NCBI GenBank assembly: GCA_026545225.1
Contig: CM048848.1
Coordinates: 18,155,353 to 18,219,352 of the forward strand
DNA from: Cornus controversa
Lineage: Eukaryota; Streptophyta; Magnoliopsida; Cornales; Cornaceae
Reading direction: 5' to 3'
DNA length: 64,000 nt
Shown here in pieces: positions 1-64,000 of this stretch. The notes under the pieces were generated by a model. That model did not search any database and was not told the origin of the DNA. It worked only from the letters and a program-made list of their open reading frames with translations. Each line of letters begins with the position of its first letter. Position 1 is the first letter of the stretch. A program made the position numbers and the translations under genes.

Positions 1-180
1 TTAGATGAGGGCGAGTAGTATTTTTTTTTAGACGAGGCCCATTAGTAATTCTTTTAAATGAGACCCAGTAGTATTTTTTTAAATGATGCCTAGTAGTATG
101 GGTTGGGTAAAAATTGGGAGCCCTTCAAATTTGGGGGCCCTAGGCCTCGCCTGGCCTCCAGGGCCGGCCTTGCATTCAGA
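1..180. repeat. Degenerate short tandem repeat and possible hAT-type terminus
   Basis: Three or four imperfect units of about 30 bp, each a G/A-rich core (gaggccca, gagaccca, gatgccta) followed by gtagtatt and a T run, lie at about 1-100. They are followed by a GC-rich stretch ending in cagggccggcct at about 158-172, which resembles the ends of some plant hAT elements. The left partner lies outside the window, so the element type is a guess. Confidence 0.3.
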
Positions 181-320
181 TATCTATTTCCTTATAAAAG
201 AGTTTTAATGGTAATATACTTCCTAAACTTTAGGGTTTTAAAGAGAGTATACTCTTGACAACAATTTTCTATCAGAATTTACGATTATAGTTTTTTTCCT
301 GTCTTTTCATTATATCTCTC

Positions 321-1499
321 GTGCGGTGTCAGAATATTAATTTGCACCTACTGACAAAGAACTGCTCACTTTCGTTACGTAAATATGTCGTCGCTAATAC
401 TAGTGGTAGCGAGGAAGAACTGATAACTCACTATTTAAGAAGAAAGAAAAAGGGAGAACCCCTGCCTTGCGAGGGAGTAATATTAGAGCATGACATTTAT
501 GGAAAATCTTCATGGGATATATTCACGAAGAACGACCCATGGCATTCATTCAAGATCATCAAAGATAAATGGGAACATGTTATTAACGTGTTTACCAAGT
601 TGAAGAAAATTGGCGGTTCTAAGAAGAGAATTTCTAGGAGAGCTGGTTGTGGCACATGGGATGGCCAAACTGGCATTGATATAATTCATAATCAACAGAA
701 ACACAATATTGGATTCAAGAGGATGTTGGCTTTCCAAGTAGATAATTCTGAGTACAGTTTGATCATGCTAGCGCGACGTCACTGGATTATGCATGAGTAT
801 TCTCTAGGTGGTCTCAGTTTGGATGGGCTACAACTACAAGATCATGATGATAAATATGTTCTTTGCAAAATTAAAAGAGATGATTCTAATTGTCTCAGGA
901 GAGCACCAAAGCATAAGAATCATCGTGGAGCGGTTGATGATGTTCATCTTGGGTACACTACTACTACTACTACTGTTGATGAAACAAGACATCAAGTATC
1001 CAAAACAAAAAACCCAACTTGTAAGAAGAAGCGATATGAGGCCTCTAGTACTACTCCACAAAACTTTGATGTTTGTGTGCAAGATCAATCTGTGACAATG
1101 TGTCATCAGTTTCTTCTAACACAACAAAGGATGTGTTCATCATCAAACAATATATCCTTTAACGCACCTACAACGTCAAATCAGCTGTTGTCAATGCAAG
1201 AATATCACTGTTTATATGAACAATCTGTGACAATGGGTCATCTGTTGGTTCCAACACAAGAAAGCCGGTGTTCATCAACCAACAATATATCCGTTGATGC
1301 AACTACAACGTCGAATGAGCCGTTGTCAATGCAAGAATATCACTGTGTATATGATCAATCTGATTTATTTGCAAAGAACATTGATCCAGAATTGGAGGCA
1401 CGCCTCAATGTTATCTCTGAATTACTTATGGTTGATGATGAGCCATTACTTTCAGTCAACAACATGGATCAAATCCAAGAAAACCTTTTGCTATTTTAA
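321..1499 (+). CDS. NAC-domain transcription factor-like, N-terminus incomplete
   Basis: Open frame of 392 codons. The first half matches the plant NAC DNA-binding domain: EEELITHYLRRKKKGEPLPC (subdomain A/B), then DIYGKSSWDIF, then SRRAGCGTWDGQTG, IGFKRMLAF, HWIMHEYSL and KYVLCKIKRD (subdomains C to E). NAC proteins are nuclear, plant-specific transcription factors. The usual LPPGFRFHPTD start is missing and the frame opens with GTG, with no in-frame ATG before the domain. The segment may be a second exon, since a pyrimidine-rich tract ending in gtgtcag lies at about 290-331, or a 5-prime-truncated copy. The C-terminal half holds two 45-residue tandem repeats (bases 1086-1220 and 1221-1355) and the start of a third, then an acidic end. 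No stop or frameshift interrupts the frame. Either a diverged gene or a young pseudogene. Confidence 0.75.
   Translation: MRCQNINLHLLTKNCSLSLRKYVVANTSGSEEELITHYLRRKKKGEPLPCEGVILEHDIYGKSSWDIFTKNDPWHSFKIIKDKWEHVINVFTKLKKIGGSKKRISRRAGCGTWDGQTGIDIIHNQQKHNIGFKRMLAFQVDNSEYSLIMLARRHWIMHEYSLGGLSLDGLQLQDHDDKYVLCKIKRDDSNCLRRAPKHKNHRGAVDDVHLGYTTTTTTVDETRHQVSKTKNPTCKKKRYEASSTTPQNFDVCVQDQSVTMCHQFLLTQQRMCSSSNNISFNAPTTSNQLLSMQEYHCLYEQSVTMGHLLVPTQESRCSSTNNISVDATTTSNEPLSMQEYHCVYDQSDLFAKNIDPELEARLNVISELLMVDDEPLLSVNNMDQIQENLLLF
1086..1355 (+). repeat. Two 135-bp tandem repeats inside the NAC-like frame
   Basis: The word caatctgtgacaatg begins at 1086 and again at 1221, and caatctg recurs at 1356, giving a period of exactly 135 bp (45 codons). 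Each unit encodes a QSVTM start, a CSS-NNIS middle and an LSMQEYHC end. The in-frame period keeps the reading frame open. Confidence 0.85.
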
Positions 1500-2737
1500 G
1501 ATGATTGAGCTTGTTTAGTTACTAGTTCATACTCATTTGTCTATCAGTTTGTCAATTCTAAATTGTAAATAGTAAAGAGCAAATGAGACATTAGTTTGGA
1601 CCTTCTAATTGTAAATGCGAATTATTTTGTAAGTAATAAAATGTGTTTATGAAAGTTCAGCCCCTCTGGATTATGTTGCACTGTTGACGTTATTTCCTAT
1701 TGTTGTTCCTCTGCTTATGCAGCTACTCAATATCTTCACCTGTTGCTTTTGGTCTACCAATACCACTATTTACGATATAATCGCTGCTATTGTCAATTAG
1801 GTACCTTCCATTGCTTCTTTTAGATTCCCAACTCTACTCCTGCTAATTGCTAGCTTCTACTGTCAATTATACCTGAAACTCGTCGTATATGATTGAATCA
1901 AGTATCTCTCAGGATAAAAAAAATTTATATATTTACAGTAAAAGTTTGTTTGTTACTAATATTATTCTTATTTTTACTATATTTAATTTGTTACAATTAC
2001 TCTACTTATATGCATGCTTGATTTAGATGGAGCTGAATGGCCATGTAGTTATATAGTTCAACTTATATTGATCCCATACGGTAGTGTGAACCTGAAAGGC
2101 ATAACATTAAAAAATGTACTATCCAAGCTTATCTTAATTTGCTGCTACTGTTATGTGCTATGGAGGGAGAGGAATCTGAGATTCTACTCTATGGAGGTGT
2201 CATCTGGTGTGACTTGCTATTTTCAAACTGATCTCTAATACCAGATTTTGTTGGGAAAATTGACAATTTGGAATAAACATATTCAGAATTTGAAAACAGA
2301 GGAAGAAGTGTAAAATGGAGCAGCAACAATTTTTTCTTTTTCGTTTCATTCATCTAATCAGAATACAAACAAGCCATATTGTATACCAAAAACATTTGAA
2401 GGAGACCCAAGTATCGTGTACATATATCAGCCATACAAAAGATACCTAAGGTATGATATGTTTTACACTGGATAAGTCAAACTAACTAGAGTATTATATT
2501 AGTAATTACTACTTACAACACATTAACCTCAACAATTAGGCTACAAAGAATTATAAAGCTTAGAGCATATTTTGAAGGTCTTGCATATTCTATTGTATCT
2601 GTTTCATACTGACAACGGCTCAGGTTGCTTCTCATAACTTGATTCAACTTGAGGTTGATCTCGAATCCACGGTAGTTCTTGCTTGAAAAGTGACAGATTT
2701 GTAGAGGTTCTTGTGCACAATTGTTGAGTACTTCTTG
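1500..2737. other. AT-rich spacer, nothing recognised
   Basis: Only short chance frames in both strands. The first 150 bases may be the 3-prime untranslated region of the NAC-like gene; an aataaaatg word lies at about 1635. No transposon ends or protein motifs were recognised. Confidence 0.4.
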
Positions 2738-2925
2738 GTGACCTTGTGGGCGGGGACGAGACACTGGCAGGCTACCACACTGGCGAGTTATTGGTTGCGC
2801 AATCCCACATTGCCTGAGAAAGGAAAAGGTGAAGTGCTTATATGTGCGGTGCTATCTCTAAATAGTATGAGACTTTTTGGGGTAAAACTCAATAATTAAT
2901 TCGTGAAACCCAGTATTCTAACAAG
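2738..2925 (+). repeat. Diverged copy of the small TG...CA element
   Basis: The block shares an ordered series of words with the 249-bp insertion at 50947-51195: gggcggg, gctaccacactg, aatcccacat, gcctg, a purine run, gtgcttatatgt, and a gtatgag...tttttggggtaaaactc stretch. Sequences of this kind (cccacat near the middle, cttatat after it) are common in plants as short LTR-type elements. The ends here are too diverged to fix. It lies just upstream of the LINE. Confidence 0.5.
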
Positions 2926-2939
2926 TAGATTTATTCCAA

Positions 2940-5190
2940 AAAGCAATGCATTGGGAAATATGTCACAAAGGCCATTAGAGAATTTTTCTCAATGGTAAGC
3001 TCCAAAAGGAAATCAACTTTTCTCCCTTGTGCCTAAGCCATCTAACCCATCAAGCATGAATGATTTTCGACCAATTTTCTATTGTAATTGCATTTACAAA
3101 AGCATTGCAAAACTTTTGGTAGAGAAAACCCATCAAGCATGAATGATTTTCGAAAATTTTCTTGTTGTAATTGCATTTACAAAAATGCATTGCAAAACTT
3201 TTGACAGAAAAAATCAAACCTGTCTTGCCTCACATCATTGATCCTAGCCAATGTGCCTTTATCCTAGGAAGACAAATCAGTGATGCCATACTTCTAGCAC
3301 AGGAACTATTCCAAGGATATCACAAACCCTCATCACTAACCAAATGTGCTCTTAAAATTGACTTGAGAAGAGCCTTGACTCAATAGTTGGTAGTTTATGA
3401 TTGACACCCTTACACTTTTCAAATTCCCACCTGTTTTTGTTTCAAGGAACCAAGCCTGCCTCACATCCACCTCATTTACCATCTCTCTAAATGGTGAGTT
3501 TCAAGGCTTTTTCAAGGAGGTCAAAGGCCTTAGGCAATGTCAACCCCCCTCCCTTTTTCTTTGTACTTGTCATGGAAGTACTCTCAACCACCATCAAGCA
3601 ATCAACCCTTATCACCCATATCATATTTGCAGATGACCTTATCCTGCTTTCCCAAGGAAACCTCAGCTCTATGCAAGTTCTCAAAATTGCCTTGACCACT
3701 TATCTTCTATCTTAGGCCTATCTATTAATATCTCAAAGTGCACTGCGTTTTTCTCAGGCACTGACCCTTCTACTGAAGCTGACATCTTCAATCTACTTGG
3801 ATTTCTTAGGGGCTGCCTCCTTATAAGAACTTAGGGGTCCCTCTCATATCCACAAGGTTGAAGGTTGAAGATTGTAAGGCTTTGGTTGATAAGAATCACC
3901 AACAGAATTGGGCACTGATGCAACAAGGTATTGTCATATGCTGGCAGACTACATCTTATAAAGTCTATCCTAATCAAAATCAATCAATATTGAAAAAATG
4001 TCTTCATTGTGCCTAAGAGGATTCTTGCTGACATCAACAAAATCATGAGAAATTTCCTTTGGTCTAGTGTTAGCATTTAGAATAACAGATGCCAGGTAGC
4101 ATGGAATCACATTTGTAAGCCCAAGTCTTTGGGGGGTCTTGGTTTTCCACACTTGGAAACACTCAACAAGGCAACAACAATGAGGAAGATCTATAATTTA
4201 GCTTCTAATAACCCTCACGACATATGGACTCATAGGCCAAACTGCAGTTAATCAGAAATAAAAGCCTTTGGATGATCAACATACCCTAAAGATGCTCCTC
4301 AAATTGGAGAATAGTTCTTCAATTAAGAACATTGGCCTGGCCTATGGTGAAATGCAGAATTGGCAATGGACAATCTACATTATTTTGGTTCGACAATTGG
4401 CCTCCCTTTGGTCCACTTGCTCGCAAGTTATCCCCTCAAGACATTGAGTCAACTCATATTCTATCCACATCCATGCTCAGTGACTTTTCTTATTCAGCTT
4501 CATAGAGGTTCCCAACACGCATCATCCATTTTTTTCTGACATTTTATCCATCCCACCACCTAACCACCTGTCCAATGACTTGTGCATTTGGTCTCCATCC
4601 CCCTCAGGCACCTATTCATAAAAGCATACCATGCTCCACCTCTCACAACCTTCCCCTACTGTGCCTTGGGCTCATGTTGTTTGGAACCCAAAATCAACAC
4701 CAAAGCACCAATTTATCATTTGGCTAGCTGCTCTAAACAGGCTTTCAACATTGGATAGGAGCACCATAGCTTATCTCCAATCTCCCAACCTTTATAAGCT
4801 ATGACTCTCTTGCCAGGAAACAATCACCCACTTTTTATTTGATTGCTTCTTTGTTTAGCCCATTTGGAAATTTATTCAAACACTTTGTGGATTCCACATC
4901 AACCACACAAACTGGAATAACTTGCTCGATTGGGTCTCTCACTATTGGAAGGTAAACAAAATTCCAAATTTAATCAACAAGATTACTTTCAGTTCTGCCG
5001 TTTACCATGTACAGATGGAGTGCAACTCCAGGATTTTCTCTGGCACGCGATCCTCCTAAACTAGAATGCTTGATAATATTATGACTTCTATCAAAGGCAG
5101 GCTGTTGGTCATGAGATGGAAGGATTTATCCGGGGCCAGAGATGCCTGTAGATTATGGAGCTTACCCCCTTTAGTAATCCGGCCACCCCC
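2940..5190 (+). mobile_element. Decayed LINE (non-LTR retrotransposon), 5-prime truncated
   Basis: Pieces of a plant L1-type ORF2 occur in order but in shifting frames. An N-terminal reverse transcriptase segment lies at 3171-3386 (KPVLPHIIDPSQCAFILGRQ, ILLAQELFQGYH, CALKIDLRRA). A middle segment follows at about 3400-3600 (TSFTISLNGEFQGFF, KGLRQCQPP). The catalytic FADDLILLSQ lies at about 3628-3657, a LGVPLISTRL stretch at about 3830-3860, and a zinc-binding zf-RVT-like end at about 4590-4870 (VPWAHVVWNPKSTPKHQF, then CLSCQETITHFLFDCF). Endonuclease and ORF1 are absent. Many stops and frameshifts rule out activity. The 3-prime end is approximate; no clear poly-A tail or target duplication was found. 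Confidence 0.85.
3045..3210 (+). repeat. 83-bp tandem duplication inside the LINE reverse transcriptase
   Basis: The segment beginning acccatcaagcatgaatg at 3045 is repeated from 3128 with a few changes. Both copies encode the SMNDFRPI-like to YKCIAKLL-like part of reverse transcriptase. The 83-bp period is not a multiple of three, so the duplication also breaks the frame. Confidence 0.8.
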
Positions 5191-5787
5191 TTGGTCACCA
5201 GACATTCATTAATCCAATTTGACTTCTCTGTTGGAAATTCAACGTTTGAGCTCAAATTGGTTTGATTGTTACTAGTTGTTATGTTATGCGACCTTAAATT
5301 GGTTTGATTTCAAATCAGGGTTCGATTGGGCCTTAGTGCCATGGTTTAATCTTTTGACTGCTTGATGCTCGTTTCTACAATGCTTAGAGTTTTGGTTTGG
5401 GCTGCGCCTTTTAAAGCCTGACCCAATATTTTGTTAAGCTTTTGCTTTTGAGTGGTTTGGGCTTGACCCTCCTAAACCACTTTACATATGGACGCCGTAA
5501 TTAGTTTACTATTATACAATTGTTTTACCTTCCGAATTTTTTTTTTTTTTTTTGAGTATTTTGCTCAGTGTTAGTTTAGACAACTACAACACACCGACAA
5601 GATTTGTTCCTATGCCGCCGCATTTTCCAATCCTTTTCTTTTAGTGTTTCGGTCTAAAGTGATAGCTTTTAGCTAATTCAGATAAGATGGTTGCTCTTCA
5701 ACTCAGTCAAGAATGGACCGCAGTGTGGCTGCGACTGCTTCACACTTAAATGCCGCCAGCCTTGCCTTCGTACACTTAAACATTCGC
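5191..5787. other. Spacer without a recognised gene
   Basis: Contains repeated ttggtttga / ttggtttgg words at about 5260-5470 and a 17-base T run near 5530. No coding motif was seen. Confidence 0.35.
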
Positions 5788-5799
5788 AACTTGATTGGT

Positions 5800-5922
5800 T
5801 GAGGATAGCGGGTCGCCCAGGTGGATAGGGCACTTCTCTCCTAAGTGGGAGAATTCGTGTTTGACTCCTCACCTGCTAATTAATAACACTAACATTTATC
5901 CTCTTTGCCATGTTAAAAAAAA
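5800..5922 (+). mobile_element. tRNA-derived SINE with 12-bp target duplication
   Basis: A pol III type body carries an A-box-like tagcgggtcgcccaggtgg (5806-5824) and a B-box-like gtttgactcc (about 5851-5860), followed by a short unique part and an A tail. The 12-base word aacttgattggt flanks it at 5788-5799 and 5923-5934, a perfect target-site duplication. SINEs are non-autonomous and depend on a LINE for movement; no live partner is present here. Confidence 0.85.
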
Positions 5923-6312
5923 AACTTGATTGGTCTGTCTTATACTCGACACACCATATAGTATTCTTTTTTATTTATTTTGGTAACTGGGGTGTTCGGA
6001 ACTTTGTCCCGACTAATATCTGGGACACCGTGCAAATTATCGGTATTAATTCTGAGTAGAATTGTCATTTAACAAAAAAAAAAAATCGAATAAGACGTAT
6101 ATATCATGTATCAAGAAAATAAAATTAATTCAATAAATTAAAGAACATGATAAACACTTTCTGATCACATACAATATATCAAGAAAAGATATTAAACATG
6201 TATGAGTAGGTATCCGTAAGCAAGCATGGTTCAAGTTAATTCATACACATTCTTCTCCACCACAGCATTGGACGGCAGTTGAAATCCATCATCCTTGCCT
6301 CCTCCACAATCT

Positions 6313-6412
6313 AATTATGGCAAATCTCCATGGGATGTATTCATGAAGAACGACCCATGGCATTCATTCAAGATCACCAAAGATAAAGATAAATGAGAAC
6401 ATGTTAAGTGGG
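6313..6412 (+). pseudogene. Short duplicate of the NAC-like domain
   Basis: The block matches 501-590 of the NAC-like frame over about 90 bases (YGKSPWDVF, then KNDPWHSFKI). A 6-bp insertion (agataa repeated) and a tgg to tga change give KDKDK then a stop. It is a dead fragment joined directly on its right to SINE sequence. Confidence 0.8.
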
Positions 6413-6500
6413 AGAACTCGTGTTTGATTCATCACTCACTAATTGCTAACACTAACGTTTAATCTCTTTGCCATGTTAAAAAAAAATAATAACTCGATTG
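6413..6500 (+). mobile_element. 5-prime-truncated SINE copy
   Basis: Matches the 3-prime two thirds of the SINE at 5800-5922 (agtgggagaa, cgtgtttga, ctaacactaacg, tttgccatgttaaa, A tail). The sequence after the tail, aactcgattggtct, also resembles the flank of the first copy, so this may be a duplicated piece of that locus rather than an independent insertion. Confidence 0.7.
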
Positions 6501-7290
6501 GTCTTAATATCTTTGTAATGTGTATAGTTGGAATTTTTCTTACTACAAACATCTCTGGGAGCATATCTAGAAGGATGTATTGACTATGAATTTCAAATTC
6601 ATCTCTTTTTCAAAATATTGTACTTACCACCTACTCATTAATAAACTTTCTATCAAAGTTCATATGCTAACTCCCAATTCATCTCATCCTCTGTCCTTCC
6701 CTAACTGGGAATTTGTCCTTATCTATAACTTAAAGCTATTTTTATCTTCTTTTTGACCACTCATTTTTAAGTTGATATATAATGTCAATTGCTTTCAAAA
6801 ATCATCTACCACCATGAATAGATGCTTAATTTTTCCCTCTCTGCTTTCATTATCCTGTTGCTTCACTTTCATTATTTTTTTATTGTGTGTGGATGATTCT
6901 ATGCAGAAGAAAGAGAATGGCGAAGTTGGGACCTCTAGTCGAGACTACGCTTTGGTTTTCGAATAAATGTGGTTGTAGGTGCTCAAATGGTGACTGTTTT
7001 AACCATTCGTGTGAAATGGGTTCTTTGAATTTATTGAATAGCTATTAGAATAGTATTTCTCTACAATAAATTGGATTTTGGAGTCAAATCCGCATGATCA
7101 ATGCCATTTTTCCTGAAATTCCTTTACTTTTTCATGATCTGCATTACCGGTTCTTTAATTTCTTGATTCTTCCTACCTTTGGTAACTTATTACTAATTTG
7201 TGTTGATTTTGACAAAAGTGTCACGATTTCTGTAAAGTGGATTATTGTAAAGTGTAAAGTGGATTAAAAGCTATGTGAAATAATTAAAAT
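6501..7290. other. Spacer with a possible terminal exon
   Basis: A candidate terminal exon lies at about 6904-6966: an acceptor-like ttctatgcag is followed by an open stretch with KENGEVGTSSRDYALVFE and a stop. The family was not recognised and no upstream exon was found. The rest is AT-rich without motifs. Confidence 0.25.
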
Positions 7291-7294
7291 ATTG

Positions 7295-7420
7295 GGTAAA
7301 TTGCACAGACCTCCCCTGAGGTTTGGCCCAATTACACCTGGCAACAAATTAATGGATTTTGTTACAATGACCTCCCCAGAGGTTTGCTCCGTTAGACAAA
7401 GACCCCCCCCCCCCGGTCCA
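7295..7420. repeat. Dispersed repeat with two cctcccc-aggttt motifs
   Basis: The words acctcccctgaggtttg (about 7310) and acctccccagaggtttg (about 7370) form an imperfect direct repeat 60 bases apart, ending in a run of about 14 C. A similar ccccagaggttt word occurs in the array blocks at about 19993, 48430 and 54880, suggesting a shared repeat family. Confidence 0.4.
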
Positions 7421-8323
7421 AAATTCTGTTAGTTTTGATGTATACATGAGACAACATGTTTTAGCATGAAATTAAGTGCTTTATAATGCACTTGAATAAA
7501 ACTTGATATGTTCTTGAGATTGTATGCGTCGTCATACTCGAAACATTTGTGTTTGATTGATGATTTTGGGAAGAGGTCAAAAATAGCGAGAAGGGCTCGG
7601 TGTCCTTGGGTCCAAGGCCCTAAACTTGGCCAAGGTGTTTGCATCTAGACCCTCGGATTAGTCACCCGTAAAGATAAGATTTGGATACTTGACCTATGAG
7701 TACTTATCCGGTGAATCTATGAATACTCCCATGTTTTCTTGATTTTGAACTTACTTGACTTTGTGCTTAAGTCTTGGTTAAACTGTGACATTTATCGTTA
7801 ATGTTTTAAGGTGATTTATCCATTGATTAAGCATTGTTGAACTTTTGGTTATGCACGTTTTGCATGATAGTTTATTGAAGTATGAGCATTGATAATATGC
7901 CACGATTGCATTTCATCTATGTTGCATTGATTCGATGCATAGATTGGTTTGGGTGTCTCTATTGAGCATGTTGTCGCTCACCTCTTCCCCACAAACATTT
8001 TACAGATAAAGCACCAGCCTTGGAGGACATACAGGAGTGCCAAGGTGAAGCACATGGAAGCTTTTGGGATTTTCACTTTTTACCTTTGTACGCCATGCTT
8101 GGGCAACTATAAAGGATTTAGATTAATGATCTGGAACAAGGGGCGTTAGGAATACGAATATGTATAATTCCTATATTAGGAATTTTTCAGCATTAATCTC
8201 CCTTCTTTTGAACTTTATGTACATTCATGTATTGATGTTGGACAAATTGGACGTTTGGATTCAATGTATATATTACAAACATGTTTCCATTTGCAAAGAT
8301 GTAATTATAAATGTGATGTTGTA
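7421..8323. other. Possible LTR or transposon remnant, family not recognised
   Basis: Moderately GC-balanced sequence unlike the AT-rich spacers around it. The frames at 7949-8149 and 8160-8399 lack known motifs. The stretch from about 7560 to 8150 may be untranslated retrotransposon sequence, but no ends could be set. Confidence 0.25.
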
Positions 8324-8331
8324 TACACATG

Positions 8332-8887
8332 TAGACCTGTCAATGGATCAGATTTTGATCCGAATTCAATCCGTATCCGAGCCAAAAATTAGAATATGAA
8401 TTGGACATTCAATCTGATAATCCGTTAGCGATCCGAATTTGATAATCCGTTAGCTAAACAAATCGGATATAGATTATGGTCGATCCGATCTGAAATAATA
8501 TAATATCTAATTATTATAAATATATTATCTAATGTTATAAGATATAATATTTACATACTACTAAAATATTTTTTTATCATTATTTCCTTCTTATTCTTCC
8601 CTCTCTTTATTTCGTCTTTCTTTATAGGTTTTTTCTTTTATAAAAAGTCAAATACTTACTCTTCTACTACTTTTTTCTTTATATTTTATTTTTCTTCTCT
8701 ATCTTTTTTGCTAATCATTATTTGTTAATCTATTCTGAATTTTTTTTTATAAAAAAAATTATATTATTTTCGGATAGGATATCCAATTAAAAACAAATTG
8801 GATATGAATTATAATATAAATAATTCGTCGAATTATCGGATCGCCAATAACTCTTATCAGATCATATCTGATCCGTTTATAGGCCTA
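8332..8887. mobile_element. hAT-like MITE, 556 bp
   Basis: The left end reads tagacctgtcaatggatcag. The reverse complement of the right end reads taggcctataaacggatcag, giving imperfect terminal inverted repeats of about 22 bp. The 8-base word tacacatg occurs immediately outside both ends (8324-8331 and 8888-8895), the target duplication size of hAT elements. The interior is AT-rich, non-coding and rich in gatccg words that can pair across the element. It is non-autonomous. Confidence 0.9.
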
Positions 8888-8895
8888 TACACATG

Positions 8896-11224
8896 TTATG
8901 AGTCATATTAGATATGTATAGGATTAAGAAGAATATGTACATGTTAAAGATTGAAGTCTAGACCTTGAATTGAACAATTGGGTTTCGATCATATGTCCTA
9001 AGACGATAGATCGTAGTTTATGCTCAGTATTAAAATTAATTGATGAGTTGGTTGAGCAATCTAAAAGCTTACAATAGATCATATGAAAGATCCACGACAG
9101 ATCGTAATATACAATAGATCGTATTGTTTCATTACGATCTATCATACTTCATAATCCGATGTATCATATTGCACCATAGACCTGTGTAACTGATGGTCCA
9201 GTTGTTGTATGCACGTACCCCATTAGGGGGTCCACTAGTATGAGTTGTTGTATATGTATATGCATACATATATATGGATATGCTTCCTCGTTTATGAGAG
9301 TTATGGGCATTAGTCGGGTTAATGCTTTATTTCATTGTTCACTCCATTTTCCTCGCTCCTAATCGGGTGTCAGAAATTCAGGGCGTGAGAGCATCTCTTT
9401 GCTGATCATAGTTGATCGGATCGAACTTTGGAAGGTTCTTTCCTCTGCAGAATATGCCAGATGGAAACCTTGACATGGAAGCCCTTGAATTGTCTAACGA
9501 TTGGGGATCCTCAGAGACGTAGATGCCCCCAGACTGTAGAGTTATAGTGATTGATTTTTGGCTATGTCCAAACCAACTCGTATTGGAATGTAAGAACTAA
9601 TCGTTTCCCACAGACAGCGAATTGATGATGTAGAAAATTGCGTGATCTGGTTTGACTCGAACTACCTGCAAAACAGAGTAATTAGGATCAAGGTCGGGTA
9701 GAGTCAGTGTAACTTTGCTTATTAGATCTCCATGATTTTTCATGTAAAAATCTTAGTGTCATCTCTCACTTTGCTCTTACTTTATTGTTAATGCTTACGT
9801 CTAATTGATTTATTGAATCGAAAAAGAATCTGAAAATCAATCTAACCAGTTTTCTATTTCAGTTAGATCAACTTCCTCATTGCAAGTACATACAATATTA
9901 ATAAGCCCCCATAAAGGATGTGAAATTTAGATAGGAAAATATTTCATGTAGTGTCTGAACAAGCAAAAAGCTAGAGTGAAATAGAGTCATCTATATTAAA
10001 TATCAACATAATTACAACAATAAAATCAACACAGACATGCTTTGCAAAAGACAATGTGCTAAGGCTCCATTTTCATGCGACATCAGAACACCATGTAAGC
10101 CTTTCTGTCCAAGGTGAAGAAAAAAATCCATTAATTGATTTAGACGAGTAGTATTCAATGGATAAACTTACCTATACCGTGAAGATGGATAATCCAATCA
10201 TAGGCTCAAACTGTTGAGCAATCTATATAGTTTGTATTGGGGGGGATTGGTCTATGGCACTGACATGATGAATCTCCATGATCACCAGAATCCTAAAATG
10301 GAAGTGCTTAAATTGAGTGTTCAAAGAAAGTACATTAAACTTTTTAAAATGCTAAATAAAAAGCTGAGGGTCTCACTTGAAATGATAAACACAACCCAAA
10401 GGTTCAATTTACAGGGACATATAAATGCATTTCCAATTATTTTAAAAGAAATCTTAAGCTCCAATTGATTTAGTATTGTATTTAAAAATGATATAATTGG
10501 ACACCATTTATTTAAGTTCAAAAATTTTCATATAATTGAAGCTGAACTTGTGTGGGAGGATTATTTGTATGCACAGACATTATGAATCTTCTTTAGGATA
10601 CATATAAGTTGCTAGAAGATATAATTGAAGATTGAAAATGAAAATGAATATGGTTGAGCCACTATAACTAATAATGAAGAAATATTTTTCCTTTGTTCCT
10701 AAAAAGAAAGAAAAGGAGGAAGGAAGAAAAACTAGCAGAAATAATATCAGTCGGCATAGTGGTTTAAGCATCTTTTTCGGTTCCTGGCTTACTTCATTTA
10801 GCAGAACGTGTTCTGTTGGACCCCTGCTGGGAACAGTAACTTGAGGTGAGTTCTTACTACAGGTAGAAATGTGCTTGCTAATTGGTTTCCTAGAGAAATT
10901 TGACAATTGATAATTTTGTGAAAGGAGAAATGTGCTTTCTAATTGGTGTTGCATGTACAAAGTAAATGGTGACTAACCTGTTGTAGCGAGTGATTTATTA
11001 TCACTCTCATTTGATCTTTTTCAAATTTGTTGTTTTTTTTTGTTAAGAAATACACCTATCCTTCCAAATGTGACTTGAGCCTGCACCACTCCTTTAGGGG
11101 TGGCACAGTTAGCTAACATCTGGTAATTTTTTTATTTGCTATAATTATACTGTTCTGGTTGATGTTGAAGTCAATTGTAGAATCACTTAAACACTTAGCA
11201 GAGGAGTTGGCAGGGAATTGTGTA
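8896..11224. other. Long spacer with undefined repeat-like stretches
   Basis: At about 9000-9140 several gatcgta / acgatct words form weak palindromes. At about 9370-9760 a GC-balanced block (including ttcccacagacagcgaattg) looks like degraded retrotransposon sequence, but no domain or end was found. Frames at 10214-10468 (plus) and 10580-10960 (minus, 126 codons) have no recognisable motif and are probably chance frames in AT-rich DNA. Confidence 0.3.
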
Positions 11225-12075
11225 TCAAAGCCAATCCCCAGCCGGAAATGGGGGTAGCATACACAAGCCCATGCGAGTCAGGCCAGCGAGAACGTTGGAT
11301 CCCAAGAGGGGGTGATTATGATGTCCCACATCGTCGGGGTGGGGAGGAGGTTGTTGGCACTTATATATGTGTCTGACCCCTAACTGTGTCGACGCATTTT
11401 AAGTAAAACCGTGAACACCAAGAGGAGAGAGTGAAAATTAAACAATATCTACACGGTGTAGGGCAGGTCGTGATAGAGAGATTCTGTGTTTACACAATCT
11501 AGGGTTTTCCTTAGACTTCATCTAGGGTTTTCCTTAGACTTTATCATATGTGATTGAGTGTTCAACAAGGAGAAGTACGTCAGCCTACCGAGGCAAATCA
11601 ATTCATCCAATGAGAGAATTGAACAGAATATTTGAACAACCATGGAGAAGCAGATCGCGTGGAGCAAGTCTCGTGACGAAGCGGATGAAGGGCCTAAAGA
11701 CTCTTTAGTGTGAGTTCGGCTACGGTTTGTGTCAAGAGATAACTACGGGTTCTAGGGTATGCTAATTGTCAATCTAGTTGTAACCTTTTTCTCATAGTTA
11801 TTTGTTCATTGGTGGACTAGGCCCCATGGTTTCTTCCTATTGAGGTTTTCCACATAAAAATGTCCCAGCTCTCTATTTCATTTCATGTTTATATGAATTT
11901 TTTAATTGAATACAAAGGAAAAACAGTAACAAACTAAAAATTCAAATCATAATCAGCAAGAATTTAGCAAATAACTAAAATTTGAAATTAATATCCGTAA
12001 AACATATTCACCCCCCCCCCCCCCTCTAGGTCTAATTCACCGCACACACTCTGACCTAATCAAAGCGTTGGATAA
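11225..12075 (+). mobile_element. LTR-retrotransposon remnant (Copia-like LTR region)
   Basis: Signs of a plant LTR: gatgtcccacatcg at about 11320, a cttatatatgtg stretch, a transcript-leader-like block, and an end with gaggttttccacataaaaat at about 11850, as at the 3-prime end of many Copia LTRs. A C run followed by tctaggtctaattcacc lies at 12010-12040. A 23-bp direct repeat (ctagggttttccttagact) lies at about 11500-11545. No coding domain is left. Confidence 0.5.
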
Positions 12076-12990
12076 CAATAACATAGTCAACAATTAGTAT
12101 GAGAGCATTTAATTGTAGATTTATCAAAAACCATTCCTAAATAAGTTTCGAACCTCTCATGGCCCCGATTAGTTAAAACATGGAAGAGGAAGCCGGAGGA
12201 TCTCCTACTATCTCTGACAAGGTCCGCTTAGGATGAAGAAGTTTGAAGCTTCTTTTAGCCCGTGTTACCAAGCAAAGCAAGAAAAAGAAATTTCAAAACC
12301 CAAACACCCCGTGCTAATAAAAGAAACAAGCACAACTGGTATTGTTTGTTGTGAAATACAGAGAAATCAATTTTTGACCTATTCTTCATTAAGCAACTTA
12401 AACCATATAGGAGAACTTAAAACACTAAAAGAAAGTGACATTCAACCATAAAAAATTTGTTAGAATGAAGTCATGGACCAGGGAGAGCAAAATAGATAGT
12501 GAAGACACAGTATCAATACCCAAAGTCTGTCTCCAATCCTAGTCAGGTCAGATTCCTGAAGGTCTATGACAGCACATGACATATCTTCCAACAATCTTTT
12601 TCAGAGGAAGGGGTCCCCTGTAAATCAACCAGAAAAGTTCAAGAAAAGAGTAATGAGCTAAAGAAATGTGGCTTGGGAGTTGAGACCCAAAGCCACCAAG
12701 ACAGAGGTAGACCAGTCAAACCTTCTCCTTTTCTTCTGTAGTTTTTCCCACTTCTCGCTATATTTTCAAGGTAAGTTTGTCCTCTCTTCTATTTTCACCT
12801 TGAGACTCAAATCGTATTGAGCTGATCATGAACCAAGGTGTTGACAAAAAGGTGTCCGTGGGCTTCTCCAAACTCACATCCTTTCACCTTATGAGTTGAC
12901 AAGGTAAGGTGCTGCATGGAGAACTAATTGGTTTCATTATGAACCCCAACAGTTTCACCTTATGACTTAACTGTGTGTAATTTAGCACAC
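12076..12990. other. Spacer downstream of the signal peptidase fragment
   Basis: A frame at 12233-12451 (plus) has no recognised motif. On the minus strand this is where the missing last exons of the signal peptidase gene would be expected; none was recognised. Confidence 0.3.
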
Positions 12991-12997
12991 AGTTAAG
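12966..12997. repeat. Perfect 12-bp inverted repeat (hairpin)
   Basis: Arms cttaactgtgtg (12966-12977) and cacacagttaag (12986-12997) are exact reverse complements separated by 8 bases. The hairpin covers the exon/intron border of the VHHGWLYVNG exon of the signal peptidase pseudogene. Confidence 0.85.
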
Positions 12998-14340
12998 TTC
13001 GTTATGTATATTGGTCGCTATGCTATAAAATCTTCATTCTGGGCGACCCCATTGACATAGAGCCAGCCATGATGAACCTGCAAGATATTAGAGAAACAAT
13101 TCATGAGTAGCACCCAACATTGGTGCAGTGCGGTTAACGAATACAAAAATAATAATATATGTACATCATTTTCAATTAAACCCAATCCAAAATGTGTGCC
13201 ATTAACAAGTCACCAGCTACTCATCAATATTGATAACATCATGAAACATATAAACCTCCAATGAGGCAAAGACCTTGAAATAAATTTGTGGACAGCACAC
13301 TTTCTTGTTTCTCAAAAGACTACACAGGTAGCTACCAAGTATGGTCAACCATCAACTTGATCAGATTGTACAGAAAAAAAAAATTATACTTCATTTTTCT
13401 TACATGGGAACGGGGATTAAATTCAAAATGTTGAAGTTTACAACCGGTGTATATTGACGAGGGAAAGGCATAGGGTTAAAAAACTGGATATACCTCAACC
13501 AAGTCTCCTCCTCTTGCCACAATTCTTTTTATGAGAATTTCTTCCTCCATGAAACCAGGTTGCTGTAGGCAATCATGAAGATAAGAGGCGCATTCAGGAC
13601 AAGATGCAGTAAAGAGAAAATGAAATTTTAATGAACAGCAAACACTAAAGCACAGGAATCAGTCAAATTTTCTGCTGAACTAACAAACCTGTGCTAGAGC
13701 TCGGAAAATAACAATATCATGTATAGCAATAATGCTTTAGCAGAAATCAGGAGTTGAAAACACTGACTATGATTAACAGCAACAGCAATAATCGCTATCT
13801 GAATCTTTATCATACTTTTGACCAAACATGGGAATCACAGCTGTTATTCCGGTTGTCACCCAACACATAAACAGGTCCTCTAGGTACATACTGCAGATCC
13901 AAACAAATGTAAAATTGTTATTTAACAACAAACTAAAATTTGGCCCAAGAATAAAGAGGGATCTGGTCCAACCAAGCATATCTTGTGCTATCTGAGGCTT
14001 CATTAAAAACCCAAATGCATAAAACCAGGTTGCTGTAGGCAATCATGAAGATAAGAGGCGCATTCAGGACAAGATGCAGTAAAAAGAGAATGAAATTTTA
14101 ATGAACAGCAAACACTAAAGCATAGGAATCAGTCAAATTTTCTGCTGAACTAACAAACCTGTGCCAGAGCTCAGAAAATAACAATATCATGTATAGCAGG
14201 ATGTCTAATGAAGTATGAGACCTGAATAAGTCGTAAAGAAATAATGCTTTAGCAGAAATCAGGAGTTGAAAACACTAACTATGATTAACAGCAACAACGA
14301 TAATTGCTATCTGAATCTTTATCATACTTTTGACCATAGC
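12991..14340 (-). pseudogene. Signal peptidase I pseudogene with scrambled exons
   Basis: Three minus-strand exon pieces match plant type I signal peptidase (chloroplast or thylakoid processing peptidase class, a membrane serine protease with a Ser-Lys dyad). At 13494-13562: QPGFMEEEILIKRIVARGGD (the lysine-bearing box, KRIVA) with acceptor cctacag and donor gtatat. At 12991-13077: VHHGWLYVNGVAQNEDFIA, then an in-frame TAG, then RPIYITNLT. At 13816-13890: YVPRGPVYVLGDNRNNSCDS (box E), with acceptor ctgcag. In an intact gene box E comes last, but here it lies upstream of the lysine box. A duplicated intron segment (13553-13820 and 14024-14340) explains this rearrangement. The serine-bearing SMxPT exon and the last exons were not found. 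The gene is broken by exon order, truncation and a stop. Confidence 0.85.
13553..14340. repeat. Tandem duplication of intronic sequence, two copies
   Basis: The stretch from aaaccaggttgctgtaggca to tatcatacttttgacca at 13553-13824 recurs at 14024-14336 with few changes. The second copy has about 45 extra bases near 14200-14245. The 200 bases between the copies contain the displaced box E exon. Confidence 0.9.
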
Positions 14341-15145
14341 CATAACCATTTTTAAAATGAACAATATACTAGAGGATTTCAATGTCAAAAAAATTAAATG
14401 ATGGCAGAACATGTGAATTCCATTGATTCCACTTCACTGTTTTCCTTGAAAAGTTCCTGAAGCAGCAAACAACCAAAAGATTAATCTCCCAAAGTTTGTC
14501 TTAGAAAGCCAAACCTTGTATTATAGCTGACCTGATAAAGAATGTTTATTATATCATACTTCCAATTTCATAAAGAAATTTATTTTTTATAGCTATGAAA
14601 CAAGGGATTGTTTCTTAAAGTAATGAGATGAGAATCTTTGTCATTAGACTATCCTCTTGAGGTTTATGTGGTCATTGGTTGATGTAATGGTATTTGGATA
14701 GAGAAGTGTGAGAACTCAGGGTTGAGTCTTAAAATAGCTAATCACTTTGTATAAGATAATGTAAAAGAAACATTTGTATCTAGCTTTACTCACAAGAGAG
14801 ATTATTTCAATGTATGTGATGGTCACTTTAATTTGGCCTTTTGAACTAGGGTTTATTTTCCATGAATCTCATGAAATTATATTCCATTAAAAAAATAATG
14901 ATTTGATTCTCCTTCAAAGCTTGACCTAATGTAATGTTGTTCCATTCTGGTACTCCCAATTTCCACAACAGATGAAATGTATACTTAAAAGTATTAAGAA
15001 AGCAATACACTGGCACTGGATTTCTTAAAGTCATCTTGCTGAAACCTTTCAAATATATATATATTAAATAATGGAAATAGAAGCAAATTTCACTGCTCAT
15101 ATCACTGGTAAGGAGATCACATTCTACTGTGAAGTCTGTTCTTCA
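14341..15145. other. Spacer, nothing recognised
   Basis: AT-rich. The minus-strand frame at 14846-15100 (84 codons) has no recognised motif. It may be intron sequence of the signal peptidase locus. Confidence 0.3.
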
Positions 15146-15324
15146 CCTTCCTAGTATTTTGGTTAATCCATGCAATAAAAGGAATGGTTAGAACAGATTG
15201 GATTAATCAATGCCCCATTTACCTTTTACATAACTTTTTGTAATTGAAAATTCTACCATCTTGGCAGGTAAATTAGAAAAATGAGGAACTCTCATCATGT
15301 TGCCTGGCAGGAAACATATATATA

Positions 15325-15485
15325 TATTTTTTATCCCTCTGTCTACGAATCCTAGAACCCCTAACCTTAGGTGAGGCCGGTCAAGGGGGAAGAATTGAAT
15401 CCAATACCTTAGGAGATGATTTGCACCTGAAGTCCATCCAACAGAGCGCCGGAACAGTTACACGACTGCCTTGCCTCTGCTGCTC
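15325..15485 (-). mobile_element. tRNA-related SINE, minus strand
   Basis: Read on the minus strand it has a promoter-like ggcgctctgttggatgg and a B-box-like ggattcaattc (complement at 15391-15401), spaced as in tRNA-derived SINEs, followed by a unique part and an AT-rich tail (tatatata at about 15318). The same element is in the other segment copy at 33620-33785, with a longer TA tract. Target duplications were not resolved. Confidence 0.5.
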
Positions 15486-16356
15486 AGGTTCTGGAAAAAC
15501 TCTGGAGGAATTGAAGGAGGGCAGTACTTCTTTGCAATAAACTTATACTGATTCACAGAGACACAGCACTTTAGGTTAGAACATGTAGATGTCAGCAACC
15601 ATGACAGTAAAATCTTGTTTTTGGTGGACTATTTCAAAAAACCTTGCACCAAGAGACAAATAGTTTAAAAAAATAATAGATTATGTTATGTCCACTTGTT
15701 TCATTGACAATTTTTTTCAAGTGAAGATATAAAAAAACTTAAGAGATGATTTATCTCTAAAAAGTTTTTCTTAATCAGCTCCTTCCACAATAATTGACCA
15801 GAACATGTTTTGATAATTTTTTGTTATATAAACACACAGACTGAAGTTCCATAAGTAATCTGGCAAACTTTAAGCAAAGAAAATCAGGTGATCAACAAGC
15901 ATCAGACCTCCAGAGTACCAGACCGTATACCTTTTCAATGTATTCTTAAAAAGTATTTAAGTGTTTTTCTCATGCTTCTCATCAATAAGACCAGCTTTAT
16001 TCGGGTGTCAAGCCTTGCTCTAAGACATTTCATCAATTACAAGGAAACATCAAGTGCAGTAAGCCACAGGATTTTAAACTATTCTGCACCAAATGATAGA
16101 AAACATTTTTAATCCCCAAAAGCATACTTGTAGACAGATTCTTGTAACATTTTGTCCTCTCAACAAGATTTGTCATTGTAAAGTACTTCTGTCTCCCACA
16201 TCTTTATATTACTTGGGCACAAAAATAGTTATAATGACTATTGCAAGTTTATAGTTGAACATTCTTTAAGAATAAAGAACCAAAATAATTGTTAAATCTG
16301 ATCATGTGTGTTGTTTAGAGAGGAAGAGATAATCTGGCATGAGAAATTTTACTTAC
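15486..16356. other. Spacer next to the cyclin fragment
   Basis: No confident gene. The last exon of the cyclin should lie here on the minus strand. A weak candidate follows an acceptor-like tttggtgcag at about 16085-16094 and begins with a short stretch containing FK, but it does not clearly match the cyclin C-terminus. Confidence 0.3.
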
Positions 16357-17206
16357 CTTATGCTGACCATATCTTTCTCTAATTACAGGTAAACTAGAAC
16401 CGTGGCTGTTACAACAAAGACTATGCAGCACCTTAACACAACCACATAAATCAGAGGGCTCGTAATGTGTGTCATGCCGCAAAGTGGAATTCTGTATTAA
16501 ATCAAATAAATGCTTGAAACATGTTAGAAGTGTTTCCAATATAGAGTGGGGATAAAAATCCCTAGAACTGTATCTATTATGAATATTAGGCAACACGTAC
16601 CCAAGGTCTCTTCGAAGGGATAAACATATGGTTGGCCAAGAAAATCGCTGAAGCAACAATAAGTGATGGAGGAAAAGAAAGCATACTGTACTCTGGAAGA
16701 GATAACTCTGCAAGGTAGTTTGCCAAACACTCTAGCTGGAATGATGGAGCCTATAAAGATTAAAGAACATCTATGCAATTAAAAAAAGTTGTCCATCTTG
16801 TGACCAAATGACTTTAATTATCTAATTTTTATTGTCCAGAACAGTATTCTGAATAATTTGTACCATATTGGCCTTAATTATTTTTGTTACAAACTTTACC
16901 ACTATTCTGACAATTACAATGTTCCAACTATGAACTATGTATAGAATGGAGGTAAATTAAAAATCCAAAAACCAAGTAATCCAGTCCATGATCATACCTC
17001 ATTGACCCCTTGACCAACACGAACAAATCGCCTATATGTTATGTGTCAATGAATTGCAGGTCAATGCGCAGAGCAGCTTACACAAAATCACAAATTATAT
17101 TCAATAAGAATCAAGAATATGGTCATTACCTCAAAAAACATTTAACCGTCGGAGCTGTCATTTCAAACTTCAAATAATTTAGAACAGAAGATTCCATTTG
17201 CAAAAC
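16357..17206 (-). pseudogene. CYCA1-like cyclin, four-exon C-terminal fragment, copy 1
   Basis: Four minus-strand exons with correct GT/AG borders keep one frame of 132 codons. Exon 17130-17206 reads VLQMESSVLNYLKFEMTAPT then VKCFLR. Exon 16998-17031 completes RRFVRVGQGVNE. Exon 16601-16750 has [20 protein letters not shown] and ends SKRPW. Exon 16357-16491 runs from NSTLRHDTHYEPSDLCGCVK to SSLPVIRERYGQHK. This is the end of the first cyclin box and the C-terminal cyclin fold of plant A-type cyclins, which activate CDKs in S/G2. The N-terminal half, with the MRAIL-type helix, is missing: an LTR-derived repeat starts at about 17276. No stop or frameshift is present in the retained part, so the fragment is young or under weak constraint. 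No promoter or start was found, so it is classed as a partial gene. Confidence 0.9.
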
Positions 17207-17275
17207 CTGCAGAACTTGTGTTGCTTACCGCTCATGAAAATTAAAAAGCAACATGTAGAAAATGCACAATTCACA

Positions 17276-17875
17276 CATTGAAAGTAGGGTTAGGGTCACA
17301 TCACTTCCGTGGAATGATGTTTTGCCGCTCATGATCGGAAGTGTAGACTTGAATGATGATGATATCGCCATCTTCACACCTTGGCTCCTCCCGTAATAGT
17401 CACAAAATTGCCTTTGTATATCTCTCTCTACTCCAGAATACCCCTAAAAATCTACCCTTTCTCTCTTTTTTAATCACGATCCTGGTTGAGAGGGGCATCT
17501 GTCACCCCAAAGGGGCATCTGTGCCCATAAAGGCCACACCTGTGCCCTTAGAGGGTGCATTTGCACCTTTGGGGGAGCATCTGCGCACATAGAGGCACAT
17601 CTGCACCCCTGGAGGTGCACCTACACCTTTGTGGCAGAAAGGTATATTAAACGTCCGTTTTAGGAAATGTTTGAGAAATATGAAAAGTTCCAGAATTGAA
17701 TTTTCTTCAACCCTCTTGAAGTTTGGGCCATTTTAACAGTCGAATATAAAGTTATGGCCAGAATACCAAAATGGGTTTAGAACTTTCAGGGCTTGAATTG
17801 GCCCAGTCTTCAATGTGAATAGGCCCATGCTCATTTTCTTCATTTAAACTCATTTTAGTAGCATAAAAATAAAGC
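17276..17875. repeat. LTR-derived repeat block with GC-rich minisatellite, copy 1
   Basis: First of six copies (others at 23433, 37002, 40045, 42848 and 58310). It contains a gatcggaagtg start, a GC-rich imperfect tandem repeat of ggcacatctgcgccc-like units (17487-17635), and a gaaaagttccagaattgaat tail part. The fuller copies end in gcaacattcggcgcttatca, whose complement resembles the tgatcggcg start of the solo LTRs at 28036 and 34509. It is probably a diverged LTR of that group; this copy is 3-prime truncated. Confidence 0.65.
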
Positions 17876-17936
17876 ATGCAAGTAAAGCAATTTGCACTCA
17901 AAGAAACCAAAGTCAGCATGCATTTTCAACAAATAT

Positions 17937-18146
17937 AGAGTTCAGAAAATCAGAACTCAGCATTCAGCAATATGGAATCCAAAAATCAGAATACAGTATT
18001 CAGCAATGTGTAATTCAAAATTTGGAATTCAGTTTTCAGCAATATGGAATTCAAAATTCAGAATTCAGCTTTTAGCAATATGGAATTCAAAATTTGGAAT
18101 TAGTATTCAGCAATGTGGAATTCAAAATTTGGAATTCAGTTTTCAG
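17937..18146 (+). repeat. 36-bp GGAATTC-rich minisatellite, copy 1
   Basis: About five to six units of roughly 36 bp built from caatatggaattcaaaa and tttggaattcagttttcag, with point changes. It is rich in gaattc. Related arrays lie at 30400-30702, 37663-37872 and 46132-46411, and a remnant at 41729-41752. The open frame through it (NSKFGIQFSAIW) reflects repeat length, not a gene. Confidence 0.9.
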
Positions 18147-18149
18147 AGG

Positions 18150-19882
18150 TGTAGGTATAGATGCAGAGATAGGAGCTGCCTTAAACACTTCACAAACACC
18201 TTATAAAGATCATATATCCTTGCTTGTATTCTAATAGCAGTCAGAAACCAAGATAATAAGATATGCCTTTTCTTGAAATGGATGAAAGCAATCATAATAT
18301 ACAAAATCAGGTTTGAAGAAGTCAAAATTCGAGGATGCTACAAAACCATCCTCCGACAAGCACAAACAGACTAAATATGAAGAATTACACTTGTTAGACT
18401 TGATAGAGACAAATCAACTATTAGCATAATCATTTTTCACAAAATCAGAATCTTTGAACAGCAAATATAGTTTGTGATGCTGATGAACGGAAAATATTGC
18501 AGCCTTTAAATCATACTTTTAGCTAGCATTTACTGGTCATAAAATATATTTTACACTTGCTAAGATAGCTCATATTAGTGTAGAAATCAAATGAAACAGA
18601 TTTGCTTCCTTTTTTATATGGTTGACAGTAACAAGAAATTATATCAGCAATGAACAGTAACTTAGCAGAAAGAATATCAATTTCAGTCGTCACAGCCTTG
18701 AACTACCTTCAAGCAAATGTCCAACAGATCATACATGATGTTTGAAACTTGCCTAAATCACCCATGTTAGTCCAGAAGCTAATTAGAGTAACCTGACAGT
18801 TGTTGTGGTCATTTCTATTAGTGAACAATGCAGCAGCAATCGTTAGGTAAGCTTGTCAGTGGGGTGGTCATGGATTTTAGTGAATATGAGATGGAAAATA
18901 CTCAATATATCAGATGTAGCATGTTGTAATCATCAATAATACATTTCAGATTGGGCAATGATGAACGAGACCTCTAAGAAACATTTTAACAGTAACTAAC
19001 AGCTCAAACTAGAGGTTTGAAAGCCAAGAAATGTGTGCAGGCTCATATTCATCTTAAAACTGAGTTTGTTAATATAAATCAACCAAACACATTTGTTGCA
19101 ATCAAAGATGGATGCAAACCTTTAGCTCATATAAAAATAGCAGTTTAACCTTGAATTAAGCAGATATGAACAGTACATTTAGACTGAAGTTCAGTATATA
19201 GAAAGCTCAATAAGGCTGTGGCTGAATATCTCAACTTAGGATAAACTTAATGTATCATAACTGAAATGTTAGGCTTGAAGCTGTCAAGAATTCGTACATT
19301 TAAGCTCTCTCTGTCTTCTCAAATGGTGCTGCTCCTTTTCTGTTAATTTCTCACTTTTTCTCTCACTTGAAGCTCACACGGCTGCAATGGACAGAGCTGT
19401 ACATATAGCTACGTAGGAGCCATTCAAACGGCTGTGAGAGGATAAGGTTGACAGCTGCCAACTTGTCCTTTTGCTGATTTCAAAAATGGCCAATCATTGG
19501 CTCTTCCTTGAAATGGCAAGGCTCCCCATTGAATATTCCATATTCTTGTATATTAATGTAAGGACAGCTGAGGGCACTATGGTATCTTCTACATCAGTAG
19601 ATCATTCTAGACATTTGGAGCACTTGCAGCCTCACAAGGACACTTGTCACTCAGCTGGAGCTCCCTATCCAATTGCTCACACACTTACTGCCAAACAAGG
19701 CCTTAAATAGGCTGTTAGTGTGTACATTACGAATACGTATTGAACTAAATTTAAAAATGCATTGTAGCTAAATTAATACTCATGTAATGAATATAAATAA
19801 TATCATTCAGCCAAACTAGGCCTTACTTAGTGAAATTCCAAAAATGACCCTCGAAGGGGTTTTAGTGCTAATTCTCAATATG
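18150..19882. repeat. Conserved unidentified array block, copy 1
   Basis: Present again at 37873-39606 and 46412-48310, and partly at 30703-31945. It begins with gatgcagagataggagctgc after the minisatellite. A plus-strand frame at 19471-19710 (79 codons, opening with TTG, first ATG at about 19486) reads MANHWLFLEMARLPIEYSIF and is unchanged in all three full copies. No family was recognised, and it may be transposon leader sequence. The right end (about 19796-19882) also begins the F-box block. Confidence 0.6.
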
Positions 19883-20500
19883 AGGGGGCTGTCATGATAA
19901 GAATGTGATACAATAATGTAATTCATACTTAGGAATGATTAAATGGCTGTAGAAATACTCAAAATGCCCTTGTAATAGAGGATGGACTAAAACGTCCCCA
20001 GAGGTTTCTTTTGACATTAAAACTTGGGCAAACAAGCTCAGGGGCCTCATGAACCTTCTTATATCCTTCTTTGTTATTTGAATAGGCACGACCTAGAGAC
20101 TGTTGAACATGATCTCAACATAAAGATACAACGGTTTTTCAATACTGGGATGTAGCTAATATACTATATGAACCAATTTTTTATGGGATTATTATCACTA
20201 ACATAGAATTCAGACTGTCAATTAAGCAACCAACATCGAGTGTCTTTTCCCCCTAGAGTGAGTAATGTCTACTTCTCGATCTGCTCTTGAGTTGCACAGT
20301 CTATCCAATGCCCATCTGAGCATAAAACTGGCTCCCTCTATTTTTCTTTTTCTTTTCTTTTTTCGGTAATTAAAGTGAGCTTAGGCTTTTCTTTGTGTCA
20401 ATCGTTGGTAGTAATTCACTTCAAAAATTTTAATGAAATATAATTCTGAAATCCTTTTATCTTTTACTAATTTAAAAAGATTGTATTTGCAGTGAAAAAA
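19883..20500. repeat. 3-prime flank of the F-box copy A
   Basis: Shared with the flanks of the other F-box copies (32235-32690, 48311-48780, 54677-55380). It contains the ccccagaggttt repeat word and a T/C-rich tract (ttttctttttcttttc). No gene was recognised. Confidence 0.5.
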
Positions 20501-20509
20501 AAAGGATCT

Positions 20510-20770
20510 AGACATCCTACCTGGGGCATACCCCCACAATAGCAGAGCAACATGAAAATCAAAATAGCAAGAACAACCAACAAAGAAGCACTCACTATGG
20601 ATAACCGCTGAACCCACCATGAATAGCTGAGAATGCAAAAGAGACACCAACACAGCTGCCAAGATATCGAAAAGATCTAGAGATATATCGAGTGGCATAT
20701 TCGAATATCCAAGGGCTTCTCGTTTGAAGGAGTATTAGCAACAGACAAAGTGCACAAGAGTCTATTTTTA
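20510..20770 (-). pseudogene. Unidentified hydrophobic peptide, copy A
   Basis: The minus-strand frame contains MPLDISLDLFDILAAVLVSL then LHSQLFM, followed by hydrophobic residues. Copies B (32686-32919) and C (48786-49010) read on continuously to LLAILAILIFMLICYCGVCP and a stop, with about two membrane-spanning stretches; this copy is frameshifted in the middle. It lies just downstream of the F-box frame. It may be a terminal exon of another gene. The family was not recognised. Confidence 0.4.
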
Positions 20771-20935
20771 AAAGTCGATTAGACCAGAATTATAAGAATT
20801 ATTTCAAAGTAAAAAATGACTATTTTGAAAAATGTGGAGTAGAGGAAATGCTCTTTAACTGGAGTTGGAATCCCTATGATACAGCTAGCTTCCAATGGAG
20901 TTAGCAAATAAATAAAACAGCTGTTCATAACTACA

Positions 20936-22220
20936 TCACCCCATGGTTTGTTCTTCGAACACATTTCTTCCTCCATTGACTAAAAGTAAGCTTTTCTTAG
21001 TTAAAATATACTTGATTTCTTGGGTTCCAAGCTCGTAGAGGAACAGCTTCCCAAAGTGATTGGTTAAAGGAAACTGACCATTCTTCCAAAATCCCAACGG
21101 TTGATATATTTCTGGAAAAGGGCCAAAAGATAGTAGTCTAGTCCTGGATTGTTCAACACCAAATTCATTCATCACCCACATCTCAAAGGATTGTCGTCCG
21201 ACTTGTGGAGTATAAACAATTAGTGCAATGGAGTCATCAAAAGGCACAATAGCCCTTGTAAACCTATCCTTTCCCACAAAAGCTCCATAATATGATGGCA
21301 CTGGTGTGATTAAGAAGACTTCATCAGACACATCAAATGAAAGGATGACGCCACCCATGTCTTTGACCACGGTCCACCAGCAGATGATCCTATTGTTGGT
21401 ACATACTGAGCTCCAGGATTGGTACCTTATTTTAGGTAGTACACTGATATCTAATTTTCTCCAAGAATTGGTATTTAAGCCGTATATCTCAACTTGGCAA
21501 CCCTTCCTGTAGGAACCATATGATTTACAACGCACGATTTGTACAACCTTGAAGTCGTTAGTTCTTGAATCAAAACCCAATCCAACACTAGCTTTGATAT
21601 ACCAACGAGTATAGGGCGGACGGGGTACGCCAGATACCAGTAGAATCTTCAATCTCTAATTGCAGGTTCCATATAGCAATGTTATCTGGTGGAGAGCCAT
21701 ACAAGCAAACTATGCCACGACATGAACCAAAGAGCATGTGAATGCAACCGTAGAGCACGCAGTTTAACAATGATGAGAAATCAAATTTATCAACAGAAAT
21801 CACAGCAGAGGCATCGAGCTTATAATAATAATAATAATAATAATAATTATTATTATTATTATTATTATTAGTATTGTTATTATTGTTATTATTATTATCA
21901 ATTGAGATCAAGGATAAGATGAGATCTTTGCTGTACATGGGGCCCACAACGAGTTGGTCAAAAGAATTGTAATTGAACAAGTGCTTTTAGATAAAACTAG
22001 GGTTTGTGATTAGAGTGTGCCATGATTTGCAGACACACTTGAATCTCTTGAGAGATTTCACAGGAAGTCTTGATAGAATTTCAATCAACAAATCATCATG
22101 AAGCAAAGATATAATTTTTCTTCTTCTTCTTATATTGGATCTATAGATATTTTTAGATTTCCCCTTCTTTTCTTTCCAATTTAGATTTGTTTGTAATAAT
22201 GATGTTTCTTCTTCTTTCAC
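20936..22220 (-). pseudogene. F-box / F-box-associated (FBA) protein pseudogene, copy A
   Basis: An N-terminal F-box ([20 protein letters not shown] then [16 protein letters not shown], 21987-22110) is followed by a C-terminal FBA-type domain (LGFDSRTNDFKVVQIVRCKS, then WRKLDISVLPKIRYQSWSSV, VILSFDVSDEVFLIT, EMWVMNEFGVEQSRTRLLSF). Such proteins are substrate adaptors of SCF ubiquitin ligases. Defects: no in-frame ATG (the frame opens with GTG after a TAG), a TAA just after NPSFI, two one-base losses near 21657 and 21665 that shift the frame, and a shortened C-terminus compared with copy B. A trinucleotide tract at 21825-21899 encodes runs of Asn and Tyr. The ancestor was about 400 residues. 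Four copies in the window share this ancestry. Confidence 0.9.
21825..21899. repeat. Self-complementary AAT/ATT trinucleotide tract in F-box copy A
   Basis: About nine taa units are followed directly by about nine att units and then an interrupted tract (gtattgttattattg). The two halves are reverse complements and could fold into one hairpin. The tract lies between the F-box and FBA parts. In copy D (56713-56780) it is shorter. Confidence 0.9.
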
Positions 22221-23432
22221 ATTGCGAGGCTAAACACGAGAAGGAGACCAACGTGATGAACAGAAGAAGAAGAGCAACAAGCAGGCAATAACACTTGAAG
22301 AAGAAAGAAATAGCAAAAAATTACACACCTGTAGACTTCCCAAGGACACATCCCACATCTTCCCCACCATCCGATTTGCTTTAATGATAAAACCAAACTT
22401 CGTGCGTGTATAAATTATTGTTAATGTGAAACACAGAGGTGTCCTCTAATTCAAGCCTGAATTTTGCTATATCAAAGGAGAATTTTACAGGAGACGTGAA
22501 AATTAGAGAGAAGAAAGAAGAATGAATTATTAAATAAGGTAAAAATAAAGACGGTTTAAAGGAGGATGATCCTTCGCGGGAGTCCCAAGTCCTATACAGT
22601 TTGTGATTAGTATAGTAGCAATATACATAGCTGTACCAAATTTTTATCAACTTTAAATTCAAGTGCAATTCAACTTAGGATTCCTAAAGTGAGTCAACAC
22701 TAACACTTGAATTGGGATCCAACTAGGACTCTTGTTAGTTAAGAGACGTCATCTATTATAAATAAAGGAAAATTTTAATTTTTGTCTAGTTAGAGAGTCA
22801 AAACTACAAATACATCAAATACCAAATAAAGAAAAATTTTAATTTTTGTCTAGTTAGGGAGTCAAAACTACAAATACACCAAACACCAAAAACTATTGCA
22901 TCAAATACCTACATAACAAAAGTATTTACAAATACGTCAACTTTCACTTTTCATTTATCTAGATTGTCTAAGTTACCCTTCACCACCTCGTTATAATATT
23001 ACCTTATTACCCTCAAAATGTCAAATTACCCCAATAAATCAACTTTCAATTTTACAGTCAACCTATTCTTTATCTCTAGTTCGTCAACTCATTCTCTCTC
23101 TTTCTCTATCCAGTTCGTCTTTGAAGAAATGCTCTTCTCCGGTGACCACTGGCGAACCACAAAAACTTCTCACATCACTCATCTCTCTCTCTCTCTCTCT
23201 CTCTCATCACTCACTCATCTCTGTACTCAACGTTCCAAAACACTAAAGCTCTACGCTCAACAAAATCACAGAAGTTGAAAAGAAACCCTAATCAATGCAA
23301 TCTTATATTCATTCTACAAGAACAAGAGTAATTATCCAAAGAATTTATCCATCAAAATCAAAATTAATGGTACAACTTTTATTTCTGTCCTAGTTATACA
23401 ATCAATGCATAAATTAGAGCGTCCCCAAATTA
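22221..23432. repeat. CT-rich array block upstream of the F-box, copy 1
   Basis: Shared with 39607-40044 (right part only), 41900-42847 and 57102-58309. It contains a direct repeat of about 60 bp (aattttaatttttgtctagt near 22770 and 22835) and a (ct)n microsatellite at 23183-23205 within a CT-rich leader-like stretch. The frame at 23018-23278 is conserved between copies but low-complexity, and is not taken as a gene. Confidence 0.6.
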
Positions 23433-24199
23433 AAATGATCGGAAGTGCAGACTTGAATGATGAGGATATCGCCATCTTCACGCCTTAGCTCCTCCCGTAA
23501 TTGTCACAAAATTGCCTTTGTATATCTTTCTTTGCTCCAGACTACCCTTAAAAATCCGCCCTTTCTCTCCTTTTTAATCACGATCTAGGTTGAGAGGGGC
23601 ATCTGTCACCCCAAAGGGGCACCTGCGCCCATGTAGGCCGCACCTGTGCCCTTAGAGGCCGCATCTGCGCCCATAAAGTGTATATCTGCGCAAATAGAGG
23701 CACATCTGCTCCCCCAGAGGGCACACCTGCACCTTTTGTGGTAGAAAGGTATATTAAATATCCATTTTAGAAATGTTTGTGAAATATGAAAAGTTCCAGA
23801 ATTGAATTTTCTTCAACCCTTTTGAAGTTTGGGCCATTTTAACAATCGAATATGAAGTTATGACAAGAATACCAAAATGGGATCAGAACTTTCTGGGCCT
23901 GAATTAGCCTAGTCTTCAATGTGAATAGGCCCATGCTCATTTTCTTCATTTAAACTCATTTTCGGCCCACTTCTTTAGTCCATTTAACTTGGATCTTCAA
24001 TATAAAATTGCCCAATGGATCTTTGATGTATCTTCTCTCTTATTGAAGTGCTAAATAATCTGAATTGATTGAATTTGCAAAAAAATTATTGAAATCAACA
24101 AGAGCAAGAAAATAACATAAAAATACCAAAGTAAACACAATTAAAGAATTAACATATGCAAGTAAAGAGGCTTAAATGTGCAACATTCGGCGCTTATCA
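23433..24199. repeat. LTR-derived repeat block, copy 2 (with 3-prime end)
   Basis: Same family as 17276-17875. It includes the GC-rich tandem repeat at 23590-23745 and runs to gcaacattcggcgcttatca. Read on the minus strand it begins TGATAAGCGCCGAATGTTGC, parallel to TGATCGGCGTTGAATGTTAC at 28036, so it is a diverged LTR in antisense orientation. The left end was not resolved as a CA terminus. Confidence 0.6.
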
Positions 24200-24760
24200 C
24201 ACATATTCACTGAGTGATTTAGGATGTCTCTATTTGCTTGATCAACTGTTCAAAGACTACTTCAAAGATTTATTCTTGATCAAGTTACAGGATTATTTTC
24301 TTCTACAAATGTTCGTTGGTGAGGAAGGAGAATAAGATCGCACTACGAAGGGGGCAAAATACTTGTTGAGTGTTCGTGTTCTTCCGGTTACCCTTCTGCA
24401 AGGATTGAGACGTTAGCCAGGAGTCTACAACAATTGGACAAGGGAGTCGCAAGAGTAAGCCTGAGGTGTTCTGCATTAAGTTCTTGTCAGAGTGCAGTGG
24501 GTGTGAGTATGGGACCAAGTCTGTTGTACCTTGCTTTGACGATAGTGGATTTGGTTCTCCGAGGTTACACAGCCTCACCCGTGATTTTTTCCCGATCTGG
24601 GTTTTTCACGTATATCTGGTGTATTCATTTACTTTACTGCACTTTATTTATTTACTTGGTTTGTGAGATTGCTTATATTTTAAATGGATTTAAATTTAGA
24701 TAATTTGAAAGATTAAGCAAAAAGAGAGTAAATTTAATCACCCCTCTAGGTTTTAAATCT
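24200..24760 (+). repeat. Copia-LTR-like block, copy 1
   Basis: The right part has the look of a Copia LTR 3-prime end and leader: tttcacgtatatctggtg, a tttactgcactttatttatt stretch, then taatcacccctctaggtttt. Other copies lie at 40781-41345, 43640-44215 and 59053-59625. Several short overlapping frames in both strands have no motif. The boundary at 24199/24200 (tca|cacatattcactgag) is shared by three of the copies, so it predates the duplications. Confidence 0.5.
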
Positions 24761-24787
24761 AACTTTCGCATCCGCTTCTGCAACGTG

Positions 24788-24880
24788 CAACTCACAACTA
24801 GAGGGTGTCTAGCCCCAGAATGGTTGTCGAATCTAGAGATTAATGAAACGGCGGATGTCTACAACTATGGGATTGTTCTA
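24788..24880 (+). pseudogene. Receptor-like kinase exon fragment, copy 1 (truncated)
   Basis: Reads QLTTRGCLAPEWLSNLEINE then TADVYNYGIVL, the APE loop and subdomain IX (DVYxYG) of a plant receptor-like serine/threonine kinase. It stops abruptly at GIVL, where the sequence jumps to gattgataggcttcaatatg. In the copies at 44227 and 59642 the kinase frame continues and that sequence lies about 1.4 to 1.5 kb further on, so this copy carries an internal deletion. Confidence 0.75.
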
Positions 24881-25160
24881 GAGATTGATAGGCTTCAATA
24901 TGTACACCCTTGAGTGTAGCTACAAATAACTTGTAGAAGCCCGCTCTTTTAATAAACCTCCTTTTTAGCCATTTAGACTTCCGTTTAGCTTTGTATATTC
25001 TCTTTAAAAGCTTCTTGTGATATTTTAGGCCTTGTACCTGTTCTTAATCTTGACAAGAATATAGCTAGAGTAGACTTTTAGTAGCACAAATATAAAGGAT
25101 GCAAGTAAAACAATTTGCACTCAAAGAAACCAAAGTCAGCATGCATTTTTAGCAAATATA
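24881..25160. repeat. Block between kinase fragment and minisatellite, copy 1
   Basis: Corresponds to 45868-46140 and 61255-61528: tagacttccgtttagc, then a ctttaaaagcttcttgtga stretch and atgcaagtaaa, ending at tttagcaaatata, where the Pack-type element is inserted. Confidence 0.6.
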
Positions 25161-25851
25161 GGGCCCGTTTGGATAGGTGTTTTGATATTGGTTTTTGTTT
25201 TAGCAAATAACATAACATGTGTTGTGTTATTTTAATGTTTTGAATATTAATTGACAACGTGTTTGGTAACATTGTTGTATTTAATGATTTACAAAAACAG
25301 AAAATGCCTAACATATTTGGTAACGTCAATGCGTTATAAAAAATTTGAAACCAAAACACTGAAAACACGTTTGGTAGCTCCAATTGTTTCCAAAAAAATT
25401 TGAAACACAAATTGAAGCTTGAAAAGAATAAGTAACATAACAAACATCCCAAGCGAAACTTAAAGATCATTCTCATACAAAAAAGAAATAGTTGTGCTAA
25501 ACTTTTTCATGAGAATCATATGCTTGAAATTAGTAAAATCAAACTCACCGAAAAACAGTGTCTAGTGAATTTGTCTCTCAATAAGAACCCACGAGAATGA
25601 TATAAATAATGTTTCTTTATATAGAGTATTTTACCAACTTCGTTAATCACAAGCAAGGCCAGCCCAATCAAACTCACTAAAAGAAGCTTGTTTTGTTCTA
25701 AAAGATTCTAGGGAGATAATCTTGATCACAGAAAAGTACCTCCACGAAATCAAATGAAAGAAAATATTTAAATAGGGGATAAAACTTTAACAGACGCCCT
25801 TCTCGCCAAAGCTGCAAAGCAAGACAATTCAATCAAAATAATAGAGAATTT

Positions 25852-26112
25852 ATGAATCAAATCGTTACCTTCCAAAACAACAAATCCAAAAAAATAATAA
25901 TAATAAGTGAAGATCATCAACATCCTACAACTGTTAACAAAACCATGTGTTCAGAAATTATCATAATCAAACGAAATGGACTATATACCCAAACTAATAG
26001 CAAAATCCAAATTGACAAACTCTGTAAAGATATGAAATTAGAACCCCATAATCAGATTCAAATCATGGCCAATAAACAATTGAACACAAAACATATCCTC
26101 TCAATTGAATAA
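25852..26112 (+). other. Unassigned open frame in the Pack-type element
   Basis: 86 codons with N and K rich composition, conserved at 62220-62480 in the second copy with a few substitutions. No motif was recognised. It is probably chance openness in AT-rich DNA. Confidence 0.2.
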
Positions 26113-26272
26113 TAAATTTCCAATTCATTTCTTATATCTAAAACGCAATAACAATTCCAACAATATACAACACCAGAAAAATCAAGCTCCGAGAAATCCA
26201 ATTCTAGTAATTTCCAAGTATTTTACAAGAATGAAGCCAATAAATCAAGAATGACTCGTGCTGGCAACTTCA

Positions 26273-26398
26273 TCAATCCTTGAACAACGACCAATCACCA
26301 TGATTATGATCCTTCTTGGACGGATCTTTGTCTTTTCAGTCATCCTAGTCGATGTCGTCCTCGTCAAAGGGCTTTTCTTTGTGGAAAATGCAGCATTT
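26273..26398 (-). pseudogene. PPP1R11-type protein phosphatase 1 inhibitor, captured last exon
   Basis: After a good acceptor (cattgctcag) the exon reads KCCIFHKEKPFDEDDID, a TAG, DD, a second stop, then KDKDPSKKDHNHGDWS. The KCCIFHKEKPFDEDD signature followed by an acidic and histidine-rich tail is typical of inhibitor-3 / PPP1R11 proteins, small nuclear inhibitors of protein phosphatase 1. The upstream DNE-FM exon is absent. In the second element copy (62641-62766) the first stop is TAT and the frame goes on two codons further. Confidence 0.85.
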
Positions 26399-27119
26399 CT
26401 GAGCAATGAAAGTTAGACATTAGGTGAAAGAAATTAATATGCTATAAAAAAGTAGTTTTCATGACCAATGTAATGCTATGCCCCTTGTGCATTCTCCCAA
26501 GCACATTCACACCAATAATAGTGGATCATCTTAACATCCCTGATAAACTAACTTTTTTTCCCATCAAATCAATTTTCATTAGGCTCCATTATTTCCAGAG
26601 AACTTAAATCAGGAAAGGGTTGCATCATGGAATCATACACTATAAAGCTAACATCTCAATGCCATAGAACTTGAAGCAAGACCTAATATTAGGTTCATGA
26701 GACTCTGTACATGTAATATATTATTCACAAAAAGAAAAACTAAACACCGAACCTTACTAAATTTGTATCATACATCAGGATCATCTTTTATATGCACCAT
26801 ATAGTAGACTTAAATTCATAACGATTCCCCAAAGATTAACATTGATCGGTGGGAAAATAATCCAACTTACCTTTCTATGGAGGTAGGACGTTTCCAAACA
26901 GATTCAACAAAAAGTAATATTTTTATCCATGAAATTACACATTGATCTTAGATTAAATTTGTTATTATCTCATTCATTACAAGAATAGAGTGCAGTGGTC
27001 TCTTTTTACCTTTCCTTGATGAACAATATGGTACAATCAATGGCATTCACAAATTTGGTACAATAAGATGCCACTATCTCAAGATAAAATGAATAGACAA
27101 CTCAGTTTAAGTTTTGTAC

Positions 27120-27651
27120 CTGTATTAGATCAACCAAACTTTTATGACAACCTGCCAAAGAAGATGCACTTTGTCCGAACATGAGTGCACTACTAATTTC
27201 TTCCAAATCATTTGAAGCTTGCTGAGGTGACTTATCACCCTCTGGCTCCTCATTATGAGTTGGCATACAAGGTGTTGATTCTCCCTTGAGATAGTGGGTG
27301 GAGGAAGCATCGGGTTCAAGTTAACATTTGCATAGTAGTAGGCAAAATAGGCTAGATCAGAGCGCAGTTGTTTCTGAGACTCACAATTTTCAATAGCACT
27401 ATTTAAACTTGATAAGCTTGAACTCAAACTATAGTTCTGTTGAACCATAAGGTTCCCAAAAGCTGCTCCATACTTGAAGGTGCACTACCGCTTCGATTTG
27501 GAACCATGTTTCGTTGATCTACGTGAAATCTGTGCCTTTTCAGAAGCAATCCCAACTCATATTCTGCTGCGTTATTCAATGGTGATACAAATGTTGTAAT
27601 ATCCTTGGAAAAGGACCATTTTCTGGCTTCACTGCCTTCCACCATTCTCAT
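27120..27651 (-). pseudogene. Pumilio (PUF) RNA-binding protein, captured N-terminal exon
   Basis: The first exon of an APUM-like gene, before the PUF repeats. It has MVEGSEARKWSFSKD, then [52 protein letters not shown], and in another frame [15 protein letters not shown] followed by donor gtacaaaac at 27119. These are conserved stretches of the plant Pumilio N-terminal region; the proteins repress mRNAs by binding their 3-prime ends. An ATGGCAACTGAG (MATE) start just upstream is out of frame with the rest. A further frameshift follows SSME and another follows ISREN. The RNA-binding repeats are absent. The second copy begins at 63498 and runs off the window. Confidence 0.9.
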
Positions 27652-28035
27652 ACTCAGTTGCCATCCTACTTCAAGAATAAGGATCAAATTTTCTATCAAA
27701 TATGATTTTCACGTTTCTTCTGCAATGCAGCTAGCCATATCATCCTAGCCCCCTTCATCAATTAAAAGTCACTGGTAACTGAGAATAACAATTCCCATCA
27801 AAGAAGTGAGGAAAGTGGTAGAATGCAGCACCAAAGAAATTTACTTTAGATTGGAAAATATAGTCTCGTTAACATAAATTATATAACAGCCTCTTAGTTG
27901 ATCAACAATGAAAATTCACACAACCAAATTAGTCCAAATTAAAGATTATAGTTGCTGACAGAAGATAGAGAGCTGGTAATAAAAATGTCTGAACAATTCA
28001 ACTAAATGGAACATAGCATATGCATTGCAACACAT

Positions 28036-29428
28036 TGATCGGCGTTGAATGTTACGCATTCTAGCCTCTTAATTTACATATTTTATTCTCTTAGTGATAG
28101 TTTATATGTGATTTTACTCTGTTTTTGTGTTTTCTGTCTTTTTCAGGGCCTTAATGATTATTTCAGATAAAACCATGATTTTGGGCTTTTAAAGATAATA
28201 TCCAAGAAGGTTATATGAAGCCTACATCTAATGGGTCCATTCAACTCCATATTTCAACTCAAATCAGCCCAAGGAAGAGGTTCAAGAGAATTACAACTGC
28301 TTAAGAGGATTACGGGCCTAAAGCCCAATTCTACACTGAATCCAGTTTTAATCCCGTTTTGGAAAGTGGACTAAAAAGCTGATTTCTGAGTGTCAATTCG
28401 ACTTAATTCCCGCGTTGGTTGAAGAAAATTCGATTCTGGACACTTTTGTATTTCACGTAAATTTCGTGAATCGGACTTCTACTAGGTCAAAACTTGGGCC
28501 GAAAGTCAGCAGAAAAATCTACCTATTTTGGGCTGCGGGAAAACCCTAATATTCTGCTAATTGGATTAGAACTTTATCTCCTAATTGAATTAGGACTTTA
28601 TGTATTCTCTTGGGGTATAAAAAGGTGAACTGGAGGCTGTTTTGGGGGAGAAAAAGAAGTGGAGGCCAAGGCAGAGAAGACAGAGACAATCCGGGTTTTA
28701 TTTACTTATTATGTCTTTTATTTATTTGTTATCTTCTTCTTCTACCATGTGTAACTAAATTCCTCAACTAAGGTTGAGGAGGAAACCTCCATTAATGAAG
28801 TGAAGTTCTTTTGTTCATTAATTGATTCTCACGTGTATGATTTAAATTCTTATGATTTTTGCTTCTTGTGATTAATTATTTTATAGTTCTTTCACCATCT
28901 ATATCATGTATATGTGGTAGTTAGAAGGTATTATAATTAATCTAAGCTTGGGTTTGTATTTCTTAAAAGTGATAATCTTTGATCTTATGTTTTTCATTAA
29001 ATTGGATACATAGGATGCTTAGAATTTTACACAAGTGAAGCGAAGGAAAATCTACCTTTTAATATATTTTTCATAGTGCTTTATTGTTAAATCTTGAGTA
29101 AGCAATAGATTGATTTCTTGATTGCTACTCTAACTTTGGGAATTAATAAATGAATATTTGAAACTTCATGGATTTAATAGTGGTGGAATCCAAAACCTTA
29201 GTTATTTTCTCTATTTGATTTCAATAGTGTTATTTTATTTTCATGTTAGTTTAATTTCTCTCAAATCAACTAAACTTGTGTTTAAACTAGATTAGTTTTA
29301 AATTAATTTGAATTTGTATTAGTTTTTCTTCTCAAAGCATTCCCTTGGGTTCGACCTCGTTCTTGCCGAACTATACTTTAATAGATTCGTACACTTGCGA
29401 GTTATTTAACAAATTTAAAACAACATCA
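28036..29428 (+). mobile_element. Solo LTR, 1.39 kb, inside the Pack-type element
   Basis: Starts TGATCGGCGTTG and ends AACATCA, with the 5-base duplication cacat at 28031-28035 and 29429-29433. There is no coding sequence. It matches the insertion at 34509-35937 in opposite orientation along its length. TG...CA ends, 5-bp duplication and lack of a second LTR or internal domains indicate a solo LTR left by recombination. The second element copy at 61529 onward does not reach this position within the window. Confidence 0.85.
28616..28624 (+). promoter_or_regulatory. TATA box of the solo LTR
   Basis: TATAAAAAG preceded by ctcttgggg, about 580 bases from the LTR start. It is followed by a purine-rich stretch (gaggccaaggcagagaag) that would be near the transcription start. 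In the sister LTR the same place reads tattaaag. Confidence 0.5.
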
Positions 29429-29851
29429 CACATGAATTTTAGTTTTTATTCCCTTACTAGAATTTTCCTTCTCTAACACGTTTGCACTGGCAATCTATCT
29501 CTATCCCCACACAGTATAACAGGCTCTCTTACATGTCTTTTAAAACCACAACTGGCCAGGGTAAGGTAATACCTTGTTCAACCAACCCCATACCCAATAA
29601 TCAGTATACACACGTATAATAATAAATAAATAAAAAGAATAATCAAAACCCAAAAGATCACATCTTAAACACAAATCAGAGCCAAACCCTAATTGAAATT
29701 CAAGAAAATCTTCACAATCCTCAAGAAAATGATCAATTAAGTAGATCATCAATAGAAAATAGAAAAAGACGGAAAGAAAGTCACACATACACACGTATAT
29801 GTAAAGAAATTTGAATATCAAAATGTATAATTGTTGAGATCTAGGACTCAC

Positions 29852-30047
29852 ATGTAATGGGTAAGAATGCGAAGAAGAGCAAAAGGCCAGGTTTTCCTCT
29901 GAGGAGTTCGTTGACGGGAGAGTAGAGAACAGTGTCGGAGGAGACGATGGTGGTGAGGAGGATCTGGGCGGAGAGTATGTCGTAGACCTTGCGTATGAAA
30001 CCATATGGCAAGTGGTTCTCTCCATAGCCAAGACCTTGGTCTTTTTA
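29852..30047 (-). pseudogene. LIFEGUARD / BI-1-like (TMBIM) membrane protein, captured exon
   Basis: The minus-strand exon starts after acceptor attttcag and reads KDQGLGYGENHLPYGFIRKV then YDILSAQILLTTIVSSDTVL, PVNELLRGKPGLLLFFAFLP, ending before a gtgagt donor at 29851. This is the N-terminal part and first membrane segments of plant LIFEGUARD proteins (Bax inhibitor-1 superfamily; calcium and cell-death modulators of internal membranes). One frame is open through the exon. The cytosolic start and the remaining five or so membrane helices are missing. Confidence 0.9.
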
Positions 30048-30399
30048 CTGAAAATGTAATAGAACTAGGGCTTCCGACACAAATCGCCCTTAAATCGCCA
30101 GAGCGAGGAGAGAGAAATTTAGGCCAAAAATGACCAAAGTGTTTTCAGTTTTGGTTTTTATATGTGATGCGACTATGAGGATATTGTTTCGGCCGCTACA
30201 GTGCCTGTTATAGAATTGGGCCAGAAAAATTACAAAACATAACAATATCACCAATTTTCTGTTACTGATTTTGGGCCCAAATTGATACCGTTTTTAAACT
30301 TTTCAAACCAAATCAAGACTTGCCAAACATGTTTTGGGCTAAAAAATTGAAATCATAACACAAAAACAATATCAAAACTGGCCAACTAAACAGGCCCAT

Positions 30400-30702
30400 A
30401 GAGTTCATAAAATCAGAACTCAGCAATATGGAATCCAAAAATCAGAATTCAGTATTGAGCAATGTGGAATTCAGAATTCAGTTTTTAGCAATATGGAATT
30501 CAAAATTTGGAATTCAGTATTCTGCAATGTGGAATTCAAATTTGCAATTCAGTATTCAGAAATGTGGAATTCAAAATTTGCAATTCAGTATTCAGCAATG
30601 TGGAATTCAAAATTTGGAATTCAGTATTCAGCATTGTGGAATTCAAAATTTGGAATTCAGTTTTCAGCAATATGGAATTCAAAATTTGGAATTCAGTTTT
30701 CA
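30400..30702 (+). repeat. 36-bp GGAATTC-rich minisatellite, copy 2 (longest)
   Basis: About eight units of 36 bp alternate cagtattcagcaatgtgg and aattcaaaatttggaattcag. Because 36 is divisible by three and the unit has no stop, all three forward frames stay open (30428-30787, 30493-30759, 30507-30713). It starts immediately after the target duplication of the Pack-type element. Confidence 0.9.
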
Positions 30703-31945
30703 AAGGTATATAGATGCAGAGATAGGAGCTGCCTTAAACACTTCACAAACACCTTATAAAGATCATATATCCTTGCTTGTGTTCTAATAGCAGTCAGAAA
30801 CCAAGATAATAAGATATGCCTTTTCTTAAAATGGATGAAAGCAATTATAATATACGAAATCAGGTTTCAAGAGGTCAAAATTCGATGATGCTACAAAACC
30901 ATCCTCCAACAAGCACAAACAGACTAAATATGAAGAATTACACTTGTTAGACTTGATAGAGACAAATCAACTATTAACATAATCATTTTTGACAAAATCA
31001 GAATCTTTGGACAGCAAATATAGTGCAAGGGTTGTGATGCTGATGAACAGAAAATAATGCAGCCTTTAAATCATACTTTATTCATTGCAAACCCCATCAC
31101 ATAACATAATACATGTAATCAAACTCTTTGATTCGAAACATCCACTGCATTCATCCAAAAGGGGAGAGGGCTTGTTTTTACTAGGATTCTTAGTTGACGC
31201 TGATGGTTTAGCCACGTGGCTAGCTTTGAGGGCCTGTTTGAGCATCATGGGAACTACTTTTGGAGACAATTCAATCCACATTTGAAGATGCCTTCGGGAT
31301 AAGGAAACTTGGCCTGGACTGCAACAACCAACAAGGGGATAAGTTACTGCTGTTCCTGTTCCTGGTGGGACAGTTGTTGGGAAAAGAGAAAAACTCATTT
31401 TATGAACTCGATTTTCAATTAACTGGTCATAAAATACATTTTACACTTGCTAAGATAGCTCATATTAGTGTAGAAATCAAATGAAACAGATTTGCTTCTT
31501 TTTTTATATGGTTGACAATAACAAGAAATTATATCAGCAATGAACAGTAACTTCGCAGAAAGAATATCAATTTCAATCACAGCCTTAAACTACCTTCAAG
31601 CAAATGTTCAACAGATCATACATGATGTTTGAAACTTGCCTAAATCACCCATGTTAGCCCAGAAGCTAATTAGAGTAACCTCAGCAATCATTAGGTAAGC
31701 ATGTCAGTGGTGTAGTCATGGATTTTAGTGAATATGAGATGGAAAATACTCAATATATCAGATGTAGCATGTTGTAATCATCAAGAATACATTTCAGATT
31801 AGGCAATGATGAACCAGACCTCTAAGAAACATTTTAACAGTAACTAACAGCTCAAAATAGAGGTTTGAATGCCAAGAAATGCGTGGAGGCTCATATTCAT
31901 CTTTAAACTGACTTTGTTAATGTAAATCAACAAAACACACTCGTA
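30703..31945. repeat. Conserved unidentified array block, copy 2 (partial)
   Basis: Aligns with 18150-19085 but lacks the right part. It is interrupted by a unique 338-bp insert at 31080-31417 and fuses at about 31945 (acactcg|taaactaatggg) to the SINE block. Confidence 0.6.
31080..31417 (-). other. Unique 338-bp insert with unidentified open frame
   Basis: Absent from the other copies of this block, where tagctagcatta stands in its place. On the minus strand it holds a 106-codon frame from ATG (about 31398) to a stop, with MSFSLFPTTVPPGTGTAVTY and later SGCFESKSLITC, followed by an aataaa word just after the stop. This looks like the 3-prime end of a transcript, possibly a captured or retroposed gene fragment. 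The family was not recognised. Confidence 0.4.
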
Positions 31946-32231
31946 AACTAATGGGACTCAAGATCACCAAGCAAACTGTAAACTAAATCTTTTATGCTCA
32001 AGACTATCCTTCATTTGATGGATATTAAGTGAAACTGATCTTGCTTGACACTCTATGACAATATGCTACAGTGGATAGTACTGATATTAGTGCAACGTTA
32101 ATTATATCCTTGAGGTGGACCATGAGCAACCGTGTAACCTAGAGATCATGGGTTTGAAAGCGGAAACAACATCTCCATGCGGAGGTAAGGCTGCGTACAT
32201 CTGACTATTCCAGACCCCGCCCATTTAAGTA
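31946..32231 (+). mobile_element. Au-like SINE and left flank, copy 1
   Basis: The SINE core at 32110-32231 has a tRNA-like head and the diagnostic order gcggaaacaacatctcc, then gcggaggtaaggctgcg, tacatctgac and cagaccccgc of plant Au-type SINEs. The 160 bases before it (taaactaatgggactcaag) are shared with 45028 and 60425. Confidence 0.75.
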
Positions 32232-33418
32232 TATCCTTCATTGTTATTTGAATAGGCATGACTTAGAGACTATTAAACATGATCTCAACGTAAAGATACA
32301 ACTGTTTTTTGATACTGGGATGTAGCTAATATACTATATGAACAAATTTTTTATGGGATTATTATCACTAACATAGAATTCAGACAGTCAATTAAGCAAC
32401 CAACATAGAGTGTCTTTTCCTTCTAGAGTGAGTAATGTCTAGTTCTCGATCTGCTCTTGAGTTGTACATTCTATCCAATGTCCATCAGGACATAAAAGCG
32501 GCTTAGTCTATTTTTCTTTTTCTTTTCTTATTTCGGTAAAGTGAGCTTAGGCTTTTCTTTGGGTCAATCGTTGGCAGGAATTCACTTCAAAAATTTTAAT
32601 GAAATATAATTATGAAAATTCTTTTATCTTTTACTAATTTAATAAGATTGTATTTCCAATGAAAAAAAAAAAGGATCTAGACATCCTACCTGGGGCATAC
32701 CCCACAATAGCAGATCAACATGAAAATCAAAATAGCAAGAATAGCCAGCAAAGGAGCACTCACTATGGATGACCCCTTCATGAACAGCTGAGAATGCAAA
32801 AGAGACACCAACACAGATGCCAAGATATCGAAAAGATCTAGAGATATATCGAGTGGCATATTCGAATATTCAAGGGCTTCTCCGTTTGGAGGAGTATTAG
32901 CAACAGACAAAGTGCACAAGAGTCTATCTTTAAAAGTCGATTAGACCAAAATTCTAAGAACTATGTCAAAGTAAAAAATGAGTATTTTTGTAAAATGTGG
33001 AGTAGGGGAAATGCTCTTTAACTGGAGTTGGAATCCCTTTGATATAGCTAGCTTCCAATGGAGTTGGCAAACAAATAAAACAGATGTTCATAACTACATC
33101 ACTCCATGGTTTGTTCTTTTAACACATTTCTTCCTCCATTGACTGAAACTAAGCTTTCCTTGTAACCGAGGACATAAGAGATATTGAATTTTGTTTGAAT
33201 TCCAATATACTTGATTTCTTGGGTACCATGCTCATAGAGGAACAGCTTTCCAGAGTGATTAGTTAAAAGAAACTGACCATTCTTCCAAAATCCCAACGGC
33301 TGATAGATTTCTGGAAAAGGGCCAAAAGATAGTAGTCTAGTCCAGGATTGTTCAACACCAAATTCATTCATCACCCACATCTCAAAGGATTGTCGTTTAA
33401 CTTGTGGAGTATAAACAA
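32232..33418 (-). pseudogene. F-box/FBA pseudogene, copy B: C-terminal end only
   Basis: Only the last 100 or so residues remain (33099-33418): EMWVMNEFGVEQSWTRLLSF, then GKLFLYEHGTQEIKYIGIQT and SLVSVNGGRNVLKEQTME with a stop. This is probably the least altered C-terminus: copies A and D lack about 12 residues after EIKYI. The frame ends abruptly at 33418, where the cyclin segment duplication begins. At 32686-32919 the hydrophobic downstream peptide is intact (MPLDISLDLFDILASVLVSL to LICYCGVCPR). Confidence 0.85.
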
Positions 33419-33619
33419 TGCCCCATTTAACTTCCTAGTATTTTGGTTAACCCATGCAATAAAAGGAATGGTTAGAACAGATTGGATTAATCAATGCCCC
33501 ATTTACCTTTTACATAACTTTTTGTAATTGAAAATTCTACCATCTTGGCAGGTAAATTAGAAAAATGAGGAACTCTCATCATGTTGCCTGGCAGGAAACA
33601 TATATATATATATATATAT

Positions 33620-33785
33620 TTTTTTTATCCCTCTGTCTACGAATCCTAGAACCCCTGACCTTAGGTGAGGCCGGTCAAGGGGGGAAGAATTGAATCCAAT
33701 ACCTTAGGAGATGATTTGCACCTGAAGTCCATCCAACAGAGCGCCGGAACAGTTACATGACTGCCTTGCCTCAGCTGCTCAGGTT
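33620..33785 (-). mobile_element. tRNA-related SINE, second copy
   Basis: Duplicate of 15325-15485. The neighbouring TA microsatellite is longer here (about ten ta units at 33600-33619 against five). Confidence 0.5.
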
Positions 33786-34508
33786 CTGGAAAAACTCTGG
33801 AGGAATTGAAGGAGGGCAGTACTTCTTTGCAATAATTTTATACTGATTCACAGAGACACAGCACTTTAGGTTAGAACATGTAGATGTCAGCAACCATAAC
33901 AGTAAAATCTTGTTTTTGGTGGACTATTTCAAAAAACCTTGCACCAAGAGACAAATAGTTTAAAAAAATAATAGATTATGTTATGTCCACTTGTTTCATT
34001 GACAATTTTTTTCAAGTGAAGATATAAAAAAACTTAAGAGATGATTTATCTCTAAAAAGTTTTTCTTAATCAGCTCCTTCCACAATAATTGACCAGAACA
34101 TGTTTTGATAATTTTTTGTTATATAAACACACAGACTGAAGTTCCATAAGTAATCTGGCAAACTTTAAGCAAAGAAAATCAGGTGATCAACAAGCATCAG
34201 ACCTCCAGAGTACCAGACCGTATACCTTTTCAATGTATTCTTAAAAAGTATTTAAGTGTTTTTCTCATGCTTCTCATCAATAAGACCAGCTTTATTCGGG
34301 TGTCAAGCCTTGCTCTAAGACATTTCATCAATTACAAGGAAACATCAAATGCAGTAAGCCACAGGATTTTAAACTATTCTGCACCAAATGATAGAAAACA
34401 TTAATCCCTAAAAGCATACTTGTAGACAGATTCTTGTAACATTTTGTCCTCTCAACAAGATTTGTCATTGTAAAGTACTTCTGTCTCCCACATCTTTATA
34501 TTACTTGG

Positions 34509-35937
34509 TGATTCGTGTGTGAGTGTGACTCAAAAAGTATATCAATTAAAAATTACCACACTTCGCAATAGAACGAATTCCTTGCAGAATAGGGCTATCG
34601 AAAGGGGTGTCGAACCTCAGGGACTGTGTTGTGATTGAGTTGGATATAAGGAATTAATTCTAATTAAATTTAAAAGAGATAAGTTGCTGATTTTTATATC
34701 TAAATTATCTAATGAAGCAATTGAACAAAAGCAAGAGAAACTAAGGAGTGTAGAGAATATAAGATAAGTCTAGGGTAATTGATTTCACCACTAACTTCAC
34801 ACTCAATGGTCAATTGAACTAACTATGGGGCATCATATCATGCATAAGTAGTGTCGGTGGCTACAAGCTCACCTCCATCCGTCAAGAAGATAACATATGA
34901 TTAAGGCTAAGTCATGGACTATCTTCGATTGGCATGGGCCATCTGCCTAACTACTCTAATCTAGGGTGCAGTATGGTTCATCTTCTCTAGGCATAATCCA
35001 TCAAAGCTTTTAATGATATATTCAGTGAAAACCATTGTGTAATAATCACTCTCATGATCACAGAAAACAAGAGGGACGAGTTCAATAACAACAATCAAAT
35101 ATCTAAGACAAGATAAGAAATCATTGAAACTGAATTTATAAGACTTTTATTGCTCAATTATATAATAAGAATCCTCTAAATTACACAATCTATGAATGAA
35201 TACAAAAATCCCCAATAATTAGAACAATCAAACCAGTGATGTTTAGTTAAGGCTCCATCAAAACCCTGGTGGTTGAACTAGCCGCTCATGATACGCCTTG
35301 TTCTCCAATGATTCTCCACTCTAAAAGCTCTTCAAAGCTGCTGCCAAGCCTTTTCCAATACAGCCCCAATTCATCACTTTAATAGCCAAGAGAATACATC
35401 AAAGTCCTAATCCAATTAGGAATAAATTAGGGTTTTCCCGCAGCACTAATCAGGTGGGTTTTTCCTGCTGACTTCGGCCCAACTTTTGACCCACTAGAAA
35501 TCCGATTTACGGAATTTCCGTGAAATACAAAAGTGTGCAGAATCAAATTTCGTTCAACCCTACGTGAAAATTATGTCGATTTGAGGCTCGAAAATAAGAC
35601 TTCTGGTCTGTTTTCCAAAACGAGATTAAGACTGTATTATGCGCAGATTTGGGCTTCAGGCCCGAAACCTTCTTGGGTAGCTGTAATTCTCTTGGACCTC
35701 TTCCTTGGGCTGATTTGAGTTGAAATAAATGGTTGAATGATTCTCCTTGATGTAGGCTTCATCTAACCATCTTGGATGTCTTTTTTAAAAGCCCAAAAGC
35801 TTGGTTTTAACTGAAATAATCATTAAGGCCCTGAAAATACAGAAACACTAAAACAAAGTAAAATAAAATAATCTATCACTAAGAGAATAAAATAAATAAG
35901 TTAAGAGGCTAGAATGTGCAACATTCGATGCCGATCA
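34509..35937 (-). mobile_element. Solo LTR, 1.43 kb, inserted in cyclin segment copy 2
   Basis: Flanked by the 5-base duplication cttgg (34504-34508 and 35938-35942). The element reads TGATTCGTG...GCCGATCA, and the empty site (attacttgggcac) is intact in copy 1 at about 16210. It is the same family as 28036-29428, reversed. A frame at 35533-35718 has no known motif. Because copy 1 lacks it, it inserted after the segment duplication. Confidence 0.9.
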
Positions 35938-36082
35938 CTTGGGCACAAAAATAGTTATAATGACTATTGCAAGTTTATAGTTGAACATTCTTTAAGAATA
36001 AAGAACCAAAATAATTGTTAAATCTGATCATGTGTGTTGTTTAGAGAGGAAGAGATAATCTGGCATGAGAAATTTTACTTAC

Positions 36083-36932
36083 CTTATGCTGACCATATCT
36101 TTCTCTAATTACAGGTAAACTAGAACCGTGGCTGTTACAACAAAGACTATGCAGCACCTTAACACAACCACATAAATCAGAGGGCTCGTAATGTGTGTCA
36201 TGCCGCAAAGTGGAATTCTGTATTAAATCAAATAAATGCTTGAAACATGTTAGAAGTGTTTCCAATATAGAGTGGGGATAAAAATCCCTAGAACTGTATC
36301 TATTATGAATATTAGGCAACACGTACCCAAGGTCTCTTCGAAGGGATAAACATATGGTTGGCCAAGAAAATCGCTGAAGCAACAATAAGTGATGGAGGAA
36401 AAGAAAGCATACTGTACTCTGGAAGAGATAACTCTGCAAGGTAGTTTGCCAAACACTCTAGCTGGAATGATGGAGCCTATAAAGATTAAAGAACATCTAT
36501 GCAATTAAAAAAAGTTGTCCATCTTGTGACCAAATGACTTTAATTATCTAATTTTTATTGTCCAGAACAGTATTCTGAATAATTTGTACCATATTGGCCT
36601 TAATTATTTTTGTTACAAACTTTACCACTATTCTGACAATTACAATGTTCCAACTATGAACTATGTATAGAATGGAGGTAAATTAAAAATCCAAAAACCA
36701 AGTAATCCAGTCCATGATCATACCTCATTGACCCCTTGACCAACACGAACAAATCGCCTATATGTTATGTGTCAATGAATTGCAGGTCAATGCGAAGAGC
36801 AGCTTACACAAAATCACAAATTATATTCAATAAGAATCAAGAATATGGTCATTACCTCAAAAAACATTTAACCGTCGGAGCTGTCATTTCAAACTTCAAA
36901 TAATTTAGAACAGAAGATTCCATTTGCAAAAC
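36083..36932 (-). pseudogene. CYCA1-like cyclin fragment, copy 2
   Basis: Exons at 36083-36217, 36327-36476, 36724-36757 and 36856-36932 match copy 1 with the same splice borders, and the reading frame is again open. It has the same missing 5-prime half. The last exon would lie to the left, beyond the solo LTR. Confidence 0.9.
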
Positions 36933-37001
36933 CTGCAGAACTTGTGTTGCTTACCGCTCATGAAAATTAAAAAGCAACATGTAGAAAATGCACAATTCAC
37001 A

Positions 37002-37600
37002 CATTGAAAGTAGGGTTAGGGTCACATCACTTCCGTGGAATGATGTTTTGCCGCTCATGATCGGAAGTGTAGACTTGAATGATGATGATATCGCCATCTT
37101 CACACCTTGGCTCCTCCCGTAATAGTCACAAAATTGCCTTTGTATATCTCTCTCTACTCCAGAATACCCCTAAAAATCTACCCTTTCTCTCTTTTTTAAT
37201 CACGATCCTGGTTGAGAGGGGCATCTGTCACCCCAAAGGGGCATCTGTGCCCATAAAGGCCACACCTGTGCCCTTAGAGGGTGCATTTGCACCTTTGGGG
37301 GAGCATCTGCGCACATAGAGGCACATCTGCACCCCTGGAGGTGCACCTACACCTTTGTGGCAGAAAGGTATATTAAACGTCCGTTTTAGGAAATGTTTGA
37401 GAAATATGAAAAGTTCCAGAATTGAATTTTCTTCAACCCTCTTGAAGTTTGGGCCATTTTAACAGTCGAATATAAAGTTATGGCCAGAATACCAAAATGG
37501 GTTTAGAACTTTCAGGGCTTGAATTGGCCCAGTCTTCAATGTGAATAGGCCCATGCTCATTTTCTTCATTTAAACTCATTTTAGTAGCATAAAAATAAAG
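37002..37600. repeat. LTR-derived repeat block, copy 3
   Basis: Duplicate of 17276-17875 within the segmental duplication, with the GC-rich tandem repeat at 37213-37361. Confidence 0.65.
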
Positions 37601-37662
37601 CATGCAAGTAAAGCAATTTGCACTCAAAGAAACCAAAGTCAGCATGCATTTTCAACAAATAT

Positions 37663-37872
37663 AGAGTTCAGAAAATCAGAACTCAGCATTCAGCAATATG
37701 GAATCCAAAAATCAGAATACAGTATTCAGCAATGTGTAATTCAAAATTTGGAATTCAGTTTTCAGCAATATGGAATTCAAAATTCAGAATTCAGCTTTTA
37801 GCAATATGGAATTCAAAATTTGGAATTAGTATTCAGCAATGTGGAATTCAAAATTTGGAATTCAGTTTTCAG
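37663..37872 (+). repeat. 36-bp GGAATTC-rich minisatellite, copy 3
   Basis: Identical in layout to 17937-18146. Confidence 0.9.
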
Positions 37873-39606
37873 AGGTGTAGGTATAGATGCAGAGATAGGA
37901 GCTGCCTTAAACACTTCACAAACACCTTATAAAGATCATATATCCTTGCTTGTATTCTAATAGCAGTCAGAAACCAAGATAATAAGATATGCCTTTTCTT
38001 GAAATGGATGAAAGCAATCATAATATACAAAATCAGGTTTGAAGAAGTCAAAATTCGAGGATGCTACAAAACCATCCTCCGACAAGCACAAACAGACTAA
38101 ATATGAAGAATTACACTTGTTAGACTTGATAGAGACAAATCAACTATTAGCATAATCATTTTTCACAAAATCAGAATCTTTGAACAGCAAATATAGTTTG
38201 TGATGCTGATGAACGGAAAATATTGCAGCCTTTAAATCATACTTTTAGCTAGCATTTACTGGTCATAAAATATATTTTACACTTTCTAAGATAGCTCATA
38301 TTAGTGTAGAAATCAAATGAAACAGATTTGCTTCCTTTTTTATATGGTTGACAGTAACAAGAAATTATATCAGCAATGAACAGTAACTTAGCAGAAAGAA
38401 TATCAATTTCAGTCGTCACAGCCTTGAACTACCTTCAAGCAAATGTCCAACAGATCATACATGATGTTTGAAACTTGCCTAAATCACCCATGTTAGTCCA
38501 GAAGCTAATTAGAGTAACCTGACAGTTGTTGTGGTCATTTCTATTAGTGAACAATGCAGCAGCAATCGTTAGGTAAGCTTGTCAGTGGGGTGGTCATGGA
38601 TTTTAGTGAATATGAGATGGAAAATACTCAATATATCAGATGTAGCATGTTGTAATCATCAATAATACATTTCAGATTGGGCAATGATGAACCAGACCTC
38701 TAAGAAACATTTTAACAGTAACTAAAAGCTCAAACTAGAGGTTTGAAAGCCAAGAAATGTGTGCAGGCTCATATTCATCTTAAAACTGAGTTTGTTAATA
38801 TAAATCAACCAAACACATTTGTTGCAATCAAAGATGGATGCAAACCTTTAGCTCATATAAAAATAGCAGTTTAACCTTGAATTAAGCAGATATGAACAGT
38901 ACATTTAGACTGACGTTCAGTATATAGAAAGCTCAATAAGGCTGTGGCTGCATATCTCAACTTAGGATGAACTTAATGTATCATAACTGAAATGTTAGGC
39001 TTGAAGCTGTCAAGAATTCGTACATTTAAGCTCTCTCTGTCTTCTCAAATGGTGCTGCTCCTTTTCTGTTAATTTCTCACTTTTTCTCTCACTTGAAGCT
39101 CACACGGCTGCAATGGACAGAGCTGTACATATAGCTGCGTAGGAGCCATTCAAACGGCTGTGAGAGGATAAGGTTGACAGCTGCCAACTTGTCCTTTTGC
39201 TGATTTCAAAAATGGCCAATCATTGGCTCTTCCTTGAAATGGCAAGGCTCCCCATTGAATATTCCATATTCTTGTATATTAATGTAAGGACAGCTGAGGG
39301 CACTATGGTATCTTCTACATCAGTAGATCATTCTAGACATTTGGAGCACTTGCAGCCTCACAAGGACACTTGTCACTCAGCTGGAGCTCCCTATCCAATT
39401 GCTCACACACTTACTGCCAAACAAGGCCTTAAATAGGCTGTTAGTGTGTACATTACGAATACGTATTGAACTAAATTTAAAAATGCATTGTAGCTAAATT
39501 AATACTCATGTAATGAACATATAAATAATATCATTCAGGCAAACAAGGCCTTACTTAGTGAAATTCCAAAAATGACCCTCGAGGTTTTAGTGCTAATTCT
39601 CAATAT
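37873..39606. repeat. Conserved unidentified array block, copy 3
   Basis: Duplicate of 18150-19882, including the unchanged 79-codon frame at 39197-39436. It ends at ctcaatatga, where the sequence jumps to tattaccttattaccctc, a position about 3.1 kb further on in unit 1. The F-box gene has been deleted from this unit. Confidence 0.65.
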
Positions 39607-40044
39607 GATATTACCTTATTACCCTCAAAATGTCAAATTACCCCAATAAATCAACTTTCAATTTTACAGTCAACCTATTCTTTATCTCTAGTTCGTCAAC
39701 TCTCTCTCTTTCTCTATCCAGTTCGTCTTTGAAGAAACGCTCTTCTCCGGCGACCACAGGCGAATCACAAAAACTTCTCACATCACTCATCTCTCTCTCT
39801 CTCTCTCTCTCTCATCACTCATTCATCTCTGTACTCAACGATCCAAAACACGAAAGCTCTACACTCAACAAAATCACAGAAGTTGAAAAGAACCCTAATC
39901 AATGCAATCTTACATTCAGTCTACAAGAACAAGAGTAATTATCCAAAGAATTTATCCATCAAAATCAAAATTAATGGTACAACTTTTATTTCTATCCTAG
40001 TTATACAATCAATGCATAAATTAGAGCGTCCCCAAATTAAAATG
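39607..40044. repeat. CT-rich array block, copy 2 (right part)
   Basis: Aligns with 22998-23432, with (ct)n at 39790-39813. Confidence 0.55.
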
Positions 40045-40780
40045 ATCGAAAGTGCAGACTTGAATGATGAAGATATCGTCATCTTCACACCCTGGCTCCT
40101 CCCGTAATTGTCACAAAATCGCCTTTGTATATCTTTCCTTGCTCCAACCCTAAAAATCCACCCTTCCTCTCCTTTTTAATCACGATCCAGGTTTAGAGGG
40201 GCATCTGTCACCCCAAAGGGGCATCTGCGCCCATGGAGGCCGCACCTGTGCCCTTAGAGGCCTCATCTGCACCCATAAAGTGTATATCTGAGCAAATAGA
40301 GGCACATCTGCGCCCCTAGAGGGCACACCTGCACCTTTGTGGCAGAAAGGTATATTAAACGTCCGTTTTAGGAAATGTTTGCGAAATATGAAAAGTTCTA
40401 GAATTGAATTTTCTTTAAACCTCTTGAAGTTTGGGCCATTTTAACAATCGAATATGAAGTTATGACAAGAATACCAAAATGGGTTCAGAACTTTCTGGGC
40501 CTGAATTAGCCTAGTCTTCAATGTGAATAGGCCCACGCTCATTTTCTTCATTTAAACTCATTTCCGACCCACTTCTTCAGTCCATTTAACTTGGATCTTC
40601 AATATAAAATTGCCCAATGGATCTTTGATGTATCTTCTCTCTTATTGAAGCGCTAAATAATCTGAATTGATTGAATTTGCAGAAAAAATCTTGAAATCAA
40701 CAAGAGCAAGAAAATAACATAAAAATACCAAAGTAAACACAATTAAAGAGGCTTAAATGTGCAACATTCGGCACTTGTCA
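40045..40780. repeat. LTR-derived repeat block, copy 4
   Basis: Aligns with 23433-24199 and ends in gcaacattcggcacttgtca. GC-rich tandem repeat at 40195-40345. Confidence 0.6.
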
Positions 40781-41345
40781 CACATATTCACTGAGTGATT
40801 TAGGATGTCTCTATTTGCTTGATCAACTGTTCAAAGACTGCTTCAAAGATTTATTCTTGATCAAGTTACAGGATTCGTTTCTTCTACAAATGTTCGTTGG
40901 TGAGGAAGGAGAAGAAGATCGCACTACGAAGGGGACAAAATACTTGTTGAGTGTTCGTGTTCTTCCAATTACCCTTCTGCAAGGATTGAGACGTTAGCCG
41001 GGAGTCTATAGCAATTGAACAAGGGAGTTGCAAGAGTAAGCCTGAGGTGTTCCGCATTAAGTTCTTGTCAAAGTGCAGTGGGTGTGAGTTTGGGACAGAG
41101 TGTGTTGTACTTTGCTTTGACGATAGTGGATTTGGTTCTCCGGGGTTACACAGCCTCACCCGTGATTTTTTCCCGATCTGGGTTTTTCACGTATATCTGG
41201 TGCATTCGTTTACTTTACTGCACTTTATTTATTTACTTGCTTTGTGAGATTGCTTAGATTTTAATTGGTTTTAAATTTGGATAATTTAAAAGATTAAGCA
41301 AAAAGCGAGTAAACTTAATCACCCCCTCTAGGTTTTAAATATAAC
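40781..41345 (+). repeat. Copia-LTR-like block, copy 2
   Basis: Aligns with 24200-24760 and ends near aatcaccccctctaggtttt. Confidence 0.5.
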
Positions 41346-41369
41346 TTTCGCATTCGCTTCTGTACCGCG

Positions 41370-41540
41370 CAACTCACAACTAGAGGGTGTCTCGCCCTAG
41401 AATGGTTGATGAATCTAGAGATTAATGAAAAGGCAGATGTCAGCAACTATGGGATTGTTCTGCTGGAATTACCGACACGGAAGAGTACATATGGTTCCTC
41501 CTCAATGCACCCAAGAGAATGGGTATAGCCATACGTTTAT
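41370..41540 (+). pseudogene. Receptor-like kinase exon fragment, copy 2
   Basis: Reads QLTTRGCLALEWLMNLEINE, then KADVSNYGIVLLELPTRKST. The APE motif has become ALE. About 75 bases downstream (encoding the WVRQTIKYGRLMKVIDP part in copy 3) are deleted. Confidence 0.7.
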
Positions 41541-41899
41541 TGAAAATATTTTTCTAGTACTTATGAACTTTTAGCACCAACTAAGTTCAAAACTCTTTCT
41601 TCATTTATTAATACTAAAAATGCATTTGTTGTAGTCCAAGAATTATTACCATTGGCTTCCACTATAGAGGCAAAAGTTCTGAGTTGATGTAAATGATATT
41701 GGTAGTAGTAAGCTAGAAAGCTCCTCAACCAATATGGAATTCAGTTTTCAGAGGTGCAGATATAGATGCAGAGATAGGAGCTGCCTTAAACACTTCACAA
41801 ACACCTTATAAAGATCATAAATCCTTGCTTGTGTTCTAATAGCAGTCAGAAACCAAGATAATAAGATATGCCTTTTCTTGAAATGGATGAAAGCATTTA
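41541..41899. repeat. Rearranged junction with minisatellite remnant
   Basis: Sequence after the kinase fragment (as at 44480-44640) runs to ctcaaccaatatgg, then joins one minisatellite unit (41729-41752) and about 150 bases of the following conserved block, then jumps at about 41915 into the CT-rich block. Two large deletions relative to unit 5 are implied. Confidence 0.6.
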
Positions 41900-42847
41900 T
41901 AATATACAAAATCAGGAGACGTGAAAATTAAAGAGAAGAAAGAAGAATGAATTATTAAATATGGTAAAAATATAGGCGGTTTGAAGGAGGTTGATCCTTC
42001 GGGGGAGTCCCATGTCCTATGTAATTTGTGATTAGTATAGTAGCAATATACATAGTTGTACCAAATTTTTATCAACTTTAAATTCAAGTGCAATTCAACT
42101 TAGGATTCCTCAAGTGAGTTAACACTAACACTTGAATTGGGATCCAACTAGGACTCTTGTTTGTTAAGAGACGTCCCTTGAGACATTAGTTGTCATCTAT
42201 TATAAATAAAGGAAAATTTCAAATACCAAATAAAGAAAAATTTTAATTTTTGTCTAGTTAGGGAGTCAAAACTACAATACACCAAATACCAAAAACTTTT
42301 GCATCAAATATCAACTTAACCAAAGTATTTACAAATACGTCAACTTTCACTTTTCATCTATATAGATTGTCTAAGTTAACCCTCACCACTTCTTTATAAT
42401 ATTATCTTATTACCCTCAAAATGTCAAATTACCCCAATAAATCAACTTTCAATTTTACAGTCAACCTATTCTCTATCTCTAGTTCGATAACTCATTCTCT
42501 CTCTTTCTCTATCCAGTTCGTCTTTGAAGCAACGCTCTCCTCCGGTGACCACCAGCGAACCACAAAAACTTCTCACATCACTCATCTCCCTCTCTCTCTC
42601 TCATCAATCACTCATCTATGTACTCAACGTTCCAAAACACGAAAGCTCTATGCTCAACAAAATCACAAAAGTTGAAAAGAAACCCTAATCAATACAATCT
42701 TACATTCATTCAACAAGAACAAGAGTAATTATCCAAAGAATTTATCCATCAAAATCAAAATTAATGGTACAAATTTTATTTCTGTCCTAGTTATACAATC
42801 AATGCATAAGCTAGAGCATCCGCAAACTAAAATACGATTACAACATT
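41900..42847. repeat. CT-rich array block, copy 3
   Basis: Aligns with about 22490-23410, with a shorter (ct)n tract. Confidence 0.55.
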
Positions 42848-43639
42848 GAAAGTAAGGTTAGGGTTACATCACTTCCCTGGAATGATGTATAGCAGCTCAT
42901 GATCGGAATTGTAGACTTGAATGATGATGATATCGCCATCTTCACGCCTTGGCTCCTCCCATAATTGTCACAAAATCACCTCTATATATCTCTCTCTGCT
43001 CCAGAATACCCCTAAAAATCCACCCTTTCTCTCCTTTTTAATCACGATCCAAAAGGGCATCTGCGCCCATGGAGGCTGCACGTATGCCCTTAGAGGGTGC
43101 ATTTGTGCCCATAGAGTATACATTTGCACACATAGAGGCACATCTGCACCCCTGAAGGGCGCACCTGCGCCTTTGTGGCAGAAAGGTATATTAAACGTCC
43201 ATTTCAGGAAATGTTTGAGAAATATAAAAAGTTCCAGAATTGAATTTTCTTCAACCCTTTTGAAGTTTGGGCCATTTTGTCAGCCGAATATGAAGTTATG
43301 GCCAGAATACCAAAATGGGTTGAGAACTTTCTGGGCTTGAATTGGCCCAATCTTCAATGTGAATAGACCTATGCTCATTTTCTTCATTTAAACTCATTTT
43401 CGGTCCACTTATTCAATCCATTTATGTTGGATCTTCAATATAAAATTACCCAATGGATCTTTGATGTACCTTTTCTCTTATTGAAGCGCTAAATAATCTG
43501 AATTGATTGAATTTGCGGGGAAATTCCTGAAATCAGCAAAAGCAAGAAAATAACATAAAAATACCAAAGTAAACACAATTAAGTAATTAACATATGCAAT
43601 TAAAGAGGCTTAAATGTGCAACATTCGACGATTATAGCA
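42848..43639. repeat. LTR-derived repeat block, copy 5
   Basis: Starts like copy 1 (attgaaagtaaggttagggt) and runs to the shared right end in a diverged form (acattcgacgattatagca). The GC-rich tandem repeat is shorter. Confidence 0.6.
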
Positions 43640-44215
43640 CATATTCACTGAGTGATTTAGGATGTCCCTATTTGCTTGATCAACTATTCGAATACTGCTT
43701 CAAAGATTTATTCTTGATCAAGTTACTGGATTCGTTTCTTCTACAAATGTTCGTTGGTGAGGAAGGAGAAGAAGATCGCACTACGAAGGAGACAAAATAC
43801 TTGTTGAGTGTTCGTGTTCTTCCAGTTATCCTTTTACAAGGATTGTGACGTTAGCCGAAAGTCTGCTGCAATTGGACAAGGGAGTCGCAAGAGTAAACCT
43901 CAGGTGTTCTGCATTAAGTTTTTGTCAGAGTGAAGTGGGTGTGAGTTTGGGACAAAGACTGTTGTACTTTGCTTTGACGATAGTGGATTTGGTTCTCCAG
44001 GGTTACACAGCCTCACTCGTGATTTTTTCCCGATCTAGGTTTTCCACGTATATCTGGTGCATTCGTTTACTTTACTGCACTTTATTTATTTATTTGCTTT
44101 GTGAGATTGCTTAGATTTTAATTGGATTTAAATTTGGATAATTTGAAAGATTAAGCAAAAAGCGAGTAAACTTAATCACCCCCTCTAGGTTTTAAATATA
44201 ACTTGTGCATCCGCT
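43640..44215 (+). repeat. Copia-LTR-like block, copy 3
   Basis: Aligns with 24200-24760. Includes ttttttcccgatctaggtt and the aatcaccccctctaggtttt end. Confidence 0.5.
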
Positions 44216-44226
44216 TCTGCACCGCG

Positions 44227-44469
44227 CAACTCACAACTAGAGGGTATCTAGCCCCAAAATGGTTGATGAATCTAGAGATTAATGAAAAGGCGGATGTCTA
44301 CAACTATGGGATTGTTTTGCTGGAATTACCGACACGGAAGAGTACATATGGTTCCTCCTCAATGCAGCCCAAGAGAATGGGTACAACCATATTGTAGGAT
44401 GGGTGAGGCAAACGATTAAGTATGGAAGGCTCATGAAGGTGATTGACCCAAAACATGCGTTTATAGAAA
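44227..44469 (+). pseudogene. Receptor-like kinase exon fragment, copy 3 (longest)
   Basis: Reads QLTTRGYLAPKWLMNLEINE, then KADVYNYGIVLLELPTRKST, and after a frameshift YNHIVGWVRQTIKYGRLMKV with IDPK. This covers kinase subdomains VIII to X of a plant receptor-like kinase (a G-type lectin or SD2-like type would fit, but is not proven). The APE glutamate is lysine here. It lacks the ATP-binding lobe, catalytic loop and transmembrane part. Confidence 0.8.
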
Positions 44470-45194
44470 AAAAATTTCTAATACTCATGAACTTTTAGCA
44501 CTAACTAAGTTGGATACTCTTTCTTCATTTATTAATACTGTAAATGCATTTGTTGTAGTCTAAGAATTATTACCAATGGCTTCCACTATCGCTGCAAAAG
44601 TTCTGAGTTTATGTAATGGATATTGGCAGCAGTAAGCTAGAAAGCTCCTAAACCAATGACTAACATTTAATTATAGATTTTAGGAAACAATCTATCAAAT
44701 GTTCTTCGTTCCTCCTATGATGGGTTGTTCTTTTTCAATCCTTGTGAACTCATGGGTTGTTCCTGTTCACAATAGAAATAATTTTCAAAAATAGAAATAA
44801 AAATAAAATTAAAAAGAAGAAAAAAAAGGTGTAAATGTCTTATTTGATGGATATTATCTGAAAAAAGAAATAATAATCAGTAAAGAGAGAGAATTGTAGT
44901 CAATAAGGTAGTTTTAAAACCCAGTCTAGTATTTTCCAATATGGACGTTTTGCCAATAAGCAAATTCTAACTAGTAAGTGATTAAAATGAAAGGGAACAC
45001 TCATTTTAAAATGTCCGAACAATCTATAAACTAATGGGACTCAAGATCACCAAGCAAACTACAAACTAAATCTTTTATGCTCAATACTTTATCCTTTATT
45101 TGATGGATATTAAGTGAAACTGATCTTGCTTGACACTCCTTGACAATATGCTAGAGTGGATAGTTCTGATAATAGTGCAACGTTAATTATATCC
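44470..45194. repeat. Spacer between kinase fragment and SINE, unit 4
   Basis: Shared with 59887-60593. No gene was recognised; a short frame at about 44578-44640 (MASTIAAKVLSLCNGY) is conserved but disrupted. Confidence 0.45.
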
Positions 45195-45316
45195 TTGAGG
45201 TGGACCATGGAGCAACCGTGTAACCTGGAGATCACAGGTTTGAAAGCGGAAACAACATCTCCATGCGGAGGTAAGGTTGCGTACATCTGACTATTCCAGA
45301 CCCCGCCTATTTTAAG
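45195..45316 (+). mobile_element. Au-like SINE, copy 2
   Basis: Same element as 32110-32231: gcggaaacaacatctcc, then gcggaggtaaggttgcg and cagaccccgcc, followed by tttt. Confidence 0.8.
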
Positions 45317-46131
45317 TATATTGAAGAACTTAGAGGGGGAGGGGGTGAATATGCACTGTCCAATTTTAGTCTTTAATGCTTTAAGTATGGCACACACAAT
45401 CCATAAAACTTGACACAGTTATTTATAGTGGAAAACCCTAATGTGGGGTAAAAAACCTCTTGGCCCTCAGGCCCGAACTGATCTCCACTATATCTAAAAG
45501 GGTAGTACAGTAATCTTCCAATCACTCTCTCACTCAGCCAACTCACCACATAGTCACTCCAGCTCTCAACCCAGTTCATAGCCTCCGTAGGCGTGAACCA
45601 CTCTCACTAATCCTCACAACAGCTTTTTCGCTCTCAACCAAGCCCAAGCTTCCCAAAGCCCAAGCTATCTCTCACCAATATCACCACAATCACTCACACT
45701 CCCCCTGTCCAAAGTATCCCTCTACTTGGACTATACATAGTGAATGTGGAGTCAGTTCGATATAATAAACAGCAACTCTTCAAGCTTTGACTGTCAGTCT
45801 TTAAAGTCCTGCTTGATGATGACACAACCACTTGAATTCTTGATAGATAATGACCCTTGAACTCCAGCAGTGATAGGCTTCAATATGTACACCCTTGAGT
45901 GTAGCTACAGGTAAGTTGTAGAAGCCTGCTCTTTCAATGAAACCCCTTTTTCAGCCATTTAGACTTCCGTTTAGCATAGTATATTCTCTTTAAAAGCTTT
46001 TTATGATATTTTAGGCATTGTACCTGTTCTTAATATTGACAAGAATATAGCTAGAGTAGAACAAATATAAAGCATGGAAGTAAATCAATATTCACTCAAA
46101 GAAACCAAAGTCCGCATGGATTTTCAGCAAA
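45317..46131 (-). repeat. Probable antisense retrotransposon leader/LTR fragment, copy 1
   Basis: Begins ttgaagaacttagagggggaggg, which on the minus strand resembles the end of a Copia untranslated leader. It is rich in ctctcac words at 45520-45700 and runs into the block that precedes the minisatellite. A second copy lies at 60716-61528. No coding domain. Confidence 0.4.
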
Positions 46132-46411
46132 TATAGAGTTCAAAAAATCACAACTCAGCATTCAGCAATATGGAATCCAAAAATCAGAATTCAGTATTCA
46201 GCAATGTAGAATTCAGTATTCAGCAATGTGGAATTCAAATTTTGGAATTCAGTTTTCAGCAATATGGAATTCAAAATTCAGAATTCAGCTTTTAGCAATA
46301 TGGAATTCAAAATTTGGAATTCAGTATTCAGCTTTTAGCAATATGGAATTCAAAATTTGGAATTCAGGATTCAGCAATGTGGAATTCAAAATTTGGAATT
46401 CAGTTTTCTGA
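46132..46411 (+). repeat. 36-bp GGAATTC-rich minisatellite, copy 4
   Basis: About seven units; the forward frame at 46226-46411 is open through the array. Confidence 0.9.
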
Positions 46412-48310
46412 GGTGTAGATATAGATGCAGAGATAGGAGCTGCCTTAAACACTTCACAAACACCTTATAAAGATCATATATCCTTGCTTGTGTTCTAATA
46501 GCAGTCAGAAACCAAGATAATAAGATATGCCTTTTCTTGAAATGGATGAAAGCAATTATAATATACGAAATCAGGTATCAAGAGGTCAAAATTCAATGAT
46601 GCTACAAAACCATCCTCCAACAAGCACAAACAGACTAAATATGAAGAGTTACACTTGTTAGACTTGATAGAGACAAATCAACTATTAGCATAATCACTTT
46701 TGACAAAATCAGAATCTTTGGACAGCAAATATAGTGCAAGGGTTGTGATGCTGATGAACAGAAAATAATGCAGCCTTTAAATCATACTTTTAGCTAGCAT
46801 TAACTGGTCATAAAATACATTTTAGACTTGCTAAGATAGCTCATATTAGTGTAGAAATCAAATGAAACATATTTGCTTCCTTTTTTATATGGTTGACAGT
46901 AACAAGAAATTATATCAGCAATGAACAGTAACTTAGCAGAAAGAATATCAATTTCAGTCACAGCCTTAAACTACCTTCAAGCAAATGTTCAACAGATCAT
47001 ACATGATGTTTGAAACTTGCCTAAATCACCCATGTTAGTCCAGAAGCTAATTAGAGTAACCTGACAGTGGTTGTGGTCATTTCTATTAGTGAACAATGCA
47101 GCAGCAATCGTTAGGTAAGCTTGTCAGTGGTGTGGTCATGGATTTTAGTGAATATGAGATGGAAAATACTCAATATATCAGATGTAGCATGTTGTAATCA
47201 TCAAGAATACATCTCAGATTGGGCAATGATGAACCAGACCTCTAATAAACATTTTAACAGTAACTAACAGCTCAAAATAGAGGTTTGAATGCCAAGACAT
47301 GTGTGCAGGCTCATATTCATCTTAAAACTAAGTTTGTTAATATAAATCAACAAAACACACTTGTTGAAATCAATGATGGATGCAAACCTTTAGCTCATAT
47401 AAAAATAGCAGTTTAACCTTGAATTAAGCAGATATGAACAGTACATTTAGATTGAAGTTCAGTATATAGAAAGCATAATAAGGTTGTGGCTGCATATCTC
47501 AACTTAGGATGATCTTAATGTATCATAACAGATTTAATCTTGCCTAATTTAAATTCATAAAGCCAAAGAAAATACTCACAGTGATTTAATGAATCAGGAC
47601 ATAAGCTCAAAGATCTTCAAAGACATCCATGAAACCAGCAGAGTCAGCTACAGTTTGTGCTCCTCAACTGACCTCAGTTGAAGCAATTTCTGGGCTCAAA
47701 TGTTAGGCTTGAAGCTGTCTAGAATTCGTACATTTAAGCTTTCACTATCTTCTCAAATGGTGCTGCTCCTTTTCTATTAATTTCTCATTTTTTCTCTCAC
47801 TTGAAGCACACACAGCTGCAATGGACAGAGCTATACATATAGCTTCATAGGAGCCATTCAAACGGCCGTGAGAGGATAAGGTTGACAGCTGCCAACTTGT
47901 CCTTTTGCTGATTTCAAAAATGGCCAATCATTGGCTCTTCCTTGAAATGGCAAGGCTCCCCATTGAATATTCCATATTCTTGTATATTAATGTAAGGACA
48001 GCTGAGGGCACTATGGTATCTTCTACATCAGTAGATCATTCTAGACATTTGGAGCACTTGCAGCCTCACAAGGACACTTGTCACTCAGCTGGAGCTCCCT
48101 ATCCAATTGCTCACACACTTACTGCCAAACAAGGCCTTAAATAGGCTGTTAGTGTGTACATTACGAATACGTATTGAACTACATTTAAAAATGCATTGTA
48201 GCTAAATTAATACTCATGTAATGAACATATAAATAATATCATTCAGGCAAACAAGGCCTTACTTAGTGAAATTCCAAAAATGACCCTCAAGGTTTTAGTG
48301 CTAATTCTCA
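46412..48310. repeat. Conserved unidentified array block, copy 4
   Basis: Aligns with 18150-19830 but has about 165 extra bases at about 47530-47700. The 79-codon frame recurs unchanged at 47905-48144. Confidence 0.65.
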
Positions 48311-48780
48311 ATATGAGGGGGCTGTCATGATAAGAATGTGATACAACAATGTAATTCATACTTAGGAATGATTAAATGGCTGTAGAAATACTCAAAATGC
48401 CCTTGTAATAGAGGATGGACTAAAATGTCCCCAGATGTTTCTTTTGACATTAAAACTTGGGCAAACAAGCTCATGGGCTCATGGACCATCGTATATCCTT
48501 CTTTCTTATTTGAATAGGCACGACCTAGAGACTGTTAAACATGATCTCAACATAAAGATACAACGGTTTTTCAATACTCGGATGTAGCTAATATACTATA
48601 TGAACCAATTTTTTATCAGATTATTATCACTAACATAGAATTAAGACAGTCAATTAAGCAACCAACATATAGTGTCTTTTCCTCCTAGAGTGAGTAATGT
48701 CTAAATATAATTCTGAAAATTCTTTTATCTTTTACTAATTTAAAAAGGTTGTATTTGCAATGAAAAAAAAAAGTATCTAG
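48311..48780. repeat. 3-prime flank of the F-box copy C
   Basis: Aligns with 19870-20500 with an internal deletion near 48704 (gtaatgtct joins aaatataatt). Confidence 0.5.
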
Positions 48781-48785
48781 ACATC

Positions 48786-49010
48786 CTACCTGGGGCATAC
48801 CCCACAATAGCAGATCAACATGAAAATCAAAATAGCAAGAATAGCCAACAAAGGAGCACTCACTATGGATGACCCCTTCATGAACAACTGAGAATGCAAA
48901 AGAGACACCAACACAGATGCCAAGATATCGAAAAGATCTAGAGATATATCGAGTGGCATATTCGAATATCCAAGGGCTTCTCTGTTTGGAGGAGTATTAG
49001 CAACAGACAA
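48786..49010 (-). pseudogene. Unidentified hydrophobic peptide, copy C
   Basis: Continuous frame reading SVANTPPNREALGYSNMPLD, then ISLDLFDILASVLVSLLHSQ, ending LICYCGVCPR and a stop; nearly identical to copy B. Unknown family. Confidence 0.4.
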
Positions 49011-49204
49011 AGTGCAAAAGAGTCTATCTTTAAAAGTCGATTAGACCAGAATTATTAGAATTATTTCAAAGTAAAAAATGAGTATTTTTGAAAAATGTGG
49101 AGTATAGGAAATACTCTGTAACTGGAGTTGGAATCCCTTTGATATAGCTAGCTTCAAATGGAGTTGGAAAACAAATAAAACAGCTGTTCATAACTACATC
49201 ACTC

Positions 49205-49801
49205 CATGGTTTGTTCTTGTAACACATTTGTTCCTCCATTGACTGAAACTAAGCTTTCCTTGGAACCGAGGACATAAGAGATATTGAATTTTGTTTGAAT
49301 TCTAAGATACTTGATTTCTTGGATACCATGCTTGTAGAGGAACAACTTTCCAGAGTTGTGGAGTATAAACAATCAGTGCAGTGGAGTCATCGAAAGGCAC
49401 AATAGCCCTTGTAAACCAATCCTTTCCCACAAAAGCTCCATAATATGATGGCACTAGTGTGATTAAGAAGACTTCATCAGGCACATCAAATGAAAGGATG
49501 ACTCCACCCACATCTTTGAGCACAGCCCACCAGCAGATGATCCTATTGTTGGTACATACTGAGCTCCAGGATTGGTACCTTATTTTAGTTGGTACACTGA
49601 TATCTAATTTTCTCCAAGAATTGGTATTTAAGCTGTATATCTCAACTTGGCAACCCTTCCTGTAGGCACCATACGATTTACAATGCACGATTTGTACAAC
49701 CTTGAAGTCATTAGTTATTGAATCAAATCCCAATCCAACACTAGCTTTGATATACCAACGAGTATGGGGCGGACGGGGTATCCCAGATATAAGTAGAATC
49801 T
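49205..49801 (-). pseudogene. F-box/FBA pseudogene, copy C: middle part
   Basis: Keeps the first part of the FBA domain (LGFDSITNDFKVVQIVHCKS, then KIRYQSWSSVCTNNRIICWW and VILSFDVPDEVFLIT). It then has a deletion of about 130 bp that joins VYTPQ to the LFLYKHG-like C-terminus in the wrong frame. The N-terminal half, with the F-box, is cut off at about 49801, where the Copia element begins. Confidence 0.85.
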
Positions 49802-49802
49802 T

Positions 49803-50122
49803 TATAGAAAAATATAAGAGAATTTTTTATAGAAAAAATATAAGGGAAAATTCTTCTCACATCCTTATTCTAGGATAGACAAGAATAGCAGAATAAATAG
49901 GAGAGGATAACCACACAATTAGGTAACTCAACTCCTTGATTTTAGGAAGTAAAAACAGAAACTCCTTGATTCTAGGAAGTGACTAAGCCATAAATCAAGG
50001 AGATGAGTAAGCCATAAATCATGGAGATTTGGATAGTAATTATCCTCCACTCTTTATTTTGGAAACTAATAAATAAGGAAATGCAATCCGAGATTTCCTC
50101 TGATTGCACACCAAAAATTCCA
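49803..50122 (-). mobile_element. 3-prime LTR piece and polypurine tract of the Copia element
   Basis: On the minus strand the polypurine tract GCTTGAGGGGGAGTG (50123-50137) is followed directly by TGGAATTTTTGG, the LTR start. The LTR runs to about 49803, where it ends in AT-rich repeats and meets F-box sequence. The tract overlaps the pol stop region. Confidence 0.75.
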
Positions 50123-50131
50123 CACTCCCCC

Positions 50132-50536
50132 TCAAGCTGGGCAGTAAATGTCAATCATTCCCAGCTTGGAAAGAAGAACCTCAAAGTGATCTTGGTTGAG
50201 AGCCTTGGTGAGGATATCTGCGATTTGGAGACTTAAAGGAGTATAAATCATCTTGATGATTCCCTGATCGATCTTCTCTTTGATGAAGTGATCATCAATT
50301 TCAACATGTTTAGTTCTGTCATGGTGAACCGGATTCTTCGCAATACTGATAGTAGCATGATTGTCACACAACATTTTTATTGGGCTTTCAGTAGGAGTTG
50401 CCAGTTCATCTAGGAGTCTTTTGAGCAACATTCCTTCACATATTCCGTGAGCCATAGCCCTGAATTCAGCCTCGGCACTACTTCGAGCTACTACTGACTG
50501 CTTCTTACTTCTCCATGTAACGAGGTTTCCCCACAC
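50132..50536 (-). pseudogene. Copia RNase H domain and pol C-terminus
   Basis: Reads NLVTWRSKKQSVVARSSAEA (TWRSKKQ and the SSAEAE acidic site), then MLCDNHATISIAKNPVHHDR and TKHVEIDDHFIKEKI, ILTKAL, and a natural stop. This is the end of the Copia polyprotein. The frame is intact for 134 codons and follows a stop-containing linker. Confidence 0.9.
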
Positions 50537-50668
50537 ATAGGAATAGTAGCCTGAGGAAGATCTGCGATCAATTAGGGATCCAGCCTAGTCTGCATCTGAG
50601 AAGATTTCCATGCTACGGTTTGTCCCCTTTTTAAAGAAAATCCCTTTCCCTAGAGTCTTTTTGAGATA

Positions 50669-50946
50669 TCAGATAATTTTGTAAACTGCTTCAAGGTGCT
50701 CATTAGTAGGGTTGTTCATAAACTGACTAACCACACTAACAGGAAAACTGATATCTGGTCGTGTGTGGGACAAGTAAATCAGTTTACCTACTAGTCTTTG
50801 GTACCTCCCTTTGTTAACCTGAGTAGAGCTTCCCTTCAGGTCGAGTTTGTTGGAAGGGTCCATAGGTGTATCTGAAGGCTTACAACCGAGCATACCTGTT
50901 TCTTTGAGCAAATCTAGTGTATACTTCTGCTGAGAGACAGAAATGC
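50669..50946 (-). pseudogene. Copia reverse transcriptase, C-terminal part
   Basis: Reads ISVSQQKYTLDLLKETGMLG, then CKPSDTPMDPSNKL, YQRLVGKLIYLSHTRPDISF and MNNPTNEHLEAV, the thumb and connection region. It follows directly on the MEVARSSKGI part once the 249-bp insertion is taken into account. Confidence 0.9.
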
Positions 50947-51195
50947 TGTAGTAACCCTTGTGGACGGGTGTGAGTGGGCGGGTGCGAATACAGACACTGG
51001 GCTGAGCTACCACACTGACAGGGTACAGGGTGCTGAATCCCACATCGCCTGGGTGTGGAAAAGGGATGTGCTTATATGTAATATGTTCTCTACAAATGGT
51101 ATGAGGCCTTTTGGAGTAAAACCCAAGAGCAAAACCATGCGGGCTCAGGCCCAAAGCGGACAATATCATACCATGTGTTGGAGCAGGGTATTACA
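50947..51195 (-). mobile_element. 249-bp TG...CA element nested in Copia pol
   Basis: Plus-strand ends are tgtagtaaccc and gggtattaca, about 10 bp of inverted terminal similarity. The 5-base word aatgc flanks it at 50942-50946 and 51196-51200. It is non-coding, with aatcccacatcgcctggg and gtgcttatatgta inside. The size, TG...CA ends and 5-bp duplication fit a solo LTR of a very small (TRIM-like) retrotransposon; a MITE is less likely. Insertion plus duplication adds 254 bp and shifts the pol frame. Confidence 0.85.
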
Positions 51196-51200
51196 AATGC

Positions 51201-51990
51201 CTTTGCTGGAACGAGCCACTTCCATGCCAAGAAAATATCTCAGTGCACCGAGATCCTTGATTTCAAATTCCTTTGCAAGAGTACTCTTTAACAGTCTTAT
51301 CTCTTCTTTATGATCTCCTGTCAAGATAATATCATCCACATATACAATGAGGATAGTAAGTTTTCCTTCAGGAGATTTTTTGATGAACAAGGTGTGATTT
51401 GATTGGCCTTGAGTGTATCCATGCTTCTTGACTGCTATAGTAAATCTCTTAAACCAAGCCCGTGGTGACTGTTTAAGGCCATAAAGAGATTTCCTTAGTT
51501 TGCAGACAAGGTTGATATTGCTTGAGTCCTCAAAACCAGGAGGAATCTCCATATAGACTTCATCCTCTAAGTCTCCATTAAGGGATGCATTCTTGTCATC
51601 AAGTTGGTGTAGAGGCTAATCCAAATTGGTTGCCAAGGATAGAAGTACCCGCACTGTATTTAACTTAGTGACTGGGGCGAAAGTTTCCTGATAATCAATC
51701 CCGTAAGTTTGAGTGAATCCCTTGGCTACCAGTCTCACCTTGTATCGATCAACACTTCCATCTGCCTTGTACATAACATTGAATATCCACTTGCATCCCA
51801 CAAGTTGTTTGTCTTTGGGAAGTTCTGTGAGTTCCCAAGTACCATTCTTCTCAAGAGCCCGAATTTGTTCATTAACTGCTTCCTTCCATTCAAGGTGTTT
51901 TAGAGCCTCTTGTATACAGCTTGGAACATCTATGCTGGACAGATTTGAGGTAAAAACATAGTAGGACGGAGACGGTCTCTCATATGTCAC
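51201..51990 (-). pseudogene. Copia reverse transcriptase, N-terminal and catalytic part
   Basis: Reads [20 protein letters not shown], then [64 protein letters not shown] and the catalytic ILIVYVDDIILTGDH. Between 51552 and 51616 the strand reads D-stop-PLHQLDDKNASLNG: the Trp before PLHQLD has become TAG, and the residue after the first catalytic Asp is unusual (DDKNAS). Non-functional. Confidence 0.9.
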
Positions 51991-52286
51991 AAAGTTTGAG
52001 ATTGGGTGCCTAGTGCATGACCTAACACCTTTCCTTTGAGCAATAGGAATATCAAGATCCTTACAAGGATAAGAATCTGTGTTACCTTGAGTAGGAGTGA
52101 CTGGATTTAGAGCGGACGCTTGGTTCTGTTTAGGAAAAGTGAGTTGATCTACCTCCCTTTGAGCGGTGGTCTGCTTTCTTGAATAAACAATCCCTTTAAA
52201 TATCCTTGATTTTCCTTGTTGGGTCAGAACCTGAGGACTTTGTGGAGTGGGTTCAAAATGAACGGATGGTTCGGGTGCTGACTAAA

Positions 52287-52784
52287 TTAGAATAGGCACA
52301 TGTGGAAGAGTGGTGGAGTTACCCAGAGGAGATTAACTTGAGTCGGTGGAAGGTACAAATGGGGTATCCACATCTTGCCAAAACTGATATTCTTCTGGAC
52401 TATGGAATTCTCCCCCTGAATATGAGTTTTGGAGTAGAAGGGCTGATTCTCAAAGAAGGTGACATCCATTGAGTTATAGAACTTCTGAGTAGTGGGAGAG
52501 TAACATTTGTAACCTTTTTGGTGAGGAGAGTATCGAAGGACTAGACATTTTATGGCTTTGGGATCTAGATTACTTTTTTGATGTGGAGGTATGTGGACAA
52601 ACGCTGAGCAACCGAAGACTTTTAGTGGCAAGGACGAGATGAGTCTGGATTGAGGATAGACTTGAGTGTGTACCTGGCACGGAGTTTGGAAATTCAAGAC
52701 TCTTAAAGGCATAGGATTTATAAGATAGGCAGTGGTAAGGATAGCTTCCCCCCATAAATGTTTTGGGACATGACTTGTGAACAT
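52287..52784 (-). pseudogene. Copia integrase, C-terminal part
   Basis: Reads VPKHLWGEAILTTAYLINPM, then FQTPCQV, LKVFGCSAFVHIPPHQKSNL, CLVLRYSPHQKGYKCYSPTT and VTFFENQPFY. This is the end of the Copia integrase core and the GKGY-like region. The frame breaks upstream (52785-52946), where the catalytic Glu region (RNGIAERK type) is frameshifted. Confidence 0.88.
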
Positions 52785-52946
52785 GACAGAACGAGCAACT
52801 TCTAATAGGTGTCAATTTTTCCTCTCAGCTATCCCATTTTGCCGTGGGGTGTGTATGCAAGAACTCTGATGAATTATCCCATGATCAAGGAGATAATCCC
52901 CAAGAATAGAATGAAAGTATTCCTTGGCATTGTCCGTTCTGAAAAT

Positions 52947-53745
52947 TTAAACATTGGCAAGGAATTGAGTTTGGATCATTGAGTGAAATTTTTTTAAGAT
53001 TGGTCCTGCCTTAGATTTTTCTTTCATAAGGAATATCCAGGTAACTCTAGAATGATCATCAACAAAAGAGATAAACCATCGGGTTCCTGTAATACTATTG
53101 ACTCGAGAGGGTCCCCAAATATCACTATGTATAACTGAGAATGGTTGTGATTCCTTGTATGGTTGAATTGGATAAGTATTTCGAGTATGTTTGGACAATT
53201 GACAAATTTCACACTGGAAAGACTTTGAGTTTTTTCTAATAAATAAAGAAGGAAACAACTTTTCAAGATACATGAAACTTGGGTGACCTAATCGAAAATG
53301 CCACAACATAATTGCACTTTCATTATTGGAAACTGGAACAGAATTGGAATTTATAACAGACTGACTCTCTGCACTATGAGCACTTCGAGATTGTTTTCCA
53401 AACTGATTATCACTCTTGAGGAGGTAGAGCCCTTCACTTTCCTTAGCATTGCCAATCGTCCTCCCCGAATCCAAGTCCTGAAATTCACAATGAGTGGGAA
53501 AGAATTTAGCAACACAACTCATATCTCTAGTAATTTTGCTAATGGATAAAAGGTTACAGGTCAGATAAGGAACCAATAACACGGAATTTAATACAAGGGT
53601 CTTTGAGATGCTAATTGACCCAATACCAGCCACAGTGGATAGAGAACCATCTGCTATTCTCACTTTGTATTTTTCAGAACACGGGTTGCACTTTTGGAAC
53701 AAGGAGGCATCCCCAGTCATGTGATCAGATGCTCCAGAGTCAATA
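52947..53745 (-). pseudogene. Copia protease and integrase N-terminal part
   Basis: The protease signature IIDSGASDHMTGD is present just upstream of the long frame, but preceded by a TAG where Trp is usual. After protease come the GAG-pre-integrase zinc finger (LWHFRLGHPS, then FQCEICQLSKHTR, an HHCC site) and integrase core residues in HSDIWGPSR and FVDDHSRVTWIFLMKEKS. The frame is open for 257 codons. Confidence 0.9.
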
Positions 53746-54676
53746 ATCTATGAAGTTAGATTCTTGGTTTTGGCTCCAAGAGTATTTAGGAATGTACCTT
53801 TTTGTGCTACTGAACCTGTGCTGATGATTGGTGTTGTTGGACTTGACTGAAGTTGGTTGAACATCTTCTACAACATCTCAATCTGTGCTTTGCTGAAGGG
53901 TGCAGCTTCGGTTGTTGGTTGGTCATCTGTAGTGGCTGCTAGACCACGACCTTCTCTATCCTGAGATGGTCTATTTGGTTTCCAGTCGGCTAGCTTTCCA
54001 TGAATTTTCCAGCATGTCTCTTTGGTATGTCCAGGCTTGTGATAGTGATCACACCAAGGCTTGCCTTTGCGAGTTCAATTGTCACTGGTGGGATTCATTC
54101 CACGAGTTGCAAGAGCCGAACTTTCTGGAATATTTGCAGTGCTTTGATTTCCCATCATGATCTTCTTCCTGCTTTCTTCTCGACACACCTTTGGAGAAAG
54201 CTTCCCGGATTGAGGGTAAAGGCCTCTTCCCGAATACTCTCCCCCTAACTTCATCAAGGTTTTTGTTTAGACCAAGTAGGAATTTTGAGACTCTCTCCTT
54301 CTCGACTATTTTCCTGTATTTAGCTGTGTCCCCAGGGCAATCCCAATCAAGTTCTTCGAAGACATCCAATTTGTTGCAAAAAACAGGTAAGAGTGTTATA
54401 GTATTGTGTGATGGAGAGATCCCCTTGTTGCAAATCATGGAGACTGCTTATAATCTCTAACAGTTCTGTTGTATTGTCGTTGTCGGAGTACGTCTCCTTC
54501 GCTGCATCCCAAACTTCTTTTGCGGTTCCATAGAACATGAAATTCTGCCCAATTTCATTGTCCATGGTATTAATCAACCACGACATTACCATATTATTTT
54601 TAGATCTCCAGGTTCGGAATTTTGGGTCTTCCTTCTGTGGGGTTACAATAGCGCCTGTGAGGTAGTCGTCTTTTCC
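53746..54676 (-). pseudogene. Copia gag, 5-prime truncated
   Basis: Reads RTWRSKNNMVMSWLINTMDN, then IGQNFMFYGTAKEVWDAAKE and LHDLQQGDLSITQYYNTL, then (shifted) KFLLGLNKNLDEVRGRVFGK, the UBN2 / Copia gag family. A zinc knuckle follows at about 53990-54060, CDHYHKPGHTKETC, with the second Cys replaced by Tyr. The start is cut off at 54676. Frameshifts lie near 54350-54430 and near 54080. Confidence 0.88.
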
Positions 54677-55380
54677 TTTAAATAATATCATTCAGCCAAA
54701 CAAGGCCTTACTTAGTGAAATTCCAAAAATGACCTCGAAGGGGTTTTAGTGCTAATTCTCAATATGAGGGGGCTGTCATGATAAGAATGTGATACAACAA
54801 TGTAATTCATACTTAGGAATGATTAAATGGCTGTAGAAATACTCAAAATGCCCTTCTAATAGAGGATGGACTAAAACATCCCCAGAGGTTTCTTTTGACA
54901 TTAAAACTTGGGCAAACAAGCTCATGGGCCTCATGGACCATCGTATATCCTTCTTTGTTATTTGAATAGGCACGACCTAGAGACTGTTAAACATGATCTC
55001 AACATAAAGATACAATGGTTTTTCAATACTGGGAAGTAGCTAATATACTATATGAACCAATTTTTTATGGGATTCTTATCACTAACATAGAATTAAGACA
55101 GTCAATTAAGCAACCAACATAGAGTGTCTTTTCCCTCTAGAGTGAGTAATGTCTACTTCTCGATCTGCTCTTGAGTTGTACATTCTATCCAATGCCCATC
55201 TGGGCATAAAACTGGCTTCCTCTATTTTTCTTTTTCTTTTCTTTTTTCGGTAATTAAAGTGAGCTTAGGCTTTTCTTTGTGTCAATCGTTGGCAGTAATT
55301 CACTTCGAAAATTTTAATGAAATATAATTTTGAAATTCTTTTATCTTTTACTAATTTAAAAAGATTGTATTTGCAATGAA
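54677..55380. repeat. 3-prime flank of the F-box copy D
   Basis: Begins taaataatatcattcagcc, exactly as at 19796, and follows 19796-20490 closely. The abrupt start inside a Copia gag marks a rearrangement breakpoint. Confidence 0.6.
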
Positions 55381-55389
55381 AAAAAAAAG

Positions 55390-55640
55390 GATCTAGACAT
55401 CCTACCTGGGGCATAACCCCACAATAGTAGAGCAACATGAAAATCAAAATAGCAAGAACAGCCAACAAATGAGCACTCACTATGGAAACCGCTGAACCCA
55501 CCATGAACAGCTGAGAATGCAAAAGAGACACCAACACAACTGCCAAGATATCGAAAAGATCTAGAGATATATCGAGTGGCATATTCCAATATCCAAGGGC
55601 TTCTCGTTTGAAGGAGTATTAGCAACAGACAAAGTGCACA
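55390..55640 (-). pseudogene. Unidentified hydrophobic peptide, copy D
   Basis: Reads MPLDISLDLFDILAVVLVSL, then LHSQLFMVGSAVSIVSAHLL, then diverges from copies B and C and runs past their stop position because of small indels. Confidence 0.35.
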
Positions 55641-55849
55641 AGAGTCTATTTTTAAAAGTCGATTAGACCAGAATTATAAGAATTATTTCAAAGTAAAAAA
55701 TGACTATTTTTGAAAAATGTGGAGTAGAGGAAATGCTCTTTAACTGGAGTTGGAATCCCTTTGATACAGCTAGCTTCCAATGGAGTTGGCAAACAAATAA
55801 AACAGTTGTTCATAACTACATCACCCCATGGTTTGTTCTTCGAACACAT

Positions 55850-57101
55850 TTCTTCCTCCATTGACTAAAACTAAGCTTTTCTTAGTTAAAATATACTTGA
55901 TTTCTTGGGTTCCAAGCTCGTAGAGGAACAACTTCCCAAAGTGATTGGTTAAAGGAAACTAACCATTCTTCCAAAATCCCAACGGTTGATATATTTCTGG
56001 AAAAGAGCCAAAAGATAGTAGTCTAGTCCTGGATTGTTCAACACCAAATTCGTTCATCACCCACATCTCAATGGATTGTCGTCCGACTTGTGGAGTGTAA
56101 ACAATCAGTGCAATGGAGTCATCAAAAGGCACAATAGCCCTTGTAAACCTATCCTTTCCCACAAAAGCTCCATAATATGATGGCACTGGTGTGATTAAGA
56201 AGACTTCATCAGACACATCAAATGAAAGGATGACGCCACCCATGTCTTTGACCACGGTCCACTAGCAGATGATCCTATTGTTGGTACATACTGAGCTCCA
56301 GGATTGGTACCTTATTTTAGGTAGTACACTGATATCTAATTTTCTCCAAGAATTGGTATTTAAGTTGTATATCTCAACTTGGCAACCCTTCCTGTAGGAA
56401 CCATATGATTTACAACGCACGATTTGTACAACCTTAAAGTCGTTAGTTCTTGAATCAAAACCCAATCTAACATTAGCTTTGGTATACCAACGAGTATGGG
56501 GCGGACGGGGTACGCCAGATACCGTTAGAATCTTCAACTCTCTAATTGCAGGGTTCCATAGAGCAATGTTATCTGGTGGAGAACCATACAAGCAAGCTAT
56601 GCCACGACATGAACCAAAGAGCATGTGAATGCAACCGTAGAGCTCGCAATTTAACAATGATGAGAAATCAAATTTATCAACAGAAATCACAGCAGAGGCA
56701 TTGAGCTTATCATAATAATAATAATAATAATAATAATTATTATTATTATTAGTATTGTTATTATTGTTATTATTATTATCAATTGAGATCAAGGATAAGA
56801 TGAGATCTTTGCTGTACATGGGGCCCACAACGAGTTGGTCAAAAGAATTGTAATTGAACAAGTGCTTTTAGATAAAACTAGGGTTTGTGATTAGAGTGTG
56901 CCATGATTTGCAGACACACTTGAATCTCTTGAGAGATTTCACAGGAAGTCTTGATAGAATTTCAATCAACAAATCATCATGAAGCAAAGATATAATTTTT
57001 CTTCTTCTTCTTATATTGGATCTATAGATATTTTTAGATTTCCCCTTCTTTTCTTTCCAATTTAGATTTGTTTGTAATAATGATGTTTCTTCTTCTTTCA
57101 C
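55850..57101 (-). pseudogene. F-box/FBA pseudogene, copy D
   Basis: Same layout as copy A: F-box exon part at 56868-57101 ([20 protein letters not shown]), the shared TAA after NPSFI, then KHLFNYNSFDQLVVGPMYSK, the Asn/Tyr tract, and the FBA domain without the copy A frameshifts (IALWNPAIRELKILTVSGVP). A private nonsense change (TGC TAG where copy A has TGC TGG, at about 56262) splits the FBA domain. At the end WKNG is followed by a stop at about 55957 where copy A reads on (QFPLTNH). Confidence 0.9.
56713..56780. repeat. Self-complementary AAT/ATT trinucleotide tract in F-box copy D
   Basis: About eight taa units are followed by about five att units and the same interrupted tail as copy A; shorter than in copy A. 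Confidence 0.9.
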
Positions 57102-58309
57102 ATTGCGAGGCTAAACACGAGAAGGAGACCAACGTGATGAACAGAAGAAGAAGAGCAACAAGCAGGCAATAACACTTGAAGAAGAAAGAAATAGCAAAAA
57201 ATTACACACCTGTAGACTTCCCAAGGACACATCCCACATCTTCCCCACCATCCGATTTGCTTTAATGATAAAACCAAACTTCGTGCGTGTATAAATTATT
57301 GTTAATGTGAAACACAGAGGTGTCCTCTGATTCAAGCCTGAATTTTGCTATATCAAAGGAGAATTTTACAGGAGACGTGAAAATTAGAGAGAAGAAAGAA
57401 GAATGAATTATTAAATAAGGTTAAAATAAAGACGGTTTAAAGGAGGATGATCCTTCGCGGGAGTCCCAAGTCCTATACAGTTTGTGATTAGTATAGTAGC
57501 AATATACATAGCTGTACCAAATTTTTATCAACTTTAAATTCAAGTGCAATTCAACTTAGGATTCCTAAAGTGAGTCAACACTAACACTTGAATTGGGATC
57601 CAACTAGGACTCTTGTTAGTTAAGAGACGTCATCTATTATAAATAAAGGAAAATTTTAATTTTTGTCTAGTTAGAGAGTCAAAACTACAAATACATCAAA
57701 TACCAAATAAAGAAAAATTTTAATTTTTGTCTAGTTAGGGAGTCAAAACTACAAATACACCAAACACCAAAAACTATTGCATCAAATACCTACATAACAA
57801 AAGTATTTACAAATACGTCAACTTTCACTTTTCATTTATCTAGATTGTCTAAGTTACCCTTCACCACCTCGTTATAATATTACCTTATTACCCTCAAAAT
57901 GTCAAATTACCCCAATAAATCAACTTTCAATTTTACAGTCAACCTATTCTTTATCTCTAGTTCGTCAACTCATTCTCTCTCTTTCTCTATCCAGATCGTC
58001 TTTGAAGAAACGCTCTTCTCCGGCTACCACTGGCGAACCACAAAAACTTCTCACATCACTCATCTCTCTCTCTCTCTCTCATCACTCACTCATCTCTGTA
58101 CTCAACGTTCCAAAACACGAAAGCTCTACGCTCAACAAAATCACAGAAGTTGAAAAGAAACCCTAATCAATGCAATCTTATATTCATTCTACAAGAACAA
58201 GAGTAATTATAAAAATAATTTATCCATCAAAATCAAAATTAATGGTACAACTTTTATTTCTGTCCTAGTTATACAATCAATGCATAAATTAGAGCGTCCC
58301 CAAATTAAA
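57102..58309. repeat. CT-rich array block, copy 4
   Basis: Aligns with 22221-23432 almost base for base; (ct)n at 58064-58080. Confidence 0.6.
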
Positions 58310-59052
58310 ATGATCGGAAGTGCAGACTTGAATGATGAAGATATCGCCATCTTCACGCCTTAGCTCATCCTGTAATTGTCACAAAATCGCCTTTGTATAT
58401 CTTTCTTTGCTCCAGACTACCCTTAAAAATCCGCCCTTTCTCTCCTTTTTAATCACGATCTAGGTTGAGAGGGGCATCTGTCACCCCAAAGGGGCATCTG
58501 CGCCCATGGAGGCCGCACCTGTGCCCTTAGAGGCTGCATCTGCGCCCATAAAGTGTATATCTGTGCAAATAGAGGCACATCTGCACCTTTGTGGTAAAAA
58601 GGTATATTAAACGTCCGTTTTAGAATTGTTTGTGAAATATGAAAAGTTCCAGAATTGAATTTTCTTCAACCTTTTTGAAGTTTGGGTCATTTTAACAATC
58701 GAATATGAAGTTATGACAAGAATACCAAAATGGGTTCAGAACTTTCTGGGCCTGAATTAGCCTAGTCTTCAATGTGAATAGGCCCATGCTCATTTTCGTC
58801 ATTTAAACTCATTTCCGGCCCACTTCTTTAGTCCATTTAACTTGGATCTTCAATATAAAATTGCCCAATGAATCTTTGATGTATCTTCTCTCTTATTGAA
58901 GTGCTAAATAATCTAAATTGATTGAATTTGCGAAAAAATTATTGAAATCAACAAGAGCAAGAAAATAACATAAAAATACCAATGTAAACAAAATTAAAGA
59001 ATTAACATATGCAATTAAAGAGGCTTAAATGTGCAACATTTGGCGCTTATCA
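58310..59052. repeat. LTR-derived repeat block, copy 6
   Basis: Aligns with 23433-24199, with a shorter GC-rich tandem repeat (58470-58595). Confidence 0.6.
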
Positions 59053-59625
59053 CACATATTCACTGAGTGATTTAGGATGTCTCTATTTGCTTGATCAACT
59101 GTTCAAAGACTGCTTCAGAGATTTATTCTTGATCAAGTTACAGGATTATTTTCTTCTACAAATGTTCGTTGGTGAGGAAGGAGAAGAAGATCGCACTACG
59201 AAGGGGGCAAAATACTTGTTGAGTGTTCGTGTTCTTCCGGTTACCCTTCTGCAAGGATTGAGACGTTAGCCGGGAGTCTACAGCAATTGGACAAGGGAGT
59301 CGCAAGAGCAAGCCTGAGGTGTTCCGCATTAAGTTCTTGTCAGAGTGCAGTGGGTGTGAGTATGGGACCAATTCTGTTGTACCTTGTTTTGACGATAGTG
59401 GATTTGGTTCTCCGGGGTTACACAGCCTCACCCGTGATTTTTTCCCGGTCTAGGTTTTTAACGTATATCTGGTGCATTCGTTTACTTTACTGGACTTTAT
59501 TTATTTACTTGCTCTGTGAGATTGCTTAGATTTTAATTGGATTTAAATTTAGATAATTTGAAAGATTAAGCAAAAAGCGAGTAAATTTAATCACCCCCTC
59601 TAGGTTTTAAATCTAACTTTCGCAT
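59053..59625 (+). repeat. Copia-LTR-like block, copy 4
   Basis: Aligns with 24200-24760 and ends in aatcaccccctctaggtttt. Confidence 0.5.
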
Positions 59626-59641
59626 CCGCTTCTGCAACGTG

Positions 59642-59886
59642 CAACTCACAACTAGAGGGTGTCTAGCCCCAGAATGGTTATTGAATCTAGAGATTAATGA
59701 AAAGGCGGATGTCTACAACTATGGGATTGTTCTGCCGGAATTACCGACACGGAAGAGTACATATGGTTCCTCCTGAATGAAGCCCAAGAGAATGGGTACA
59801 ACCATATTGTAGGATGGGTGTGGCAAAAGATTAAGCATAGAAGGCTCATGAAGGTGATTGATCCAAAACATGCTTTTACAGAAAAT
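59642..59886 (+). pseudogene. Receptor-like kinase exon fragment, copy 4
   Basis: Reads QLTTRGCLAPEWLLNLEINE, then KADVYNYGIVLPELPTRKST, with a stop after TYGSS. In a shifted frame it continues YNHIVGWVWQKIKHRRLMKV. The APE motif is kept. Confidence 0.75.
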
Positions 59887-60593
59887 ATTTTTCTAATACT
59901 CATGAATTTTTAGCACCAACTAAGTTTGAAACTCTTTCTTCATTTATTAATACCGAAAATGCATTTGTTGTAGTCTATGAATTATTACCTATGGCTTCCA
60001 CTATAGCTGCAAAAGTTCTGAGTTTATGTAATGGGTATTGCAGCAGTAAGCTAGAAAGCTCCTCAACCAAACATTTAATTACAGATTTTAGGAAACAAAC
60101 TATAAATGTTCTTCCTTCCTCCCATGATGGGTTGTTCTTTTTTAATCCTTGTGAACTCATGGGTTGTTCCCGTTCGCAATAGCAAGAATTTTCAAAAAAA
60201 AAAAATTTAAAAAGAAGAATAAAAAAAGGTGTAAATATCTTATTTGATGGATATTATTTGAAAAAAGAAATAATAATCAATAAAGAGAGAATTGTAGTCA
60301 ATAAGGTAGTTTTAAAACCCAATCTAGGGATTTTCCAATATAGACGTTTTGCCAATAAGCAAATTCTTACTAGTAAGTGATTAAAATGAAAGGGAACACT
60401 TATTTTAAAATGTCCAAACAATCTATAAACTAATGGGACTCCAGATCACCAAGCAAACTCGAAACTAAATCTTTTATGCTCAAGACTCTGTCCTTCATTT
60501 GATTGATATTAAGTGAAACTGATCTTGCTTGACACTCTTTGACAATATGCTACAGTGGATAGTTCTGATATTAGTGCAACATTAATAATATCC
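59887..60593. repeat. Spacer between kinase fragment and SINE, unit 6
   Basis: Second copy of 44470-45194. Confidence 0.45.
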
Positions 60594-60715
60594 TTGAGGT
60601 GGACCCTGGAGCAATGGTGTAACTTGGAGATCACAAGTTCGAAAGCGAAAACAACATCTCCATACGGAGGTAAGGTTGTGTACATCTGACTATTCCAAAC
60701 CCCGCCCGTTTTAAG
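60594..60715 (+). mobile_element. Au-like SINE, copy 3
   Basis: Same element as 45195-45316, slightly more diverged (gcgaaaacaacatctcc, tacggaggtaaggttgtg). Confidence 0.75.
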
Positions 60716-61528
60716 TATATTGAAGAACCTAGAGGGGGAGGGGGTGAATAAGTTCTGTCCAATTTGAGTCTTTAATGCTTTAAGTATGGCACACACAATC
60801 TATAAAACTTGACATAGTGATTTATTGAGAAAAACCTTAATGTGGGGTAAAAAACCGCTTGGCCCTCAGGCCCGAACTCATCTGCACTATGTCTCAAAGG
60901 GTAGTACAGTAATCTTCCAATCACTGTCTCACTCACCTAACTCACCACATAGCCACTCCAACTCTCAACCCAGTTCACAGCCTCCCTAGGCCTGAACCAC
61001 TCTCACCAATCCTCATAACAGCTTTTCCGCTCTCAGCCCAGCCCAGGCTTCCCAAGCTATCTCTCACCACAATCACTCACACTCCCCCTATCCAAAGTAT
61101 CCCTATACTTGGACTATACATAGTGAATGTGGAGTCAGTTCAATGTTATAAAGAGCAACTCTTCAAGCCTTGATTGTCAATCTTTAAAATCTTGTTTGAT
61201 GATGACACGACCACTTGAATTCTTGATAGATAATGACCCTTAAACTCCAGCAGTGATAGGCTTCAATATGTACACCCTTGAGTGTAGCTACAAATAACTT
61301 GTAGAAGCCCGCTCTTTCAATAAACCTCCTTTTTAGCCATTTAGACTTCCGTTTAGCTTTGTATATTCTCTTTAAAAGCTTCTTATGATATTTTAGACCT
61401 TGTACATGTTCTTAATCTTGATAAGAATATAGCTAGAGTAGACTTTTAGTAGCACAAATATAAAGGATGCAAGTAAAGCAATTTGCACTCAAAGAAACCA
61501 AAGTCAGCATGCATTTTTAGCAAATATA
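60716..61528 (-). repeat. Probable antisense retrotransposon leader/LTR fragment, copy 2
   Basis: Aligns with 45317-46131 and ends at tttagcaaatata, the insertion site of the second Pack-type element. Confidence 0.4.
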
Positions 61529-62640
61529 GGGCCCGTTTGGATGGGTGTTTTGATATTGGTTTTTGTTTTAGCAAATAAAATAACATGTGTTGTGTTATTT
61601 TAATGTTTTGAATATTAATTGACAACGTGTTTGGTAACATTGTTGTGTTTCATGATTTACAAAAACAGAAAATGCCTAACATGTTTGGTAACGTCAATGC
61701 GTTATAAAAAATTTGAAACCAAAACACTGAAAACACGTTTGGTAGCTCCAATTGTTTCCAAAAAAATTTGAAACACAAATTGAAGCTTGAAAAGAATAAG
61801 CAACATAACAAACATCCCAAGCGAAACTTAAAGATCATTCTCATACAAAAAAGAAATAGTTGTGCTAAACTTTTTCTTGAGAATCATATGCTTGAAATTA
61901 GTAAAATCAAACTCACCGAAAAACAGTGTCTAGTGAATTGGTCTCTCAATAAGAACCCACGAGAATGATATAAATAATGTTTCCTTATATAGAGTATTTT
62001 ACCTACTTCGTTAATCACAAGCAAGGCCAGCCCAATCAAACTCACTGAAAGAAGCTTGTTTTGTTCTAAAAGATTCTAGGGAGATAATCTTGATCACAGA
62101 AAAGTACCTCCACGAAATCAAATGAAAGAAAATATTTAAACAGGGGACAAAACTTTAACAGACGCCCTTCTCGCCAAAGTTGCAAAGCAAGACAATTCAA
62201 TCAAAATAACAGAGAATTTATGAATCAAATCATTACCTTCCAAAACAACAAATCCAAAAAAATAATAATAATAAGTGAAGATCATCAACATCCTACAACT
62301 GTTAACAAAACCATGTGTTCAGAAATTATCATAATCAAACGAAATGGACTATATACCCAAACTAATAGCAAAAGCCAAATTGACAAACTCTGTAAAGATA
62401 TGAAATTAGAACCCCATAATCAGATTCAAATCATAGCCAATAAACAATTGAACACAAAACATATCCTCTCAATTGAATAATAAATTTCCAATTCATTTCT
62501 TATATCTAAAACGCAATAACAATTCCAACCATATACAACACCAGAAAAATCAAGCTCCGAGAAATCCAATTCTAGTAATTTCCAAGTATTTTACAAGAAT
62601 GAAGCCAATAAATCAAGAATGACTTGTGCTGGCAACTTCA

Positions 62641-62766
62641 TCAATCCTCGAACAGCAACTAATCACCATGATTGTGAACCTTCTTGGACGGATCTTTGTC
62701 TTTTCAGTCGTCATAGTCGATGTCGTCCTCGTCAAAGGGCTTTTCTTTGTGGAAAATGCAGCATTT
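62641..62766 (-). pseudogene. PPP1R11-like captured exon, second copy
   Basis: Reads KCCIFHKEKPFDEDDIDYDD then TGA. It keeps the acceptor cattgctcag. One stop fewer than in the first copy, so it is closer to the captured source gene. Confidence 0.85.
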
Positions 62767-63497
62767 CTGAGCAATGAAAGTTAGACATTAGGTGAAAGAA
62801 ATTAATATGCTATAAAAAAGTAGTTTTCATGAGCAATGTAATGCTATGCGCCTTGTGCATTCTCCCAAGCACATTCACACCAATAATAGTGGATCATCTT
62901 AACATCCCTGATAAACTAACTTTTTTTCCCATCAAATCAATTTTCATTGGGCTCCATTATTTCCAGAGAACTTAAATCAGGAAAGGGTTGCATTTGGTTG
63001 CATCATGGAATCATACACTATAAAGCTAACATCTCAATGCCATAGAACTTGAAGCAAGACCTAATATTAGGTTCATGAGACTCTGTACATGTAATATAGT
63101 ATTCACAAAAAGAAAAACTAAACACCGAATCTTACTAAATTTGTATCATACATCAGGATCATCTTTTATATGCACCATATAGTAGACTTAAATTCATAAC
63201 GATTTCCCAAAGATTAACATTGATCGGTGGGAAAATAATCCAACTTACCTTTCTATGGAGGTAGGACGTTTCCAAACAGATTCAACAAAAAGTAATATTT
63301 TTATCCATGAAATTACACATTGATCTTAGATTAAATTTGTTATTATCTCATTCATTGCAAGAATAGAGTGCAGTGGTCTCTTTTTACCTTTCCTTGATGA
63401 AAAATATGGTACAATCAATGGCATTCACAAATTTGGTACAATAAGATGCCACTATCTCAAGATAAAATGAATAGACAACTCAGTTTAAGTTTTGTAC

Positions 63498-64000
63498 CTG
63501 TATTAGATCAACCAAACTTTTATGACAACCTGCCAAAGAAGATGCACTTTGTCCGAACATGAGTGCACTACTAATTTCTTCCAAATCATTTGAAGCTTGC
63601 TGAGGTGACTTATCACCCTCTGGCACCTCATTATGAGTTGGCATACAAGGTGTTGATTCTCCCTTGAGATAGTGGGTGGAGAAAGCCTCGGGTTCAAGTT
63701 AACATTTGCATAGTAGTACGCAAAATAGGCTGGATCAGAGCGTAATTGTTTCTGAGACTCACAATTTTCAATAGCACTGTTTAAACTTGATAAGCTTGAA
63801 CTCAAACTATAGTTCTGTTGAACCATAAGGTTCCCAAAAGCTGCTCCATACTTGAAGGTGCACTACCGCTTCGATTTGGAACCATGTTTCGTTGATCTAC
63901 GTGAAATCTGTGCCTTTTCAGAAGCAATCCCAACTCATATTCTGCTGCGTTATTCAATGGTGATACAAATGTTGTAATATCCTTGGAAAAGGACCATTTT
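63498..64000 (-). pseudogene. Pumilio captured N-terminal exon, second copy (partial)
   Basis: Same exon as 27120-27651, reading [20 protein letters not shown], then [20 protein letters not shown], closer to the family consensus (SDPAY, NPRL) than the first copy. The frameshift after SSME is shared, so it predates the duplication. The start lies near or beyond the window end. Confidence 0.88.

Follow-up and report, generated by a model that had tools for sequence, protein, structure and literature searches.

How did one DNA transposon come to carry pieces of several unrelated genes, and to which superfamily does it belong? Positions 25161-30397 of the window (the whole 64,000-nucleotide stretch of Cornus controversa DNA analysed here) are a non-autonomous DNA transposon. 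An earlier note, made from the letters alone, had described imperfect terminal inverted repeats of about 43 bp, an ATA duplication and an empty site in three sister array copies, and alignment confirmed all of these. The repeats start with GGGCCYGTTT and can be aligned over that length with small gaps; local alignment of the two 360-bp end regions gave a score of 99, and among 1000 letter shuffles the highest score was 79. In the window, CAAATATAGAG stands without an insert in each of three array copies, near 17.9k, 37.6k and 46.1k. Since no difference separates the 17.9k stretch from the 37.6k one where they were compared, the distinct empty alleles number two and not three. The same filled site was found twice more outside the window, at C4:19.87 and 19.90 Mb, and since the flanks are common to four C4 loci, these represent duplications of a single insertion. 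Apart from some small gaps and roughly 0.3 kb at 25401-25724, sequence within the element could be assigned to its ends, to host genes or to a solo LTR (Table 1).

Table 1. Features of the element and of its second copy (positions in the window)
Position	Strand	Feature	Comparison
25158..25160	.	Left target duplication ATA, 3 bp	Alignment with empty sites
25161..25400	+	Left end: terminal repeat GGGCCCGTTTGG and subterminal region common to other elements	90% to left end of L060 over 240 bp
25725..26400	-	Piece 1: INH3/PPP1R11 coding end, 3' untranslated and downstream DNA	78-87%, 4 blocks, C10:37698600-37701800 (L065)
26405..26738	-	Piece 2: intron of homeodomain gene	92% to L046 1501-1844, C7:57674263-57674606
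26731..26738	.	A-rich short homology, overlap of piece 2 and piece 3 alignments, putative progenitor join point	
26731..29602	-	Piece 3: Pumilio first coding exon and flanking non-coding DNA	85-95% to C1:93816929-93821419
28031..28035	.	CACAT, left duplication of solo LTR	
28036..29428	.	Solo LTR, TG...CA, 1393 bp	Lacking in sister copies L004, L005, L006
29429..29433	.	CACAT, right duplication of solo LTR	
29616..30031	-	Piece 4: LIFEGUARD/BI-1-like, part of exon 1 and intron 1	90% to L061 927-1350, C5:28566926-28567349
30101..30397	+	Right end with terminal inverted repeat; minus strand reads GGGCCTGTTT	79% to right end of L060, 302 bp
30398..30400	.	Right target duplication ATA	Alignment with empty sites
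61529..64000	+	Duplicate of this filled site, left part, without solo LTR, cut by window end	

The captured genes are four: INH3/PPP1R11, a homeodomain gene, Pumilio and a LIFEGUARD/BI-1-like gene, and all four pieces lie in the same orientation. The three gene fragments previously named on the minus strand are all present, each with a likely source gene, but the source genes number four. The homeodomain piece, which consists of intron only, had been overlooked; it is 94% identical to its source in the sister copy L005. In-element Pfam matches among the 7 ORFs scanned were sub-threshold (PF01027, E 0.0022) or weak (two unrelated families, E 0.11 and 0.23), and the gene names were therefore taken from the source genes. 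The INH3 source carries PF07491, the sole match in the genome at E <= 0.001, and the combined readings of the exons flanking the homeodomain intron gave Homeodomain PF00046 at 2.1e-8. The Pumilio source gene has PUF and NABP domains further downstream; a search with this piece returned 9 matches (11 of 11 candidates scored), only C1:93.82 being outside a family element. The LIFEGUARD source exon matched PF01027 at 3.4e-5, below Pfam's cut-off, and an alternative LIFEGUARD-like site at C4:58944214 matches equally well (89%) across less sequence. Two other loci, L062 and L064, have the LIFEGUARD piece with further DNA upstream of it.

The likely source loci lie on four different contigs, C10 (INH3), C7 (homeodomain), C1 (Pumilio) and C5 (LIFEGUARD), which disposes of the possibility, raised in the earlier note, that the fragments are neighbours in the genome. 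Nor are the GGGCC ends peculiar to this element, the other circumstance that would have spoken against capture by a transposon. The left-end region alone (query 1-346) accounted for 25 of 53 matches to 25161-28040 (40 of 306 candidates scored), and the right part of the element also has many matches in the genome (40 of 188 candidates scored). Comparison with the parent genes, as the note had proposed, revealed that non-coding DNA was kept; since intron and untranslated sequence is still present, capture took place at the DNA level and not by retrocopying.

The absence of a transposase from 25161-30397 was borne out by a Pfam scan, in which none of 7 ORFs (6 of them in the element) had a transposase match. 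Matching ends are, however, found on L060 126-6975, a 6.85-kb element flanked by TAT on both sides; its identity to the sister copy L005 is 91% at the left end (240 bp) and 81% at the right end (245 bp). L060 contains DDE_Tnp_4 (PF13359; 2.1e-9 and 1.1e-11) and a second protein with a Myb/SANT domain (PF12776, 8.5e-19). The search for an autonomous partner thus yielded an element with PIF/Harbinger domains, although its transposase sequence is split over two frames/ORFs, and L060, the one candidate read at full length, is best described as a candidate transposase-bearing partner.

PIF/Harbinger terminal inverted repeats start GG(G)C-rich, as do those shared by the element and L060. To follow the target duplications over many copies, 16 short stretches at previously located ends were read. 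Both flanks were readable at 8 separate insertions and unreadable at 3 further ones; C7:38.72, C5:53.64 and C6:42.59, with an end degenerate or lost, were left out of the count. The duplication is 3 bp at all 8 (TAT in 4, ATA in 3 and TAA in 1, so that ATA/TAT make up 7/8). The window element has ATA in place of the TWA (TTA/TAA) triplet of PIF/Harbinger; in the relevant passages of PMC8903248, TTA/TAA account for 52.4% (rice) and 81.2% (maize) of PIF duplications, a majority and not an exclusive preference. Judged by ends, domains and duplication length, we assign the element to the PIF/Harbinger superfamily as a Pack-type member. Of the PIF/Harbinger-like and Mutator-like affinities that had been suggested, the former stood and the latter did not.

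Elements with all four gene pieces occur at four separate sites: the window family, C1:24.73 (L034), C7:38.72-38.74 (L036, L048, L058) and C5:53.64 (L035). All four share their INH3/homeodomain and homeodomain/Pumilio junctions, and three share the Pumilio/LIFEGUARD junction, C5:53.64 being deleted there; duplications could be read at two of the sites (ATA and TAA). All four pieces recurring together at separate sites, the four-gene element was evidently moved as one unit to more than one place. Two further relatives each have two of the genes. C6:42.59 (L040) consists of the left end, INH3, homeodomain and part of the right end, with no Pumilio or LIFEGUARD; its right terminal repeat is lost, and the homeodomain piece is separated from the right end by about 730 bp. 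Conversely, C4:59.37 (L041/L038), which lacks INH3 and homeodomain, has the left end, Pumilio, LIFEGUARD and the right end. The former has the INH3/homeodomain junction of the four-gene elements, and the latter their Pumilio/LIFEGUARD junction. In C6:42.59 the homeodomain piece extends to source position 1873, as against 1844 in the four-gene elements, and the additional sequence was equalled by none of 5000 shuffles; in C4:59.37 the Pumilio piece starts at source position 1264, as against 1501. Both relatives thus pass the central junction, where the alignments overlap by 8 bp and about 11 nt are alike, which suggests that the four-gene element is a recombinant of two two-gene elements.

Could the four genes instead have been captured one after another in a single lineage, with C6:42.59 and C4:59.37 as deletion derivatives or independent captures? 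Internal deletion does happen in the family, as in C8:7.735, where INH3 position 2369 is joined to Pumilio 2486 and the homeodomain piece is lost. But the two relatives hold source sequence past the central junction that is absent from the four-gene elements, and so are not deletion products of them. As deletion cannot add sequence and independent capture would not repeat the junctions, this reading is contradicted, and we regard it as very unlikely. The JC distances are in keeping with a fusion of two progenitors. Between sites, four-gene copies are 0.056-0.091 apart, whereas C6:42.59 differs from them by 0.107-0.126 in INH3 and homeodomain, and C4:59.37 by 0.121-0.142 in LIFEGUARD and the right end; in the Pumilio segment, the distance of C4:59.37 to the four-gene copies (0.078-0.100) is little more than theirs to one another. 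The distance to the homeodomain source is 0.088 for C6:42.59, 0.053-0.071 for the window, L005, L035 and C7 copies, and 0.120 for L034, and faster decay could contribute to the C6:42.59 distance. It is chiefly the junctions that support the grouping.

Among gene-capturing elements Pack-MULEs are the best known, and about one fifth of them hold pieces of several loci according to parts of PMC12030055, so that a Mutator-like origin deserves consideration. We find it extremely improbable, because the duplications are 3 bp in 8/8 insertions, not 9 bp, and the ends are common to L060, with its DDE_Tnp_4 and Myb/SANT domains. Multi-gene chimeras are typical of Helitrons and some retroelements, and the element too is such a chimera; nevertheless, intron and untranslated DNA is retained and inverted terminal repeats and a target duplication exist, and we give capture by retrocopying or by a Helitron practically no credence. 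Mutator, Helitron and retrocopy were thus ruled out by duplication length, inverted ends and kept introns.

A functional chimeric gene, in which LIFEGUARD exon 1 with its donor, the Pumilio exon and the INH3 last exon and 3' end would be spliced and translated or act as RNA, seems very unlikely. The common orientation of the pieces would suit it, as would a 215-aa open frame across the Pumilio exon in C1:24.73 and the dN/dS of this exon relative to its source (0.34-0.64 in 5/6 comparisons over the whole stretch and 0.31 in a partial one, three of the six being duplicates of one insertion). However, a neutral copy compared with a conserved source should also give a dN/dS between 0 and 1, the LIFEGUARD piece has neither start codon nor promoter, and the INH3 piece is interrupted by in-frame stops. 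Moreover, the Pumilio exon of C4:59.37 has three stops, and copies show length changes. Most likely, the captured pieces are passive, decaying fragments.

We therefore consider it highly probable that this is a Pack-type PIF/Harbinger element with four genes captured at the DNA level, built by fusion of two two-gene elements and moved in trans. Host DNA would have been gained in steps, probably via templated repair after breaks within or beside elements. An INH3 and homeodomain element may then have been joined to a Pumilio and LIFEGUARD element at the short A-rich homology, either through template switching or through a deletion linking two like-oriented insertions that lay next to each other. 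With one outer end retained from each progenitor, the hybrid would have been mobilised onward by transposase supplied in trans, and the array holding it presumably duplicated later; one array copy would then have received an LTR retrotransposon, reduced to a solo LTR.

Pack-TYPE PIF transposons of maize and rice likewise have non-autonomous PIF-type ends and captured gene pieces (Gisby and Catoni 2022, PMC8903248, in part). In the maize Pack-PIF example worked through there, the elements are about 535 bp, with gene pieces of 163 bp and 58 bp; here the element has 3.84 kb and four genes, and, unlike in that example, both two-gene progenitor types survive. The TTA/TAA-rich duplications of rice and maize (same passages) also differ from ATA/TAT in 7/8 here. 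Fusion of neighbouring elements has been inferred, for example, for groups AB and BB of a rice Pack-Mariner family (sections of PMC8903248). Similarly, in the hybrid-element model for Pack-CACTA, as outlined in portions of PMC13317346 and PMC8903248, neighbouring elements fuse via terminal deletions and move as one; in contrast to that model, the fusion point here lies at a short homology inside captured gene DNA, and the unfused types can be recognised.

Pack-MULEs capture gene fragments as here, but belong to a different superfamily, whose inverted repeats are long and whose duplications measure 9 bp; the window element has 3 bp. Extracts of PMC2528002 also give 9-nt duplications for Mutator-type elements. 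Pifvine-3 of grapevine, in the same extracts, is a PIF element with transduplicated genomic DNA, exons and introns, and 3-bp duplications, as here; its added DNA is a long 5' region, the family encodes transposase and its duplications are mostly TAA or TTA. A multi-gene series such as the present one is not described in those extracts.

The element is thus a well-documented Pack-PIF, known in kind, whose fossil series is unusually complete: the fused product coexists in one genome with two intermediate types and the likely source genes, the junctions are exact, and the order of fusion can be read. The view that loaded elements fuse gains support and is extended to a large PIF/Harbinger element. 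We lean slightly towards a broader reading, that Pack-PIFs are assembled in modules, loaded elements recombining at short homologies, and that in this lineage ATA/TAT has replaced TWA as the target. If so, gene pieces would be shuffled stepwise between loaded elements and not only captured one by one, which bears on the debated origin of multi-gene content in DNA transposons, and the apparent ATA/TAT preference would bear on the target specificity of this transposase lineage. Right flanks read alone at 9 more ends were TAA/TTA in 5 or 6, TAT in 2 and CAA in 1, and being mostly TAA/TTA they weaken the shifted-target part.

The solo LTR, a feature that the earlier note had missed, splits the captured Pumilio piece. 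As it is missing from three sister copies, it inserted later, and the original element measured about 3.84 kb. Among 40 scored of 5929 candidates, at least 36 other near-full-length copies of this LTR were found, with identities of 92-96%.

The ends of the element at 25161-30397 of the window pair inversely in an alignment across about 43 bp with small gaps, and its end regions gave a local alignment score of 99, as against 79 for the best of 1000 letter shuffles. The element is flanked by CAAATATA on the left and ATAGAG on the right. In three array copies without the insert, two of them identical across the compared stretch, these flanks reduce to a single CAAATATAGAG, and the insertion therefore created a 3-bp ATA duplication. 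The GGGCC-ended transposon, the ATA duplication and the empty sister sites described in the earlier note were thus all borne out. Across the genome (771,699,077 bases, 61 contigs, here C1 to C10 with positions in Mb; the window occupies C4:18155353-18219352), the duplication was 3 bp long in all eight insertions with both flanks readable, and was ATA or TAT in seven of them (see the table). C8:13.81, which has the same flanks as C8:14.32, was counted together with it, and C7:38.72, C5:53.64 and C6:42.59, with one or both ends unreadable, were left out. Nine further ends, read on the right flank only, showed TAA, TAA, TTA, CAA, TTA, TTA, TAT, TAT and probably TTA; TAA and TTA are therefore also used, which counts against an exclusive ATA/TAT target. 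A minisatellite with a unit of about 36 bp (GGAATTCAAAATTTGGAATTCAGTATTCAGCAATGT-like) adjoins the insertion site in array copies (30410-30720, 17946-18129 and about 46.2k). The array copies at 17.9k and 37.6k, about 19.7 kb apart, have the same sequence across the empty site, which points to recent duplication of the array unit.

No transposase was found inside the element, as the earlier note had stated, and movement would thus require one from elsewhere. A candidate partner is L060 (126-6975 of that stretch; C8:14.32 Mb), a 6850-bp element bounded by the same left and right ends and by TAT on both sides. Its left end is 91% identical over 240 bp, and its right end 81% over 245 bp, to those of L005, a sister copy of the window insertion. 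L060 codes for DDE_Tnp_4, across two neighbouring frames, and for a Myb/SANT ORF. The second ORF of PIF/Harbinger elements is of the Myb/SANT type. The gene pair of L060 is that expected of PIF/Harbinger, for which PMC2528002 describes a transposase plus a second ORF. Together with the 3-bp duplications, it decides between the two affinities proposed before, for PIF/Harbinger and against Mutator. L060 itself may be dead, because its DDE_Tnp_4 frame is split.

The LIFEGUARD, Pumilio and PPP1R11 pieces noted earlier were all recovered, but the count of three did not hold, as there are four sources, including a homeodomain-gene intron that, being intron sequence, is invisible to protein-level reading. 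All four pieces lie in one orientation. The matched genes on C10, C7, C1 and C5 are likely the sources; lying on four different contigs, they are not adjacent in the normal genome. Alignment of the pieces to these genes showed that intron and untranslated DNA was retained, and capture was therefore from DNA. Of 22 candidates, all of them scored, the INH3/PPP1R11 source is the sole one in the genome to match PF07491 at E ≤ 0.001, and the neighbouring exon readings at C7:57.67 Mb, when combined, matched the homeodomain (PF00046, 2.1e-8). The Pumilio exon alone has no Pfam match; PUF and NABP domains lie downstream of it in the source. The LIFEGUARD/BI-1-like source exon, from a gene that we take to be LIFEGUARD, matched PF01027 at 3.4e-5, under the Pfam cut-off, and a second such site (C4:58944214) is 89% identical over a shorter part.

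Features of the element, and target duplications read on both flanks
Feature	Position	Strand	Details
INH3/PPP1R11 piece: gene end and 3' DNA	25725-26400	minus	78-87% to C10:37.70 Mb
Homeodomain-gene piece: intron	26405-26738	minus	92% (sister copy 94%) to C7:57.67 Mb
Pumilio piece: first coding exon and non-coding DNA on both sides	26731-29602 minus LTR	minus	85-95% to C1:93.82 Mb
LIFEGUARD/BI-1-like piece: part of exon 1 and intron 1, without start codon	29616-30031	minus	90% to C5:28.57 Mb
Solo LTR	28036-29428		1393 bp; starts TG, ends CA; CACAT on both sides
Duplication ATA	window; C4:59.37; C3:76.94
Duplication TAT	C10:23.43; C8:14.32; C9:38.02; C8:7.735
Duplication TAA	C1:24.73

A search with the whole element gave 47 matches (40 of 5929 candidates scored). 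On the same scoring, the solo LTR repeat has at least 36 other near-full-length copies (92-96%), among which four pairs are spaced 6.6-7.1 kb, as expected for retrotransposon LTRs. Three further copies of the filled site (C4:18216881, 19866326 and 19895207) are 97-99% identical to the window locus, flanks included, and so represent one insertion later duplicated along with the array. The LTR is missing from all three; it is therefore younger than the array duplication and arrived last. The regions at C4:19.87 and 19.90 Mb are inverted duplicates of the window array region, about 1.7 Mb off, each with the same transposon insertion.

When relatives were mapped against the four source genes, all four pieces were found in the same order at four separate sites: the window, C1:24.73, C7:38.72-38.74 (treated as one element that a large insert has divided) and C5:53.64 (where a deletion runs from Pumilio into LIFEGUARD). 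All four sites share the INH3/homeodomain and homeodomain/Pumilio junctions, and three of them share the Pumilio/LIFEGUARD junction. C8:7.735 is an internal-deletion form. Two other elements carry two pieces each. C6:42.59 has the left end, INH3, homeodomain and a partial right end, without Pumilio and LIFEGUARD; C4:59.37 has the left end, Pumilio, LIFEGUARD and the right end, without INH3 and homeodomain. In C6:42.59 the homeodomain intron continues for 29 bp past the point where it stops in the four-gene elements (a match reached by none of 5000 shuffles), and Pumilio begins 237 bp earlier in C4:59.37. This extra source sequence beyond the central homeodomain/Pumilio junction rules out an origin of both by deletion from a four-gene element, since deletion cannot add sequence; independent capture is ruled out by the shared junctions, which it would not repeat. 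We infer that the four-gene element derives from one element of each two-gene type. The join falls within an A-rich stretch common to both parts (8-bp alignment overlap; about 11 nt alike, with one mismatch). JC distances are consistent with the two-type origin in the INH3+homeodomain and LIFEGUARD+right-end segments, and weakly separated in the Pumilio segment. Most four-gene copies are closer to the homeodomain source than C6:42.59 is, so part of the distance of C6:42.59 may reflect faster decay. An unrelated repeat of about 0.4 kb lies within the Pumilio piece of C4:59.37 (L041, about 991-1420) and is 80% identical to a stretch next to the left end of the element on C7 (L036, 3564-3891).

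Before this fusion, the gene pieces would first have been taken up one by one. Two neighbouring elements may then have lost their facing ends and moved as one, as in a published model (PMC8903248; review PMC13317346); template switching during repair would fit the sequence equally well. The captured pieces are most likely passive cargo, because dN/dS between copies and source of the Pumilio exon (0.34-0.64 in five full-length comparisons, 0.31 in one partial) is as expected for a constrained gene compared with a neutral copy, and because stops occur in the INH3 piece and, three of them, in the C4:59.37 Pumilio exon. Earlier work describes PIF gene capture in grapevine (PMC2528002) and maize (PMC8903248), cargo from several loci in Pack-MULEs (PMC12030055) and inferred element fusion in rice Pack-Mariner and others (PMC8903248). 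The Cornus controversa element is an unusually complete example of this known kind.

Some relatives carry a single piece. INH3 is the only one of the four in L044, which has both ends, and in L050, which has just the left end. LIFEGUARD is the only one in the stretches read of L062, L063 and L064, where it stops at the same point of LIFEGUARD as it does in the four-gene elements. These relatives may be older, or they may have arisen by deletion. Across LIFEGUARD and the right end, the largest distances are those of L062 (0.203-0.263); L064 lies 0.125-0.152 from the four-gene copies, about the same as C4:59.37. The LIFEGUARD/right-end stretch recurs at 78-79% in at least nine places (C8:13750091, C8:14372226, C1:40525488 and six others, L063 being one of the nine), perhaps an older LIFEGUARD-bearing subfamily. 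Upstream of the LIFEGUARD-bearing right end of L064 (C9:42.56 Mb), an ORF at 288-587 resembles the last part of aldo-keto reductases (PF00248, E 0.089, under the cut-off); it may be a fifth gene, captured by another member, or a gene adjacent to it.
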